Positions 1 through 64,000 of a stretch of 64,000 nucleotides of DNA are shown here, one piece after another. The position numbers and the translations under genes are program-made. The DNA is from Pseudomonas putida. GTDB taxonomy: Bacteria; Pseudomonadota; Gammaproteobacteria; Pseudomonadales; Pseudomonadaceae. Under the pieces are notes generated by a model. That model had not been told where the DNA came from. It did not search any database and saw nothing but the letters and a program-made list of their open reading frames with translations. The stretch spans positions 62,001-126,000 of the forward strand of contig CP124529.1 of NCBI GenBank assembly GCA_029953615.1. Reading direction: 5' to 3'. The number at the start of each line of letters is the position of its first letter. Positions within the stretch are counted from its first letter, which is position 1.

Positions 1-1496
1 AGTAGTGCCTGCCCACGCTGCCAGATGGCATCGCGGCGCTCGGCCGACATGCCATCGAGGCTTCGATAGACCAGCGCCAGACGCGGGTTAGCCGAAAGCA
101 GGGGGCGATGGCGAATCAGAAAATGCCAGTACAAGGCATTGAACGGGCAGGCATCCTCCCCGGTCGCCTGGCCAACCCTGTAACTGCACGCCTTGCAATG
201 GTCGGACATGCGCTGGATGTAACGACCACTGGCGCAGTAAGGTTTGGAACCGAGGTAGCCGCCATCGGCGTACATCACCATACCCAGCGTGTTGGGCAGC
301 TCGACCCAGTCGAAGGCATCCATGTAGACCGCCAGGTACCATTCACAGATCGCGGCTGGGGCAATACCGGCCAGCAAGGCGAAGTTGCCGGTGACCATAA
401 GCCGCTGGATATGGTGAGCGTAGCCCAGGCGAAGGGTCTGGCCGATGGCCTGTTCCATGCAGCGCATGCGGGTGCGCCCGGTCCAGTAGAATTCCGGCAA
501 CGCTCGCTCGTTGCCCAGGTAATTGAGCGCGGCATACTCCGGCATGCGCAGCCAATAGATGCCATGTACATATTCGCGCCAGCCGATCAGCTGGCGAATA
601 AAACCCTCGGCTGCATTGACAGGCACCCGCCCCTCACGCCAGGCCTTGTCGACCTCATCGCACAGGCAACGGACGTCCAGAAGCCCGATGTTCAGCGCCG
701 CGCTGATGCGCGCATGGAACAGGTATGGCTCGCCCTCGGCCATCGCGTCCTGGTAATCACCGAAAGCCGCCAGGCCGAACTCCAGAAAGTGTTGCCAGAG
801 CTGCAGTGCCTCGGCATGGGTCACAGGGTAGTCGAAACCGTCGATGGCTCCGTAGTGGTCGCTGAAGCGTTGACGTACCAGGGCTATGACCGCTGCCGTG
901 ATCTCGTCCTGCTCGAAATGCGCGGCGAAGGGGCCACGTAGCTGGCGAGGCAAGGCCTTGCGATTGTCGCCATCGAGATTCCAGGTTCCACCTGCCGGGC
1001 TACCGTCAGGCTCCAGCAGCAGGCCGGTACGCCTGCGCATGCCACGGTAGAAGTGCTCCATGCGCAGTTGCCCACGCTCCCGGGCCCAGCGCGCGAAGGC
1101 TTCGCGAGAGCAAAGAAAGCGCGTGTCGCGATGCCACACAAGCGGCAGCGCAGCATTGCGCAACGCCTGCTCCAGGCGCCACTCACCGCACTCGGTCAGG
1201 TGAATGTGCGTGGCTCCCAGGGCTTTCTGCCAGCGCCGCAACTCGCCCACGATGGTACCGCTGTTGCCGTCATCGTCGAGTTGCACATAGTACACTTGCC
1301 AACCGCGCTCACGCAGCGCCTGGGCGAAGTGCCGCATGGCACTGAAGATCAGAACGATCTTCAGCGGATGATGCGGTACGTAGCGGGCCTCCCCTTCCAC
1401 CTCCGCCATCAGCAAAGCATCGCGGGCAGGATCGAGGGCTTTCAGGCTTGCCAGGTCGAACGACAGCTGGTCACCCAATACCAGGCCCAGGCGCAT
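1..1496 (-). CDS. FeS-type cryptochrome/photolyase family protein (3' end outside window)
   Basis: Flavin photolyase of the prokaryotic iron-sulfur class (FeS-BCP, PhrB-like), whose studied members repair (6-4) photoproducts in DNA using light. The protein begins MRLGLVLGDQLSFD and has the family's Rossmann-like N-terminal domain and helical FAD domain. Near its C-terminal part (about positions 145-215) it shows a Cys cluster, DHCKACSY followed 12 residues later by a Cys in DACPFN. That is the CxxC-x12-C spacing of the [4Fe-4S] ligands in this class. The ATG at 1496 has AGGAG about 10 nt upstream. It lies 45 nt downstream of the chalcone-isomerase-like gene, which probably shares its promoter. 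The gene runs off the left edge, so its C-terminus is not visible. The exact lesion specificity is inferred from the family. Confidence 0.9.
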   Translation of the reverse strand, partial: MRLGLVLGDQLSFDLASLKALDPARDALLMAEVEGEARYVPHHPLKIVLIFSAMRHFAQALRERGWQVYYVQLDDDGNSGTIVGELRRWQKALGATHIHLTECGEWRLEQALRNAALPLVWHRDTRFLCSREAFARWARERGQLRMEHFYRGMRRRTGLLLEPDGSPAGGTWNLDGDNRKALPRQLRGPFAAHFEQDEITAAVIALVRQRFSDHYGAIDGFDYPVTHAEALQLWQHFLEFGLAAFGDYQDAMAEGEPYLFHARISAALNIGLLDVRCLCDEVDKAWREGRVPVNAAEGFIRQLIGWREYVHGIYWLRMPEYAALNYLGNERALPEFYWTGRTRMRCMEQAIGQTLRLGYAHHIQRLMVTGNFALLAGIAPAAICEWYLAVYMDAFDWVELPNTLGMVMYADGGYLGSKPYCASGRYIQRMSDHCKACSYRVGQATGEDACPFNALYWHFLIRHRPLLSANPRLALVYRSLDGMSAERRDAIWQRGQAL

Positions 1497-1540
1497 CGTT
1501 CAGGCTACTCCTGGCTGGTCAGCGTTACCGCTACGCAGAT

Positions 1541-2062
1541 TCATGGCACGCCCTCCAGCAGACGCTGACGCAGTTGTTGATCCCTGGCCCGCGGATCGAG
1601 CCAGATGGCGAAGAACGCCCGGGCAAAGACCGGGTCGGCGATCGCCCGGCTGAGTTTGCCATCGACGTAGAAGCGGCAACCCTGCCCCGGCATGTACAAG
1701 CCGGTAATGCGCATCCCAGGGCGTACATCCACGAACGCCTGCTGCATTGCCTGGGACCACGCCGCGCGCCGCTGCGGTGTCACGCTATCAGCATCCAGGC
1801 GGTACATCTCCTCAAGGCTGGCCTGTACCAGCATGTCTCTGGACAACCTTCGGTGATAGGCGAGCTCAAGGGCAAAAGGCCGGTTCCAGTCCTGAACCGG
1901 GCCTGCTGCCCATAGCTGTGCGGTGTAAAGGCGCAGGCCGAACCAGGTGAACTCACCGGAGCCCAGCCGTTGTGCCGCCGGGAGCTCCGCTCGCCAGTCC
2001 GCCGCCTCGGACAGGGCTGTCAGTAGCAGGCAAAGCCAGGCCCAACGAGCAGTGCGCGCCAT
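1541..2062 (-). CDS. Exported chalcone-isomerase-like protein
   Basis: 173-residue protein with a clear signal peptide (MARTARWAWLCLLLTALSEA, cleavage about residue 20). The mature domain resembles the periplasmic chalcone-isomerase-like family (FTWFGLRLYTAQLW near the N-terminus, RITGLYMPGQGC later). The role of these bacterial homologues is not established; they recur beside photolyase and photooxidative-stress genes. The ATG at 2062 is chosen because GAGG sits 5 nt upstream and the signal peptide starts there. The open frame extends further upstream but only through the promoter. It is the first gene of a probable unit with the photolyase. Confidence 0.8.
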   Translation of the reverse strand: MARTARWAWLCLLLTALSEAADWRAELPAAQRLGSGEFTWFGLRLYTAQLWAAGPVQDWNRPFALELAYHRRLSRDMLVQASLEEMYRLDADSVTPQRRAAWSQAMQQAFVDVRPGMRITGLYMPGQGCRFYVDGKLSRAIADPVFARAFFAIWLDPRARDQQLRQRLLEGVP

Positions 2063-2085
2063 ATTGACCTCGAGCACCCAGAAAA

Positions 2086-2132
2086 TTGTACAACATAGGC
2101 AATTATGTACAGCTTTTAACCGAGTTGTACAA
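2086..2132 (-). promoter_or_regulatory. Promoter with three TGTACA boxes upstream of the photolyase unit
   Basis: Three TGTACA cores (TTGTACAA at 2086-2093, TGTACA at 2106-2111, TTGTACAA at 2125-2132) lie 19-20 bp centre to centre. On the minus strand TTGTAC (2125-2130) could serve as -35 and CATAAT as a loosely spaced -10, so a repressor bound to the boxes would cover the promoter. The arrangement recalls operators of MerR-type B12 photoreceptors (LitR/CarH), which control photolyase genes in Pseudomonas. I have not matched an exact published box, so the regulator is an inference. Confidence 0.5.
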
Positions 2133-2261
2133 TTTTTACCTGCCGACCCTGGCGCGACATGGCGGCGGAACGGGTGAAAGTGGCCGATCACCTATGTGGC
2201 ACTGTCGGCGCAGACCGGGTCGATCAGCGACAATCATCTTGGCGAGTGGTACAGCTACGCG

Positions 2262-2816
2262 TCAGCTGAACACCCAGAGCACACGGGTGGGCTTGTCGGT
2301 GAGGTTGGCGTAACGAAAACTGGCGTGAGGTTGCAGCTGAAAACTGTCACTGGCGCGCAGCGTTACCGGCTCGCCGCCATCCAGCCAGACGGTCAGCTCG
2401 CCTTCGAGCACGAAGCAGCCCTGCTCCGAGCTGTCGTCCAGGTACTCCTCGCCACTGCTGGCGCCCGGCTCCAGGTGGCTGTCGAGCATGGAGAACGCAC
2501 CCGTTATCGTCGGGGACGCCAGCACATCGGTGATGCCGCCGGCCAGGTGCAGCGTACGACGCTCGTGCGGGCGGGTAACCCAGTCGAGCTCGCGGGGCTT
2601 GTCCAGCTTGTAGAAATAGGCAGTGGAGACACCAAGCTCTTCGCTGATGGCCGTGAGGTCGGCCACGGTTGGCCGCGACACGCCCCGTTCTACCTGGGAC
2701 AGAAAGCCCACCGAACGGCCGATGCGCTGGGCCAGTTCGCCCAGTGTCAGGCCCTTGAACTTGCGCAGGTCGCGAATCAGTACGGCCAGGCCTTCGATCT
2801 CTTCGTGCACTTTCAT
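2262..2816 (-). CDS. XRE-cupin transcriptional regulator, PuuR-like (copy 1)
   Basis: 184-residue regulator. Residues about 10-65 form an HTH-XRE domain (LTLGELAQRIGRSVGFLSQVERG). Residues about 105-184 form a cupin sensor domain (LEPGASSGEEYL, FVLEGELTVWLDGGEPVTL). This architecture is that of PuuR, the repressor of putrescine degradation in enterobacteria. It is closely similar over its whole length to the regulator at 6694-7248; the two bracket the polyamine genes. ATG 2816 matches the start of the paralogue (MKVHEE versus MKMHEE). The open frame continues upstream but the extra residues have no counterpart. Ligand and targets are inferred from neighbours. Confidence 0.85.
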   Translation of the reverse strand: MKVHEEIEGLAVLIRDLRKFKGLTLGELAQRIGRSVGFLSQVERGVSRPTVADLTAISEELGVSTAYFYKLDKPRELDWVTRPHERRTLHLAGGITDVLASPTITGAFSMLDSHLEPGASSGEEYLDDSSEQGCFVLEGELTVWLDGGEPVTLRASDSFQLQPHASFRYANLTDKPTRVLWVFS

Positions 2817-2862
2817 GGTTGAATCGCGACTTTCGGATGGGAAAATTGATGCCCTGAAAAGT

Positions 2863-2878
2863 ACATGATTCATTTCAC
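2863..2878. promoter_or_regulatory. Putative operator of XRE-cupin regulator copy 1
   Basis: ACATGATTCATTTCAC, 47 bp upstream of the regulator start, matches 13 of 16 positions of ACATGAAAAATTTCAC at 7297-7312 in front of the paralogous regulator. A shared site before both regulator genes suggests auto- or cross-regulation. No binding data are visible. Confidence 0.4.
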
Positions 2879-2938
2879 AAAGCAAGATGCTTCAAGGAAT
2901 TGCGGGAACCGGCAGTGTAATCCGGGGCCGCCTTGCGG

Positions 2939-3027
2939 CCCATCGCCGGCAAGCCAGCTCCCACAGGTACTGCGCAGCACTTTGAAGTCGATGCGGTCCA
3001 GGTGGGAGCTGGCTTGCCGGCGATGGG
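2939..3027. repeat. REP pair, 26-bp perfect inverted repeat
   Basis: Arms 2939-2964 and 3002-3027 are perfect reverse complements, 37 bp apart, with the REP core GCCGGCAAGCCAGCTCCCAC. The pair lies between the regulator promoter and the 3' end of the aminotransferase gene, and its transcript could fold and protect or end the upstream mRNA. Confidence 0.8.
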
Positions 3028-3044
3028 CTGCACAGCAGCCCCCC

Positions 3045-4403
3045 TTACCGGACAGCCTCGTACGTCAGGTCCAGGCACTTGCGGGCTTTTTCCACCAGTT
3101 CGTCGATCTCCTCGATGCTGATCACCAGCGGCGGCGCGATGATCATGGTGTCGCCCACGGCGCGCATGATCAGGCCGTTGTCGAAGCAGTGCTGGCGACA
3201 GATCATGCCGACACCTTTGCCCTCGTAGCGGGCGCGGGTGGCCTTGTCCTTCACCAGCTCGATCGCGCCGAGCATGCCCAGGCCGCGTACCTCGCCTACC
3301 AGCGGGTGGTCGGCCAGCTCGCGCAGGCGTTGTTGCAGGTAAGGAGCGGTCTTGCCGTGCACCTGCTCGATGATATGTTCGTCACGCAGTATCCGCAGGT
3401 TCTCCAGGCCCACCGCCGCCGCAACCGGGTGGCCGGAATAGGTGAAACCGTGGTTGAAGTCGCCGCCTTCGCTGATGACTTTGGCCACTTCGTCACGCAC
3501 GATCACGCCGCCCATGGGGATATAGCCGGAGGTCAGGCCCTTGGCGATGGTCATCAGGTCGGGCTTGAGGTCGTAGTAGTCGCTACCGAACCACTCGCCT
3601 GTACGGCCGAAACCGCAGATCACTTCGTCGGCAACGAACAGGATGTCGTACCTGGCCAGGATCTCCTTCACCTTCGGCCAGTAGGTCTGCGGCGGAATGA
3701 TCACCCCGCCGGCGCCCTGGATCGGTTCGGCGATAAAAGCAGCGACGTTGTCCACGCCAACTTCGAGGATCTTCTTCTCCAGCTGTTCGGCCGCCCACAC
3801 GCCGAAGTCAGCCTCGGTCATGTTGCCGCCTTCGCCATACCAGTACGGCTGCGGGATATGCACGATATCCGGGATCAGCCCGCCCTGCTGGTGCATGCCG
3901 CTCATGCCGCCCAGGCCCGCGCCGGCCACGGTGGAGCCGTGGTAGCCGTTGACGCGGCCGATGATGACCCTCTTGTTCTTCTGGCCCTTGAGCGCCCAGT
4001 AATGGCGGACCATGCGCAGCACGGTGTCGTTGCCTTCGGACCCGGAACCGGTGAAGAACACATGGTCCATGCCTTGCGGGGCCACATCAGCGATGGCCTT
4101 GGCCAGTTCCAGCGCGGGTGGGTGCGCGGTCTGGAAGAACAGGTTGTAGTACGGCAGCTGCCTCATCTGGCGGCTGGCGACATCGGCCAGCTCATCGCGG
4201 CCATAGCCCACCGCCACGCACCACAGGCCGGCCATGCCATCGAGAATCTTGTGGCCTTCGCTGTCCCAGAGGTACACGCCCTTGGCCGAGGTGATGATAC
4301 GCGGGCCTTTCTCGGCCAGTTGTTTCACATCGCTGAACGGCGCCAGGTGGTGGTCGCGGCTCATCGCTTGCCAGGCAAGGGTCTGCGAATGCTGCTCACT
4401 CAT
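3045..4403 (-). CDS. spuC: Polyamine/omega-amino acid:pyruvate aminotransferase (SpuC-like)
   Basis: 452-residue class III PLP aminotransferase that would transfer the terminal amino group of putrescine or similar diamines to pyruvate. Visible family residues: GSGSEGNDT (about 119-127) for PLP phosphate, YHGST, D259 in [15 protein letters not shown], and the Schiff-base lysine K288 in [16 protein letters not shown]. Length equals SpuC of pseudomonads. ATG 4403 has GGAG 8 nt upstream; a GTG three codons earlier is less likely. It is followed upstream by puuD and puuA on the same strand, consistent with putrescine degradation. The exact substrate cannot be read from sequence. Confidence 0.88.
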
Positions 4404-4472
4404 TGACTTCACTCCATCAAATTGCGCAGCTGTGCTACGCGGGTACTTTTTTGTAATTGGGAAAGATCGCTG

Positions 4473-5246
4473 TCAGGCGGACTTCAACAGCATCTGGCGC
4501 AGTACCGAGCGATGCCGGCAAGCCTTGCCAAAGGACTGGAAGATGGTCAGGTAATGGGGGTTATCCATGACCTGGAACTCGGGGTGCCATTGCACGGCCA
4601 GGGCAAAGCCTTTGCCGTTCTCGACCGAAATCGCCTCCACCAGGCCGTCGGGTGCCAGCGCTTCCACCCTCAGCCCGGGGGCCAGAACATCGATGCCTTG
4701 GCCGTGGATGGAATTGACGTCGAAAATCGCCGGCAAGCCCATGCGATCAAGCAGCCCCCCTGGCTCTACATGCATGGTGTGGCGCGGGCCATACTGCTTT
4801 TCGATGGGCTCGCCTTTGCCTTCGCGGTGGTCCATGAACACGCCGGCCTCGTGGACCTTCTGGTGCAAGGTGCCGCCTAGCGCCACGTTCATTTCCTGGA
4901 AGCCACGGCAAATGCCCAGCACCGGTACACCGGCAGCGATGGCCGCGCGCATCAGCGGCAACGTGGTGGCATCACGCAGCGGGTCGTGCCGGGTGCCCTC
5001 GGCGCTGGCCTGGCCGTTGTAGTGGAACGGCTCGATATTGGACGGCGAACCGGTGAAGATCAGCCCGTCCACCACGTCGAGAATGTCGGCGCTGTCCATC
5101 AGCTCGCCAAGGCTGGGTATCACGATGGGTAAGCCACACGCTGCCTTGGCCGCCGCGCGTGCGTACTTCTCGGCGATGGTCTGGGTGGCATGCTGCTCAA
5201 TCATGCTGGTGCATGCGGTAATGCCAATAACGGGCACACGTGGCAT
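4473..5246 (-). CDS. puuD: gamma-Glutamyl-GABA hydrolase (PuuD-like, peptidase C26)
   Basis: 257-residue class I glutamine-amidotransferase-like hydrolase that would release GABA from gamma-glutamyl-GABA. The triad is visible: C113 in VLGICRGFQEMN, and H221 and E223 in AVQWHPEFQ. ATG 5246 is preceded by GGAGGAAGAT, a near-ideal ribosome binding site; the open frame five codons longer is ignored. It lies between the aminotransferase and the gamma-glutamylpolyamine synthetase gene on the same strand, which supports the polyamine assignment over other C26 hydrolases. Confidence 0.9.
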   Translation of the reverse strand: MPRVPVIGITACTSMIEQHATQTIAEKYARAAAKAACGLPIVIPSLGELMDSADILDVVDGLIFTGSPSNIEPFHYNGQASAEGTRHDPLRDATTLPLMRAAIAAGVPVLGICRGFQEMNVALGGTLHQKVHEAGVFMDHREGKGEPIEKQYGPRHTMHVEPGGLLDRMGLPAIFDVNSIHGQGIDVLAPGLRVEALAPDGLVEAISVENGKGFALAVQWHPEFQVMDNPHYLTIFQSFGKACRHRSVLRQMLLKSA

Positions 5247-5318
5247 ATCTTCCTCCGGCAAATCGGTATTGCGCGTGGTATTGAAACGTTGGAAAGGCGG
5301 CTGTTCGGGCAGCAGCAG

Positions 5319-6666
5319 CTACAGGAACCAGCGGTACTCGCGGGCATCGATGTGGCGCATGAAGTCCAGTTGCTCCTGGTATTTGTTCTCGCAATAAACC
5401 ATGACGAACTCACTGCCCAGGCCTTCGTTGACCACTGGGTGGTGGCGCATGGCGGCCAGGGCGCTGAGGGCATCTTTGGCGGAAGTCGATGCCGCTCTGG
5501 CGGTTGTCGTTCAGCGGGGCGATGGGCTCGATGCCACGATCCAGGCCATGCTCCATCCCGGTCAGGATGGCCGCCAGCACCAGGTAGGGGTTGGCGTCGG
5601 CACCGGCAAGGCGGTGTTCGATGCGCAGGTTGCGCGGGTCGGACTCGGGGATGCGAATACACGCATCGCGGTCTTCGAAGCCCCAACTGGCCTTGCTCGC
5701 CGCGTTGACCATGGCGCCGTAACGGCGGTAGGCATTGTGGTTGGGGGCGAAGATCGGCATGCAGTGGGGCAGCAGTTCCAGGCACCCTGCCACCGCATGG
5801 CGCAGCTTGCGCTGGTCATCGCCGGCGAGGATGTTGTTGCCAGCGTTGTCGTACAGGCTGACGTGCACATGCATGCCGCTGCCCGGTGCGTCGAGGTACG
5901 GCTTGCTCATGAAACTGGCACGGTAGCCATGCTTCATCGCGATGCCACGGGTACTGCGGCAGAACAGCGCCGACCAGTCCGCTGCGCTCAGGGCATCGTC
6001 GCTGTGCGAGAAGTTGATCTCGAACTGGCCCGGGCCCAGCTCAGCGGTGATGACGTTCGCCGGCACGCCCTGCTCGTTGGCACCATCGACCATCTCGTGC
6101 AGCACCGGTGCGAACCGCGACAGCCGCTCGATGTGCATGTTCGGCTGGTCGTCCTGGTCATCGGTCGCCTTGTCGCGTGGGTACTGTGGCAGGCCGTTAT
6201 CGAGCTTGCGGTCGAACAGGTAGAACTCCAGTTCGAAGGCCACCACCGGGCGAATGCCGCGCCTGGCCAGGCGCTGGATCACGCGGGCCAGCACCTCGCG
6301 GGGCTCGAACTCGATGGGCTTGGCGGTGCCGTCGGAGGTGATGAGCATCTGCGCGATCAGCTCTTTCTCCCAGCGCACGGGTTTGAGCGTCCCTGGCACC
6401 AGGCGGCGGGCAGCATCCGGGTCGCCGTCGGCAAAACAGTAGTCACCGATTGGGTAGAGGCCACCCTGGGTGCCCAGCAGTACGCAGTTCTGCGGCAATT
6501 TCAGCGGCGTGCCAGCTGCGACTTTTTCCAGCATGTCCATGGGGTAGCGCTTGCCGTAGAAGTGCCCGGGGATATCCAGCGCAATCAGGTCGACATAACG
6601 TATTTCTGGGTGCTGCGCCCGGAACGAGCGCACTTCAGTCAGCAGATCCGGAAAGACGACACTCAT
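5319..6666 (-). CDS. puuA: gamma-Glutamylpolyamine synthetase (glutamine synthetase family), frameshifted near 3' end
   Basis: Glutamine-synthetase-fold ligase that would glutamylate putrescine. The N-terminal 395 residues are intact, including FELEFYLF, LGPGQFEINFS, GSGMHVHVSL, NHNAYRR and the RIEHR region. At about 5480 the frame shifts after IDF, and the present frame gives 418 residues with an unrelated tail ending at 5410. Removing one base at 5478-5481 restores FPKDALSALAAMRHHP and an ending AREYRWFL at 5319, for 448 residues, the usual family length. ATG 6666 follows AAGGACAAGAAG. The lost C-terminal 53 residues form part of the catalytic fold, so if real the break probably inactivates the enzyme. 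Confidence 0.85.
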
Positions 6667-6693
6667 CTTCTTGTCCTTGTGAGGTGAACGAAT

Positions 6694-7248
6694 TCAATTG
6701 AAAACCCAGAGCACGCGGGTGGTTTTCTCCGTCAGGTTGGCGTAACGGAACTGCGCGTGGGGGTGCAGCTGGAAGCAGTCGTTGGCCTGCAGGGTCACGG
6801 CGTCGCCATGGTCCAGCCATACCGTGAGTTCGCCTTCGAGCACGAAGCAGCCCTGCTCGGAGCGGTCGGTCAGGTACAGCTCGCCACTGCTGGCGCCTGG
6901 CTCGAGGTGGCTGTCGAGCATGGAGAACGCGCCGCCGATGGTGGGCGAAGCCAGCACATCGGTGATGCCCGACTCGAGGTACAGCGTGCGTCGCTCGTGG
7001 GGGCGCGTGACCCAGCTGATGCTGCGCGGTTTGCTCAGGTTGTAGAAATACGCGGTTGATACGCCGAGCGCTTCACTGATGGCAGTGAGGTCTGCCACGG
7101 TGGGGCGAGAAACTCCGCGTTCAACCTGGGACAGAAAGCCGACCGAGCGGTTGATGCGCTCGGCCAGTTCGCCCAGGGTCAGGTTCTTGAATTTGCGCAG
7201 GTCGTGAATAAGGATCGCGAGGGCTTCAACCTCTTCGTGCATCTTCAT
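6694..7248 (-). CDS. XRE-cupin transcriptional regulator, PuuR-like (copy 2)
   Basis: 184-residue paralogue of the regulator at 2262-2816, with the same HTH (LTLGELAERINRSVGFLSQVERG) and cupin (LEPGASSGELYL, FVLEGELTVWLDHGDAVTL). It lies 27 bp upstream of puuA on the same strand, so it probably heads the operon regulator-puuA-puuD-spuC. ATG 7248 is the only start that keeps alignment with the paralogue. Its own promoter region holds an elaborate palindrome (7263-7312), fitting autorepression relieved by a polyamine or GABA-pathway intermediate; the ligand is inferred. Confidence 0.87.
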   Translation of the reverse strand: MKMHEEVEALAILIHDLRKFKNLTLGELAERINRSVGFLSQVERGVSRPTVADLTAISEALGVSTAYFYNLSKPRSISWVTRPHERRTLYLESGITDVLASPTIGGAFSMLDSHLEPGASSGELYLTDRSEQGCFVLEGELTVWLDHGDAVTLQANDCFQLHPHAQFRYANLTEKTTRVLWVFN

Positions 7249-7262
7249 CGTTTGAAACTGCC

Positions 7263-7312
7263 GTGAAATTTTTAGAGTTATTTTTCATGAAAAATTACAT
7301 GAAAAATTTCAC
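7263..7312. promoter_or_regulatory. Nested palindromic operator of the polyamine operon
   Basis: Perfect 11-bp inverted arms GTGAAATTTTT (7263-7273) and AAAAATTTCAC (7302-7312) enclose a perfect 14-bp palindrome TTTTTCATGAAAAA (7281-7294). The region is AT-rich and directly upstream of the regulator-puuA-puuD-spuC unit. The right half ACATGAAAAATTTCAC recurs at 2863-2878. Most likely the binding site of one or both XRE-cupin regulators. Confidence 0.55.
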
Positions 7313-7407
7313 GAGTCAAGCCAAACCCGAAAATGGGAAGCCGCGCATGGGGATGTGGGGGGTAACGAGTAGCGAAGAGGCGTAACGGGAAAAGGGCCTT
7401 GAAGCCC

Positions 7408-8007
7408 TCAGGATGCGAGGGCTTGCGAACGCTGCCGTACCGGCATCTCGTAGCGGTGCGGTTGCTGCCAGGCCAGCTGTGCCTGGACATCAGTCGCGGC
7501 ATCCATCACCTTCTGTGCCCAGTTCTCATCCTTGGGGCACACCACCACCACGCGAAAACCGTGGTCGACGCCTTCCAGCCGCACGCCTTCGGAATCATCG
7601 ACATGCAAGTCGATATCGAAGGCCGACGGCAACTTGGAGGGCGCATTCTCAAGCCCGTTCACGGCCAGGATATGCTGGTGCCGGTCACTGTTGACCACGC
7701 CATCGACACGGATACCGTAGAGCATCAGCCAACGGCGGATGTAGGACGGCGTGCGCCCCGACGAGGTGTAGATCCAGATGCTGCAACCCTGGCGGCGCAG
7801 GTCGCGGATCAGCGAGCGCGTGCCACTGCGCAGGGGTTCACCCAACCAGCGGTGGACGAACGCCGGCAGCTTGCTGTCCTCGGCTGCGGCGTGGTCGGCC
7901 TGGCAGGCAAGCGTGTCGTCGATATCGAACGAAATGCGTACCTGCGGGCGATTGAACGTGCGCTCGATGGCTTGCCGCCCGCGCTGGAGCAGTGAAGGCG
8001 TCGGCAT
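7408..8007 (-). CDS. HAD-like phosphatase
   Basis: 199-residue HAD-superfamily protein. Motif I is FDIDDTL (D28 and D30, nucleophile and acid/base), motif II is YTSSGRT, and HVDDSEGV could supply the acidic motif IV. There is no signal peptide or membrane segment. ATG 8007 overlaps the stop of the Fic gene upstream (ATGA), so translation is coupled and the two products probably work together. Substrate unknown; a phosphohydrolase acting on a nucleotide or a modified product of the partner is a guess from the pairing only. Confidence 0.8.
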   Translation of the reverse strand: MPTPSLLQRGRQAIERTFNRPQVRISFDIDDTLACQADHAAAEDSKLPAFVHRWLGEPLRSGTRSLIRDLRRQGCSIWIYTSSGRTPSYIRRWLMLYGIRVDGVVNSDRHQHILAVNGLENAPSKLPSAFDIDLHVDDSEGVRLEGVDHGFRVVVVCPKDENWAQKVMDAATDVQAQLAWQQPHRYEMPVRQRSQALAS

Positions 8008-8705
8008 CAGCGGCACCTCTCGCGCGCCGGCACCGATGTGCAGCCCAGGAAGAACTTGCCGGGCTCGGGCGCCTTCGCTTCAAGGAAGGCTGCGTACTTT
8101 TTCTTGATCTTGGGTAGTTCGTACAAGGCCTTGACACCATGCTTGGCGGAGTTGCGTATGACCGAGGACGGGTTGAAGTAACCCTCGGCGTTGTCCAGCG
8201 ACAGCACGAAGGGCGGTAGCCCCGCGCGCATCAGCAAGTAGCTGACAATGAGCGACCCCGTGCGGTTGTTGCCTTCGATGAACAGCTGCGGCTTGCTGAG
8301 AATGCGAACGTAGACACCTGCCGCGCGCTTCCAGATCGAGTCGCTGCCATACGAGCAGTACCAGTTGTAGAGGTCCTTGATGCCGCCCTCCACATTATTG
8401 AAAAAGTGCGCCTCGGTCGCCGCCAGGTGCGGGGCAAACTCCAGCCTGCGCGCCGGGTCGTTGCCGCACAGCACGGTGGCATTGATCTCCAGCATAAGGT
8501 TCAGTTGCTGAAGGTCGAAAAGGTCGACACCCCGGGCGACATAGTCGTCAATCAGGGCATAGCCTTCAACCACATTCAGCAGCACCTCGTCGGTAAACGG
8601 ATCCCGCGGTTCGGTGAAGTGCTGGCTGAGTTCGGCAAAGCGGGCCTGCACCTCACGCAGTGCGCGCTCTACCGCTGGCAGATCAAGACGACACGTCGCT
8701 CGCAT
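8007..8705 (-). CDS. Fic-domain protein with degenerate active-site motif
   Basis: 232-residue Fic-fold protein. Fic enzymes use HxFx[D/E]GNGR to move AMP or related groups onto target hydroxyls. Here the motif reads QLFIEGNNR (residues 140-148): the catalytic His is Gln and the second Gly is Asn, while the Glu, first Gly-Asn and final Arg are kept. Classical AMP transfer is therefore unlikely; nucleotide binding or another chemistry remains possible. ATG 8705 has AGGGA upstream; the longer open frame would run into the hairpin at 8745-8777. Its stop overlaps the start of the HAD gene. Confidence 0.82.
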   Translation of the reverse strand: MRATCRLDLPAVERALREVQARFAELSQHFTEPRDPFTDEVLLNVVEGYALIDDYVARGVDLFDLQQLNLMLEINATVLCGNDPARRLEFAPHLAATEAHFFNNVEGGIKDLYNWYCSYGSDSIWKRAAGVYVRILSKPQLFIEGNNRTGSLIVSYLLMRAGLPPFVLSLDNAEGYFNPSSVIRNSAKHGVKALYELPKIKKKYAAFLEAKAPEPGKFFLGCTSVPARERCR

Positions 8706-8744
8706 TGGAAATCCCTGGTAACACTTGACGGAAGGTAATGCGGC

Positions 8745-8777
8745 CGGGTGTTGCTGCCTTCCTGGCTGCAACACCCG
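8745..8777. terminator. Hairpin between the pst operon and the Fic gene
   Basis: CGGGTGTTGC (8745-8754) and GCAACACCCG (8768-8777) form a perfect 10-bp stem with a 13-nt loop. It lies in the 93-bp gap between pstB and the downstream-oriented Fic gene region. No U-tract follows on either strand, so intrinsic termination is uncertain; it may instead stabilise mRNA ends. Confidence 0.4.
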
Positions 8778-8798
8778 ACCACCTTGGCGCATGAGTCC

Positions 8799-9617
8799 TC
8801 AGCTGAATTTGCCGCTGATGTAGTCGGCGGTCAGCTGCTCACGCGGGTTCTGGAAAATCTGCGTGGTCGGGCCCATCTCGACCAGGTAACCGGTACGGGT
8901 GCCCTTGGAGATGTCGACCGAGAAGAACGCGGTGGTGTCGGCCACACGAATAGCCTGCTGCATGTTGTGGGTCACCAGGGCGATGGTGTAGTCCTTCTTC
9001 AACTCGACCATCAGCTCTTCTACCCGGCGGGTGGCAATCGGGTCGAGCGCCGAGCAGGGTTCGTCCAGCAGCAGCACTTCCGGTTCGGTAGCAATGGCGC
9101 GGGCAATGCACAGGCGCTGCTGCTGGCCACCGGACAGGGCCAGGCCGCTGACCTTGAGCTTGTCCTTCACTTCGTCCCACAGCGCGGCGCCCTGCAGGGC
9201 GTGCTTGACGCGGTCGCCGATGTCGCCCTTGTAGCGGTTCAGGCGCAGGCCGAAGGCGACATTGTCGAAGATGCTCATCGAGAACGGGTTGGGCTGCTGG
9301 AACACCATGCCGATGTAGCGGCGTACCACCACAGGGTCGACGCCCTTGCCATAGACATCCTGGCCCAGGAAGTGCACATGGCCTTCGAAGCGGAAGCCCT
9401 TCACCAGGTCGTTCATGCGGTTCAGGCTACGCAGCACGGTACTCTTGCCGCAGCCGGACGGCCCGATGAAACCGGTGATCTCGTTTTTCCTGATCGGCAC
9501 ATGGCTGTCGCGAACGGCCATGAAATTGCCGTAGAAGATCTTGTCCAGCTTGCAGTCCATGACAATGGGGGCTTCGCTGACCATGGGAGCGGCTTTTGGC
9601 GCAGTGGAAACGTTCAA
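8799..9617 (-). CDS. pstB: Phosphate ABC transporter ATP-binding protein PstB
   Basis: 272-residue ATPase that powers high-affinity phosphate uptake. Walker [10 protein letters not shown] (residues 52-60), signature LSGGQQQRL, Walker [12 protein letters not shown] and the H-loop VTHNM are all present. Start: TTG 9617 has AGGGAG about 9 nt upstream; the ATG at 9584 has no site, so TTG is preferred. It is the last gene of pstSCAB, 18 bp after pstA. No phoU follows, unlike the main pst-phoU locus of pseudomonads, which suggests this is an additional Pst system. Confidence 0.93.
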
Positions 9618-9635
9618 GGTCGGATGCTCCCTTTC

Positions 9636-10529
9636 TCAATACTTGGGCTTGCCGAATACTCGGCTCAGAATGTTGATTACCAGCACGATCATCACCAATA
9701 CCAGCGAGGCCGCCCAGGCGAGCTCGAGCTGGTTGTCGAACGGCATGCCGGAGAAGTTGTAGATCAGTACGGCAAGCGAGGCCGTCGGGTTCATGACCGC
9801 GAGGTCGCCGTCATGCAGGATCCAGTAGTTGCTGAACAGCGCGGTGAACAGCAGCGGCGCGGTCTCGCCGGCGGCACGGGCCACGGCCAGCATCACGCCG
9901 GTCAGGATGGCCGGCAGGCCGGTGGGCAGGACGATTTTCCAGATCACCTGGGCACGGGTGCAGCCCATGCCGTAGGCGGCATCCTTCATGATCTTGGGCA
10001 CCATCTTCATCGACTCTTCAGCGGTCAGCACGACGATGGGCAGCATCAGTACCGCCAAGGCCACACCACCTGCCGGTGCGGAGTAGGTGCCGGTAGTCAT
10101 CACCACCAGGGCGTAGGCAAATACGCCGGCCAGGATCGACGGCAGGCCGGTGAGCATCTTGGCGGCGAAGCGCGCGGCGTTGGCCAGCTTGCTGTCCGGC
10201 CCGAGTTCGGCCAGGAACACCGCGGCCAGGATACCGACCGGCACAGCGATGGCCGCGGCAATGCCAACCATGACGAAGGTGCCGGCCATGGCGTTGCCGA
10301 AGCCCCCGCCCATCTCGAAACCGGTGGGTGGCAGCTCAGTGAACACCTCCAGGTTGAGCCGCGCACCGCCACGGGTGATCAGCATGTACAGCACGGAAAT
10401 CAGCGGCACGCTGGCCACCAATGCCGCGAACCAGGCCAGCGTGGTCAATACCAGGCTGCGCAACGAACGGCCTTCCAGCTTGCGCTGCAGGCTGGGCAAA
10501 GCGTTTGCAGGGGTGCTGAGGTTGGTCAT
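9636..10529 (-). CDS. pstA: Phosphate ABC transporter permease PstA
   Basis: 297-residue inner-membrane permease with about six hydrophobic segments (first at SLVLTTLAWFAALVASVPLI) and the cytoplasmic EAA-type loop KDAAYGMGCTRAQVIWKIVLP that docks PstB. ATG 10529 abuts the stop of pstC at 10529-10531 (one-base overlap), showing translational coupling. Pairs with PstC to form the phosphate channel. Confidence 0.93.
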   Translation of the reverse strand: MTNLSTPANALPSLQRKLEGRSLRSLVLTTLAWFAALVASVPLISVLYMLITRGGARLNLEVFTELPPTGFEMGGGFGNAMAGTFVMVGIAAAIAVPVGILAAVFLAELGPDSKLANAARFAAKMLTGLPSILAGVFAYALVVMTTGTYSAPAGGVALAVLMLPIVVLTAEESMKMVPKIMKDAAYGMGCTRAQVIWKIVLPTGLPAILTGVMLAVARAAGETAPLLFTALFSNYWILHDGDLAVMNPTASLAVLIYNFSGMPFDNQLELAWAASLVLVMIVLVINILSRVFGKPKY

Positions 10530-11495
10530 TATTTGTTACCCCGCTGGGCGTAGAGCATGATCATCGAACCGAGCACGTTCACCAACAGGGTGATGAACAT
10601 CAGTACCAGTGCGGCATACATCAGCACCTCGACCTCGTTCGGGCCGGCCTCCGGGAAGTTCAGGGCCAGCAAGGCCGCCAGCGTGTTGGCCGGAGCGAAC
10701 AAGGACAGGGAAATGGTGTTGGCATTGCCCACCAGCATGGCCAGCGCCATGGTTTCACCCAGCGCACGGCCCAGGCCGAGCACCAGCGAACCGAAGATGC
10801 CGGTGGCTGCCGATGGCACCATTACCTTGAGGATGGCTTCCCAGTGGGTGGCGCCCAGGCCGTAGGCGGCCTGCTTGGTCTTCATCGGCACGCTGGTCAA
10901 GGCATCCTGCGAAACGGCAGCGATGGTCGGCAGAATCATGATCGCCAGCACCAGCGCGGCAGGCAGCAGCCCGGGCCCGCTCAGCGAAGTGCCGAAAAAG
11001 GGAATCCAGCCCAGCTCGCTGTTCAGCCAGGTGGTCAGCGGGCGAATGGCCGGGATGACCACATAGATCCCCCACAGGCCGTAAACGACGCTGGGGATGG
11101 CAGCGAGCAGCTCGACGATGGTGCGAAACACCGACGCCAGCCTGGCCGGGAGAAAGTCCTGGGTCAGGAAAATGGCCATGCTGATGCCGAAGAAACCGGC
11201 TATCAACAGGGCGATCAGGGCGCTGTAAAGCGTGCCCCAGATCGCTGGCAGAATACCGTACTTGCCTTGGTTGACGTCCCAGACACTGCCGAACAGCACG
11301 TCAAAGCCATGCTTCTCGATACCAGGCAGTGCCTTGCGGCCCACTTCGTAGACCAGCGCGAAGACCAGCGCCAGCACCAGCACCACACCGATACGTGCAA
11401 GCGTACGGAAGGTGCGATCGACCAGGAAGTCTTTCGCGGACGGTGGCTGGCACGCGGAGTCGGGATTGGCCGGGATGGCAAAAAGGTGTGTTCAT
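10529..11495 (-). CDS. pstC: Phosphate ABC transporter permease PstC, N-terminal frame break
   Basis: Permease partner of PstA, with six membrane segments and the loop KQAAYGLGATHWEAILKVMVP. The frame that encodes the body runs upstream to about 11494 without a start codon except a GTG at 11386 inside the first membrane segment. One base too many in the A-run at 11480-11484 (plus strand) explains this. With it removed, ATG 11495 gives MNTPFAIPANPDSAC and continues into KDFLVDRTFRTLARIG and the body, 321 residues in all. If the extra base is real, only a shortened protein from GTG 11386 can be made. Confidence 0.85.
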
Positions 11496-11525
11496 TGGCA
11501 AGTTCCGGGACAGAGGGCAAACACA

Positions 11526-11551
11526 CCCGGCATGGCCAAGGCCATACCGGG
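11526..11551. other. Intercistronic hairpin between pstS and pstC
   Basis: CCCGG and CCGGG flank ATGGCC-AA-GGCCAT, with one A/C mispair between the two stem segments, giving an 11-bp stem in the pstS-pstC gap. Such hairpins commonly protect the binding-protein mRNA and set its excess over the permeases; that role is inferred. Confidence 0.45.
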
Positions 11552-11565
11552 AGCGCCTGGGCGTG

Positions 11566-12597
11566 TTACTGGATGTTGGCGGACGCTTTGCGCACCTGAT
11601 CGACAACCGACGGTGGCAGCGGGATGTAGCCCATCGAGTCGGCGATCTTCTGGCCTTCGGTCAGGCTGTACTCGACCATGTCGCGCATGGCCTTGGCCTT
11701 GGCCGGGTTACCGTTGTCCTTGCGGAAGATCATCCAGGTGTAGGAAGTGATCGGGTACGACTTGGCACCGTCCGGGTCAGGCAGCCAGGCCACCAGGTTT
11801 TCCGGCATGTTCACCGCTGCCAGTGCCTCGGCACCGCTCTCGGCGTTCGGCACGACGTATTGGCCGGCCTTGTTCTGCAGCTGGGCGAAGTCGACCTTGG
11901 CCAGCTTGGCGAAGCCGTATTCGATGTAGCCGATGGCGCCTGGCGTCTGGCGGACGGTGGCGGTTACGCCGTCGTTCTTCGGCGACTTGATGAACTTGTC
12001 GCTGGCCGGCCAGTTGACGGTGTTGCCTTCACCCAGCGCTTGCTGGAAGTCGGCGTTGATGGCCGACAGGTGCTTGGTGAATACCGCAGTGGTACCGCTG
12101 GAATCGGCACGCACGACCACGGTGATCGGCGTGGCTGGCAGTTTCAGCTCAGGGTTGGCCGCGACGATTTGCGGGTCGTTCCACTGGGTGATCTTGCCGA
12201 GGAAGATGTTGGAGTACACATCGCGTGGCAGCTTCAGCCCTTTCGGGTTGCCTGGCAGGTTGTAGGCCAGGACGATCTCGCCAGCGGTCATTGGCAGCAA
12301 CTGGACGCCCTCGCCGACCTTGGCGATTTCTTCAGCTTTCATTGCCGAGTCGCTGGCGGCGAAGTCGACGGTTTTATTCAGAAAGTCCTGAACACCCGCC
12401 CCACTGCCCTTGGACTGGTAGTCAACGGTGACACCGTCGGTTTCCTTGCTGAAGGCCTTGAACCAGGTCAGGTAGATGGGTGCAGGGAAACTGGCACCGG
12501 AACCGGTCAGGCGGACGTTCTCTGCGGCAAAGGATGCCGAAGTGGCGCAAAGAGAAACGGCAACGGCGAGTGCAGCAGACTTCATCAGGCGTATCAT
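11566..12597 (-). CDS. pstS: Phosphate-binding periplasmic protein PstS
   Basis: 343-residue binding protein with a signal peptide (MIRLMKSAALAVAVSLCATSASFA). The mature part shows phosphate-binding PstS motifs: LTGSGASFPAPIYLTWF at the N-terminus, YQSKGSGAG, VVRADSSGTTAVFTKHL and TPGAIGYIEYGFA. ATG 12597 has CGGAG 9-10 nt upstream and starts the signal peptide; the open frame upstream is non-coding. First gene of pstSCAB, under a Pho box. Confidence 0.93.
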   Translation of the reverse strand: MIRLMKSAALAVAVSLCATSASFAAENVRLTGSGASFPAPIYLTWFKAFSKETDGVTVDYQSKGSGAGVQDFLNKTVDFAASDSAMKAEEIAKVGEGVQLLPMTAGEIVLAYNLPGNPKGLKLPRDVYSNIFLGKITQWNDPQIVAANPELKLPATPITVVVRADSSGTTAVFTKHLSAINADFQQALGEGNTVNWPASDKFIKSPKNDGVTATVRQTPGAIGYIEYGFAKLAKVDFAQLQNKAGQYVVPNAESGAEALAAVNMPENLVAWLPDPDGAKSYPITSYTWMIFRKDNGNPAKAKAMRDMVEYSLTEGQKIADSMGYIPLPPSVVDQVRKASANIQ

Positions 12598-12642
12598 CGA
12601 AAAGCGCTCCGTGTGATGGCCGGCACACTTTGCAGCAGCAAT

Positions 12643-12660
12643 GTTACAGCTTTGTGACCA
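12643..12660 (-). promoter_or_regulatory. Candidate Pho box upstream of pstS
   Basis: On the minus strand TGGTCAC-AAAG-CTGTAAC is a 7-4-7 direct repeat close to the PhoB consensus (CTGTCAT-N4-CTGTCAT/C). It lies 46 bp upstream of the pstS start, so phosphate starvation through PhoB probably switches on this operon. Confidence 0.6.
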
Positions 12661-12864
12661 ATGAATTGCAGGCCCCACGGTAGAGCCTTCCTGGTGCGCC
12701 ATCATGGCAGCACCAAGAGCTGGCTCAACTGTAAGGCCTCGATGTGTCGGTTGAATGACGTTTTCCAGCAGGCAACTGGCTTGGGCACCACTCGTCGATT
12801 GACGGGCACTCTGGCGTTGCCCCGGCATTCAACCGCTCATGCACACCAGACGGGAGTGAATGCC

Positions 12865-13242
12865 ATGCCACGCGGCGACAAGGACAAATACACCGACAAG
12901 CAGAAGCGCAAGGCTGAACATATAGAGGAAAGCTACGAGCACAAAGGCGTGCCAAAAGACCAGGCCGAAGCGCGCGCCTGGGCCACCGTCAACAAGCAGT
13001 CCGGGGGTGGTGAGAAAAAAGGAGGCTCGGGGCAAACCACATCTTCCAGCGAAAAGAAAACTGCCCGCTCTGACTCCGCCAAACGTGCAGCGAAGTCACG
13101 CCAGGGTCATTCCCGCACATCGGACAGCTCGCTGGAAACCCAGAGCAAGCAAAGCCTGATGAAAGAAGCGCGCAGCAAAGACATCAAAGGGCGTTCCACC
13201 ATGACCAAGGCACAATTGGTGGAAGCGCTCAGGCGCGCATGA
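12865..13242 (+). CDS. Small basic protein with Rho-N-like C-terminus
   Basis: 125-residue, strongly charged, low-complexity protein without signal peptide. The N-terminus PRGDKDKYTDKQKRKAEHIEESY resembles proteins annotated in pseudomonads as plasmid-stabilisation-like. The middle (about 55-90) is rich in Gly, Ser and Lys. The C-terminal 30 residues (LMKEARSKDIKGRSTMTKAQLVEALRR) look like the helix-extended-loop-helix of the Rho N-terminal/SAP-like nucleic acid binding fold. ATG 12865 follows GGGAGTGAATGCC. It diverges from pstS. A nucleic-acid-binding or stress role is inferred only. Confidence 0.75.
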   Translation: MPRGDKDKYTDKQKRKAEHIEESYEHKGVPKDQAEARAWATVNKQSGGGEKKGGSGQTTSSSEKKTARSDSAKRAAKSRQGHSRTSDSSLETQSKQSLMKEARSKDIKGRSTMTKAQLVEALRRA

Positions 13243-13265
13243 CACAAAGCCCCGGAAGGCGCGAT

Positions 13266-13356
13266 CCCTGTGGGAGCGGGCAAGCCCGCGAAGAATCCAA
13301 CGCGGTGCATGGCACCGGCTGCGCCGGCGTTCGCGGGCAAGCCCGCTCCCACAGGG
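13266..13356. repeat. REP pair
   Basis: Arms 13266-13292 and 13330-13356 are inverted copies (25 of 27 positions) of the REP unit with GTGGGAGCGGGC and GCCCGCG, separated by 37 bp. They sit between two convergent genes, the usual REP position. Confidence 0.8.
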
Positions 13357-13412
13357 ACCGTGCTCACCTTGAAAGTGACCAAGCCCGTTGTTCTCGCCTC
13401 GACCGCATCCAA

Positions 13413-16103
13413 TCAGCGTAGCGCCTGGTCCAGGTCGCGCAGCAGCGAACTGACCGCCTCCAGGCCCACGTGCAGGCGCACCAGCGCTCCACGCACCGGT
13501 GTGGCGAAGTTTCGCTCCCCCAGCTCGGCCAAGGTCGCCAGGCTCTCGTAGCCACCCCAGGACGCGCCGATGCCGAACAGGCGCAGGCGATCGATGAAGG
13601 CTTCCGCCCGGCCCAGGCTACTGTCGGCCAGCTCGATGCTGAGCAGGCCATTGCTGCCCTTGAAGTCGCGGCGCCACAGGGCGTGGCCCGGGTGCTCCGG
13701 CAACCCGGGGTGATAGACCCGTGCCACGTCCTCACGTGCCTGCAGCCAGCGGGCGATTTCCAGGCCCTGGCGCTCGTGCACCGCCATTCGGCTGGCCAGG
13801 CTGCGCGCACCGCGCAGCACCAGCCAGGCATCGTCCGGGCTGACCGTGCAACCGCAGGTATCGCTGCTGCGCGACAACGCGGCGAAGGCCTCGCGGGTGG
13901 TGCAGACGCTGCCTAGCATCACGTCGCTGTGCCCGCCCAGGTATTTGGTCAGGGCCATCACTGAAATGTCCGCGCCAAGCGCCAGCGGCTGGTGCAGGTA
14001 GCCCGAACTCCAGGTGTTGTCCACCGCCAGCAGGATCCCGCGCGGCTTGCACAGCGCGGCGATGGCCGGCAGGTCGTTGAGTTCGTACAGCAACGAACTC
14101 GGGCTTTCGCTATAGACCATGCGTGTGTTCGGACGCAGCGCGGCCTCCAGGCCCTGCCCGTCAGCGGCAAAATAGCTGACCTGCACGCCAAACGGCTGCA
14201 GCAGCTCGCGCGCCAGCCGCCGTACCGGCCCATACACGCCATCGCTGAGCAGCACATGGTCGCCGGGGCGCAGGTAAGCCAGAAACGTCTGGGCGATGGC
14301 CTGCAATCCGGTGGCGAACAGCTTGGTGCGGTGGCCACCTTCCAGTTCGCTGACCAGGTCCTCCAGGGCAAAGGCCGTGGGGTTGCCACGGGCGCCGTAG
14401 CTGAGCACCCTTTGCTGGTCGCGACGGCTGCGCGCCTCGCGCTGGTCGGCGACGCTGTCGAACAGCACCGTGCTCAGGCGGCTGACCGGCGGGTTGACGC
14501 CATGCGCTCCCTGGCCCGGCTCACCACGACCGGCATGCACCAGCCGTGTGGCGATCGGGTCGGCGTGGGTCAATGGCGCAAAGCTGGCGACCTCGGCGGC
14601 GCTCATCTGCGCGATCAGCCCGGTTTCCCAGGCCAGGTAGCGGCGTGCGGCCTCCTTGTTGCCAGCGTGGCGGTCGTGGACGAAGAAGAGGAAATCGATG
14701 CAGGCAGTGTCCGCCAGCGAAGCATCATCCTCGACCTGTGGCCACTCGGCCTGCAGCGCCCGAGGGAACAGGCGCGCCGCCTGGCGTTGGGCCGCGGGCA
14801 GTTCGCTGGCCGCCAGCTCGGCGACACGAGGGTCATCGGCAATGAATACCAGGCGCCGCGGCTGCGTGCGCACCTGCTCGGCCAGGTGCGGGCGGATCGC
14901 CCATTGTGCGCCGCGCAAATGGCGCCTGCGGTAGGCCGTGCTCGGGCGCAGGTCCAGCAACAAGGCGCCATCGAGTTCCTCGGCGCTGGCCTCGGCCAGG
15001 TTCACTGCCAGCCCGGGCATGGCCGGTAGTACCAGGCCACTGCCCAGGCCACCTTCGAGCACATAGGCCTCATGCCCCATTTGCCGCAGCCAGCTGGCCA
15101 CTACCGGCGCGCGCACACCGTCGTCGTCGAACAGCACCACGCGCGCCTTGCGCACGCCGATGTACAGGTCAGTGCCCTGCACCAGTTGCCCGCCCGGGCA
15201 GTGTTGCGCACCGGCCAGACTCCCGCCGGCAAACTCCTCGGGGGTGCGCACATCGCACAGGAACAGCGTGCGCCGTGCGTCCCGCTGCCATTCCAGCGCC
15301 TGCTCCGCCGTCACCCACTGCACCCCTGCCGTGCGCGCCAAGGCCACGGCCCGCGCCCGTTGCTGTGCCAGCGCCCGCCCACTGTGGGGCGGATAGCCGC
15401 GCTGCCCGCCGTGCTCCAGTGGCAAGTCCACCAGGTACCAGCCCTGGGTGCCGTTTTCCAGGGCATAGACCGGGTTGTCGATGCCGAGGTTGATCAGGGT
15501 TTGCGCACCAATGATGCTGCGGGTGCGGCCTGCGCAATTGATCACTATCGGTGTGTGCGGGTCAGGCACCAGGTCTTCCAGGCGGTAGCCCAGTTCACCG
15601 TTGGGGCAACAGGTGGCGCCGGGGATGTTCATCTTGGCGAACTCGTCCAGCGGCCGGCCGTCGAGCAGCACCAGCGGCTTGCCCTGACGCTGCCATTCGG
15701 CCAGTTGCAGGGCGCTGATGCGGGGGGTGTGGCAGGCATGCTCGACCAGCTCGCCAAAGGCCTTGGATGGCAAGTGCACGCCGGCAAACAACTCGAAGCC
15801 TGCGGTTTGCCAACCCAGGCTGCCGCCTTCGAGCCAGTGTACCGCCGTGTAACCCAGGGCCTGCAGGCACCGGGCACCGCGCTGCGCCAGCTCGCCGCCG
15901 GCAGCGTCGTAGACCACCAGCCGCACCGCCGGGTTGGGCGCCAGGCGCGGGGCCTCGATTTCCAGCCGGCTGTACGGCAGGTTGACGGCGTAGAACAGGT
16001 GAGCTTCGCCGTACTGGCCGTGTTCGCGCAAGTCGAACAGGGCGATCTCCTGGCCGTCGAACAGCCAGTCATGCAGGTGCGCGGGGGTGATGCTGGGGAT
16101 CAT
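13413..16103 (-). CDS. Fusion of four rhodanese-like domains with a cystathionine-lyase/gamma-synthase-type PLP domain
   Basis: 896-residue cytoplasmic protein. Rhodanese-like domains lie about 5-105, 130-235, 265-360 and 370-450. Only domain 2 keeps a catalytic-loop cysteine (C190 in INCAGRTRS); the loop positions of domains 1, 3 and 4 read YDAAGG, FDDDGV and IADDPR. Residues about 515-896 are a Cys/Met-metabolism PLP enzyme with YGARGNPT, SDGVYGP, AVDNTWSSG and the PLP lysine K720 in ALTKYLGGHSDVMLG. The likely idea is that the lyase frees sulfur from cystine or cystathionine and the rhodanese part carries it as a persulfide. ATG 16103 is the first start after the REP; a weak GGA precedes it. 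It follows a dioxygenase and a cystine-type importer. Confidence 0.88.
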   Translation of the reverse strand: MIPSITPAHLHDWLFDGQEIALFDLREHGQYGEAHLFYAVNLPYSRLEIEAPRLAPNPAVRLVVYDAAGGELAQRGARCLQALGYTAVHWLEGGSLGWQTAGFELFAGVHLPSKAFGELVEHACHTPRISALQLAEWQRQGKPLVLLDGRPLDEFAKMNIPGATCCPNGELGYRLEDLVPDPHTPIVINCAGRTRSIIGAQTLINLGIDNPVYALENGTQGWYLVDLPLEHGGQRGYPPHSGRALAQQRARAVALARTAGVQWVTAEQALEWQRDARRTLFLCDVRTPEEFAGGSLAGAQHCPGGQLVQGTDLYIGVRKARVVLFDDDGVRAPVVASWLRQMGHEAYVLEGGLGSGLVLPAMPGLAVNLAEASAEELDGALLLDLRPSTAYRRRHLRGAQWAIRPHLAEQVRTQPRRLVFIADDPRVAELAASELPAAQRQAARLFPRALQAEWPQVEDDASLADTACIDFLFFVHDRHAGNKEAARRYLAWETGLIAQMSAAEVASFAPLTHADPIATRLVHAGRGEPGQGAHGVNPPVSRLSTVLFDSVADQREARSRRDQQRVLSYGARGNPTAFALEDLVSELEGGHRTKLFATGLQAIAQTFLAYLRPGDHVLLSDGVYGPVRRLARELLQPFGVQVSYFAADGQGLEAALRPNTRMVYSESPSSLLYELNDLPAIAALCKPRGILLAVDNTWSSGYLHQPLALGADISVMALTKYLGGHSDVMLGSVCTTREAFAALSRSSDTCGCTVSPDDAWLVLRGARSLASRMAVHERQGLEIARWLQAREDVARVYHPGLPEHPGHALWRRDFKGSNGLLSIELADSSLGRAEAFIDRLRLFGIGASWGGYESLATLAELGERNFATPVRGALVRLHVGLEAVSSLLRDLDQALR

Positions 16104-16158
16104 GGGACGCGGTCCGTTGTCGATTGGATTGGAAACAGCCTGTACCCGTTCCGGCCTC

Positions 16159-16241
16159 TTCGCGGGCACGCCCGCTCCCACAGGGGACTGCACATTGCCT
16201 ACAGGCGGTGTAATACCTGTGGGAGCGGGCGTGCCCGCGAA
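16159..16241. repeat. REP pair, 26-bp perfect inverted repeat
   Basis: Arms 16159-16184 and 16216-16241 are perfect reverse complements with a 31-bp spacer, between the dioxygenase stop and the rhodanese-fusion start. The transcript can form a long hairpin that may lower expression of the fusion gene relative to the upstream genes. Confidence 0.8.
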
Positions 16242-16264
16242 AGGGCCGGCTCAGGCCATACACA

Positions 16265-16855
16265 TCAAAGGCCATAAGCCTCGATCGAAGGCGCCATCTG
16301 CGACGTGTTGTAGTTCACCACGCTGCCGTCGTCCTTGACCCCATAGCGGTTTTCCAGCGACTCCAGCGGCCGACCATAAAGGTGGAAGTGCAAGGTCGGC
16401 TTGTCGCCTTCGACGCGAATGCCATGCAGGTCCTCGCCCAGGAAGGCCACCGAGGTGCCCGGCTGCACCACGATCTCGCGCTCCAGCGCCAGGCGGGCGC
16501 GGGCCGGGTCGCTGCCGTCATCCTCGCGGCGGTACACCCGGTTCAGCTCCTGCCCCTCGACGGCAACGATGATCGCCCAGGTCTCGTGGTTGTGCGGCAA
16601 GGTCGCCTTGCCCGGCAGCAGCGAGTTGACGTACAAGGTCGGCGACTCGCCGTCGTCGTTCAGGCGATAGCGGAACTGGGTCTCGCCGCTCGCGGCATCC
16701 GGCGCCGGAAAACGCTCGAAGTTGAACAGCTCGCGGTACTCGGCCAGGCCTTCGAGCAAAACGACGATCTGCTGCAGCGCGGCGCGGTCGACGCCCCGCG
16801 CATGGATGGCGCGCACTTGCGCCAGGAACGGCTGAATCACGGAATCACGGGACAT
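16265..16855 (-). CDS. Cysteine dioxygenase family protein (thiol dioxygenase)
   Basis: 196-residue cupin-fold non-haem iron dioxygenase. The ligands are visible: two His in LPHNHETWAII and one in LHFHLYG. Enzymes of this family oxidise cysteine to cysteine sulfinate or 3-mercaptopropionate to its sulfinate; pseudomonad members often prefer the latter, so the substrate is open. ATG 16855 is preceded by GAGAGACCGAGC. It lies between the ABC importer genes and the rhodanese-lyase fusion, consistent with a pathway using an imported sulfur amino acid. Confidence 0.85.
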   Translation of the reverse strand: MSRDSVIQPFLAQVRAIHARGVDRAALQQIVVLLEGLAEYRELFNFERFPAPDAASGETQFRYRLNDDGESPTLYVNSLLPGKATLPHNHETWAIIVAVEGQELNRVYRREDDGSDPARARLALEREIVVQPGTSVAFLGEDLHGIRVEGDKPTLHFHLYGRPLESLENRYGVKDDGSVVNYNTSQMAPSIEAYGL

Positions 16856-16884
16856 GCTCGGTCTCTCTTGTTCGCTAGCGGAAA

Positions 16885-17692
<808 letters not shown>

Positions 17693-17703
<11 letters not shown>

Positions 17704-18373
17704 GGCGACGCTCCAGGCGTTGGGTCAGGCGGGCAATCGGGTAACAGTAGGCAAAGAACAGTGCCAGCACGCTGAAGTACACCAGGACGGTGAAGCCGCT
17801 GCGGTTGACGGTATTGGCGGCAATCTGCGCGCTGTCGATCAGGTCGTGCACGCCCACCAGCGAAGCCAGGGCGGTGCCCATGGTCACCACCGCATACAGG
17901 TTCATCCACGGTGGCAGCATGCGCCGCAGGCACTGCGGCAGGATGATCGACCGGAAGATCTGCGCGCGGCTGAAGGCCAGCGAGCGCGCCGCCTCCCACT
18001 GGGTGACCGGGATCGAGGCGACTGCGCCACGAAAAATTTCGGCGACGTTGGCACTGGCCGGCAGTGCCAGGCCGATGGTGACCTTCAGCCAGTCGGGAAA
18101 GGCCACCCAGGTGCCGGCAACCTGGATGTCGAAGGGGAACACATAGGAGGTGAAGTAGATCAGCACCAGCCACGGGGCGTTGCGAAACACCTGCACCCAC
18201 AGGCGCGCGATACCCCGCAACGGTGCCAGCGGCGACAGCAACAGGATGCCCAGCAACAAGCCCAGCAGTGTGCCCAGGGCGATGGCGCCGACGCTGATCT
18301 GGATATTCTGCAACAGGCCTGCACCCAGGGTCGGTGACCAATGCCACAGCGCGGCGAGGTTCTCAATGGCCAT
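17693..18373 (-). CDS. Amino acid ABC transporter permease (1)
   Basis: 226-residue HisM/GlnP-type permease with about five membrane segments and the EAA loop EAARSLAFSRAQIFRSIILPQ. ATG 18373 lies inside the 3' end of the upstream permease gene (11-bp overlap), showing coupled translation. Confidence 0.9.
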
Positions 18374-19097
18374 AGCCAGGCATCCTCAGGCGCGCTTCCA
18401 GGACGCGACCGGCACAGTTGACGGCGAAGCTGAGCAGGCCGAAGAAAGCCAGGATCAGGATCATCAGCTCGATGACGTTGTCACCCTGGGTCCAGATCAT
18501 GATCGAGGCGTAGGTAATGTCGTTGACGGCAATCGCCGAGGCCACGGCGGTCATCTTCACCAGGTCGATCAGGTTGTTGACCAGTGCCGGCAGGGCGAAG
18601 CGCACCGCCAGCGGCAATTGCACCTGCAGCAGTTGCTGGCGCCGGCTGAAGGCCAACGAGCTGGCCGCCTCCAGGGTCACCGCCGGTACCGCCTCGATGC
18701 CGGCGCGCAAGGCCTCGGCATGGAAGGCGCCCTTGTGCAGGGCAATTACCAGCACCACCCAGGCAAAGGGTGTCATCGGGTTGGCATTGCCCAGGCTCTG
18801 GCTAATCAGCATGTTCAACACCAGGAACGCGCAGTACAGCTGCACCAGTGTCGGCGTGTTGCGCGTGACCTCGATGAAGGCCCGCGCCGGCCAGGCCAGC
18901 CAGCGGCGCCCGGTGGTGAGCGCCGCCGCCAGCAGCACGCCGACCAGCAGGCTGCCGGCGATGCTGAACAGGCACAGCCAGAGCGTGGTCAGCACACCTT
19001 CCAGCAGCTTGCTGCTGGCGTAGCCGTCGAACAGGAAGCTGTAGTTCAGGCCTACCCGGGCAAGTTGCCCGACCAGCCAGTGCAGAACCTCGCTCAT
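18363..19097 (-). CDS. Amino acid ABC transporter permease (2)
   Basis: 244-residue permease of the same family, with the segment TRNTPTLVQLY typical of HisM/GlnP proteins and the EAA loop EAASSLAFSRRQQLLQVQLPL. ATG 19097 overlaps the stop of the binding-protein gene (ATGA). The two permeases probably form a heterodimeric channel. Confidence 0.9.
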   Translation of the reverse strand: MSEVLHWLVGQLARVGLNYSFLFDGYASSKLLEGVLTTLWLCLFSIAGSLLVGVLLAAALTTGRRWLAWPARAFIEVTRNTPTLVQLYCAFLVLNMLISQSLGNANPMTPFAWVVLVIALHKGAFHAEALRAGIEAVPAVTLEAASSLAFSRRQQLLQVQLPLAVRFALPALVNNLIDLVKMTAVASAIAVNDITYASIMIWTQGDNVIELMILILAFFGLLSFAVNCAGRVLEARLRMPGYGH

Positions 19098-19936
19098 CAG
19101 GCGCCTTCGCCCTGCAGCTTGGCGCGCAGTTCCACTAGCGCAGGCGAGGCCGGGGTGATGTGGTTGGCCTGCTCACGCTCGATCAGCCAGCCACTGCGGT
19201 GCCATTGCCTGACGAGCGGGTCGAGGCGCTGCTGGGTGTCGGTCTCGCCCAGGCGCGTCCAGATCACCGATGGCGCCGGGTTGAGCTCGGGGGCCAGGGC
19301 GCGGTAAGCGCTCCACTCGCCGCCCTTGGCCAGCAGCGGGTTGATCAGCGTGGCATCGTGCACCGCGGCCACGCAGTTGTTGCCACGCAGGGCCAGCAGC
19401 GATTCGGCCGAAGTCTTGAACGCCTTGAGCTCGGCCCCCAGCGCCACCAGCGCCTGGGTGTAGCTGCTGCCCTGGCTGGTGCATACCGGCTGGCCCTTGA
19501 GGTCGGCCCAGGTCTTGATCGGGCTGTCCTTGGCCAATGCTGCGGTGCCGCCGACACGGTAGAACGGCGTGGGCACGTGGCCCAGCAGCTTGTCACGCTC
19601 GGGGGTCCATTCCATGTTGGCGATCAGCAGGTCGACCTTGCCCTGCTGCAGGAACTGCACACGGTTGGCTGGCTGCACGGCAACCAGGTCGACCGCCACG
19701 CCCAGCTGGCGCGCCAGGTCACGAGCCAGGTCGACGCTGAAACCGATCGGCTCGCGGGTGGCCGGGTCGATGGCACCGAACGGGCCACCGGAAAGCACCA
19801 CGCCCACGGCCAGCTTGTGCCGCTGCTGGATCTTGTCCAGGGTGGCATCGGCCTGGGCCAGGCCACTGGTGGCCAGGGTGGCAGTGGCCAGCAACGATGC
19901 GAACAGCCCGTGACGGGCAAAGGTGGACAGCGACAT
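19097..19936 (-). CDS. Amino acid ABC transporter substrate-binding protein
   Basis: 279-residue periplasmic protein, family 3 (SBP_bac_3), with signal peptide MSLSTFARHGLFASLLATAT ending about ADA. Typical motifs: LAVGVVLSGGPFG, GFSVDLARDLARQLGV, VDLLIANMEWTPER and the SYTQALVA loop. ATG 19936 starts the signal peptide. It is the first gene of a six-gene operon (binding protein, two permeases, ATPase, dioxygenase, rhodanese-lyase fusion) and diverges from a LysR gene. Confidence 0.9.
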   Translation of the reverse strand: MSLSTFARHGLFASLLATATLATSGLAQADATLDKIQQRHKLAVGVVLSGGPFGAIDPATREPIGFSVDLARDLARQLGVAVDLVAVQPANRVQFLQQGKVDLLIANMEWTPERDKLLGHVPTPFYRVGGTAALAKDSPIKTWADLKGQPVCTSQGSSYTQALVALGAELKAFKTSAESLLALRGNNCVAAVHDATLINPLLAKGGEWSAYRALAPELNPAPSVIWTRLGETDTQQRLDPLVRQWHRSGWLIEREQANHITPASPALVELRAKLQGEGA

Positions 19937-20133
19937 GGTGGGGGCTCCTCATCCCGGCAGCCGGAACACCCGGCCAATGAGGGCGCATCCTAGGAAGTTG
20001 CAGAGGCGAGGGGAAATTCAAATATTGCCTATCGTTATAACACCGCAAAAACCGAGAGCCTGCCGAATGGGCATAAGCAGCGGAATTTCTGGCTTCCTTT
20101 GGCGAACCAGTGATTTCCTATCGACCAACAGAT

Positions 20134-20150
20134 AAAGATTCATTATCTTT
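20134..20150. promoter_or_regulatory. Inverted repeat, likely LysR operator
   Basis: AAAGAT-TCATT-ATCTTT is a perfect 6-bp inverted repeat with a 5-nt spacer in the 288-bp divergent region, 75 bp upstream of the LysR start. Its size fits the T-N11-A type sites of LysR regulators. Nothing else clear stands out in this gap apart from AT-rich stretches at about 20019-20043. Confidence 0.45.
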
Positions 20151-20224
20151 AATCCTTCTTCAGTAATGTAAAACGGCGGGGAAGCACTGCGCGCCCTACC
20201 CCCACTCCTCTAACCGGCCACCCC

Positions 20225-21076
20225 ATGAGCGCCCTCGATCTCGACCTGCTCCGCACCTTCGTCGCCATTGCCGACCATTCGAGCTTCGCCGAGGCCGGCC
20301 GCAACCTGGGCCGTACCCAGGCTTCGGTGACCCAGCACATGCAGCGCCTGGAGCAGCAGGTGGGCGTGCCGCTGTTTCGCAAGCATGGCCGCCACAAGTC
20401 GCTGACCGATGCCGGCCGCCAGCTGTTGCGCCACGCCCGGCAGATGCTCGCGCTAAACGACGAGGCGCTCGCCGGCCTGCGCCAGGACGGTCCCAGCGGC
20501 GTGCTGCGGATCGGCTCGCCCCACGACATCGCCGACACCATCCTGCCGCCATTGCTCGGCCACATCGCCCGCTCGGCGCCCAACCTGCGCCTGGAGATCG
20601 ACGTTGGCCGCAGCCCGTTCCTGATGGAAGACCTGCAGCGCGGCAAGGTCGACATGGTCATCTCGACCCGCACCGCACCGGGCCTGGAAGGTTTCGCGTT
20701 GCGCACCTCGCCGGTGTGGTGGATATGCGCAGCGCACTATCAGCACCTGCTAGGTGAACCCCTGCCGCTGGTGCTGGTGGACGAACCCAGCCTGTACCGC
20801 AAACTGGCGCTGGAGGCACTGGAGCAAGCCGGCATCGCCTGGCGCCAGGCGTACCTGGCATCCAACCTGATCGGCGTCAAGGCGGCGGTGCGCGCCGGCC
20901 TGGGGATTACCGCACGCAGCCAGGAAATGGTCGGGCCGGACATGCGCGTGCTCGGGCAAAGCGATGGCCTGCCGGCACTGCCCGACGTGACTTACCACCT
21001 GTGGGTGCGGGCCAACACCGTCAACCCGCTGGTGCGCCAGGCCTATGCGATGGTGCGTGCCAGCGCGGGGTTGTGA
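20225..21076 (+). CDS. LysR-family transcriptional regulator
   Basis: 283-residue LysR regulator: winged HTH at residues 1-60 (LDLLRTFVAIADHSSFAEAG, LGRTQASVTQHMQRLEQQVG) and the effector domain after about residue 90. It is divergent from the sulfur amino acid import operon and very likely controls it, with a thiol compound as a plausible effector. ATG 20225 is the natural HTH start although the ribosome binding site is weak. Confidence 0.88.
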   Translation: MSALDLDLLRTFVAIADHSSFAEAGRNLGRTQASVTQHMQRLEQQVGVPLFRKHGRHKSLTDAGRQLLRHARQMLALNDEALAGLRQDGPSGVLRIGSPHDIADTILPPLLGHIARSAPNLRLEIDVGRSPFLMEDLQRGKVDMVISTRTAPGLEGFALRTSPVWWICAAHYQHLLGEPLPLVLVDEPSLYRKLALEALEQAGIAWRQAYLASNLIGVKAAVRAGLGITARSQEMVGPDMRVLGQSDGLPALPDVTYHLWVRANTVNPLVRQAYAMVRASAGL

Positions 21077-21300
21077 GGCGGGCGCCCTGGCGACCACACA
21101 GGCAGCCCACTGGCGTCAAGGGGGGCGCATGAGTGGTCAGCTCAAGTGGTTCTCTCACTCCATTGACACACGTCAAACCGGCGCGCCGGGTTCGCGAGAC
21201 GATGGCTGCCAGCAAGGAACGAACCGACAACAGCCAGGCGCATTGTGCTCAAGGCATCGCCATCGATCACCGTGCGCGGCTTTGGACAAGGAACCCCCGC

Positions 21301-22173
21301 ATGAGCCCGCTGAACCACGTACTGGTAGCCACCGACCTGTCCGCCTCTGCCCGCAACGCGGCAGAGCGCGCTGCCCACTTGAGCAAGGCGCAACAAGCAT
21401 CACTGGACCTGCTTTACGTTGCCAACCCGGCCCCCTTCGAGCGCCTGAAGCAGTTGGTGGCACCTGATGAACATCTGCTGAAGCGTGTACTGGATACCGC
21501 TGGCGAAAAAACTCGCGCACTGGCTGCAATGCTGTTCCAGCGCTATGACATCGCCGCTGGCGTGCAAGTCGCGCACGGCTCGGTGACCAAAGAGATCAGC
21601 CGCGTGGTGCAGGACAAACGCAGCAACCTGCTGGTGTGTGGGGCAAAGGGCCAGAGCGTGGCGCGGCGCCTGCTGGGTTCCACAGTGCAGAAAATGCTGA
21701 ACCGCATGCCCTGCCCTTTGCTGGTGGTCAAGCAGGCACCTCGCGATGCGTACCGCACCTTGCTGGTTGCGGTCGATTTTTCGTCTTCGTCACTGCGTGC
21801 CATCGAACTGGCAAAGGCCATCGCCCCTCAGGCCGAGATCATTCTGCTGCATGTCTACGAGGCGCCGTTCGAAAGCAGCCTGCGCTTCGCCCATATCGAT
21901 CACGACACCCTGACGCACTATCGCAATGTCATCCGCAAGGATGCGGTGAAGCAACTGGCGGCCTTGAGCGAAACCGCCGGCGTGGCCGATGCTCGGCAAA
22001 TCGTGGTGCACGGTGACCCTGGCTGGCAGATTGCCGAGCAGGAACAAGTGCTGGAATGCGACCTGATCGTGGTCGGCAAGCAGGGCGAAAGTGCGCTTGA
22101 AGAGCTGCTGATCGGCAGCGTCACCCAGCATGTGCTGAACGAATCCCAATGCGATGTGCTGGTGTCGCCATAG
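21301..22173 (+). CDS. Tandem universal stress protein (two UspA domains)
   Basis: 290-residue cytoplasmic protein with two UspA folds: residues about 4-145 (VLVATDLSASARNAAERAAH, ending GAKGQSVARRLLGSTVQKML) and 150-290 (LLVAVDFSSSSLRAIELAK, ending GKQGESALEELLIGSVTQHVL). Both C-terminal loops carry the Gly-rich ATP-binding pattern. ATG 21301 follows AAGGAACCCCCGC; the open frame continues upstream without support. Usually induced by growth arrest or low oxygen; stands alone here. Confidence 0.88.
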   Translation: MSPLNHVLVATDLSASARNAAERAAHLSKAQQASLDLLYVANPAPFERLKQLVAPDEHLLKRVLDTAGEKTRALAAMLFQRYDIAAGVQVAHGSVTKEISRVVQDKRSNLLVCGAKGQSVARRLLGSTVQKMLNRMPCPLLVVKQAPRDAYRTLLVAVDFSSSSLRAIELAKAIAPQAEIILLHVYEAPFESSLRFAHIDHDTLTHYRNVIRKDAVKQLAALSETAGVADARQIVVHGDPGWQIAEQEQVLECDLIVVGKQGESALEELLIGSVTQHVLNESQCDVLVSP

Positions 22174-22240
22174 GGCCCACTGATGGGGAGGACGCTTGTG
22201 CGTCCTCCACCGAAGCCCGCACTATCCATGGCGGCGCCTG

Positions 22241-22371
22241 CTTCGCGGGTAAACCCGCTCCCACAGCGGATCGCGCCAGCGTTCAGGTTGTGAGCAAGAC
22301 CGCTGCGCCCCCAGGTCCTTTCTGGTCTCAAGCTGTACGCAAACCGGTGGGAGCGGGTTCACCCGCGAACA
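22241..22371. repeat. Two REP units in inverted orientation
   Basis: REP units at about 22241-22269 and 22344-22371 (cores TTCGCGGGTAAACCCGC and GCGGGTTCACCCGCGAA) lie in the 426-bp gap between the stress protein and the MFS gene. The rest of this gap shows no gene I can support; the MFS promoter is probably in its last 100 bp. Confidence 0.7.
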
Positions 22372-22599
22372 CGGGCGAAGCCCGTGCCATCCTCCGCAGC
22401 ACCGGCTTGCGGAGCCTGTAACATTACTCCCCGGCCAACAGCGCGTGCCCTGCACAAGGCGTTTCATCGATTGCGCTGATGATTACTATCGAGCGCCCCG
22501 CCTGTAGGCCGGGTAAAAACGCCCCCTATAATCGCCAGCAAAATTTCCCCGCTCCTTGCGCCTGCCTCAGGCGCCATCCCCGTCTTGGAATCCAATACC

Positions 22600-23826
22600 A
22601 TGCCAAGTGCCAGCCAGGCCCCTCGCGGCCGCCCCGAACATGATCAACAAAGCGTCAGCCAGCAGTGGCTGGCCATTCTCTCCGTCGCGGTCGGTGCCTT
22701 CGCCCTGGTGACCAGCGAGTTTCTGCCGGTGGGCGTACTCAACGATGTCGCCAGCGACCTCGGTATCAGCGCAGGCCAGGCCGGCCTGATGGTCACCCTG
22801 CCCGGCATCATGGCCGCCCTCGCCGCCCCGTTGCTGTCGGTAGGCATTGGCGCCCTGGACCGTCGCTACCTGCTGATCGGCCTGACGCTCATCATGATCA
22901 TTGCCAACGCGGTGGTGGCCTACGCCAGCGACTTCGCCCTGCTGCTGTTCGGCCGCGTGCTGCTGGGCATCAGTATCGGCGGTTTCTGGGCAACGGCCAT
23001 TGCCCTTAGCGGCCGCCTGGCGCCCAAAGGCGTGGGCGTGGCCCAGGCCACCTCGATCATCATGGTCGGCGTGACCCTGGCCACCGTGCTGGGCGTACCG
23101 GTAGGCACCTGGCTAAGCGGCCTGATGGGCTGGCGCATGACCTTCCTGGTAACCGCGCTACTGGGCGTACCGGTGCTGCTGGCTCAGGTCCTGTTGCTAC
23201 CGCGGCTCAACCCGGACAAGGCCATTCGCATCAGCGACCTGCCGGCCCTGTTCATCAACCCACAAGCACGGGTTGGCCTGATCGCCGTTTTGCTGATCGG
23301 CCTGGCGCACTTTGCCGCGTATACCTATGTCGCCCCGTTCTTCAAGCAAAGCTCCGGCTTCGATGGGCCGACCATTGGCTCGTTGCTGCTGCTCTATGGC
23401 GTGGCCGGGGTATTCGGCAATATCTTTGCCGGTTTCGCCGCCAATCGCAGCGTGCGCCATACCCTGCTGTTGGTGGCATTGATGATCGGCACCAGCACCG
23501 CCCTGTTCCCCCACTTCGCCACCGGCATGACCGGCGCCGCGATGCTGATCGGGCTGTGGGGCTTCGCCTTCGGCGCCTTCCCGGCCTGCGCCAGCATCTG
23601 GATGTTCGTCGTCGCGCCCAAGGATGTCGAACGCGGCATGCCGCTGTTCGTCGCCATGTTCCAGGTGATCATTGCGCTTGGCTCGTTCTTCGGCGGGCGG
23701 ATCGTCGACCAGCTGGGCAGTTCGGTACTGTTGAGCCTGGCCACGGCCCTGGTGGGCTGCGGTTTCGCTACCGTACTGGTGCTGGGCCGCAACGTCAGCA
23801 ACAGCCTGGCGGCCCAACCTGGCTGA
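22600..23826 (+). CDS. MFS transporter, drug/metabolite:H+ antiporter type
   Basis: 408-residue major facilitator with twelve predicted membrane segments. The first segments hold GAFALVTSEFLPVGVLNDVASDLGIS, the signature of the DHA1 sugar-efflux/purine-efflux-like subgroup (AraJ, PbuE, YdhP types), and segment 4-5 shows GISIGGFWATAIALSGRLAP. ATG 22600 has GGA 10 nt upstream; a TTG five codons earlier is possible. An exporter in the inner membrane; substrate not predictable. Confidence 0.85.
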   Translation: MPSASQAPRGRPEHDQQSVSQQWLAILSVAVGAFALVTSEFLPVGVLNDVASDLGISAGQAGLMVTLPGIMAALAAPLLSVGIGALDRRYLLIGLTLIMIIANAVVAYASDFALLLFGRVLLGISIGGFWATAIALSGRLAPKGVGVAQATSIIMVGVTLATVLGVPVGTWLSGLMGWRMTFLVTALLGVPVLLAQVLLLPRLNPDKAIRISDLPALFINPQARVGLIAVLLIGLAHFAAYTYVAPFFKQSSGFDGPTIGSLLLLYGVAGVFGNIFAGFAANRSVRHTLLLVALMIGTSTALFPHFATGMTGAAMLIGLWGFAFGAFPACASIWMFVVAPKDVERGMPLFVAMFQVIIALGSFFGGRIVDQLGSSVLLSLATALVGCGFATVLVLGRNVSNSLAAQPG

Positions 23827-24009
23827 CCGTAACTTTTTCTTCACTCGACCCGGGCAGCGACTGGCCGCAATCGACCGAGGCGCCTGGGCATGGCGCATGG
23901 CTATTTTTTACGCACTTTTTACGACTGGCCCGACAGCCTGAAGCAATACTGGCGCGCGATGCCCAAGGATGGCATGCATTTTTTACCCGCCCGTCCAGAG
24001 AAGCCCTTC

Positions 24010-25911
24010 GTGAGCCAGTCCACCGCCATCGCAAATCAATCCCTTCCCGGCAAGTCCAACTCCATCGGTATGCTCGTCGCCGCTGTCGGCGTGGTGTATG
24101 GCGACATTGGCACCAGCCCGCTGTACACCCTCAAGGAAGTGTTCGCCGGGCACTACGGTGTACAGGCCAACACTGCCGGTGTGCTGGGCGTGCTGTCGCT
24201 GGTGTTCTGGTCGTTGCTCTGGGTGGTGTCGCTCAAGTACGTGCTGTTCATCCTGCGCGCCGATAACCAGGGCGAAGGCGGCATCATGGCCCTGACCGCC
24301 CTGGCCCATCGGGCGGCGGCGCCCTACCAGCGGCTGGGCAAGGTGCTGGTGCTGCTCGGCTTGTTCGGCGCTGCGCTGTTTTACGGCGACAGCATGATCA
24401 CCCCGGCGATTTCCGTGCTGTCAGCCGTCGAGGGGCTGCAACTGGCCTTCGACGGAATCGAGCATTGGGTCGTGCCGCTGTCGGTGGTGGTGCTGGTGGC
24501 GCTGTTCGTGATCCAGAAGCACGGCACCGCGCGCATCGGCATCCTCTTCGGGCCGATCATGGTGCTGTGGTTCATCGTGCTGGGTGCGCTGGGGCTGCAT
24601 GGCATCGTCCAGCGCCCGGAAGTACTGCAGGCGCTCAACCCGGTGTGGGCGGTGAAGTTCTTCCTGCTGCACCCGGGCATGGGCGTGGCGATTCTGGGCG
24701 CGGTGGTACTGGCCCTGACCGGCGCCGAAGCGCTGTACGCCGACATGGGGCACTTTGGCCGCAAGCCGATTGCCCGGGCCTGGTTCCTGCTGGTGCTGCC
24801 CGGCCTGGTGCTGAACTACTTCGGCCAGGGCGCGTTGATCCTCGGCGACCCGCAGGCAGTACGCAACCCGTTCTATCTACTGGCGCCCGAATGGGCACTG
24901 CTGCCCATGGTCGGGCTGGCCACCCTGGCCACCATCATCGCGTCCCAGGCTGTTATCTCAGGTGCCTTCTCGCTGACGCGCCAGGCCATCCAGCTAGGGT
25001 ACGTACCGCGCATGTTCATCCAGCACACCTCCAGCGAGGAACAGGGGCAGATCTACATTGGCATGGTGAACTGGGCGCTGATGGTGGGCGTGGTGCTGCT
25101 GGTGGTCGGCTTCGAGTCGTCCGGGGCACTTGCGGCAGCCTATGGCGTAGCCGTGACCGGGACCATGCTGATCACCACGCTGCTGGCTTCGGCGGTGGTG
25201 CTGTTGCTGTGGAAGGCACCACGCTGGCTGGCTGTGCCGATGCTGCTGGCGTTCCTGCTGGTCGACAGCCTGTATTTTGCCGCGAATGCGCCAAAAATCC
25301 TCCAGGGCGGCGCGTTCCCGGTGATTGCAGGCTTGGCACTGTTCGTGCTAATGACCACCTGGAAGCGCGGGCGCAGGATGATCGTGGAGCGGCTGGACGA
25401 GAGTTCGCTGCCGCTGGACCTGTTCATCGCCAGCCTCAAGGCCCAGCCGCCTCACCGCGTGAGCGGTACTGCCGTGTTCCTGTCCGCCAGGCCCGAGGCG
25501 GTGCCCCACGCCTTGCTGCACAACCTGCTGCATAACCAGGTGCTGCATGAGCAGGTGGTGCTGCTGACCGTGGTGTTCGAGGATGAGCCACGGGTCAACG
25601 CCGGCAAGCGCTACGAGGTCGAGGCTTTTGGTGACGGGTTCTTCCGTATGAACCTGCATTTCGGCTTCATGGAAGAGCCCGACGTGCCGTTGGCATTGAG
25701 CCGCTGCCAGGGTTCTGACCTGGAGTTCGGCCCCATGCGCACCACCTATTTTCTCAGCCGGGAGACGGTCATTGCCGGCAAGCAGATGGGCATGGCCCGC
25801 TGGCGGGAGCACTTGTTTGCCTTCCTGCTGAAGAATGCCAACAGCAACCTGAAGTACTTCCAGCTGCCGCTGAACCGGGTGATCGAGCTGGGTACTCAGG
25901 TCGAGATCTGA
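24010..25911 (+). CDS. kup: Low-affinity potassium transport protein Kup
   Basis: 633-residue KUP/HAK potassium-proton symporter. Family motifs: [19 protein letters not shown] near residue 30, [52 protein letters not shown] and the C-terminal ending [11 protein letters not shown]. Twelve membrane segments, then a cytoplasmic C-terminal domain (after about 430). GTG 24010 gives the usual Kup length; earlier ATG codons (23959, 23974, with AAGGA before 23974) would add an atypical 12-17 residue leader and cannot be excluded. Confidence 0.92.
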
Positions 25912-26009
25912 GCAGGCATGATCCTTCTGTCAGGACAATAGAACTTGCACTGCCGCCGCATGTCTTATCAGCAGCTGAGCTCTACCTGCGCCGTTGGAGG
26001 CGAAACAAC

Positions 26010-26477
26010 ATGAAAAAAACCCTGGTAGCCGTGTTTGCGTGTGCTCTGGCATTCGGCGCAACGGCAATGTTACCTGCCGATATATCGCCGATGGGATCCG
26101 CATATGCCAAAGGTGGCGGCGGCGGTGGCGGTGGCGGTGGCGGTGGCGGCCACGGTGGTGGTGGCGGCCACGGCGGCGGCAATGGCGGTGGACGTGGTGC
26201 CGGCATGGGTGGTGGGCACAACGGCACTGGCAATGGTGCAGGCCTGGCGGGTGATCATGCCGGCAAGGCTACGCGCGATCACGGCGTGAGCGGCAAACAT
26301 TATGGAAGCTCACGCAACCAGGACAATGGCCACGGTACCACTACCTCAGGCATTGCCCAGTCCAAGGATACTCGCGGCTTGACGAAATCCACCGCTATGT
26401 CGGGTACTACACCCGGTGATCATAATGCCAAGGGGCTGAGCGGCGCGGTACAAAACTCTACGAAGAACGATCGATGA
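26010..26477 (+). CDS. Glycine-rich secreted protein (copy 1)
   Basis: 155-residue small exported protein. Signal peptide MKKTLVAVFACALAFGATAM..., probable cleavage near YAKG (about residue 34). Then comes a run of 13 Gly and Gly/His repeats (residues 35-70) encoded by a GGC/GGT repeat tract at about 26111-26165, then a Gly, Asn, His, Thr-rich tail. ATG 26010 follows TTGGAGGCGAAACAAC. Tandem paralogue at 26611. Function unknown; His-Gly repeats could bind metal. Confidence 0.75.
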   Translation: MKKTLVAVFACALAFGATAMLPADISPMGSAYAKGGGGGGGGGGGGGHGGGGGHGGGNGGGRGAGMGGGHNGTGNGAGLAGDHAGKATRDHGVSGKHYGSSRNQDNGHGTTTSGIAQSKDTRGLTKSTAMSGTTPGDHNAKGLSGAVQNSTKNDR

Positions 26478-26610
26478 GTGGAAGGCTGCCAGGTACTTTA
26501 GGTACCTGGCAGTCAACTGCGTCGAACGGTTGCGCACTGCGGAACTTAAGAGGCAACTTCATGTCGTATCCGCACCCAAGCTCCCCTGCGCCTTCTGGAG
26601 GCGAACAAAC

Positions 26611-26943
26611 ATGAAAAAAACCCTCGTAGCCGTCTTTACCTGTGCCCTGGCGTTCGGCGCAACTGCATTGTTGCCTGCTGATGTTTCGCCGATCGGCGCC
26701 GCATATGCCAAAGGTGGTGGCAACGGCGGCGGACACGGTGGTGGCAAGGGTGGCTTCAACGGCAATGGCGCCGGCTACGAGAGTGACCATGCCGGCAAGG
26801 CCACCCGCAACCATGGCGAAAGCGGCAATCACTATGGAAGCTTGCGCAACGATGACAACGGCCGTGGTACCACCCGGTCAGCCATTGCCAATTCCAAGGA
26901 GCACAACAAGCCAGGGCGCTCCTCTTCGAAGCATGGTTGGTAA
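26611..26943 (+). CDS. Glycine-rich secreted protein (copy 2)
   Basis: 110-residue paralogue of the preceding gene: near-identical signal peptide MKKTLVAVFTCALAFGATAL, the same YAKGGG junction, a shorter Gly/His region without the long Gly run, and the shared DHAGKATR-HG-SG-HYGS segment. The ribosome binding region (TGGAGGCGAACAAAC) is duplicated too, so the repeat unit includes regulatory DNA. Function unknown. Confidence 0.75.
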   Translation: MKKTLVAVFTCALAFGATALLPADVSPIGAAYAKGGGNGGGHGGGKGGFNGNGAGYESDHAGKATRNHGESGNHYGSLRNDDNGRGTTRSAIANSKEHNKPGRSSSKHGW

Positions 26944-27028
26944 CTGAAAGCGCGCGCAAGCCTACTCCCACAGGTATGGCGCATTGCTTTGGCAAGACAG
27001 GTGCTCCCCTGCCCAAGCCCCGCGGAGG

Positions 27029-27733
27029 TCAGACACTGCGCGTCAGGCCACCATCAACCTTGATGTTCTGCCCGGTGATATAAGCCGCCCCGTCGCTGGC
27101 CAGGAATGCAATGGTGGCGGCAATTTCCTCGCTGGTGCCATAGCGCCTGAGCGGTACGCTGTCGCGCCGCTGCTCAGTGGCTGGCAGGCTGTCGATCCAG
27201 CCAGGCAGTACGTTGTTGATGCGCACGTTGTCCGCGGCATAGGTGTCGGCGAAGATCTTGCTGAACGCCGCCAGGCCCGAGCGGAACACCGCCGATGTGG
27301 GGAACATTTCGTTGGGTTCGAAGGCCCAGGCGGTAGAGATGTTGATGATCACTCCGGCCTTCTGCCGTTGCATGATTGGTGTGACCAGGCGCGCCGGGCG
27401 GATGACATTGAGCAGGTACGTGTCCATGCCCTTGTGCCAGTCTTCGTCGCTGATCTCCAGGATCGGCGCGCGCGGGCCGTGACCGGCGCTGTTGACCAGC
27501 ACATCGACGCGCCCCCACTTCCCCACCACGGCATCCACCAGCCGCTGCAGGTCTTCGACCGACTGGTTGCTGCCGGTAACACCGATACCGCCCAGCTCGT
27601 TGGCCAGCGCTTCGCCCTTGCCAGAGGACGACAGAATGCCGACCTTGAAGCCGTCGGCGGCCAGGCGACGTGCTGCTGCTGCGCCCATGCCGCTGCCACC
27701 GGCGGTGATGATGGCTACTTTTTCCCCAGACAT
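27029..27733 (-). CDS. Short-chain dehydrogenase/reductase
   Basis: 234-residue Rossmann-fold oxidoreductase: cofactor motif TAGGSGMG (residues 9-16), NSAGHG, and the ending YITGQNIKVDGGLTRS. The usual catalytic YxxxK is atypical: the position after the Ser of NISTAW (MFPTSAVFRSGLAAF) has no Tyr-x-x-x-Lys, so activity is uncertain. ATG 27733 has AGGAGGCAAT directly upstream. The LysR gene on the same strand lies upstream of it, separated by 89 bp. Confidence 0.82.
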   Translation of the reverse strand: MSGEKVAIITAGGSGMGAAAARRLAADGFKVGILSSSGKGEALANELGGIGVTGSNQSVEDLQRLVDAVVGKWGRVDVLVNSAGHGPRAPILEISDEDWHKGMDTYLLNVIRPARLVTPIMQRQKAGVIINISTAWAFEPNEMFPTSAVFRSGLAAFSKIFADTYAADNVRINNVLPGWIDSLPATEQRRDSVPLRRYGTSEEIAATIAFLASDGAAYITGQNIKVDGGLTRSV

Positions 27734-27822
27734 ATTGCCTCCTTCGGCGATGGAACCCTGTGTTTGCAAGTGCATTCACACTAGCAGCCACACAGCTGTG
27801 GAGGGAGGCAGCCGGACTTCGT

Positions 27823-28728
27823 CTAGCCAGTAGATTTTCTTTCGTCAGCCTGGGCCTTGAGCCACGCCCTGACGATTTGCAGCGCTGCTGGCGGCTGGCC
27901 CTTGCGCGGCCATACCAGGTAGAACGCCTTGTCCAGCCGCAATTGCTGAGGGAACACCTGCACCAATCGGCCGGCAGCGATGTCGTCGCTGACAAAGGCA
28001 CGGCTGGCCAGGGTGATGCCCTGTCCGCCAATGGCAGCTTCGATGGCCAGCGAGGTCTGGTTGAAGCGCACGGTCTTCGCCGTGGGCGCCGGGTGGCCAG
28101 GGAACACCGCTGCGCAGAACTGCGGCCAGAAGTTGTGCGCATCGTGCAAGGCCACATAGCGCTGCAAGGCGGCAAAACCTTCTGGCCAGCCCACTTCGGC
28201 CAACAGCGCCGGGCTTGCCACCGCAACCACCGGCTGCTCCATCAGCAACTCGGCGTTCAGCCCGGTACCGAACGGCGGCTGCCCATAACGCACGGCCAGG
28301 TCCACACCATCGGTATGAAAGTGCGAAAGCCGGTCGGTGGCCAGTACCCGCAGGTCAATCTCGGGGTTGCGCTCGGCAAAGTGCCCTAACTTGGGGATCA
28401 GCCATTTCGAAGCGAAGGTTGGCGTTACGCTGACCGTGAGATGGGAAGGTGCCGGGCGCAGCAGCCGCGTGGCATCGTCGATCATCGCCAAGGCGCTGCG
28501 CACGCTGGTGCTATAGGCATGCCCGGCATCGGTCAGGCCAAGGCCGCGCGGCAAACGCTCGAACAGGCGCACCTCCAGGCCGGCCTCCAGCCCGCGAATC
28601 TGTTGGGCAACGGCGGCCTGGGTGACGCCGAGCTCCTCGGCAGCCAGGCGAAAGTTCAAGTGACGCGCTACCACTTCAAACACCCGTAGCGCATTGAGTG
28701 AGGGCAACCCGGGAAAACCTGCAGGCAT
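27823..28728 (-). CDS. LysR-family regulator, GcvA-like
   Basis: 301-residue regulator with the GcvA-type N-terminus (PSLNALRVFEVVARHLNFRLAAEELGVTQAAVAQQIRGLE) and the effector domain marks FASKWLIPKL and DGVDLAVRYG. Same strand as the SDR gene, which it may regulate. ATG 28726-28728 gives the standard length. Confidence 0.87.
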   Translation of the reverse strand: MPAGFPGLPSLNALRVFEVVARHLNFRLAAEELGVTQAAVAQQIRGLEAGLEVRLFERLPRGLGLTDAGHAYSTSVRSALAMIDDATRLLRPAPSHLTVSVTPTFASKWLIPKLGHFAERNPEIDLRVLATDRLSHFHTDGVDLAVRYGQPPFGTGLNAELLMEQPVVAVASPALLAEVGWPEGFAALQRYVALHDAHNFWPQFCAAVFPGHPAPTAKTVRFNQTSLAIEAAIGGQGITLASRAFVSDDIAAGRLVQVFPQQLRLDKAFYLVWPRKGQPPAALQIVRAWLKAQADERKSTG

Positions 28729-28950
28729 GGCGATGATTTTTCTATTGGCTGATCAGCAGCTTTGCACCGAGGCTATCCTCATCGGCCGATGAAGTCGATG
28801 CTTTGCAGCCGCTCGCATTACCCGGTAAAGTCAGCGCCAGGGCGCTGGCTGCGCCTGCGGTCCGCGCGAAGGGGTTGCCCGAGCCATGCGCCATCACATT
28901 TCCATACCAGCTCCCGGCTTGTCGGCGGACCGAGCCCCAAAGGAGTTGGC

Positions 28951-30195
28951 ATGCCCACCATCAACGCATCCCGCCACCACGGACTGCTCGACCTCCCCGC
29001 CTTGCGCAAACGCGCCAAGCGCTTGCTCAGCGCCCTGAAAAACCACGCAGCCGACGACACCCGCGAGCAGCTACGCGCGCTCGGTTTGCCTGGCCCTGAC
29101 TACCGGCTTGCCGATACTCAATGGCTGGTGGCCCGCGAGGCCGGCTTTGCCAGCTGGCCCAAGCTCAAGGCGCATGCCGATGCCGTCGCTTTCGCGGCAC
29201 GCCACCCGGGCTTCACCGCCGATGACGAGGCTGCCGTGCAGCATTGGCGCTGCGGCAACGACATCGCCCACAGTTTGCGCACGGCCGGTTTTGCCGGTGC
29301 CTTCCAGATGTTCGACGACCCCATGGTCATGGGGCCCGTGCCCGCATTGCCCGAGCAGCAGTATTGGCAGGTCCGCACCGCTTACCTACAGCAGGCGTTC
29401 AACCTGGGCGCCGAGGACATCGAGCAGCGCCAAGCGGCACAGCGCAGCGCCCTGGCCGGGTTGAACAGTGACAGCAAGCTCGTGCTGTGGTGCGAGGGTG
29501 ACGCTTACGACCAGCTGTTCCTGATCCGCGTGCTTGCGAGCCTGCCCAGCCTGCCGCGCCGGTTGGAGCTGATCGAAATCAGCCAGGTACCTGGCGTCGA
29601 GCGCTTCATCGGTATCGGCCAGCTGGCCCCGGACCTGCTTGCCTGGCTATGGCCGCAACGTCGCGCGCTGGGTGAGGAGGCACTGGCACTGGCCCGCCAG
29701 GTCTGGGCGGCCTATACCGCGCCTGACCCGAGGGGCTGGGCTGCCCTGGCGGGCCTCCAGCATGCGGCGTTGCCGTTGCTGGGCCGGGCCCTGGCGCGGC
29801 AACTGCAGGAACTGCCGGGGGCGAACGACGGTTTGAGTCTCACGGAGCGCCTGCTGTTGCGCGTTCTGGCGTCACGCGGCGAGCTGCCGGCCGGACGTGT
29901 GTTTGCCCAGTTGATGATGGAGGATGAACCGCTGCCTTACCTGGGCGACCTGATGTTCCATGTTCTGCTGCAGCCTCTGATCCATGCGCCGCACCCGCTG
30001 CTGCTGGAGGGCCCGGGCGAGTCCTGGGCACAACGGCCGTTGCGGCTGACCGCGCTTGCCGAACAGGTGCTCGCCGGGCAGGCGCACTGGCTTGACCACA
30101 GCCCTGCGCCGCGCTGGGTGGGCGGAGTGCTTGTCGAGGCCGCGGACAGGCCCTGGGTAGTCAGCGAACAAGGCGAAGTGTGGCAGCGCAAATAG
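28951..30195 (+). CDS. DUF1835-type hypothetical protein
   Basis: 414-residue soluble protein. The first 60 residues (LRKRAKRLLSALKNH..., TQWLVAREAGFASWPKLKAHAD) match a module often placed before ankyrin or DUF1835 domains. The centre contains VLWCEGDAYDQLFLIRVLASL, the DUF1835 pattern. No catalytic residues are recognised. ATG 28951 has AAAGGAG 5 nt upstream; the longer open frame starting in the LysR promoter region is rejected. No operon partners. Confidence 0.75.
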   Translation: MPTINASRHHGLLDLPALRKRAKRLLSALKNHAADDTREQLRALGLPGPDYRLADTQWLVAREAGFASWPKLKAHADAVAFAARHPGFTADDEAAVQHWRCGNDIAHSLRTAGFAGAFQMFDDPMVMGPVPALPEQQYWQVRTAYLQQAFNLGAEDIEQRQAAQRSALAGLNSDSKLVLWCEGDAYDQLFLIRVLASLPSLPRRLELIEISQVPGVERFIGIGQLAPDLLAWLWPQRRALGEEALALARQVWAAYTAPDPRGWAALAGLQHAALPLLGRALARQLQELPGANDGLSLTERLLLRVLASRGELPAGRVFAQLMMEDEPLPYLGDLMFHVLLQPLIHAPHPLLLEGPGESWAQRPLRLTALAEQVLAGQAHWLDHSPAPRWVGGVLVEAADRPWVVSEQGEVWQRK

Positions 30196-30230
30196 CCTGC
30201 TCAAGCCTGGTCAGGCAACGCGGTGGATGG

Positions 30231-30274
30231 CACCGGCTGCGCCGGTGATCGCCGGCAAGCCAGCTCCCACAGGG
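30231..30274. repeat. Single REP unit
   Basis: GATCGCCGGCAAGCCAGC followed by TCCCACAGGG, preceded by a small GC-rich hairpin (CACCGGCTGCGCCGGTG). It is in the 155-bp gap between the DUF1835-type gene and the ferredoxin-peptidase fusion. Confidence 0.65.
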
Positions 30275-30350
30275 ATTAAGCTAGCCTTCGGAGCTTGAGC
30301 AAGGCCGGTGCTCCTGGCAACAATCGAACCTTCACTCGCCCGAGGTACCC

Positions 30351-32039
30351 ATGCACCATCGCCACGTCATTGAATTGTCGCCCTCGGGCAAAACCTTCGA
30401 CGCCAGCCAGGAGTTGCTGCTCGATGCCATGCTTGCCAGCGGCCTACCGGTGCCTTTCTCCTGCCGCCGCGGTGCCTGCGGGTCGTGCAAGGTCAAGGTG
30501 CTGTCAGGACAGTACCGGGACACGCAGCGGGCGGCAGACACGCCCGCGCCCTGCTACCCTCTGGCAGCTGACGAAATGTTGCTGTGCCAGAGCCACGCCT
30601 GCACTGACATGTGCCTGGAAATTCCCGGCTGGTCCCTGGACACGCCGGCACTGGAAATCCACGCACAGGTTCGTGGCAAACGCGACCTTAGCGCCGATAT
30701 CGTCGAACTGGTGCTGCAGCCTGCACAACCATTGGCGGTACGGGCGGGCCAATACGTACGCTTCCGGCTCGACAACGGCGACAGCCGCTGTTTCTCCATC
30801 GCCAACCTGCCCGCCCAGGACCAGGGGCAACTGGTGTTTCACATCCGCAAGGTCAGGGGCGGCCTGTTTACCGAACACCTGCTGCCAACCCTGCAGGCAG
30901 GTGACACCTTGAAGCTCGAAGGGCCGGTGGGTGCCTGCACCTGGCAGCACGAGGGCCAGCGCCCACTGGTGCTGTTCGCCACCGGTACGGGTTACGCCGG
31001 CATCAAGCCATTGCTGTTGACCGCCCTGGCAGGCGATGCCGAGGTCACGTTGTACTGGGGTGGCAGATCGAACGCGGACTTCTATGACCGTGAGTTTCTC
31101 GACCAGGCCAGCCGTGCACACGCTCACTTTCACTGGCACCCGGTGCTGTCGGACCAGGCGCGGGTGCAGCAGCTGGCGCTGGCCCAGGCCCATCGCTGGG
31201 CCGACACCCAGGTCTATGCCTGCGGCAATGCCGCGATGATCCGCCAGGCGCGCGAACAGTGCCTCGCGGCGGGCCTGCAGCCCCATCACTTTGTCGCCGA
31301 GGCTTTCGTTGCCAGCGGCGCACTGGCGCCCGAAGCGTCAACAGCCAGGCCATTGCACCCGGCGCTGGAAAAGGTCGGCCCGCGCTACTCGCCGGACGGT
31401 ATGCTCGCGGCGCGCGAGCAGTCGGTACGGGCCGTGGCGGCGATCGCCAGCCAGCTACAAGTCGGCATGACCACCGCCCAGGCGCTGGAGATGGCCGGGC
31501 AAACCTTGCAGGCGATGGGCGCGTCGCACACCTGGCACCCCACCTACATCCGTTTTGGCGACGACACCATACGCACGCCGCGCCAAGGCATCGATCTGCA
31601 ACGTACATTACGGCCCACGGATATCGTCGTGGTCGATGTCGGCCCGGTGTGGGATGGTTATGAGGGCGACTATGGCGACACCTTCGTGTTTGGCCAGCAT
31701 GAGCTGCACCACGCCTGCGTCAAGGCGCTGCATGAAGTGTTCGAGGAAACCCGCCAGGCCTGGGGCCGTGGCCTGACCGGGCGCGAACTGTATGATTTCG
31801 CCGAGCGCAGTGCCCAGGCAAAAGGCTGGCAGCTGGAGCGCAACCTGGCCGGGCATCGCATCGCCGACTTCCCGCATGTTCTGTATGGGCAAGACAAACT
31901 GGCCGAGGTCGAAATCGTCCCGAGCGAGGTGGTGTGGGTGCTGGAGATTCAGTTGTGCCACCCTACCGAACCGGTCGGGGCGTTTTTCGAGGATATCCTG
32001 GTCGGTGAAGTCGCCCTGGCGCGCTCCTTGACCCAGTAA
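30351..32039 (+). CDS. Ferredoxin-NAD(P)H reductase fused to an M24 (Xaa-Pro aminopeptidase-like) domain
   Basis: 562-residue three-part protein. Residues 1-95: plant-type 2Fe-2S ferredoxin with C38, C43, C46 and C79 (CRRGACGSC). Residues about 100-320: FAD/NAD reductase of the benzoate/methane-monooxygenase reductase type (RFRLDNGDSRCFSIANLP for FAD, FATGTGYAGIKP for NAD(P)H, VYACGNAAMI). Residues about 335-562: M24 pita-bread fold with likely metal ligands D429 and D440 or D443 (VVVDVG...YEGDYGDTF), a His near HRIADFPH, and Glu in WVLEIQL and FFEDILV. ATG 30351 follows GAGGTACCC. I do not know this combination as a characterised enzyme; substrate unknown. Confidence 0.85.
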   Translation: MHHRHVIELSPSGKTFDASQELLLDAMLASGLPVPFSCRRGACGSCKVKVLSGQYRDTQRAADTPAPCYPLAADEMLLCQSHACTDMCLEIPGWSLDTPALEIHAQVRGKRDLSADIVELVLQPAQPLAVRAGQYVRFRLDNGDSRCFSIANLPAQDQGQLVFHIRKVRGGLFTEHLLPTLQAGDTLKLEGPVGACTWQHEGQRPLVLFATGTGYAGIKPLLLTALAGDAEVTLYWGGRSNADFYDREFLDQASRAHAHFHWHPVLSDQARVQQLALAQAHRWADTQVYACGNAAMIRQAREQCLAAGLQPHHFVAEAFVASGALAPEASTARPLHPALEKVGPRYSPDGMLAAREQSVRAVAAIASQLQVGMTTAQALEMAGQTLQAMGASHTWHPTYIRFGDDTIRTPRQGIDLQRTLRPTDIVVVDVGPVWDGYEGDYGDTFVFGQHELHHACVKALHEVFEETRQAWGRGLTGRELYDFAERSAQAKGWQLERNLAGHRIADFPHVLYGQDKLAEVEIVPSEVVWVLEIQLCHPTEPVGAFFEDILVGEVALARSLTQ

Positions 32040-32050
32040 CAGGCCGCCAC

Positions 32051-32296
32051 GTGGCGATGCTGTTCATTGCACCAGGCAGGCAACGGCAAGGCATCGGCGC
32101 GCGCCTCATGAGCGCCGCGCTCGAACATGCCAGGGCTGAAATCGTCACGGTCAGGGCATCGTTGTCTTCCGTGCCGGCCTACCAGCGCTACGGTTTCAAC
32201 CTGGCAGGTCAAGTTGGCGAGTTCGCCGGACTGACCTACCAGCCGATGGAAATGCCCCTGCGGCCACGTGCTGCCGCCGCCTCAGGCGCCGAGTGA
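32051..32296 (+). pseudogene. GNAT acetyltransferase, C-terminal fragment
   Basis: 81 codons covering only the acetyl-CoA-binding half of a GNAT protein: APGRQRQGIGARLMSAALEHA is motif A (Q/RxxGxG/A), then VPAYQRYGF is motif B. The N-terminal half of the fold is absent: the previous gene ends 11 bp upstream. The 3' end overlaps the convergent DapA-like gene by 15 bp. Probably a remnant; a functional short protein from GTG 32051 or ATG 32057 is less likely. Confidence 0.6.
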
Positions 32297-33148
32297 GTCC
32301 AGCACGCCTTGCAACTTGCCACGGGTGGTTTCCGTGCAGGCCTGCATGGGCTCACGCAGCTCGTCAGCAATCAGGTCTTGCGCCTGCAATGCCGCCTTGA
32401 TCACGGCCGGGTTAGGCTCGGCAAAGGCCATTTTCATCCACGGCAGCAACTGGTAGAACGTGCCGCGTGCGGCTACCCAATCACCATGGTCGACCTGCTG
32501 CAACATCCGCACGTACAGGTCGGCCCGCACATGCGCCGAAGCCGAAATGGCCCCCGCACCGCCCAGGCACAGGTTGTTGAAGATCTGAATGTCTTCACCC
32601 GCCAAAACCTGGGCGTGGCCGTCCTGGATCAGCGCCATGGTGGTCTCGCTGTCACCGCTGCAGTCCTTGACCGCTGCGATGCGCGGGTGGCGCACGATGC
32701 GGCGCAGGGTTTCCCGCTCGATGCGCACCCCGGTACGGTAGGGAATGTCGTAGACGATCACCGGCACGCTGGCGGCATCCGCCACAGTATTGAAGAACGC
32801 CTCGATGCCGGCCTGCGAAGGCCGGATGTAGCAAGGTGCCGGGACCAGAAGCCCGCCAATGTCACGCCGCTGGATTTCAGCCTGGAAGGCCAGCAATTCG
32901 CGCAGGTTGTAACCCGACAGGCCCATCACCACCCTGCCCGGCTCCACCCAGGCCAGTACAGCATCCAGCACGGCCAGTTGCTCGGCCTTGGACAGCGCCG
33001 CCGCTTCGCCCGTGGTGCCGCACACCACAAACCCGGCCACCCCCTCTTCGAGCAGCTTCTTCACCAGTTTTTCCAGCCCGGCGAAGTCGATTTCATTGGC
33101 GCGCAATGGCGTGACGAGGGCGATCCAGATACCACGGAAATTCGACAT
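32282..33148 (-). CDS. DapA-family aldolase/lyase
   Basis: 288-residue (beta/alpha)8 enzyme of the dihydrodipicolinate synthase/N-acetylneuraminate lyase family. Visible: CGTTGEAAAL (residues 43-52), the Tyr of VIVYDIPYRTG, and the Schiff-base Lys in IAAVKDCSGD. The family includes true DapA and sugar-acid aldolases; an isolated copy beside the cellulose operon is probably not the housekeeping DapA. ATG 33148 is followed by the typical MSNFRGIWIALVTP start. Confidence 0.87.
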   Translation of the reverse strand: MSNFRGIWIALVTPLRANEIDFAGLEKLVKKLLEEGVAGFVVCGTTGEAAALSKAEQLAVLDAVLAWVEPGRVVMGLSGYNLRELLAFQAEIQRRDIGGLLVPAPCYIRPSQAGIEAFFNTVADAASVPVIVYDIPYRTGVRIERETLRRIVRHPRIAAVKDCSGDSETTMALIQDGHAQVLAGEDIQIFNNLCLGGAGAISASAHVRADLYVRMLQQVDHGDWVAARGTFYQLLPWMKMAFAEPNPAVIKAALQAQDLIADELREPMQACTETTRGKLQGVLDSLGA

Positions 33149-33229
33149 GCAAAACTCCTGATGTTGACCGAAAGTCAGCGTCAGCAGGGCGGAGAGTCGA
33201 AGTGGTCTGGCAGGAATACCTGGCGCCTT

Positions 33230-33258
33230 CTGTCTCGTCAGCCCACCTGACGAGACAG
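33230..33258. terminator. Strong hairpin, probable bidirectional terminator
   Basis: CTGTCTCGTCAG (33230-33241) and CTGACGAGACAG (33247-33258) form a perfect 12-bp stem with a 5-nt loop, extended outside by further GC pairing. It lies just downstream of the small ORF at 33269-33370 and upstream of the DapA-like start. No clear U-tract. Confidence 0.5.
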
Positions 33259-33268
33259 CGCGCCTCGG

Positions 33269-33370
33269 TCAGATGAGCGGCTGTTTCTTGGATTTCTTGG
33301 CAACGGCAACGCACGCACCTGCCTGGGCAATAAAGCCCGAAGCGGAAATGGCGTGGTTGGAGATGGACAT
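33269..33370 (-). CDS. Possible small protein, 33 residues
   Basis: Open frame MSISNHAISASGFIAQAGAC... ending KKSKKQPLI, Ala-rich with a basic tail. It lies in the 424-bp gap between bcsC and the DapA-like gene. It is preceded by a consensus-like promoter (TTGACA, 18 bp, CATTAT at 33402-33431) that would start transcription about 25 nt upstream of the ATG, and is followed by a strong hairpin. Ribosome binding site weak. It may instead be a small RNA. No homologue recognised. Confidence 0.4.
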   Translation of the reverse strand: MSISNHAISASGFIAQAGACVAVAKKSKKQPLI

Positions 33371-33401
33371 GCTGGAAAGCCCGTTGCGTGGATGTGGCTG
33401 G

Positions 33402-33431
33402 ATAATGGTGTGGCGGCGTAGCTTGTGTCAA
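33402..33431 (-). promoter_or_regulatory. Sigma70-type promoter of the small transcription unit
   Basis: Minus strand: -35 TTGACA (33426-33431), 18-bp spacer, -10 CATTAT (33402-33407); predicted start near 33395. It is well placed for the 33-codon ORF and may also read into the DapA-like gene if the hairpin at 33230-33258 is leaky. Confidence 0.5.
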
Positions 33432-33501
33432 CACTGAATTGGCAAGCGCTTTGCCCCTGAGGGTGCAACTGTCTTGCTCAAAATCCAATGGCTTGCTCAA
33501 C

Positions 33502-33559
33502 ACCTGTGGGCAAGCCCGCGAACACCGGCGCAGCCGGTGCCATCGACCGGTGCCACAGG
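33502..33559. repeat. Degenerate REP unit at the end of the cellulose operon
   Basis: CCTGTGGGCAAGCCCGCGAA followed by a GC-rich hairpin (CACCGGCGCAGCCGGTG) immediately downstream of bcsC. It can fold in the operon's 3' transcript. Confidence 0.55.
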
Positions 33560-33572
33560 GCTGCATCTGCAA

Positions 33573-36500
33573 TCAACGCCGCTCGCTATAGGGCTCCAGC
33601 GGTGTGACCGGCAGCGCCAGGTTGCCCCGCCATGGCTCGAACAGGTAGCGCAGGTAGAGCATGCCATGGCTAGGCGCATAGTCATCGCTGTGCTGCCAGT
33701 CGAAACCGCCACCCAATACCCAATGGTCGCTCAGGCGCCGCTCGAACAGCCCGCGTAGGCGGTAGCCTAGCCCGCTGCTGTCGCTGGCGTCGTTCATGGC
33801 GTCGATGTTGGAATCGAGGTCATATAGCGCCAGCACCTTGCGGTTGAGGTGCGCATCCGGGTACAGGCGGCTGCGGCCGCTGTGGGCCTGGGACCAGCTG
33901 ACGGAACCTTCCAGCAGCACCGACCAGTCGTAGTTGCGCCAGGCATAACTGACCGGCACGCCCACCGATGTGTAGCGCTGCGGGCTGTAGTAGCCGCCCT
34001 GCCCCAGGCTGTAACCACCCAGGTCCTTGTCGTGACGCCAGTGCATCAGTGTCAGGCCCACACGCACGCGCTCGTCGGCCTTTTCCACCACCCGGTGGTA
34101 CCAGCCGGCCATGGCCCGGGTGCGCTGGTTGTCGGCGACGTTCTCGCCATACAGCCAGTGGTGCCCCAGGCTGGCCCAGACCCCGTTGTCACCGCCCTGG
34201 TCCCAGCTCAGGCCGAGCGTGGCGCCATTGGCCGTGACCCCACCCCAGCGCACGCCCGTCGGGCGGTCACGTGCCCCCGCAAACGATAACAGCGAGTTGC
34301 TCATCGGCCGCCGTGAAGCGGTCAGCGACCAGCCGACCTGACCGAGGTCGCCATTGACCGTTGCGCCACCCAACCAGTTGTTGATGGCATACCCCTGAGT
34401 GGCTCCCAGATCAAAGGCCCAGCGGCTGCCCTGCCAGCCCAGCGCCAGCACGCTACCGTCCGCCGTTTGCGAACCGCCCCCGCACGCAGGGAGCGACTTG
34501 CCGTCGGCGGTGCGGCCAACAAACTGGCAGCTACCGAAATCCGGGGTATAACCCCCTTGGTCGTTCTGTTCGAACGAGCCCGCATCCATGCCGATGCGCT
34601 CGACCCGCGCAAAGGCGGTGCCGTCCTGCCAAGGGGTATCGACATGCAGCAGGGTTGACTGGGTACTCAGTTCGGACGTGCCGGGTGTACCGTCGTCCTC
34701 GCGCCAGCCGTAGTCGTGCATCAGCGTCACATGAGTATTGCGCTGGCGATACAGTGCATCGACGTCGCTGCGCAGGCTGCGTGCCAGCCAGTCGTCGTCA
34801 TCCTGCTCACGGCTGGCCAGCGTCAGTGCACGGTCGTCCCGTGGCGACACGGCGGCACGTTCGAGCAACTGCGCGTCGGCCATCGCTGCGGCGTAAAGGT
34901 CCAGCGCCCGTTGCGGGTCATCCTGCGCCACCAGGCGAGCAGCGTCGCGTCGCAACAAGGGATCGGGGCGAGGCTGCTGTGCTGCGATCTGCTCGAGCAT
35001 TCCGGCCGCCTGATCGTGTTCGCCCAAGGCGACCCAGACCGCTGCCAGGCGCCGCTGGGCGTTGCTGTCATCGGCAGCCAGTTGTGGCACCTGCACCGCC
35101 AGCATGTGCCGGGCCTGTGCCAGGTTGCCTTCAGCCACCGCACTTTCGATCACGCCAAGGCGCGCCTTGGGTTGCCCAGGTTGCACGGCAAGCACGCGCT
35201 GGTAATAGCCGCGCGCTTTGCCCGGCTCACCGTTCGCTGCCGCCCAGTCAGCCAACAGCATCAGGTCGTCGATGCTGCCTTCGCCACGCGCCAGGCTGGC
35301 CTCAAGCAGGCTGCTCGCTTCAGCCGTGCGGCCTTGCGCTTGCAGTTGCTGCGCCGAAGCCAGGGTCATGCGACGGTGGATCCGCTGCTGCAACGCATGC
35401 ATGTCAGCGTTCCAGGCCGTCTGCGGCACAGCACCGAGGCTGTCCAGGGCCAGCGCATCGCGGTCACTGGACTCCAGGAACAGTCCGTGGGCATAGCGGG
35501 TGGCGGGATCGCCCGGCTGGCGCTGCACGATCCTGGCAAATGCCGCGTCGGCCTCGGCGGTGCGCCCCAGGTGGCGCAGGCTGTTGGCCAACTGGTAGAC
35601 CAGCCAGGGCTCATCGGGGGCCAAGGCCGTGGCCTGGCCCAGCGCCTGGCTGGCCGCCGCCCAATCCTGACGCTGCAGGGCCTGGTCACCTTGCTGGCGC
35701 AGGCGGGCGAGCTCCAGGCTACGGCGCAGGCTGGCGAACTGCGCTTGCTGGCGGGGCGGCAGGCTGTCCAGGTAGGCCTGCGCCTTGTCGGGCGCTTGCG
35801 CCTGGTACACACGCATCAGGCCGCGCACGGCACTTTCGTTATCCGGTGCCATGCGCCGAACCTGCAGGAATTGCCGCTCGGCGGCCGCTGTATCACCCTC
35901 GGCCAGCGAGACATCCGCCAGGCCAAGCAAGGCGTATTCCTCCTTCGGGCGCTGCTGGCGTGCCTGCTGGTAATAGGCACGGGCTGCGCGCATGTCTTTC
36001 GCCTGTAGTGCCCGCTCCCCTTTGCTGAGCAGAGCCCAATACTGGCTGGACGACTCCAGGTCCTTCCACTGGCTGATCCAGTAGGTGTCCTGCTCCTTGG
36101 CACTTGCCGCCCGGAACGCCGTATTGGCCTCTTCATAGCGGCTTTGCCGCATCAGTGCATACCCCAGGGAGCCGTGCAAACTGGCGTCGTCCGGATACTG
36201 GCGCAATGCCCGGCGCAACTGCGTCTCGGCTTCAGCGTTACGGCCTTTGTCGAGCAATGCCAAGCCCCGCTGGCCAGCCTGCCAGGACGGGTCGGCCAGC
36301 AGTTTGCGCTGCTGTTGCAGGGTCTCGCTGGCCTGCGCCAACAATGGTGAGGCCGGGTAGCGCTGGAGAAACGCTTGCCAGGCCGCGGCGCTGGCGGTAC
36401 TAACCGCTTGCCCGGACAGGTAGTCGAACTCACGCTGGGCAGCGGCATCCCGTGCGCCAGGGTCGCGCGACAACTGGTCGAGCAAGGCCAAGGCTTCGCG

Positions 36501-37091
36501 GTCGCGCTTTTCGGCGAATAGCCAGCCGGCCAGGGTCTGGCGCAACCCGGCACTGCCTGGGTACTGCCGGTCCAGTTGCTGCAGCTGCCTGATTGCCTCG
36601 GGGCGCTGGCCGGGAAGGTTGCCGCGTACGCGCCAGTAATCCAGGGCCAGTTCCAGGCTTGGCGGTTCACCAGCAAACAACTGTTCATAGGCCGCCAGCG
36701 CCTCTTCATTACGCCCGGTGACAGCCAGCAGGCGAGCCTGCTGCAATTGCCGCGCGCGCTCAGGTTGCTGCAGCTCGAGCAGGCGTCTGGCCTGGCGGGC
36801 CTGCACGCTACCGGGCGCAATGGCACTGATCCGGGCACTCAACTGCTCGGCCTGGGTGCTGTTCTTTTCGCGCAATGCCAGGCTCAAGGCCGCCAGCAAC
36901 ACGTCCGGGTTGCGCGGCTCGAGCAATTGCAACCGCCCCAGTGCATCGCGCACCAGATCGTCACGATGCAGCGCCTCGCCGCGACGCACCTGGTCCAGCA
37001 GCCATTGGCGCTGTTCGTCGGCATCCTTGGGTTGCGCGGTGGCCTGGCAGGTCACCGCCGCCAGCATCAGTACGCCAATCATTCGCTGCAT
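33573..37091 (-). CDS. bcsC: Cellulose export protein BcsC (TPR plus outer-membrane barrel)
   Basis: 1172-residue periplasmic/outer-membrane component that carries the cellulose chain across the outer membrane. Signal peptide MQRMIGVLMLAAVTCQATA. Residues about 25-780 are many TPR-like helical repeats (for example RRALRQYPDDASLHGSLGYAL). Residues about 810-1172 are the BcsC beta-barrel, with the family stretch HWRHDKDLGGYSLGQGGYYS. The gene overlaps the bcsZ end by 13 bp. ATG 37091 starts the signal peptide. Last gene of the operon. Confidence 0.93.
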   Translation of the reverse strand: MQRMIGVLMLAAVTCQATAQPKDADEQRQWLLDQVRRGEALHRDDLVRDALGRLQLLEPRNPDVLLAALSLALREKNSTQAEQLSARISAIAPGSVQARQARRLLELQQPERARQLQQARLLAVTGRNEEALAAYEQLFAGEPPSLELALDYWRVRGNLPGQRPEAIRQLQQLDRQYPGSAGLRQTLAGWLFAEKRDREALALLDQLSRDPGARDAAAQREFDYLSGQAVSTASAAAWQAFLQRYPASPLLAQASETLQQQRKLLADPSWQAGQRGLALLDKGRNAEAETQLRRALRQYPDDASLHGSLGYALMRQSRYEEANTAFRAASAKEQDTYWISQWKDLESSSQYWALLSKGERALQAKDMRAARAYYQQARQQRPKEEYALLGLADVSLAEGDTAAAERQFLQVRRMAPDNESAVRGLMRVYQAQAPDKAQAYLDSLPPRQQAQFASLRRSLELARLRQQGDQALQRQDWAAASQALGQATALAPDEPWLVYQLANSLRHLGRTAEADAAFARIVQRQPGDPATRYAHGLFLESSDRDALALDSLGAVPQTAWNADMHALQQRIHRRMTLASAQQLQAQGRTAEASSLLEASLARGEGSIDDLMLLADWAAANGEPGKARGYYQRVLAVQPGQPKARLGVIESAVAEGNLAQARHMLAVQVPQLAADDSNAQRRLAAVWVALGEHDQAAGMLEQIAAQQPRPDPLLRRDAARLVAQDDPQRALDLYAAAMADAQLLERAAVSPRDDRALTLASREQDDDDWLARSLRSDVDALYRQRNTHVTLMHDYGWREDDGTPGTSELSTQSTLLHVDTPWQDGTAFARVERIGMDAGSFEQNDQGGYTPDFGSCQFVGRTADGKSLPACGGGSQTADGSVLALGWQGSRWAFDLGATQGYAINNWLGGATVNGDLGQVGWSLTASRRPMSNSLLSFAGARDRPTGVRWGGVTANGATLGLSWDQGGDNGVWASLGHHWLYGENVADNQRTRAMAGWYHRVVEKADERVRVGLTLMHWRHDKDLGGYSLGQGGYYSPQRYTSVGVPVSYAWRNYDWSVLLEGSVSWSQAHSGRSRLYPDAHLNRKVLALYDLDSNIDAMNDASDSSGLGYRLRGLFERRLSDHWVLGGGFDWQHSDDYAPSHGMLYLRYLFEPWRGNLALPVTPLEPYSERR

Positions 37092-38194
37092 GGCGTGCTC
37101 CAGGCCGGCAACAGGCGGCCGTGCGGGTCAAAACGGTAACGGCCTTGGTCCCAGCCCTGGCCAAACAGCGCCAACACCTGGCTGTAATAGGCCTTGGCTT
37201 CAACTGGCTGCTCGTGCAAACGCTGTCGCTGGGCCGCCAGGCCTGCGACGTGCTCCGGCGACGCCGCCAGCAACGGCAGCAACGCCGCAGAGAAACCTGC
37301 CGGGCCATGGCCACTGGTAACACCGCTGTGCGCATCCACCTGCTCTGGCGGCAGGCCCTGGCGCGCGGTCAACGCCGCCATCGGCGCGTAGTGGGCCACC
37401 AGCTCGGCACGCTGCGGCGCGTCCTTGGCCAGCATGCCGACCCACAGGTAGACGCGGATGGCATCGTAGTCACCCTCACTGCCATGCTGCGGGTCCGCCG
37501 CCAGTTCACCGGCTGGCGTCCACAGCAGCCAGTCCGGGGCAAAGCCCTTTGGCGACGAAGCAAGCCACAGACGCCGCGTGTTGGCTGCCAGTTCGCCCCA
37601 CAACGGGTCGACCAAGTTGAAGCGATCGAACAACTGCAGCGGCAAATAGCTGGGGTTCAAGCGGGTACCGCGGGCATCTTCGAAGCCGTAGTCCCCAGGC
37701 AGCAGCATCAGCCCAAGGCCCGGCAGCTTGCGTACGGTCTGCGCGGCGATACGCCACAGCAGGCGCTGGCCCAGCTGCGTGTAGGCCGGCTCGTCCCACA
37801 GCCGCCCGGCTTCCAGCAGGCTGTAGGCAATCCACAGGTCGGCATCGCTGGCGTTATTGGCATCCAGCACCTGCCACTGCTGCTGGCCGTTGCGGCCCCA
37901 CAGCCAGGCGGGCAGATGCCGGGCCAGGTCACCCTGCGCCAGGTTGTTGCCGGTCCAGCGCAGCAACTGCGCGAAAGCTTGCCGGTCATTGCCCACCAGG
38001 GCGAAGAACAGCGCATAGCTCTGCCCTTCCGAAGTGGTGATCAGGCGCTCGTCGCTCGGGTCGATGACCCGACCGTCGACACTCACCAGTTCGGCCTTGA
38101 AGCGGTCCCAGGCGGGCCATGGGCAAGCCGGTGCGGCACTCGTGATAACGGGCAGGCCCAAGGCGACCAGCCCTACCAGCCACTGACGCATCAT
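37079..38194 (-). CDS. bcsZ: Periplasmic endo-1,4-beta-glucanase BcsZ (GH8)
   Basis: 371-residue glycoside hydrolase family 8 cellulase that trims or releases nascent cellulose in the periplasm. Signal peptide MMRQWLVGLVALGLPVITSA. Catalytic acid Glu in TTSEGQSYALFFALV; catalytic Asp region EGDYDAIRVYLWVGM; substrate-binding NNASDADLWIAY. ATG 38194 overlaps the bcsB stop (ATGA). Confidence 0.93.
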   Translation of the reverse strand: MMRQWLVGLVALGLPVITSAAPACPWPAWDRFKAELVSVDGRVIDPSDERLITTSEGQSYALFFALVGNDRQAFAQLLRWTGNNLAQGDLARHLPAWLWGRNGQQQWQVLDANNASDADLWIAYSLLEAGRLWDEPAYTQLGQRLLWRIAAQTVRKLPGLGLMLLPGDYGFEDARGTRLNPSYLPLQLFDRFNLVDPLWGELAANTRRLWLASSPKGFAPDWLLWTPAGELAADPQHGSEGDYDAIRVYLWVGMLAKDAPQRAELVAHYAPMAALTARQGLPPEQVDAHSGVTSGHGPAGFSAALLPLLAASPEHVAGLAAQRQRLHEQPVEAKAYYSQVLALFGQGWDQGRYRFDPHGRLLPAWSTPCSE

Positions 38195-40476
38195 CACACC
38201 GCCTCACCCAGGCGACGCTTGCCTGCCCAGCGCAGTGCCCGCCACAACAGGAAGGCGAACAGCACCACGCAAATGGCCGCGATCGCCGCCAGCAGCACCG
38301 GGTGCTCGGACAGGTGGAACCACAGCAGCAGCCACCACGGCAGCGCGCCAACGAAGTAGTGCTCGCCGACGAACTGGCTGCTGACGCCGCTGCTGCGCAC
38401 CAGCGTCACCGAACCGGCCACCGCATCGAGCTTGCCGACATCGCCGAGCACATCGCGCAGCAGCGCGTAGTCGCTATCGCTGTTGGCCAGCAGGGCGACG
38501 ACGCTGCGCTGCTCGTGGAACGGCGACTTCAGCCCGGTGATGGCCGCAATCGGTGCCTGCGCGCTGACGGCCACACGGCTGCTCGCGGCCACCGGCGCGG
38601 TATCGAAGCGGTGACTGCCCGGCAGCCCCGCGCTACGGCCCTGCAGCAGCCAGTCGCGCTGGGCGCTGAGCAGCAGGCCAAGGTCGGGTGCATCCGCCAG
38701 GGCCTCTGGCAGGCTGCCGAGCAGCAGCAAGTCGGCATCGGCCGCTGCGGCCTGCTTCCAGTCGTCGACCAGCTGCAGGCCAAGCGCCGGGTAACCGATC
38801 TGCCCGGCCAGCCCACCGACCGCATCGAGCAAGGTGCCCACCTGCATCGCCGTGGGCTTGGCCGGCATGACGACCAGCGTTTCGGAAAGATCGGCCATGC
38901 GGCTGAACGGGAAGCCGCTGCGGGCGAACGCGCGCAGGTCGGGCATGGCGATGTAGTGGTGGTAACCGGACAAGTCGATGGTCGAGTTGTCGTCGATCGC
39001 TGCCCGCACGTCCACCGGCAACGAGGTCTGGCAGCGGTCGCGCTGGGCGCTGCCCAGGGTGCTGGCAAAACTGAAGTCGAAGCGCAGGCGGTTGCGGTCA
39101 CCGATCTTCAAAGCCGGTACCAGCGACTTCTCGGACAATGCGCTGTTGTCACCGGACAGCACTGCCAGGCGCATTTCCTCCAGTGTGCCGCCACGCCGGT
39201 CATTGCCCACCAGCGGCACGCTGGTGATGTACTGGTCGTTGACGCTGATGCTCAGGCGCGATTCGTCGCTTACTGCCGGGGCCGTGTAGCGGTACAGCGT
39301 ACGCAGCGGAATGCCCTGGTTGCGCCAGACGAACAGGTCGGGGGGCAGGTTCAGTTCCAGCGTCACCGGCCGCGGTTGCAGGCCGCTGACCTGCAACTGC
39401 TCGGGGTAATCGAGCAACTCGGCGAAGCGTACCGGGCGGTCGGTGCGCGTCCAGTTCGGCGCATCGTAGGGCTGGCGCGGTTGCAGCGCCGTCATTTGCT
39501 CGATCTTCACCCGGGCACCGCGGAACAGGTTGTTGCCAACTGCCAGCGCCGAGGCGGCCTTGACCAGATCATCGTCGTTGCGGCCGAGCACCAGCAGCAC
39601 CTTGCTGAAGCGGTCGTCCGGGTGGTCGATCATCTGCAGTACCGGGCCGTCGACCAGCGGGAACTGCTGCAGGTCGGCGAGGAAGCCCGGGCGACGGTCG
39701 TTGCTGGCAAACACGATGCTCGGCGTGGGTTCATCGCCACGGGCCGGCAGGCGGTCGTACAGCACCGGGAAACTCGCCTTGCGCCAACCGGCCTGGCTGC
39801 CGAAGTAGGACGCCAGGATCGCCGCCGCACGCTGCTCGCCCAGGCTCGGCACGCCGCTGAACACCACCGGCAGCGTTACCTTGCCGGTATCGCGCACATC
39901 AAAGAACGGCAGCGGGAAGTACGCCAGGTCGTTGTCCAGGGCCAAGGCCTGCTCATGCAGCTGTACCTGGCTCTTGCGGTTCAGGTTCAGCCACAGGCCG
40001 CTGTGCGCCGGGTCTTCGCAGATGTCGGTGTAATGCCCGACGAACTCCAGGCGAACCCGGTTGAAGTCGCTGAGCAGCTTGGGGTCCAGCGGCAGCTGGC
40101 GGCGCACGCGCTGGCCAAGCTGGTCTTTTTCCACCGGCACCACACCCATCAACTCGTCATTGAGGTACACACGCAGATGCGACAGGTTCGGCAACAGGGC
40201 GGGCGAAGGGGTGTAGTCCAGCTGCAGGCTGGCCTCGGTGGCCAGGCGGTCGCGCCGCAGGCCGAATTCGATATGCTCGCTGTTGCGTACCCCCAGCAGC
40301 AGGCTGTCGGACGCATGCCCGAGCTGCTCGAAGGTTTTCGCAACCGGCCAGTTCGGTACCGTGGGTACGGCTGGCTCGGCAAGCGGAGCTACAGAGGTGG
40401 CAGCGGCGCTCTGCGACAAGGCAGCAAACAGTGCCATCGCCAGGCCCCAGGTACGCGCGGGATAACCAGTCATCAT
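38194..40476 (-). CDS. bcsB: Cellulose synthase periplasmic subunit BcsB
   Basis: 760-residue partner of BcsA, periplasmic with a C-terminal membrane anchor (about 715-745, HPVLLAAIAAICVVLFAFLLW). Signal peptide at residues 1-26. It holds the repeated carbohydrate-binding and flavodoxin-like domains of the family (FGLRRDRLATEASLQLDYTPSP, LSISVNDQYITSVPL). ATG 40476 overlaps the bcsA stop (ATGA). Confidence 0.93.
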   Translation of the reverse strand: MMTGYPARTWGLAMALFAALSQSAAATSVAPLAEPAVPTVPNWPVAKTFEQLGHASDSLLLGVRNSEHIEFGLRRDRLATEASLQLDYTPSPALLPNLSHLRVYLNDELMGVVPVEKDQLGQRVRRQLPLDPKLLSDFNRVRLEFVGHYTDICEDPAHSGLWLNLNRKSQVQLHEQALALDNDLAYFPLPFFDVRDTGKVTLPVVFSGVPSLGEQRAAAILASYFGSQAGWRKASFPVLYDRLPARGDEPTPSIVFASNDRRPGFLADLQQFPLVDGPVLQMIDHPDDRFSKVLLVLGRNDDDLVKAASALAVGNNLFRGARVKIEQMTALQPRQPYDAPNWTRTDRPVRFAELLDYPEQLQVSGLQPRPVTLELNLPPDLFVWRNQGIPLRTLYRYTAPAVSDESRLSISVNDQYITSVPLVGNDRRGGTLEEMRLAVLSGDNSALSEKSLVPALKIGDRNRLRFDFSFASTLGSAQRDRCQTSLPVDVRAAIDDNSTIDLSGYHHYIAMPDLRAFARSGFPFSRMADLSETLVVMPAKPTAMQVGTLLDAVGGLAGQIGYPALGLQLVDDWKQAAAADADLLLLGSLPEALADAPDLGLLLSAQRDWLLQGRSAGLPGSHRFDTAPVAASSRVAVSAQAPIAAITGLKSPFHEQRSVVALLANSDSDYALLRDVLGDVGKLDAVAGSVTLVRSSGVSSQFVGEHYFVGALPWWLLLWFHLSEHPVLLAAIAAICVVLFAFLLWRALRWAGKRRLGEAV

Positions 40477-43082
40477 GCGTCTCGATCAACAAGGTTCAAG
40501 GAAGGGACAGGCAGCGGCGTGCGGGGCCTGTAGCTGGCCAGCCAGTTCGCCAGCACCTGCAGTGGGCGCAGCCATGCCCGCAGCCATGGCGGCAAGTGCT
40601 CGACCAGCCGCAGGTAACCGACACCGCCCAGCTTCAGCACGTCGACCAGGCTGCGCAGCGGGCGATCGACCTCGTGCTGCGCATTCCAGCCAAGCCAGGC
40701 ATCGGCGCGGGCAAAGGTGCAATGGACCAGGTCGATACGTTGTTGCTGGCTGAGGTCGTGGAACACCAGGCCCACGTGCTGCCCGACGGTACGGGTGACG
40801 CAAGCCTGGAAGGCGAACTCGCGCTGGCCACGGTTGAGCAGCAGGCGAACCTGTTCACCTGCCTGCAACTCAAGGCCCTGGTGCAACTGCAGGCCGACAC
40901 CGCCGTCGGAGTAGTCAACCAGGGTGCAGGGGTAAGCGTGACCGCTGGCCAGCACCAGCCCCGCCGGCAAGCGCATCTGCACCCGGTGGGCGCGGCGCAC
41001 CTGGCGCACCTCGGCGGCCACGGCGACGGCGGCGCCGATGATCAGCAGGTTGTAGATCACCCACAGCGAGCTGACGATCACCGTGCCGATTTCCGCCGCC
41101 GGGCCGGTGAACAGGCGCCACACGGCAAAGCCCAGGCCGGCCACGTTGAGCGCCGCCAGCCACAGGTAGGGTTGGGCGATACGCCAGTCGAACTGCTCCT
41201 GCGCCATCAGGCCGCCCTTGGCGGTGACGTTGAACTTGCCCTTCTTCGGCGCGAACAGCGCAACCGTGGTCGGGCGGGCGATGTACCAGGCCAGCACGGT
41301 CTCGTACACCTCGCCCCAGAAGGTCTGTCGGTACTTGCCCTGCATGCGCGAGTTGGTCAGGCTGGCGTGGATCATGTGCGGCAGCACGTACAGCAAAATC
41401 ATCAACGCCGGCGCGTAGATGATGTAGGCATGCAGCAACAGGAACGCCAACGGCGCAGTCAGGAATACCAGCCTTGGCAGGCCGGCCAGGAAGTGCAGCA
41501 TCGCGTTGGCATAGCACACCCGCTGGAACAGGCTCAGCCCACGGCCGAACAGCGGGTTGTCGGTGCGGAAGATCTGCACCATGCCACGGGCCCAGCGAAT
41601 GCGCTGGCCAATGTGCGCCGACAGGCTCTCGGTGGCCAGGCCGGCTGCCTGCGGAATGCTCAGGTAGGCCGATGACCAACCTTGGCGGTGCATGCGCAAG
41701 GCGGTATGGGCATCTTCGGTCACGGTTTCGACGGCAAAGCCGCCGATGCTCTCCAGCGCGGTACGGCGCAGCACGGCACATGAGCCGCAGAAGAACGCCG
41801 CGTTCCACATGTCGTTGCCGTCCTGGATCAGGCCGTAGAACAGCTCGCCTTCATTGGGGCGACGGCGGAACGAGCCCAGGTTGCGCTCGAACGGGTCGGG
41901 CGAGAAGAAATGGTGCGGCGTCTGCACCAGCGCCAGCTTCGGGTCCTTGAGGAACCAGCCCACGGTCAATTGCAGGAAGGAACGTACCGGCACGTGGTCA
42001 CAGTCGAAAATGGCGATCAGCTCGCTGTCGGTCACCCCCAGCGCATGGTTGAGGTTACCGGCCTTGGCGTGCTTGTTGTCCGGCCGCACGATGTAGCCCA
42101 CCCCGACTTCGTCGGCGAACGCACGGAACGCCTCGCGCCGGCCGTCGTCGAGGATATAGATGCGCAGGCACTCGCGCGGCCAGTCCAGGCCAAGGGCCGC
42201 CAGCACCGTGGTGCGCACCACCGACAAGTCTTCGTTGTAGGTGGGGATCATCAGGTCGACGGTCGGCCAGTGCGAAGGGTTTGTCGGCAGGTTCGCCGGC
42301 TTGCGCTGCAACGGCCAGCTGGTCTGGATGTAGCCCAGGATCAACACGAACCACGAATAGGTTTCTGCCGCCAGCAGGATCACCCCGCACACAAGGCCCG
42401 TGGTGTCGTTCCAGTTCAGGGTCGAGGTATACCGCCACCACAGGTAGCGGCAGGAAATGAGGGTCGACAGCACGATCAGCATCAGGGTCGGGAAGCGGCC
42501 CGGAATGTGCCGCACCAGCATGGCGATGCCCAGTAGCAGGAAGATGAACACCAACTGCGCCAGGTAGCCGAACGGTTCGGTCACGCACAGCACGGCCAGG
42601 CCGATGGCGCCCACGGTCAGCACGCTGTAGAACGCCCAGCGGGCAAACACGCTCAAGCCGCGCAAGCGTGCCGAGGCTTGCTGCTTGAAAGCGCTGGCTT
42701 TGTAGCGCGCAGGCAGCTGCTGCAGGCGCTCGATCAGCAGGCCACGGTAGTGGCGCAGTACCTGCAGCATGCCGCGCAGCTGCGTACGCACTGCGCCCCA
42801 GGTGCGGCGGGCAAACCCCGGTTCGCGTGGCAGCGGTTGGCGCCGGACCAGCAGCCACAGGCTCTGGATCAACAGGCGTAAGGGGTCGCCCAGGCTTGGG
42901 CGCTTGCCCGCCAGTTGCGGGTACAGGCGCTGTCGCTCGGCCAGCAGGGCCTGCCAGGCGGGCGACTCCAGGCGCAGGAACAGGAAGGCCAGCCACACGC
43001 CAAGGGTAAACAGCCAGGCGACCGGCTGCCGCGCGCCACGTGCGCTGAACCAGCCATAAGCAGACAAAGGGTTCAGGGTCAC
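40473..43082 (-). CDS. bcsA: Cellulose synthase catalytic subunit BcsA
   Basis: 869-residue inner-membrane GT2 synthase that polymerises UDP-glucose and threads the chain through its own channel. Catalytic marks in order: D312-D313 (LDDGRR), D360-x-D362 (FDCD), TED 455-457, Q493RIRW497. The C-terminal PilZ domain binds cyclic-di-GMP: R696xxxR700 (RRAHR) and D723xSxxG (DYSDGG). GTG 43082 is preferred: GAGG lies 8 nt upstream and GTG overlaps the bcsQ stop (GTGA). Activation by cyclic-di-GMP follows from the PilZ residues. Confidence 0.94.
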   Translation of the reverse strand: MTLNPLSAYGWFSARGARQPVAWLFTLGVWLAFLFLRLESPAWQALLAERQRLYPQLAGKRPSLGDPLRLLIQSLWLLVRRQPLPREPGFARRTWGAVRTQLRGMLQVLRHYRGLLIERLQQLPARYKASAFKQQASARLRGLSVFARWAFYSVLTVGAIGLAVLCVTEPFGYLAQLVFIFLLLGIAMLVRHIPGRFPTLMLIVLSTLISCRYLWWRYTSTLNWNDTTGLVCGVILLAAETYSWFVLILGYIQTSWPLQRKPANLPTNPSHWPTVDLMIPTYNEDLSVVRTTVLAALGLDWPRECLRIYILDDGRREAFRAFADEVGVGYIVRPDNKHAKAGNLNHALGVTDSELIAIFDCDHVPVRSFLQLTVGWFLKDPKLALVQTPHHFFSPDPFERNLGSFRRRPNEGELFYGLIQDGNDMWNAAFFCGSCAVLRRTALESIGGFAVETVTEDAHTALRMHRQGWSSAYLSIPQAAGLATESLSAHIGQRIRWARGMVQIFRTDNPLFGRGLSLFQRVCYANAMLHFLAGLPRLVFLTAPLAFLLLHAYIIYAPALMILLYVLPHMIHASLTNSRMQGKYRQTFWGEVYETVLAWYIARPTTVALFAPKKGKFNVTAKGGLMAQEQFDWRIAQPYLWLAALNVAGLGFAVWRLFTGPAAEIGTVIVSSLWVIYNLLIIGAAVAVAAEVRQVRRAHRVQMRLPAGLVLASGHAYPCTLVDYSDGGVGLQLHQGLELQAGEQVRLLLNRGQREFAFQACVTRTVGQHVGLVFHDLSQQQRIDLVHCTFARADAWLGWNAQHEVDRPLRSLVDVLKLGGVGYLRLVEHLPPWLRAWLRPLQVLANWLASYRPRTPLPVPSLNLVDRDA

Positions 43083-43786
43083 GTCCGGCGCCTCGTCAGG
43101 CAGCGCACCGCCAGGCTCTGCACGTCCCGGCAAGCCAGGCTCTGCGGCGCGTAATGGCCAAGCGGTGCCTTGCACGCCAGGGCCTCGAGGAAGGCCTCGT
43201 CGCGGTGCACCACCTGAATCGGCAGGCGATCACGGAACAGGTCGCGCCACACCATCAGCAGGTCGCTCTGCAAGCGGCTGGCCGGGTCGTAGCGGTTGAC
43301 CAGCAGCAGGTCGTACTGCTCGACCGGGCGGCGACCGAGCAGCAGATGGCTGGCCATTTCGGCCTCGGCCACCAATACCCGCACATCAGTCTGGACATGC
43401 TGGCCAGCGGCATCGGCCGGCAGCTGCGGCAGGTCGAACAGCAACCAGTCGAAGTGTTCGCCCAGCTCGGCCTGGCGAGCGCGCCAGGCTTCAGCGTCGG
43501 GCAACGGCGGCCGCATACCGGCAGGCAAATTGCCGAACGGCATCAGGCTCAGGCCATCGAGCACCTCGTACAAGGCATCGCTGAACGGCCGCCCTTCCCG
43601 CTCGGCATGCGCCCAGCCCTCGCGCGTGTCGAGCGGCAGGTTGAAGTGCAGCCCGAGCAGGTTGCTTGGGCACAGGTCGACCAGCAGCACCCGCTCCCCT
43701 GCCCCCTGCAACGCATAGCCCAGCGCGGCCAGCAAGGCACTGCGCCCCAGGCCACCACGTACCCCATGCAACGCCAGGCTGGTCAT
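43079..43786 (-). CDS. bcsQ: Cellulose biosynthesis protein BcsQ (ParA/MinD-like)
   Basis: 235-residue deviant Walker A ATPase that helps polar placement of the synthase in other bacteria. The P-loop region reads VRGGLGRSALLAAL, lacking the standard lysines of KGGxGKT (Arg in both places, as in some BcsQ). ATG 43786 overlaps the bcsR stop. Sits between bcsR and bcsA as in enterobacteria. Confidence 0.88.
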   Translation of the reverse strand: MTSLALHGVRGGLGRSALLAALGYALQGAGERVLLVDLCPSNLLGLHFNLPLDTREGWAHAEREGRPFSDALYEVLDGLSLMPFGNLPAGMRPPLPDAEAWRARQAELGEHFDWLLFDLPQLPADAAGQHVQTDVRVLVAEAEMASHLLLGRRPVEQYDLLLVNRYDPASRLQSDLLMVWRDLFRDRLPIQVVHRDEAFLEALACKAPLGHYAPQSLACRDVQSLAVRCLTRRRT

Positions 43787-44001
43787 GGCGACAGCACCTC
43801 GCGCTGTGGCGCCGTCGCGTACAACGTGCCCTGGGCGCTGGCCCGGCAGCTTTCGCCCAGCAGCGGCCAGCGCTGCAGAGCCTGCTGGACGCCCACCAGC
43901 AAGGAGATGTCCTGATAGTTCAGGTCCGGCATGTCCAGGTGCTGGCGCAACTGGGCGATATCGTCGCTGCGGTCGGCAGGGTCTGCCTTGCCAGTGATCA
44001 T
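43783..44001 (-). CDS. bcsR: Cellulose biosynthesis protein BcsR
   Basis: 72-residue small protein; DDIAQLRQHLDMPDLNYQDIS is the BcsR (YhjR) hallmark, with partner BcsQ next to it. ATG 44001 overlaps the bcsG stop and its own stop overlaps bcsQ (ATGA at both ends). Confidence 0.85.
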   Translation of the reverse strand: MITGKADPADRSDDIAQLRQHLDMPDLNYQDISLLVGVQQALQRWPLLGESCRASAQGTLYATAPQREVLSP

Positions 44002-45619
44002 GGTCGCTCCTTCGGGATCGGCTGCCAGTCGGGCTGGCCTTGCAGGCGCATGTAGGCGCGCCCCTGGTAGTTCAACACCTGTGCACCTGCGGTTTCCGCG
44101 ACCGGTTCGGTGGTTGGCAAGTCGCTCAACAGGCTCGGCACATCCAGCAACTGTTGCTGGCCCAGGCCCGCATACACACGCGAGATCAGCTCGGACAGCG
44201 CCAGGTAGCTGGTGGGTGCCGAGACGTGCAGCGGTTCGCTGCGGGCAGGCTGGCCCATGCCGATGAACTTCAGGCCCACCGGCACATGGGTAATCGACGG
44301 TGTGGGGATTTCACGCATGCCCGCCAGCTGCATGCGGTCACCATGCAACGCGGCGCCATGTTCCGGGACAATGGCCACGACCACGCGGCGGCCGCTGCGC
44401 TCCAGTTCATCGAGGAAGCTGCCCAGCTCGCCGAACAGACGGGTGGCGCGGGTAGCGTAATCGGCCACACGGGTACCGCCGTCAGCGGTGACGATACGGT
44501 TGCCGTCATGCAGGCTGATGCTGTTGTAGAACAGCGACACATGCTCGGCCGACGCGCCTTGGCGCTGCCCCCACCAGCGGCGCAGCACCTCCAGGTCGCT
44601 GGCGATCGGCGAGCCGTCGAAGCCGACCAGCGCCCGCGGGAAGTCGGTGCTGCGCAGGCCGGGTTGTGGCATGTGCTGCTGGGTGATGTCGCCAATGAAG
44701 TTGTCGAAGCGGCCGCTGTGGTTGAGCAAGGTATTGCTCTGGAAACCTAGCCTGGCCAGGTTCTGGAACAACAGGCACTGCTCCGAGGCGGGCTGGTACA
44801 GGCCGGCGTGGGACGCCTGCCCGCAGCTGGCACGCAGCACGCGGATGGCGGCCGGGCCGCTATAGGAGGTGGCGGAATTGAACTGGTCGAAGACCACGTC
44901 CAGGCGCGAGAACAGCGGGTTGTCACGCAGCCCGACGGCGGACAGGTCATCCCAGGCCAGCGAGCAGATGTTGATCACGGCAGCAGGTCGAACGGCTGCT
45001 CATCGGCTTTCATGGCCGGGAATGCGGTCACCCGTTCACGCTCACTGGCGAAGAACCGCTCGAGCCAGCTGTCGAGCGTGGCATTGTCGGCAACCGCAGT
45101 GGCCTGCGCCTGCTCGGCGGGGCCGGCAGCTGCAGCGCCAGGCGCCTGGCCCGCGCTGAACCCCAGCGATGGCAGGCCACCAACGGCCAGCCACGCCAGC
45201 CCCAGCAGGCTCAGGGTGCTCAGCCGCAGCCAATGGCGCAGGTACAGGTAACCCACCAGCAACAGTGCCAGCGCCCCCAGCAGGTTCCAGTTGATGAAGC
45301 GGCCGAGCAGTTCGAGCAAGTAATCCCACGAAAAATCGAACACCCCCGGCTGCGCCAGCAGGCGGCTGAAGGGCGGCAGCCAGGTGTCCTGGTAGAACAA
45401 CGCGATGCCGATCGGTACTGCCGCCAGTTGCCGCGCAATACGCAGCCACTTGCCCGGCAACGGAACCAGCAGAAACGCGGCGAACAGCAGGTTCGGCAGC
45501 GCCTGGAAGTCGAGCATGCCAAGGGCGACCAGCAGGAACTTGGCGAGGAAATAGAGGTTCCACCCTCCCAGCCCAGGCCAACGGGCCAGTGCCGGGAGGG
45601 TTGTGGAGGTATTAGTCAT
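43998..45619 (-). pseudogene. bcsG: Cellulose phosphoethanolamine transferase BcsG, split by a frame break
   Basis: Inner-membrane enzyme that adds phosphoethanolamine to cellulose. The N-terminal part (start ATG 45619) has about four or five membrane segments and reads to ADEQPFDLLP then TGA at 44975. The C-terminal part continues in another frame as INICSLAWDDLSAVG, SATSYSGPAA (likely nucleophile region) and EHGAALHGDR, to a stop at 43998 overlapping bcsR. Joining them needs two bases removed or one added at 44976-44980. A GTGA overlap exists there, but a soluble catalytic half without membrane anchor would stay in the cytoplasm, so a frameshift is more likely than a natural split. Confidence 0.82.
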
Positions 45620-45797
45620 TACGGGGGTCCTGGCGTGCAGCGCGGTGGCGTACACCCCGCGGTTTCAGGTAACGGGGTGGCAGGCGGCGGCGCAACTTGT
45701 CGCGCAGCGTGGCACGCAGGCGCGACAGCAGCAGGGCAAGCGCCAAGGTGACCAGCGCCGTGATGCCGATCACTTGCAGCAGTTGCACGAAGTTCAT
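45612..45797 (-). CDS. bcsF: Cellulose biosynthesis membrane protein BcsF
   Basis: 61-residue protein with one N-terminal membrane helix (LLQVIGITALVTLALALLLS) and a very basic cytoplasmic tail, as in BcsF (YhjT), which links BcsE and BcsG at the membrane. The bcsG start overlaps its 3' end by 8 bp; its own ATG 45797 overlaps the restored bcsE stop. Confidence 0.85.
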   Translation of the reverse strand: MNFVQLLQVIGITALVTLALALLLSRLRATLRDKLRRRLPPRYLKPRGVRHRAARQDPRND

Positions 45798-47285
45798 GCG
45801 CTCCCCCGCTTGCCCAGGGCAACCCGGCGCGGCGCCAGGGCCGGCCGAGCCTGGGCGGACAGATGCGCCGCCGCGTCGAGCCGCGGTGGCCGTGGCACGC
45901 TGTCGTCGAGGAAGGCCGGGGTGCCCAGGCTATCGACACCGGCAAGCACCTCCTGGCTGATGAACAGCTCTTTCCACGACAAACTGGAAGATATGGTCAA
46001 GGGCTTGCTCGACACCTTCGGAGCGGCAGGCGAACAGGAACAGGAACAGCACATCGCCGACCACGCAGGCGATGTCACCGTCGCGGCGGAACACCGTGCG
46101 CGAGCAGGCTTGCAGCGGGGTCAGGCCAGGGGCCGGGCGCAACACCAGCAACTGGTGGACAATTTCGCCGTTGCGCATGCCGTGCCACATGGTCTGCACG
46201 GCTTCGGCGAACGCGCGCGGCGCCACCAGCCCACAGATGGCCAGCGGCCGCAGGCGTGTGAGCAAGGCATCGAAATCGCCTGGCAGGTGCCGGCGCCAGA
46301 GGTAACCCTGGATGCTCTCGACCATGGTCAGGAAGCGTGACAGGCTGGCGCCGAACGGCACGATCTGGCTGGCCCCGCAGGCCAGCAACAACTGTTCATC
46401 CTGATAGCGCAGGGTCGGCGCCATCTCGCGCACCACCAGCTTCAGGGCACTGCCACGCAACTGGCGCAAGCGGTGCAGTTGGCGCGCCAGGTTATCCAGG
46501 CGCTGCCCGCCGTCCATGGCGAAGATGACGGTGGCGGAAACCGCCAGGCTGGCTTTGGCACCCAGTTCTTCAAGGCTCTCGCAGACCTGCCAGTGCTCGG
46601 AGAAGGCTGGCGCGCCTTCCAGCACCGGGCGCTGGGCCAGGCACAGCAGCTCGTCGCCACCGGTGTCGGCGGGGGACTGTGGCGCCCCGGCAGCAGCAAA
46701 GCCCGTTTCAAAACGCGCCAGTTCCACGTCACGTGTGCCGGTTTTGCCGAGCGGGTTGCTCCAGAAATGCTGCAGGTAGCGGACCCCGCCTTTGCCGCGG
46801 TACACCTGGGCCAGGCCATCGACGCCCTGGTTGAAGGCGCGCAGGCGCTCAACCAGCCCGGCGCTCTGGCCGCTGCTGATGACCAGCAATAGCGCGGCCT
46901 CAGCCAACAACACCGGGCGCAGCGTATTGCACCAGCGTTCAACGTGGCCGCTACCCCAGGCTTCGGCGGGCGCCAGCAGCACCAGCACGCGCCCGGCCGC
47001 GTCGATACGCGGCAGGTCATCGACCAGATGCAGCACGGCTTGCGGGGCGGCTTCGTACAGCGCCAGTTCGGCAGGGCCCTGCGCGGCATCGAGCGCACCC
47101 AGCACGTCAGCCATGGCTTGCGCATCGGCGACCAAGGCTGCCCGAACAGGCTCGGGCAGGCCCCCGACCACTTGGCGGCAGAGCAAGGTGGCGTCTTCTG
47201 CGTTGTCACAGGCCAACCAATACAGTCCTTGTACATGAAGCTGACTGCTTTCGGCGCCTACGCCGGAAATAGCCAACCACGGCAT
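45794..47285 (-). CDS. bcsE: Cyclic-di-GMP-binding protein BcsE, frameshifted near 3' end
   Basis: Cytosolic regulator of the cellulose machine. The main frame from ATG 47285 (MPWLAISG) carries the degenerate receiver-like and GIL domains, with the cyclic-di-GMP I-site RxGD seen as RRDGD in TVFRRDGDIACVVG. At 45981-45983 an extra base in an A-run moves the frame to an early end at 45930. Removing it gives DHIFQLSWKELFISQEVLAGV and a stop at 45794 that overlaps the bcsF start (ATGA), 496 residues in total. The lost tail is only about 60 residues. First gene of the bcs operon. Confidence 0.83.
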
Positions 47286-47368
47286 TCCATTCGTCAAAAC
47301 ACTGGCTCTGCAAAATGAGGTTGAACGGTTTGAGAAACGACAGTAACTGATCTGGCGCTGACGCTTGA

Positions 47369-47425
47369 TGACGCGCGTCAAAAAAACGGCAAAATGATCA
47401 TTTTTTTGTAACGGCGTCAATTATA
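47369..47425 (-). promoter_or_regulatory. bcs operon upstream region: -10 box and two palindromes
   Basis: The 349-bp gap between bcsE and the exporter gene is AT-rich. On the minus strand TATAAT (47420-47425) is a consensus -10 with only a weak -35. Downstream of the likely start lie two perfect palindromes: AAAATGATCATTTT (47391-47404) and TGACGCGCGTCA (47369-47380), both positioned to block or control transcription into bcsE. GTCAATTATA at 47416-47425 resembles half of a FleQ site. The regulators are not identifiable from sequence alone. Confidence 0.4.
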
Positions 47426-47634
47426 CAGCACGAAGGCAAAATGAGATCAAGGGGAAATGTAATAAATTGCAAAGTTTTGTTAAAACAACCGCCGTAGGGT
47501 CAGTGTCAGTCAGTTAAGGTTTGCCGGTTTGCGCAGGGCTGCATTGCAGCCCACGCCCGGCTTGTCGACAGGCGCATACCTCGCTGTGCGTTATGGCCAC
47601 GGGCCAGGCAAGCATTGATTTTCCGGAGACACGC

Positions 47635-49488
47635 ATGCTTCGCATCTTTGAGCGCAGGCTCGACCCCTTCCCCCCTGACGAGGTGCCACCGCCCCCGATG
47701 GGCCTGTTGCGCTTCATGTGGGCCTGTACCCGCGGCGCCCGTGGCTACATCCTGGCACTGGCATTGCTCAGTGCCGGCGTATCGATCTACGAAGCCTGGC
47801 TGTTCGCCTTCCTTGGCCAGGTAGTCGACCTGCTCTCGGCCTGGCAGGCCGGCGGCACCGTTGGCCCAGAAGAAACCCGTGTGCTGTGGGGTATCGGCAT
47901 CGTCCTGCTGGTCAGCATCGGGCTGGTGGCGCTACGTACCATGGTTCAGCATCAGGTACTGGCGATCAACTTGCCGCTGCGGCTGCGCTGGGACTTCCAT
48001 CGGCTGATGCTGCGCCAGAGCTTGTCGTTCTTCTCTGACGAGTTTTCCGGCCGGGTGACCACCAAGGTGATGCAGACGGCGCTAGCAGTACGTGATGTGT
48101 TGTTCACCCTCATAGAAATCCTGCCCGGGATCGGCGTGTACTTCATCGCGATCATTGCCTTGGCCGGTGGCTTTGCCCTGAACCTGATGTTGCCGTTCAT
48201 TGCCTGGGTCGTGCTGTTCGGCCTGGCCATGCTGTATTTCGTACCGCGCCTGGGCAAAGTCGGCCAGGAGCAGGCCAATGCCCGCTCGTCGATGACCGGG
48301 CGGGTTTCCGACGCCTACACCAACATCACCACGGTGAAACTGTTCTCGCACGCCAATCGCGAAGCGCATTTTGCGCGCGCCGCCATGGAGGACTTCAAGC
48401 AGACCGGCTTTCGCCAGATGCGCCTGGTCAGCCAGTTCGAAATCGTCAACCAGGCGCTGGTGGTGGGCTTGATCATTGCGGCTGGCGGCTATGCACTGTG
48501 GTTGTGGCACCAAGGCCAGGTCGGCACCGGGGCGGTGGCGGCGATTACCGCCATGGCCTTGCGTATCAACGGCATGTCGCACTGGATCATGTGGGAAATC
48601 ACCTCGCTGTTCGAAAACATCGGCACCGTGCAGGACGGCATGGCCACCCTCACCCGCGGCCCCAAGGTGAAGGATGCGCCGGACGCTGTTGAGCTGGTAA
48701 CTACGGGGGGCGCGGTGAGCTTCGACAAGGTCAGCTTCAACTACAACGGCGAGCGCCAGGTGCTAGACGGCCTGAGCCTGCACATCTGCGCGGGCGAAAA
48801 AGTCGGCCTGGTCGGCCGCTCCGGCGCCGGCAAGTCCACCTTGATCAACCTGCTGCTGCGCTTCTATGACGTGGACCGTGGTGAAATCCGCATCGACGGG
48901 CAGAACGTGGCCAAGGTCACCCAGGACAGCCTGCGTGGCGCCATCGGCATGGTCACTCAGGACACTTCGCTGCTGCACCGCTCGATTCGCGACAACATCG
49001 CCTACGGCCGCCCCGATGCGACCGAGGCGCAGATCCGCGCCGCTGCGGCCAATGCCCAGGCCGATGGCTTCATCAGCCAACTCAGCGACCGCCAGGGCAA
49101 CACCGGTTACGACACCTTGGTGGGAGAGCGCGGCATCAAGCTGTCTGGCGGCCAGCGCCAGCGCATCGCCATTGCCCGGGTGATGCTGAAGAACGCACCG
49201 ATCCTGCTGCTGGACGAAGCCACCAGTGCGCTGGACTCGGAAGTGGAGGTGGCCATTCAGGAGAGCCTGGATGAAATGATGAAGGGCAAGACCGTCATCG
49301 CCATCGCCCACCGGTTGTCGACGATTGCGGCCATGGACCGGCTGATCGTGATGGATGAAGGGCGCATCATCGAGCAAGGCACCCATGCGGAACTGCTGGC
49401 GAAAAAGGGTACTTATGCGCGCTTGTGGCAGCACCAGAGTGGTGGGTTCCTGGGTGAGGACCAAGGTGTGGCCGAGGTGATGGAGTAG
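47635..49488 (+). CDS. ABC exporter, fused membrane and ATPase domains
   Basis: 617-residue half-transporter. Membrane domain about 25-330 with six segments, ATPase about 360-595: Walker A GRSGAGKST, signature LSGGQRQRI, Walker B ILLLDEATSALDSE, H-loop IAHRLST. Homodimer in the inner membrane, of the lipid/drug exporter (MsbA/MdlB-like) group. ATG 47635 follows CCGGAGACACGC. Transcribed away from the bcs operon; no substrate clue. Confidence 0.88.
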   Translation: MLRIFERRLDPFPPDEVPPPPMGLLRFMWACTRGARGYILALALLSAGVSIYEAWLFAFLGQVVDLLSAWQAGGTVGPEETRVLWGIGIVLLVSIGLVALRTMVQHQVLAINLPLRLRWDFHRLMLRQSLSFFSDEFSGRVTTKVMQTALAVRDVLFTLIEILPGIGVYFIAIIALAGGFALNLMLPFIAWVVLFGLAMLYFVPRLGKVGQEQANARSSMTGRVSDAYTNITTVKLFSHANREAHFARAAMEDFKQTGFRQMRLVSQFEIVNQALVVGLIIAAGGYALWLWHQGQVGTGAVAAITAMALRINGMSHWIMWEITSLFENIGTVQDGMATLTRGPKVKDAPDAVELVTTGGAVSFDKVSFNYNGERQVLDGLSLHICAGEKVGLVGRSGAGKSTLINLLLRFYDVDRGEIRIDGQNVAKVTQDSLRGAIGMVTQDTSLLHRSIRDNIAYGRPDATEAQIRAAAANAQADGFISQLSDRQGNTGYDTLVGERGIKLSGGQRQRIAIARVMLKNAPILLLDEATSALDSEVEVAIQESLDEMMKGKTVIAIAHRLSTIAAMDRLIVMDEGRIIEQGTHAELLAKKGTYARLWQHQSGGFLGEDQGVAEVME

Positions 49489-49610
49489 CTGTACTGCCTC
49501 ACGCCTCTGGCCCGCGCGGCTCCTTGTGGAAGCACCGACTTCCAGGCATGCACGGGATCAGCAGGAGCAGCCTTGTGCTGCGAAAACGCCGGAACTCCCA
49601 CGGGAATGGC

Positions 49611-50438
49611 TCAACCAAACACATGCGAAGGCCGGCGCAGCACCGGGTCGAACGGGTTGACCCGCTCGCCGATCGCAGCCGCCTCGCGCTTGAGCAGCGC
49701 CACCACGGTCGGCATGCGGTTGGGCCCCAGGCGGTCGCTTATGGTCGCCACGCTCAGGGCCGCCACCGCATGGCCGTTACGATCGAGAATCGGCACCGCC
49801 AGGCCGGCCATGCCATCGAGCACGCCGGTGTTACGCCCGGCGTAGCCGAGGCTGCGCACATTGTCGATTTCGGCGCGCAGCATGACTTCGTCGTAATGGT
49901 GAAAATCCTTCAGACGCGGCAAGTTGTAACGGATCACCTCGTCACGCTCCTCCTCCGGCAGGAAGGCCAGAATGGCAAGGCTGCCCTGCCCCACCCCCAA
50001 GGCTACACGGCCGCCAATATCACCTGTGAAGGTACGGATCGGGTATGGCCCTTCGCTGCGGTCCAGGCACACCGCATCGAACCCCGAACGCGCCAGCAGG
50101 AACAGCGAATCGCCCAGCGACGCCGATAGCCGCAGCAGGCTGGGGCGCACCACATCGCGCAGGTTGCCAACTTGCCCGGCCTTGGCCGCCAGGGCAAAAA
50201 AATCCAGGCTCAGCCGGTAACGCTTGGTGGTAGCGCACTGGTCGACCATGCCTTCTTCAATCAGGCTGCGCAGCAGGCGGTGGGTGGTGGGTTGTGCCAG
50301 GCCCACCCGCTGTGCCAGCTGGCTGACCTTCTCACCCTCACCGCCGCATTCACCCAGCGCCCGCAATACGGCAAACAAACGGGACACCGCACTGACACCC
50401 ACTTCCCTGGCTTGCTCGTTTCGTTTATCGGAATCCAT
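49611..50438 (-). CDS. IclR-family transcriptional regulator
   Basis: 275-residue regulator: winged HTH at 15-75 (AVSRLFAVLRALGECGG, LAQRVGLAQPTTHRLLRSL) and the IclR effector domain at about 90-255 (LSASLGDSLFLLARSG, VALGVGQGSLAILAFL, NTGVLDGMAGLAVPI). Divergent from the importer/flavoenzyme operon it most likely controls. ATG 50438 begins the family-length protein. Confidence 0.9.
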   Translation of the reverse strand: MDSDKRNEQAREVGVSAVSRLFAVLRALGECGGEGEKVSQLAQRVGLAQPTTHRLLRSLIEEGMVDQCATTKRYRLSLDFFALAAKAGQVGNLRDVVRPSLLRLSASLGDSLFLLARSGFDAVCLDRSEGPYPIRTFTGDIGGRVALGVGQGSLAILAFLPEEERDEVIRYNLPRLKDFHHYDEVMLRAEIDNVRSLGYAGRNTGVLDGMAGLAVPILDRNGHAVAALSVATISDRLGPNRMPTVVALLKREAAAIGERVNPFDPVLRRPSHVFG

Positions 50439-50454
50439 TTTTCGCTAAACCCTG

Positions 50455-50506
50455 TGAAATTCCAGTCAGCGGAATAATTTCAAATTAGCTGTCACTCAGT
50501 GAAATT
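50455..50506. promoter_or_regulatory. Palindrome with three TGAAATT half-sites, likely IclR operator
   Basis: TGAAATTCC (50455-50463), AGTCAGC spacer, then GGAATAATTTCA (50471-50482) form a nearly perfect palindrome; a third direct TGAAATT is at 50500-50506. It lies within 20 bp of the iclR start, so autoregulation and control of the divergent operon are both plausible. Confidence 0.5.
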
Positions 50507-50685
50507 ACCCTTTGTCGTCATCCTAATCATTGCCCTACTCTCCGGTCCATAGGGCGATATCACAACATCGGCCGCCGCCACAGCGCGAGCGCCAACGTCC
50601 GTAAAGCGTTGCTTTTCGCCGCTGGCGCTCTGCCCACCCTGAAACTGCCGGTTGACCCCGGTTCCGTTTGCGATGGAGCACAGCC

Positions 50686-51705
50686 ATGACCTTTCTGTTG
50701 ATCGACAAGCTTTGCAAGCGCTATGGCGCCACGGAGGCAGTGGCCAGCTCGTCACTGGCCATCGAAAAAGGCGAGTTCGTCTCTCTGCTGGGCCCTTCGG
50801 GCTGCGGCAAGACCACCACCCTGCAAATGATTGCCGGCTTCGTCGAGGTCACCAGCGGCCGCATTGTCCTCGACGGCCGCGACATCACCCACGCCAAGCC
50901 GGCCAGCCGAGGCCTGGGCGTGGTGTTCCAGAGCTATGCACTATTCCCGCACATGACCGTGCGCGACAACGTCGCCTTCGGCCTGCGCATGCGCAAGGTG
51001 GCCAACGCCGACATCGCCCGTCGGGTCGACCAGGCCCTGGCGCTGGTGCGCCTGGACAAGCATGCCGAGCGCTACCCACGCGAGCTCTCCGGCGGCCAGC
51101 GCCAGCGTGTGGCCCTGGCCCGCGCGCTGGTGATCGAACCGCCGGTGCTGCTGCTGGACGAACCGCTGTCCAACCTGGACGCCCACCTGCGTGAAGAAAT
51201 GCAGTTCGAGATCTGCCGCATCCAGAACGAGGTCGGCATTACCACCTTGATGGTCACCCACGACCAGGCCGAGGCCTTGTCGATCAGCGACCGGGTGGTG
51301 GTGATGGAAGCCGGGCGCATCACCCAGGTCGATGACCCTTACCGCCTCTACGAACACCCGGGTACACCTTTCATTTCCGACTTTGTGGGCAAGGCCAACC
51401 GCCTGCGCGGCGTAACCGGCCCCGGTGGGCAACCACAGGCCAATGCCCAGGGCCCACTGACCCTCAGCCTGCGCCCGGAGAAGATCAGCCTGGGCCCGGC
51501 CGGCAGCGGCAAGCTGGCAGGCCGCATCAGCTGCCGCTACTTCCTCGGCAGCCAATGGCTGTACCGGGTCGACACCGCCCTGGGCAACCTGGCCGTGGTT
51601 AGTGCCAACGACGGCAGCACACCGCTGGATGAAGGCGCCCAGGTCGGCCTGGACTGGAACGATGCCCTGCTGCGGGTGCTGAACGCTGGCGAGGTGGCGG
51701 CATGA
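50686..51705 (+). CDS. ABC transporter ATP-binding protein, spermidine/putrescine (PotA) type
   Basis: 339-residue ATPase with a C-terminal TOBE domain (about 270-335). Walker A GPSGCGKTT, Q-loop FQSYALFPHMT, signature LSGGQRQRV, Walker B LLLDEPLSNLD, H-loop VTHDQAEAL. ATG 50686 has GGAG 7 nt upstream. First gene of a seven-gene operon. Confidence 0.92.
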   Translation: MTFLLIDKLCKRYGATEAVASSSLAIEKGEFVSLLGPSGCGKTTTLQMIAGFVEVTSGRIVLDGRDITHAKPASRGLGVVFQSYALFPHMTVRDNVAFGLRMRKVANADIARRVDQALALVRLDKHAERYPRELSGGQRQRVALARALVIEPPVLLLDEPLSNLDAHLREEMQFEICRIQNEVGITTLMVTHDQAEALSISDRVVVMEAGRITQVDDPYRLYEHPGTPFISDFVGKANRLRGVTGPGGQPQANAQGPLTLSLRPEKISLGPAGSGKLAGRISCRYFLGSQWLYRVDTALGNLAVVSANDGSTPLDEGAQVGLDWNDALLRVLNAGEVAA

Positions 51706-52571
51706 GTGCGGCAAAGCTGCACAGCAGCGCCTGGGGCTACGGCCTGAGCAGCCCGGCCCTGCTGTTGTTCCTGGCTTTGCTGGTGCTGCCGCTGGGGCTG
51801 ACCGTGCTGCTGTCGTTCAACGCCTTCGACTACGGCAGCGGCATCCAGGCCGGCCAGTACACACTTAACCATTATCTGAGCCTGGTGACCGACACCTACT
51901 ACTACGAGATCTTCTTCCGCACCTTCTGGATCAGCGCCCTGGTTACCTTGCTGTGCGTGCTGATCGGCATTCCCGAGGCCTTGGTGCTCAGCCGCATGGG
52001 CGCGCCGTGGCGCTCGATCTTCCTGATCCTGGTGCTGACACCACTGCTGATTTCGGTGGTGGTGCGAGCCTTCGGCTGGAGTTTGCTGCTGGGCGCCGAC
52101 GGCCTGGTCAACCAGGGCATCACTGCCCTCGGCGGGCAGCCGGTGAAGCTGCTGTATACGCCATTTGCAGTGATCATCGGCCTGGTCCACGTGATGCTGC
52201 CGTTCATGATCATCCCGGTATGGACCTCGCTGCAGAAGCTCGACCCGGCCGCCGAACAGGCCGCATTGTCATTGGGCGCCAGCCAATGGACGGTGTTCCG
52301 CCGCATCGTGCTGCCACAGATCATGCCCGGCGTGCTGTCGGGCACGCTGATCGTGTTCGGCCTGGCCGCCAGCTCGTTCGCCATCCCCGGCCTGCTGGGT
52401 GGGCGCCGGCTGAAGATGGTCGCCACCATGATCTACGACCAGTACCTGGCCGAACTGAACTGGCCGATGGGCGCCACCATCGCCGTGGCCTTGCTGCTGA
52501 TCAACCTGCTGGTGATGCTCAGCTGGAACCGGCTGGTCGAACGCCGCTACAAACGCGCACTTGGAGTCTGA
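51702..52571 (+). CDS. ABC transporter permease, PotB type
   Basis: 289-residue permease with six membrane segments and the EAA loop EQAALSLGASQWTVFRRIVLPQIMPG. ATG 51702 overlaps the ATPase stop (ATGA). Confidence 0.92.
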   Translation: MSAAKLHSSAWGYGLSSPALLLFLALLVLPLGLTVLLSFNAFDYGSGIQAGQYTLNHYLSLVTDTYYYEIFFRTFWISALVTLLCVLIGIPEALVLSRMGAPWRSIFLILVLTPLLISVVVRAFGWSLLLGADGLVNQGITALGGQPVKLLYTPFAVIIGLVHVMLPFMIIPVWTSLQKLDPAAEQAALSLGASQWTVFRRIVLPQIMPGVLSGTLIVFGLAASSFAIPGLLGGRRLKMVATMIYDQYLAELNWPMGATIAVALLLINLLVMLSWNRLVERRYKRALGV

Positions 52572-52575
52572 ACCG

Positions 52576-53370
52576 ATGACCCGTAATGGCCCGATGGCCC
52601 TGTCCTTTCACGCCCTGGTGATGCTGTTCATGCTCGCCCCGCTGGTGGTGGTGTGCCTGGTGGCATTCACCCGGGAAAACACCCTGAGCCTGCCCACGGC
52701 CGGTTTCTCGCTGCGCTGGTTCAGCGCCGTTTTCGAACGTGCTGATTTCCTCGATGCGTTCTACAACAGCCTGCAACTCGCGGCCCTGGCTGCCTCGCTG
52801 GCAACCTTGATCGCCGTGCCGGCGGGCCTGGCGATCACCCGCTACAGCTTCCCCGGCCAAGGTTTCCTCAACGGCCTGCTGCTGTCGCCGATCATCATCC
52901 CGCACCTGGTGCTGGGTGTGGCCCTGCTGCGGCTGTTCGCCCTGCTGGGGGTCAATGGCAGCTTCGCCTGGCTGGTGTTCGCCCATGTGGTGGTGATCAC
53001 CCCCTACGTGCTGCGCCTGGTACTGGCCGCAGCCATCGGCATCGACCGCAGCGCCGAACAGGCCGCGCAAAGCCTGGGGGCTGGCCGGGTCACGCTGTTC
53101 TGCAAGGTCACCCTGCCGATGATCCTGCCCGGTGTGGCCGGCGGCTGGCTGCTGGCGTTCATCAACAGCTTCGACGAAGTGACCCTGTCGATCTTCGTCA
53201 CCTCGCCCGCCACGCAGACCCTGCCAGTGCGCATGTACGTATACGCCACCGAATCCATCGACCCGATGATGGCCGCCGTATCGGCGCTGGTGATCGCCGT
53301 CACGGCCCTGACCATGGTCGCCCTGGACCGGGTATATGGCCTGGACCGCGTACTGGTAGGCAAGCAATGA
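52576..53370 (+). CDS. ABC transporter permease, PotC type
   Basis: 264-residue permease with the EAA loop EQAAQSLGAGRVTLFCKVTLPMILPG. ATG 52576 has GGAG upstream and lies 4 bp after the first permease stop. Together with the PotB-type partner it forms the channel. Confidence 0.92.
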   Translation: MTRNGPMALSFHALVMLFMLAPLVVVCLVAFTRENTLSLPTAGFSLRWFSAVFERADFLDAFYNSLQLAALAASLATLIAVPAGLAITRYSFPGQGFLNGLLLSPIIIPHLVLGVALLRLFALLGVNGSFAWLVFAHVVVITPYVLRLVLAAAIGIDRSAEQAAQSLGAGRVTLFCKVTLPMILPGVAGGWLLAFINSFDEVTLSIFVTSPATQTLPVRMYVYATESIDPMMAAVSALVIAVTALTMVALDRVYGLDRVLVGKQ

Positions 53371-53675
53371 CAAGGAATGCGCCTATGCCTCTGTTCAAGC
53401 GCGTGGCCGAACACGACCGTGAGCCGCTGCCCTTTCTGCTCGACGGCCAACCGGCCAACGGCATGCGCGGCGATACCCTGTTGACCGCCATCCTGACCAA
53501 TGCCGGGCACCTGCGCGGCAGCGATTTCAGCGCCGAGCCACGCGCCGGCTTCTGCCTGATGGGCGCTTGCCAGGACTGCTGGGTACGCCTGCAGGATGGC
53601 CGTCGGGTACGCGCCTGCTCGACGTTCCTGGAACCGGGCCAGTGCGTGACCCGCGACCCGGGGCGCCAGCCATGA
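53367..53675 (+). CDS. 2Fe-2S subunit of a three-component flavoenzyme (HcnA/opine oxidase-like)
   Basis: 102-residue ferredoxin-like subunit with C63, C68, C71 and C84 (GFCLMGACQDC, then ACSTF). This is the small subunit arrangement of HcnABC and opine/octopine oxidase complexes. ATG 53367 overlaps the permease stop and its own stop overlaps the next gene (both ATGA), so the subunits are made in step. Confidence 0.87.
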   Translation: MTRNAPMPLFKRVAEHDREPLPFLLDGQPANGMRGDTLLTAILTNAGHLRGSDFSAEPRAGFCLMGACQDCWVRLQDGRRVRACSTFLEPGQCVTRDPGRQP

Positions 53676-55030
53676 GTGCAATCGTGATCATCGGCGCCGG
53701 CCCGGCCGGCATCCGCGCCGCGCAAACCTTGGTGGCCCACGGCGTACGCCCGGTACTGCTGGACGAGGCCAGCCGTGGCGGCGGGCAGATCTACCGCCAG
53801 CAGCCAGCCAACTTTCACCGCCCGGCCAAAGCCTTGTATGGCTTCGAGGCCGACAAGGCCCAGGCCCTGCACAGCACCCTTGAACAGTTGCGCAAGCAGA
53901 TCGACTACCGCCCCGAAACCCTGGTGTGGAACGCCGAGGGGCAGGTGCTGGATACCCTGCAGCAGGGGCAGCTGGCCGACCGCCTGGCGTTCGACCGGGT
54001 GATCGTCGCCACCGGTGCCACCGACCGGGTGTTGCCGATACCCGGCTGGACCCTGCCCGGCGTCTATACCTTGGGCGCTGCGCAAATCGCCCTGAAATTC
54101 CAGGGCTGCGCGATCGGTGAACGGGTGGTGCTGGCTGGCAGCGGGCCGCTGCTGTACCTGGTGGCGTACCAGTACGCCAAGGCCGGCGCTATGGTCAGCG
54201 CGGTGCTCGACACCTCGCCGTTCAGCGCCCAGGTACGTGCCCTGCCACGCCTGCTGCTGCAACCGGGCACCTTTGCCAAGGGCCTTTACTATCGCGCCTG
54301 GCTGGCCCGCAAGGGTGTACCGGTGCACCAGGGCGTGGTCCTGCTGGGTATCGACGGCGAGCAACGCGCCAGCGGGATACGCTGGTCGCACAATGGCCAG
54401 CAATATGAACTGGCGTGCGACGCCGTGGCATTCGCCCACGCCCTGCGCAGTGAAACCCAACTGGCCGACCTGCTGGGGTGCCAGTTCGCCTGGAGCGCGC
54501 TCAACCGCGCCTGGCTGCCAGTACGTGATGCCCAGGGCCGGGCCAGTAGCCCCGGGGTGTACCTGGCGGGCGACGGTGCTGGCATTCTCGGTGCCGACGG
54601 TGCCGAGATGAGCGGCGAACTGGCCGCCCTGACACTGCTGGCCGACCTCGGCAAGCCCGGTAACCTGCAACGCCAGCAGCAACTGGAAAAGCGCCTGGCC
54701 ACCCTGCAGCGCTTCCGCCAGGGGCTGGAGCAGGCATTTCCATTTCCCGAGCAGTGGGCCCGGCAAGCCCCGGACCAGCTCACCGTGTGCCGCTGCGAGC
54801 AGATCAGCGCCGGGGAAATCCGTGCCACGGTGCGTGCCGGGCACTGGGAGATAAACCGGGTCAAAGCCATGTGCCGCGTCGGCATGGGCCGCTGCCAGGG
54901 CCGCGTGTGTGGTGCCGCTGCCGCCGAGCTGATCGCCTGCGAAAGCGGTCGGGCCATTGACCAGGTCGGGCGCCTGCGCGGTCAGGCGCCGGTCAAGCCC
55001 CTGCCCTTCGGCCTGGAGATAAAACCATGA
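53672..55030 (+). CDS. FAD/NAD(P)-binding subunit with BFD-type Cys cluster (HcnB-like)
   Basis: 452-residue flavoprotein: N-terminal dinucleotide motif IIGAGPAGIRAAQ, VIVATGATDRVLP, then AGDGAGILGADGAEMSG. The C-terminal tail has Cys at about 373, 375, 401, 408 and 413 (VCRCEQIS, MCRVGMGRCQGRVC), a BFD-like [2Fe-2S] site. It passes electrons from the small oxidase subunit in related complexes. ATG 53672 is coupled to the 2Fe-2S gene. Confidence 0.88.
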   Translation: MSAIVIIGAGPAGIRAAQTLVAHGVRPVLLDEASRGGGQIYRQQPANFHRPAKALYGFEADKAQALHSTLEQLRKQIDYRPETLVWNAEGQVLDTLQQGQLADRLAFDRVIVATGATDRVLPIPGWTLPGVYTLGAAQIALKFQGCAIGERVVLAGSGPLLYLVAYQYAKAGAMVSAVLDTSPFSAQVRALPRLLLQPGTFAKGLYYRAWLARKGVPVHQGVVLLGIDGEQRASGIRWSHNGQQYELACDAVAFAHALRSETQLADLLGCQFAWSALNRAWLPVRDAQGRASSPGVYLAGDGAGILGADGAEMSGELAALTLLADLGKPGNLQRQQQLEKRLATLQRFRQGLEQAFPFPEQWARQAPDQLTVCRCEQISAGEIRATVRAGHWEINRVKAMCRVGMGRCQGRVCGAAAAELIACESGRAIDQVGRLRGQAPVKPLPFGLEIKP

Positions 55031-56160
55031 AGCTGATCGAAGTGGACGCCATCATCGTCGGCGGCGGCATCATCGGCAGCAGCGCTGCCCTGACCCTGGC
55101 CCGCGCGGGCCAGCAGGTGGCATTGCTGGAACGCGACTTCTGCGGCTCGCACTCCAGCGGGGTGAACTATGGCGGCGTGCGCCGCCAGGGCCGCTCGTTG
55201 GCCCAGCTGCCATTGTCGATGCGCGCCCATGCCATCTGGGGCAATCTGCGCGAATGGATCGGCATCGATGGCGAATACGCACGCAGCGGCCACCTGAAGC
55301 TGGCACGCAGTGAAACCGACTTCGATGCCTTGAAGGCCTATGCCCGGCGCACCGAGGCTTTTGACTTGCGCCTGCAACTGCTTGAACGACGCGAACTGCG
55401 CCAGCGCTTCCCCTGGGTAGGCGATATCGCCGTCGGCGCCTCGTACTGCCCCGAGGACGGCCACGCCAACCCACGGCTGGTGTCACCGGCCTTCGCCCAG
55501 GCGGCCAGACGCAGCGGCGCCCAGGTGCAGGAGCAGTGCACGGTACTGGAGGTGGGCCACGACGGCCACCGCTTCAGCGTGCACACCAGCAGCGGCCAAT
55601 GTTTCAAGGCACCCTGGCTGTTGAATTGCGCTGGCGCCTGGTCGGCGCAACTGGCCGAGCAATTCGGCGAACCAGTGCCGCTGACCGCCGCCCACCCGGC
55701 CATGCTGGTCACCGAGCCGCTGCCGCTGTTCATGACCGCCAGCACCGGGGTCGAAGGCGGCGGCATCTACGCCCGCCAGGTGGCGCGTGGCAACTGCGTG
55801 CTGGGCGGCGGGCGCGGTTTTGCCCTGACCCCGACCACCGCGCGCCCGGGCCAGGCCGCAGTGCTGGATATCCTGCGCAACGCCACCGAACTGTACCCGG
55901 CACTGGCCGGCGCCCAGGCCATTCGCACCTGGAGCGGTACCGAGGGCTATCTGCCCGATGACGAACCGGTGCTGGGCCCCAGCCTGTACCAGCCTGGCCT
56001 GCTGCATGGCTTCGGCTTTGCCGGTGCCGGCTTCCAGATTGGCCCGGCCGCCGGTGAAGCATTGGCGCAATGCATCCTGCACGGCGCGCCGGCAATCAGC
56101 CTGGCGGCCTTTTCCATCAACCGCTTTCAGCCCAACCACCACAAGGAAAACCTGTCATGA
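55027..56160 (+). CDS. FAD-dependent amine/opine oxidase subunit (HcnC, DAO family)
   Basis: 377-residue D-amino-acid-oxidase-fold enzyme: AIIVGGGIIGSSAAL, LERDFCGSHSSGVNYGGVRRQGR, TWSGTEGYLPDDEPVLG and HGFGFAGAGFQIGPAAGE. It should hold the substrate site and oxidise a secondary amine, for example an opine or N-alkyl amino acid. HcnABC itself is also possible by similarity, but cyanide genes are not coupled to importers. ATG 55027 overlaps the previous stop. Confidence 0.88.
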   Translation: MKLIEVDAIIVGGGIIGSSAALTLARAGQQVALLERDFCGSHSSGVNYGGVRRQGRSLAQLPLSMRAHAIWGNLREWIGIDGEYARSGHLKLARSETDFDALKAYARRTEAFDLRLQLLERRELRQRFPWVGDIAVGASYCPEDGHANPRLVSPAFAQAARRSGAQVQEQCTVLEVGHDGHRFSVHTSSGQCFKAPWLLNCAGAWSAQLAEQFGEPVPLTAAHPAMLVTEPLPLFMTASTGVEGGGIYARQVARGNCVLGGGRGFALTPTTARPGQAAVLDILRNATELYPALAGAQAIRTWSGTEGYLPDDEPVLGPSLYQPGLLHGFGFAGAGFQIGPAAGEALAQCILHGAPAISLAAFSINRFQPNHHKENLS

Positions 56161-57200
56161 CGCACAAGCAACGTTTGCTCGCCCTGTTCTGCACCGTGCC
56201 CGGCCTGTTCACCTGCCTGCCCGCCATGGCACAACCCACGCTGTACCTGGGCATGAACGGCGGCACCATGGAGCGGCTGTTCAGCGACAACATTCTGCCC
56301 AGGTTCGAGCAAGACAACGGGGTGAAGGTGGTGATCGTCCCCGGCACCTCGGCCGACATCCTGGCCAAGGTCCAGGCCACCCCGAACAAGCCGTCGATCC
56401 ATGTGATGGTGCTGGATGACGGCATCATGTACCGCGCCATCGGCATGGGCCTGTGCAGCACGCTCAAGCCCAACCCGACCTTGGCCCAGTTGCCGGAAAA
56501 GGCCCTGATCAAGGACAAGGCCGCCGCAGTCAGCCTGGGTGTGACCGGGCTTGCCTACAACAGCCGCCTGTTCAAGGCCAATGGCTGGGCAGCGCCCACC
56601 TCGTGGAACGACCTGGCCGACCCGCGCTTCAAGGACAAGGTGGTGTTCCAGTCGATGGCATCGTCCACCTTCGGCCTGCATGGTTTCCTGATGTACAACC
56701 GCCTGCACGGCGGCAGCGATACCGACGTCAACCCGGGCTTCACGGCCTGGCAGAAGAACGTGGGGCCGAACGTGCTGGAGTACATCCCCAACTCGGCCAA
56801 GCTCTCGGAAATGGTGCAGACCGACGAAGCCGCGCTATTCCCGCTCACCCCCACCCAGGTAACAGCGCTGAAGCTCAAAGGCATCCCGGTAGAGTACGCC
56901 GCGCCCAAGGAAGGTGCCGTGGTGCTCAACCAGGCCGAATGTGTCACGGCCAACAACGACCAGCCGGAGCTTGCGCAGAAGCTCGCCGAGTTCCTGCTCA
57001 GCCCCGAGGCGCAGTCGCCGGCCCTGGAGCTGGGTGACCAGATCCCGTCCAACCCCAACACCCCAACCAGCGACAAGACCCGTGGCCAGGTCGCAGCCAT
57101 GCAGACCTACCTGCAGACTGCCGTGACCATCGACTGGGACCAGGTCAACACCCAGCGCCCGGAATGGAACGCCCGCTGGAATCGCCAGATCGAGAGATAA
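56157..57200 (+). CDS. ABC transporter substrate-binding protein, PotD/extracellular type 1
   Basis: 347-residue binding protein, signal peptide MTHKQRLLALFCTVPGLFTC with cleavage near AMA. Features: YLGMNGGTMERLFSDNILPRFEQDNGVKV, SADILAKVQATPN, and GLAYNSRLFKANGWAAPTSWNDLADPRFKDKV, which fit iron/polyamine/opine-type SBPs. ATG 56157 overlaps the oxidase stop. Completes the importer. Confidence 0.9.
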   Translation: MTHKQRLLALFCTVPGLFTCLPAMAQPTLYLGMNGGTMERLFSDNILPRFEQDNGVKVVIVPGTSADILAKVQATPNKPSIHVMVLDDGIMYRAIGMGLCSTLKPNPTLAQLPEKALIKDKAAAVSLGVTGLAYNSRLFKANGWAAPTSWNDLADPRFKDKVVFQSMASSTFGLHGFLMYNRLHGGSDTDVNPGFTAWQKNVGPNVLEYIPNSAKLSEMVQTDEAALFPLTPTQVTALKLKGIPVEYAAPKEGAVVLNQAECVTANNDQPELAQKLAEFLLSPEAQSPALELGDQIPSNPNTPTSDKTRGQVAAMQTYLQTAVTIDWDQVNTQRPEWNARWNRQIER

Positions 57201-57339
57201 ACCAAGGGCCTGGCCCGCTACCACAGGTACAGCGCGCATCCAGACCAAAGCGCTGTCCCTGTGGGAGATCCCCCAGCCCTTTTGGGCTTCGCTGTCGCGC
57301 AGGTAACTCTGCCGGCAAGCGCGGCTCCCACAAAGAGCT

Positions 57340-57501
57340 GTGCTGGACCACGCGATGCAGCCGATTCCGGGGCTGCATGCGGTGGGCAATGACATGCACA
57401 GTGTGATAGGTGGGTATTACCCGAGTGGCGGGATTACCCTGGGGCCAGGGATGACGTTTGGTTACCTGGCTGGTAGAGCGTTGAGTTTGTACCGGCCCTG
57501 A
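57340..57501 (+). pseudogene. C-terminal remnant of an FAD-dependent fumarate-reductase/ketosteroid-dehydrogenase-like gene
   Basis: 53 codons: PGLHAVGNDMHSVIGGYYPS followed by GGITLGPGMTFGYLAGRAL match the conserved FAD-binding C-terminus of this flavoprotein family. The remaining 450 or so residues expected upstream are missing; the DNA between 57201 and 57339 shows only degenerate REP-like sequence. There is no start codon context. A decayed fragment left by deletion. Confidence 0.7.
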
Positions 57502-57504
57502 TCT

Positions 57505-60500
57505 TCATAACAGCGGCTCATCCGACTGCCTCCCCTGCGCCATCTTGGGTGGCTGTTGCAACAAACCTCGTGGCAATCGGAAGCCCTTGAAAGGCTCCTG
57601 GGTAATCGGGTTGAAGGCTTTCTCGGCATTCAACCGGTAGCGCATCACCCCGTCGCCCGCCCTGAAGCTCAAATCCACACTGGTTGCCGTCCTCCCATTG
57701 AGCGAGCCACGGCTGAGCAGGCGGAACATCGACCAAGGGCCGCGGTACTCCAGGCTGCTGCTATTTCCGTTCTGCCTGAGCAAGGTGAGGTTGCTGCGCA
57801 CTTGCTGCCCTTGGGTATTGGGCCAGACGATACCGGCGATCTGGCTTGGGCCATGAGTGTAGGAAATCAACTGGCCATCCAGATCCAGCAAGCTGGTACG
57901 TTGATTCGCACTCAGCCCCAACGGCTCAATACTGAACTGCACACTCAGATTGCCGCGCTGATCGAAGAAGGTTTCACGGATGCGTTCAGCCAGCTCCAAC
58001 TGCTCGATGACATCGTCGCGAATCAGCGACTGCCCGTGCTGACCGGACTGCAGGGCTTCGAGGTTTTCCTTCAGGAAGATCTTCAGGTACTGATCATTGA
58101 ACTGTTGCAGACGCCCCTTTGGTCCGAAGAATGCTTCAAAGTCATCCAGGGAGGCATCGGGCGCCCTCACCACAAAGGGGTAGCGGCCTGCCAGGCGCTG
58201 CTGGAAGAAACTGTAAACCTCAGCATCCCAGCGGCGCTCCAACTCGCGCAGCGCTTCAACGTTCAGCACTTGCGCTGTCTGATCTGCCACCTTTCGGACT
58301 TGATGATTGACGGGTTCCGGCAAGCCCGTTGCCACTCGTTGCAAGGTACTGATCGGGTCGTGCCCTGTCATCGAGAAGCGCTGATGCACGGCTTGCAGAG
58401 CGGCCTTGCCTCGGTCCGGGCTGTCCTGCACTGCCTTGGCATAGTCATGTACGGCCGCAATGGCGGCGAGGGTCTCATCGTAGTAGCTCGGTTTTTCACC
58501 TGCTGCCTGCAACATGGCACTCAGGCCCGAAAATGCCCGCTGGATGGCCAACGCTTGCTGCATCTCGGGCTTGCTGCTTGCTGGTCGACGCGCTTCTGCC
58601 TCGCTCGGTATATCAAGCCCCGCTGGCAATGAAAGCACAGTGTTGTCCCTCACCGTATCCAGCAGCCGATGTAGCGGAGCAGCGGGCCCGGTCAATTGCT
58701 CCAGGATGGCGACACCATGGTCCAGATCTCGGAAATCAGCCACCGAAAAGGCATTCAAGGCACGCCGCCAGCTATCAATGTAATCGGTGCTGTACAGGCT
58801 GCGCAGGCGTTCTGTCAGCACATCACGATCGGTGTCCGAGTAATCGAGCTGACTTCGCTCGCCCAACGCCCACTGGTCGATCATCGCCATGTCGGCGAAC
58901 CGCTGGCTACGCGGTTCAAAGTACTCCTTGAAGCCTCTGGCGGTGAGCATAGGCGCAAGCAAGACACCGTCATTGCCCAGCCTGGAGCCAGAAGCCGACT
59001 GATAGACCACATCGAACGCTGGCCCGACCTGATGACGCAGGTCCAAGCCTGTGTGCAGCTGCTCCTGGGCCTGTTGTTTGAGGCTTGCATAGACCCGCTC
59101 CGGCAGCGGCACCTTTCGCAAGGTCTGCTGCACCTCGGCGACACGCTGGCGGTAATGTTGCAGATCGGTATCGGCATAGGCCAAGGCGTATTGCAGATGC
59201 TGCATGAGGTTGCGCTGCAGTTGCCCCTGGCCCGGGAAAGCCTGTTGCCACTGGCGGGCCATCCAGTCCTCAACCCAACCTGGCCGGCGGTTCTGGCGAT
59301 CCTCGAGCATCCGGTACACCCTGAGCGAGGCCATCTGCTGCTCACTGCCTGGGGAAGCCGCGCTCATGGCGTCGATCACGCCACTGGCCAAGGCCGGCAA
59401 GAAGCGCTTGGAGAGCAAGCTCAGGTAGGCCTCATCGATCGAGGGGCCAATGGTGCGCCCCTGGTACAGGCCAAATTCAGCAACACCCGGCCAGGCCGCT
59501 CGATAATCGCCAAATACCACTACTGCATCACGGATCTGGTCCAGTGGCTCCAGCAAGTTGCGCCCGGTCGGGTCCAGGCGCTGGTCCACCTGGTGACGGC
59601 TGTACTCCCGGCTCTTGGCAAGCACGCTGGCTGCCTTGGTGCCGTTGATATCGAAATAGCGCTGCCAGGTGGCGATGACGACACAGAACGCCAGGATACC
59701 TACACCGAAACCCATCCATGACAACTGGCGCTTGTTACGTGCCACCCTGACATTGTCGCCGGCGAGGCCGGCCTCCTGGTAGATGACTCTCCGGAAGGCC
59801 TGCTGAATGAAGTAGACCAATGACTTGCCTTGCGCCTTGCCTTCACGCAGGGGGAGCTTTGTCTCGTAGGGTTGAGCCGCCTCACGAACGAATGCATTGA
59901 GCATGTCACCTTGCTGCACCACCGACGAAAAATAGACGCCACGTACCAGTGCTGGTGTGGTAAACCGATCGCTCGCCAACGTTTCACGCAGGAAACCCAT
60001 CAATATCGGGCGCAGGCCAACCAGTTGCGCATACAAGGAGAACAGCCGCGCCCGGGGCGGCGCACTGCCCAGCCCGTCAAGTTGGTCAAATACCTGCTCG
60101 AACAGCCCCCTGATCAAGCGACCGTAGCATTCATCGTATTCGTCCAACCAGGCGTCGAACGAATCGACCGCATCCAGTTTGAAGGTGAACCCTAGCAGTT
60201 TCTCCCGCCGGGAGGCCGAGAGCTTGCTGTAGAGCTGGTCGAAGCCATCCAGCAGATCGAATTTGGATAGCACCACATACAACGGCAGGCGCGAACCAAG
60301 CTGGCTACTCACCTCGTACAGACGCGTGCGCAGGACGTGGGCCAAAGCGATACGTTGCTCGGACGTACCATGAACCAGTGCCGGCAGGTCGATGACCAGT
60401 ACTAATCCATTGAGGGCTCTCTGACTGCGATTGTGCAGTAGCCATTCCAGCAGGTGGTTCCACAACCTGGCTGGAGTTCCGGACGGCAGAGAAGATTCAG

Positions 60501-61132
60501 GGGCTTTCAAGTGCTCGGATAACGAGCCTGCCGATGCTTCCTGGCGGATGAAAACACCAGGTGGGTCGATGATCACCGCGTCATTGCTGACCCACCAGCC
60601 TACCGGGTAGGCAAGCACTTCAACCTGGTAGCCGCGCGCCTGGGCGCGGTCGATGCGGGTCAGGGAAAAATTCTGGTCGGTACGTTCAACGAAGCTGCTC
60701 TTGCCGGAATGTTCATCACCCAACACCAGGTACCACGGCAACCGGTACAAGGCTCTGCGCCCGCCGGCACTGTCGAGATATCGCGCAAGCCCCTGGTTCA
60801 ATGCCTTCTCTTGGGCGTGGACAAGCGGTAACGCGCGATCCAGTTCGACGGCCACTGCCTCCTTGCGTTGCGCTTGCAGATGGCGAAAGCGCGTGCTCAA
60901 TACAATAAGCCCGCAAAGTAGCGGTACCACCACGAGCACCAGGCTCGCCACCATGCGATGAGCCACCTCGGCTAGCGGTTGTTGGCTCACGCCACGTCCA
61001 TTGCGGCCCGAGCCACCAGATGGCGATCAGCATCAGCACGGCGCCAAGCCCGAGCAGCAACGGCATCGCCAGGCCAATGCGGGTAACCAGGGGCAAGCCC
61101 CAGCGTTTGAGTGGTTTCCATAGTGGATTCAT
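57505..61132 (-). CDS. tssM: Type VI secretion membrane complex protein TssM (IcmF), frameshifted near N-terminus
   Basis: Inner-membrane core of the T6SS. From ATG 61132 the first frame gives MNPLWKPLKRWGLPLVTRIG and membrane helix 1, up to WTWRE. At 60984-60985 one extra base breaks the frame. The second frame gives QQPLAEVAHRMV, helix 2, a Walker A-like GDEHSGKSS (about 138-146 of the restored protein), a third helix (about 480, WMGFGVGILAFCVVIATW) and the periplasmic domain. Restored length 1208. ATG 61132 overlaps the tssA stop (ATGA). If the break is real, only a 1161-residue protein from GTG 60990, lacking helix 1, can be made. Confidence 0.87.
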
Positions 61133-62596
61133 GAGGGCTCTGGATCCTTGTTCTGATCTGCCAATGCTGAAGATGTCGCATAGTGCTGAAGCCCCTGGAA
61201 AACCTCGGGTTCCCAGGCAGCAGCAGTGGTTTGCTGCATCGTCCTGGCTACGCCGGCGCACAATTCCCGGGCCAGCCAGGAAACACCTCGGGTCGTCAGC
61301 AAATCGGCGGCGATGAGCGTGGTGTGGGAGCGTTCACGAGGGGAATGGAGATCTGCTTGCATCCCTTGCAGCCTCAAGAGAACCTGCTCTACACCAATAC
61401 CCTCCAGCTGAGAGACGAGCTCCTCCCGCAGACTGCGGAACTCCTGAAAAGCAGCGCCTTGGTCAGCCACTCTGGCTCTGCCTTTGAGCCAGGCCAGACA
61501 TTGGCCATCGACGAACACCGTGCCATCGCTGAAGCACAGTTGCTGTAACGAAGGAAGGCGCTGTACAAACCGCGCGGTCGTACTGCGAATGGCCTCGCTG
61601 ACCTCGGTCATCGCCAACTGCGACGCTACAGTCGCAGCCAGGAAGCTGCCGCGGATCCAATAAGGGGCTGCCGTGATGCTTTTCTCGATCCGATGCAGTA
61701 ACGCCACATCAATCGAAGTACTGGTTGCAGCATTTTCGTAAGCAGCGACAACTTCCGGCGGTACCGCTATCAGTCCCGTGCAGTGCCGCTGTTTGACGGC
61801 AGGTGCGGTCTGGATATGGGCCCATAAGCCGAAGCGACGTAGCTGGTAGCCAACGGGGTCGTAGGGATCCTGTTGATTGATGAGTTCGGCCAAATTCAAC
61901 ACGGCACGGCGCGTTTCGCGCTCGTTGCCAATTGAAGGCCGGGGCACAGGCCTTGCAATGACGTCAGCCAGTGACGCTGGTTGGTCTGCTTGCAATCGGG
62001 GAGATGGGCGCAGCAGCCTCGCCGACACCATTGGCAAGGTCCGTGTGTTCAAGTAACAGCCGCTCCAGCTCACTCAGAACAGCCGCATCCAGTTGTGCGG
62101 CGTCTTGTTGCTGGATCAAACGCGTCAACGCATCCCGCGCGACCACTGCATGAGCAGGGGTGTACGTGAAACGGTCAAGACGCGGTAGCGCTTCGATCAA
62201 GCGATTAAGCACAAGGCCAACCAGTTTGCGCTTGCCCAGGAAGCCTTTGGGCCCCGGTTTTGGATGAGCGGCTTCCCAATAGCGTTCCACAATGCCGGCA
62301 AGCAACGCCAAAGTGACGCTCCAGCGCTCCCAGCAACCGCTGCGCAGCCACACGACACTCAGGTGTGCGACGATCCGCACGTGCTTGCACTGCTGGCCCA
62401 GATACTGACAAGACGCCTCTTCGATGTAGCTCCAGTCGATTGAAGCCTCCTGTAGCCCGCCCAGCTTGACCATCTCTTGATCAATGGCCTGGTAGGTTTC
62501 GTCCTCCATGTCGAACAGGCCAGCCGGTACTGCCGGATCGATCGGCATAAGCAACCGGGTGAGTTGCTCTTCCCCCCACCCAGTTACCAGCGACAT
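61129..62596 (-). pseudogene. tssA: Type VI secretion protein TssA, split by a frame break
   Basis: The N-terminal half (ATG 62596, MSLVTGWGEEQLTRLL) is an ImpA_N domain with HPKPGPKGFLGKRK. It runs to PIASRPTSVTG and stops at 61964. The C-terminal half continues in another frame as LADVIARPVPRPSIGNERETR to DPEPS at 61129 and resembles the VasJ/VasL-type C-terminus of TssA. Removing one base near 61975 joins them into 488 residues. The stop at 61129 overlaps the tssM start. TssA caps and guides the growing sheath and tube. Confidence 0.83.
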
Positions 62597-63232
62597 GTGC
62601 TACGCGCCTTGCTGATCAGTGGGTCCAGCCCCTGGGCATCGAACACAAGGCCATCAACCTCGGGGTTGTCACTGAGCAGCCGTATGCGTTGAGCCCCGAT
62701 CAACTTCTTGATCTGCTCGATGGCTGGCAGGCCCCGCCCCGCATCCAGCACCTGGCCGTTCTCCATCACCTGCCAGGGCCTTGCAACCGTTGATCCCCGC
62801 ATGCCCTGCAACTGCACCTTCACCCATCTCGCGTCCAGGGGCCGCGCGCTGATCAACTGCAGCCTGGAGATGCCCTCCACGCAACTGATGGCCAGGTACG
62901 GGCGCAGGGCGGCCGATGCAATTGCCGGTGCTGAAATCACCAGACCATGCAACCGCCAATCCCCCTCATCCGTACTTGCGAGAAATGGTCAGGTCATCTG
63001 GCCCTCGCGCGGTTTCGTTTGCCATTACTCGTAGCACACTGGGTGCCTCTTGCTCGGCTGCAGACCACTGCCGCTTTGTTACATATGCGGGTGTATTCGC
63101 GGCCTCATCAAAACAAGCCAGACGCTCCACGTTAGACACAATTCGAGGGCAGTCCCGCACTGGGCTCGCAAACGCCGGCGGCAGGCCAAATATCAACGAG
63201 AGAACAATGCCACAGGAATAGCGGGCAATCAT
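62584..63232 (-). pseudogene. tagO: Type VI secretion accessory protein TagO/VasI-like, split by a frame break
   Basis: Periplasmic protein with signal peptide (MIARYSCGIVLSLIFGLPPAFA). The first frame gives CPRIVSNVERLACFDEAA and KRQWSAAEQEAPSV, then ends after LTISRKYG at 62966. The second frame reads DEGDWRLHGLVISAPAIASA to the stop at 62584. Removing one G near 62970 gives 215 residues, the usual VasI size. The 3' end overlaps tssA by 13 bp. VasI/TagO proteins assist assembly of the T6SS across the envelope. Confidence 0.78.
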
Positions 63233-63429
63233 CTTAAGTCCACTCTCTTTGAAATAGTAAATACGTCCTACATGATAAGTAGCGCTTTCCTACAAGATCA
63301 GCCAAGCACACTGAACAAAGTACGAAACACCAAACCTGACGAAATCGACCGGAGCCTAGTACATTACCAACAAACAATACAAACAAATATTTTCTTACAT
63401 CTTTTCACTCGACTCTCGCCACTTTTCGA

Positions 63430-63510
63430 GCGCATGGTTTTTATGCGCAACAAACTTGAGCACAGACACACGTTTATTATTAAACACGAACTTGTAGGAC
63501 ACTTCCTACA
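63430..63510 (+). promoter_or_regulatory. Three consecutive inverted repeats in the tssB leader
   Basis: The 310-bp gap between tagO and tssB is clearly AT-richer than its surroundings. It holds GCGCAT-N7-ATGCGC (63430-63448), GTTTA-TTAT-TAAAC (63472-63485) and TGTAGGA-CACT-TCCTACA (63493-63510), the last ending 32 bp before the tssB start. The motif CCTACA also occurs twice on the tagO side (about 63269 and 63289). Protein operators or RNA hairpins controlling the T6SS are both possible. Confidence 0.4.
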
Positions 63511-63542
63511 TAAAAGGCGAAACAAGAAAAGGATATCAGGCA

Positions 63543-64000
63543 ATGAGCAAGCCCTCCGGTTCCGTTGCGCCCAAAGAGCGCATCAATATCAAATACGTAC
63601 CGGCCACCAGTGGCGAACAAGCCGAAGTAGAGCTACCTCACAAAATGCTTGTTTTAGGCGACTTCGGCCTGGGTGACAACCGCGCCCTGGAAGACCGTAC
63701 GGTCATGCGCATTGACAAACACACCTTCAACAATGTGCTGAGCGATGCCGAGGTGCGCCTGGATATGTCGGTGCCATCCATGCTCAGCGCGGGCCCGGAT
63801 GCGGAACTGGCAGTCAATCTGCGGTTCAAGTCGATCAACGACTTCGGCCCCGATGGCATCGCCCGTCAGGTACCGGAGCTGAACAAACTGCTTCAACTGC
63901 GCGAAGCGTTAGTCGCCCTGAAAGGCCCGCTGGGCAACGTGCCAACTTTCCGCAAGCAACTGCAACATCTGTTGAACGATGAGCACGCCCGCAAACAACT
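63543..64000 (+). CDS. tssB: Type VI secretion sheath small subunit TssB (3' end outside window)
   Basis: First 152 residues of the VipA/ImpB family: SVAPKERINIKYVPATSG, ELPHKMLVLGDFGLG, RTVMRIDKHTFNNVL and LNLRFKSINDFGPDGIA-type segment VNLRFKSINDFGPDGIARQV, all TssB hallmarks. TssB and TssC form the contractile sheath. ATG 63543 has AGGA upstream. Transcribed away from tagO-tssA-tssM; the gene continues past the right edge. Confidence 0.92.
   Translation, partial: MSKPSGSVAPKERINIKYVPATSGEQAEVELPHKMLVLGDFGLGDNRALEDRTVMRIDKHTFNNVLSDAEVRLDMSVPSMLSAGPDAELAVNLRFKSINDFGPDGIARQVPELNKLLQLREALVALKGPLGNVPTFRKQLQHLLNDEHARKQ

Follow-up and report, generated by a model that had tools for sequence, protein, structure and literature searches.

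The M24 family (PF00557) is large, and its members, which include methionine aminopeptidase (MetAP), prolidase, and aminopeptidase P, are by default read as peptidases. Canonical members carry a catalytic His approximately 17 to 18 residues ahead of the first metal-binding Asp, as exemplified by H79 in Escherichia coli MetAP and H243 in aminopeptidase P. We know of no redox enzyme with the M24 fold and of no member that is fed with electrons. The HD-domain hydrolase fold, whose dinuclear iron members myo-inositol oxygenase and PhnZ proved to be oxygenases, is unrelated to M24 and offers a precedent only. To our knowledge, the DMSP lyase DddP is not linked to a reductase. This enzyme has the M24 fold and, as reported, a binuclear site occupied mainly by iron and a non-peptidase chemistry (PMC4108388). 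Our literature searches yielded no publication that joins an M24 metallopeptidase with a 2Fe-2S protein or a ferredoxin reductase. The terms pita-bread and oxygenase together retrieved only work on PepQ folding, aminopeptidase P, and thermostability in the portions of the literature available.

Reductases of the BenC, GcoB, and T4moF type have an oxygenase as their partner. The gene examined here lies in a 64,000-nucleotide stretch of Pseudomonas putida DNA (hereafter the window) and encodes a reductase of this type whose same-chain partner is instead an M24 domain.

The fused gene and its relatives

The original prediction of a 2Fe-2S reductase joined to an M24 domain is borne out by a single uninterrupted ORF, in which an Fer2-FAD-NAD reductase is followed by a C-terminal M24 "pita-bread" domain.

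30351..32039, + strand: fused ORF, 562 aa, 2Fe-2S ferredoxin/FAD/NAD reductase plus M24; fusion matched in 80/80 retained loci
30375..30599, + strand: Fer2 domain, residues 9-83, with cluster Cys 38, 43, 46, and 79
30666..30941, + strand: FAD-binding domain, residues 106-197, with Foldseek/VIA matches to GcoB, BenC, and T4moF
30975..31253, + strand: NAD-binding domain, residues 209-301, with GTG and CGN motifs
31311..31388, + strand: low-confidence linker from reductase to M24, residues 321-346, pLDDT <50
31398..32003, + strand: M24 pita-bread domain, residues 350-551

Domain and motif matches also confirm that the predicted electron-transfer chain is intact, given that the 2Fe-2S Cys, FAD, and NAD motifs of a BenC/GcoB-type oxygenase reductase are all found. 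The reductase half groups with the oxygenase reductases GcoB, BenC, and T4moF, and the fusion scores 129.8 bits against the BenC equivalog NF040810, below its cut-off of 430. The C-terminal part is assigned to M24 by a PF00557 score over the cut-off and by its pita-bread fold. VIA matches for the full-length AF2 model cover the reductase half only and have no bearing on structural relatives of the M24 domain. The position of the reductase arm is not fixed by this model (pTM 0.55), in which segments 37-39 and 505-526 also have pLDDT <50. A docking of Fer2 on M24 read from the model was discarded as unusable on account of these values.

The same single-frame fusion is present in all of the best 80 of 129 matching loci in genome_contigs, at 44-94% identity and with retained frames of 540-584 aa; L084 alone diverges past approximately residue 524 and continues to the contig end. 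These loci belong to Pseudomonas, Herbaspirillum, Collimonas, Duganella, Achromobacter, Variovorax, and Roseateles, and one comes from a record titled Pantoea. Within the genus of the window, 33 of 249 genomes match the fusion over nearly its full length at E 1e-150 or better. One stop is counted in 10 of these 33 rows, and in the one inspected (G017) it is the natural end. All four Pfam domains are found in 116 of 120 proteins among the matches listed (120 of 270, read from the table). None of 145 matching plasmid records covers at least 80% of the query, and no fused copy occurs among the 40 listed, whose matches fall on the reductase half (H23 extends to residue 382).

Whole-gene dN/dS values are 0.09-0.15 (11 pairs). 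Stronger purifying selection acts on the M24 half, which is the more conserved half; in comparisons with the more distant L030 and L034, dN/dS is 0.05-0.06 for the M24 part and approximately 0.14 for the reductase part.

The M24 active site

The plausible metal ligands noted in the original prediction are indeed retained, and the set D, D, H, E, and E is invariant among 80 sequences.

31635..31637, + strand: metal ligand D429, invariant, aligns with the MetAP Asp
31668..31670, + strand: metal ligand D440 in the subfamily motif E-G-D, invariant, aligns with MetAP
31854..31856, + strand: metal ligand H502 in GHRxxDFPH, with H509 seven residues on, invariant, aligns with MetAP
31944..31946, + strand: metal ligand E532 (WVLEIQ), invariant, assigned by spacing alone, canonical equivalent unaligned
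31989..31991, + strand: metal ligand E547 (FFEDIL), invariant, aligns with four canonical M24s of the same genome

Most members of this subfamily have no counterpart of the catalytic His that typifies M24 enzymes (it is present in no more than 39 of 393 relatives). We gathered 397 sequences with redundancy kept, of which 393 were scorable; 33 have a His 16 to 19 residues ahead of the first Asp, 6 have one at -20, and at least 354 have none at the canonical catalytic position. The window protein likewise has no His at the canonical catalytic positions before the first Asp. Four control M24s of the same genome have theirs at -17, -17, -18, and -20, and a fifth was left unscored because the pattern matched the wrong place. 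The proposal that the M24 part is an Xaa-Pro hydrolase is therefore weakened. A creatinase-like amidinohydrolase, which had also been suggested, is unlikely because creatinase is not known to have the metal ligands. Standalone relatives of this M24 are only approximately 215-240 aa and therefore have no space for an N-terminal creatinase-type domain.

Compared with canonical M24s, the subfamily has its own motifs W-H, E-G-D, and GHRxxDFPH, and a 2Fe-2S reductase is attached or adjoining in part of it. W-H (or F-H) precedes the first Asp in 389 of 393 relatives, and GHRxxDFP is found in 388. The next residue is His in 383 of those 388, such that the second active-site His, seven residues past the ligand His, is kept. 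E438, two residues ahead of D440, is invariant in the 80 sequences and missing from the four canonical M24s of the same genome. DddP has an extra ligand, Asp297, reported two residues past the first Asp (PMC4108388), whereas Gly431 occupies this place here. On the basis of these sequence patterns, we infer an old metal site with altered chemistry.

Layouts, phylogeny, and gene neighborhoods

The strongest new fact is that one M24 branch is recurrently coupled to 2Fe-2S reductases in several layouts. Other ARRANGEMENTS were searched in 349 genomes of f39, a family in the same class that is probably Burkholderiaceae, and the M24 part of the subfamily matched in 82 of these, nearly always over the M24 part alone. 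At five loci (L168, L172, L199, L200, and L202), a FAD-NAD-Fer2 reductase gene lies directly upstream of the M24 gene and is co-directional with it, the domain order being read from Pfam for L172 and L200 and, for all five, from a Cys motif that follows the GTG motif. A MocR sequence adjoins each of these split pairs, in two frames in L168. The reductase directly ahead of the M24 gene in L205 (L205:7783-9138) has a Cys motif at both ends (Fer2-FAD-NAD-Fer2) and may connect the two reductase layouts. In L195, a reductase lies ahead of an M24 frame broken by a stop. Short Fer2-M24 proteins without FAD and NAD domains also occur (P0144, P0147, and P0150, approximately 87% alike, and P0152, which stands apart), and therefore the cluster stays with M24 in these forms. 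Five genomes have MocR and M24 with no adjoining reductase (L162, L164, L166, L173, and L151). Among 30 loci from the f39 search, 1 is fused, 3 are split, and 26 are without a reductase in short flanks.

A single clade of reductase-coupled M24s is rejected on a 53-row M24 tree (p-AU 4.5e-79; 1.6e-7 without L205), with groups for the AU tests named once a first tree had been seen. On this tree, which was reduced from 73 rows by dropping 14 of the 25 fused rows along with six standalone rows on long branches, the coupling label undergoes 4 state changes, and a quick tree of all 73 rows agrees with it. Because a single coupled clade is rejected, coupling must have been gained or lost repeatedly. 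Fused copies form one clade (100/100) on a 31-row reductase tree, and a single fused plus splitC clade is not rejected there (p-AU 0.115; 0.090 with L205). Separate recruitment of the reductase itself is thus not supported by this tree.

A divergent MocR-type gene lies just upstream of the fusion in 80/80 loci. Its start is about 70-240 bp from that of the fusion (72-242; 78-80 bp in 46 of the 80), where MocR starts are extrapolated from the tblastn match (for L096 the match is only 105 residues and the contig ends). Two MocR subfamilies, only approximately 28-31% alike, account for 61 and 19 loci, and one example of each (L018 and L091) has a GntR HTH (PF00392) and an aminotransferase domain (PF00155) over the cut-off. 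No other neighbor cluster is present in more than 21 of 83 clustered loci when neighbors are grouped by similarity without gene-by-gene annotation, and these clusters seem to reflect synteny confined to a single Pseudomonas group. A DUF1835-domain protein is encoded at window positions 28762-30195, and in genomes of the P. putida type its gene adjoins the pair of MocR and fusion at 8 of the clustered loci.

Three kinds of oxygenase probe, each of which recovers its positive-control loci, were applied to the fused and split loci (11 of the 80 fused loci have a flank of <5 kb on one side). The Phenol_Hydrox and Haem_oxygenas_2 probes match at 0/80 fused and 0/6 split loci. The Rieske probe returns nothing in 79/80 fused and 6/6 split loci; the remaining locus, L095, has a weak match of 79-80 residues 6 kb from the gene start. 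The survey suggested with the original prediction has thus established that the fusion recurs (80/80), but a nearby oxygenase partner of the BenC/GcoB type is absent for the three probed kinds apart from the weak, partial match in L095. No such reductase turned up in the 1.5-kb flanks of the remaining five M24 genes in the window genome.

The surroundings of 13 standalone reductase relatives were also read (L207-L212, L214-L217, and L219-L221, leaving aside L213 and the unannotated L218), and 7 of the 13 are near a terminal oxygenase or a diiron-oxidase-like protein. These partners are Phenol_Hydrox proteins near L209 (in the window's own genome) and L214, Rieske oxygenases near L211, L212, and L220 and, by annotation, L221, and a Haem_oxygenas_2 protein near L219. 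For the other 6, no such partner was established, with Pfam run on part of their neighbors. An oxygenase is thus often the end point of this type of reductase, and within the fusion it is the M24 domain that comes closest to filling that role. The relative at L219:2130-5993, on a Caballeronia plasmid, is near genes for a heme-oxygenase-like iron protein, an aldehyde dehydrogenase, and an ornithine cyclodeaminase-family protein.

The window strain has lost the regulator along with roughly half of the promoter region. Relative to L027, the losses and remnants on the two sides of the fusion are as follows.

30240..30316, no strand: 77-bp scar at the place of the divergent L027 MocR gene, with 1,676 bp lost relative to L027
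30317..30350, + strand: 34 bp left of the 78-bp L027 intergenic region ahead of the fusion start
32011..32040, no strand: second scar; 938 bp of L027 missing, and the C-terminal tail of the fusion replaced
32051..32296, + strand: 81-aa C-terminal remnant of a gene with a longer L027 counterpart, GNAT-like on visual inspection

The upstream scar contains repeat-like sequence, and the loss there comprises the MocR gene and 44 of 78 intergenic bases; the downstream loss takes part of the GNAT-like gene and a reverse-strand ORF. No cognate MocR turned up in the rest of the window genome, where long matches are only 25-34% identical. The fusion ORF is intact and constrained in this strain, yet its expression may be altered. 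Repeat-like extragenic sequence at window positions 30216-30274 and 33516-33543, which we take to resemble REP elements, has further matches at several sites in L028 and L029. At 26010-26943, two adjoining, similar, glycine-rich ORFs of 155 and 137 aa look secreted.

Candidate functions of the fusion

We tentatively favor, at somewhat less than an even chance, the proposal that the fusion is a self-sufficient redox metalloenzyme that acts on an amino compound, with its M24 domain serving as electron acceptor. NADH would reduce the FAD, and electrons would pass on to the 2Fe-2S cluster, consistent with the cofactor sites in the sequence. The cluster, carried on a mobile reductase arm, might then reduce a dinuclear metal site of the M24 domain, where the metal is probably iron. 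At this site, a small amino or amide compound, for which a gamma-glutamyl amine is one candidate, could undergo a redox reaction that most plausibly requires O2. The divergent MocR/PLP regulator of relatives, which is gone in the window strain, would be expected from its family to sense an amine or amino acid.

The M24 domain is proposed as electron acceptor because its pairing with a reductase recurs in different layouts and the M24 tree rejects all coupled M24s as one clade, because the three kinds of probe place no terminal oxygenase beside the gene apart from the weak L095 match and MocR is its sole conserved neighbor, and because 7/13 standalone reductase relatives lie near an oxygenase or diiron-oxidase-like protein. 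It is also favored by five invariant ligands combined with a mostly missing catalytic His, by the stronger purifying selection on the M24 part, by the lack of such a reductase in the 1.5-kb flanks of the remaining five M24 genes in this genome, and by the example of DddP. Arguing against this reading, most standalone M24 relatives are without an adjoining reductase (26/30 loci, short flanks), the AF2 model leaves the place of the reductase arm unfixed, the reductase tree does not reject one fused plus splitC clade, the M24 ligand set is the same as in hydrolases, and no redox enzyme with this fold is known to us. Rather more doubtful is a specific version, in which these proteins would form a dinuclear iron oxygenase/oxidase branch of the M24 fold that is self-sufficient here and two-component in the split loci, directs O2 attack at an amino or gamma-glutamyl-amide compound, and is under MocR control.

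The same evidence for coupling would also suit a ferrous M24 hydrolase or lyase whose Fe(III) is re-reduced by the reductase, which would keep the enzyme active or tie it to the NADH level, and the reported iron content of DddP (PMC4108388) is in keeping with this idea. We judge it unlikely, given that the genome's remaining five M24 genes manage without such a reductase in their 1.5-kb flanks, and given that repeated coupling of a full NADH chain merely for upkeep looks costly.

Perhaps the reductase half instead serves an oxygenase encoded elsewhere while the M24 domain hydrolyzes the product, an amide or dipeptide, so that the fusion channels two steps. The grouping with GcoB, BenC, and T4moF, the hydrolase-like fold and ligands of M24, and the amidase gene that follows M24 in L168 would be accommodated. 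However, the three kinds of oxygenase probe reveal only the weak L095 match at fused or split loci, Fer2 stays with M24 in short forms that have no FAD or NAD domain, and the canonical catalytic His is mostly missing, which makes a bifunctional enzyme of this sort unlikely.

Non-enzymatic M24-fold proteins occur in eukaryotes, and the original prediction had allowed for a module that binds the oxygenase partner. A non-catalytic scaffold or docking role is nevertheless very hard to reconcile with five invariant ligands, a mostly kept H509, and a lower dN/dS in the M24 half, and it finds no support among the neighbors, which include no conserved partner gene and no oxygenase beyond the weak L095 match. 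Finally, although loci with split reductase and M24 genes do exist, the concern attached to the original prediction, namely that most relatives have separate genes that a lost stop codon joined here, is refuted, together with an annotation or assembly artifact, by single frames in all 80 retained loci across 44-94% identity, by the fusion in 33/249 genus genomes, by purifying selection, and by the different domain order of the reductase in split loci, and retains practically no probability.

The surrounding genes offer hints regarding the substrate. Characterized MocR regulators bind PLP, and their known or predicted regulons concern PLP, GABA, taurine, and ectoine (PMC5320631); the words "M24" and "peptidase" are absent from the main text of that paper. 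Gamma-glutamyl-handling enzymes of three unrelated kinds adjoin this M24 in four lineages. A gamma-glutamyltransferase is beside M24 in the five MocR-M24 genomes, and a different one (29% identical) adjoins the fused gene in L174. Five genomes from the family to which the window belongs encode a GGACT-type protein next to the standalone M24 (Pfam applied to two of them), and a class-I GATase is within 7 kb in 4/5 split loci and within the 20-kb stretch of the fifth. With the queries used, none of the three kinds is found at the remaining standalone loci or within 7 kb of the 80 fused genome_contigs loci, and because of the latter result we treat the gamma-glutamyl theme as a lead only.

In L172, L200, and L202, an amino acid permease and a class-I GATase are common to the cluster of MocR, reductase, and M24, and this set looks like a complete catabolic cluster. 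Aniline-type systems, in which a GAT-like protein and a reductase act on gamma-glutamylated amines (PMC11335346), provide a comparison. The aniline and 1-naphthylamine dioxygenase systems (AtdA and NpaA) resemble the split loci, which have a reductase and a GATase, but differ in that their terminal component is a Rieske oxygenase rather than M24.

If the M24 domain does accept electrons, then part of the M24 family would be misannotated and would carry out redox chemistry. If it also activates O2 at a dinuclear iron site, the fold would represent a new scaffold for diiron oxygen chemistry. Because the fusion is a single-gene unit beside one regulator, the question of its substrate is directly testable.
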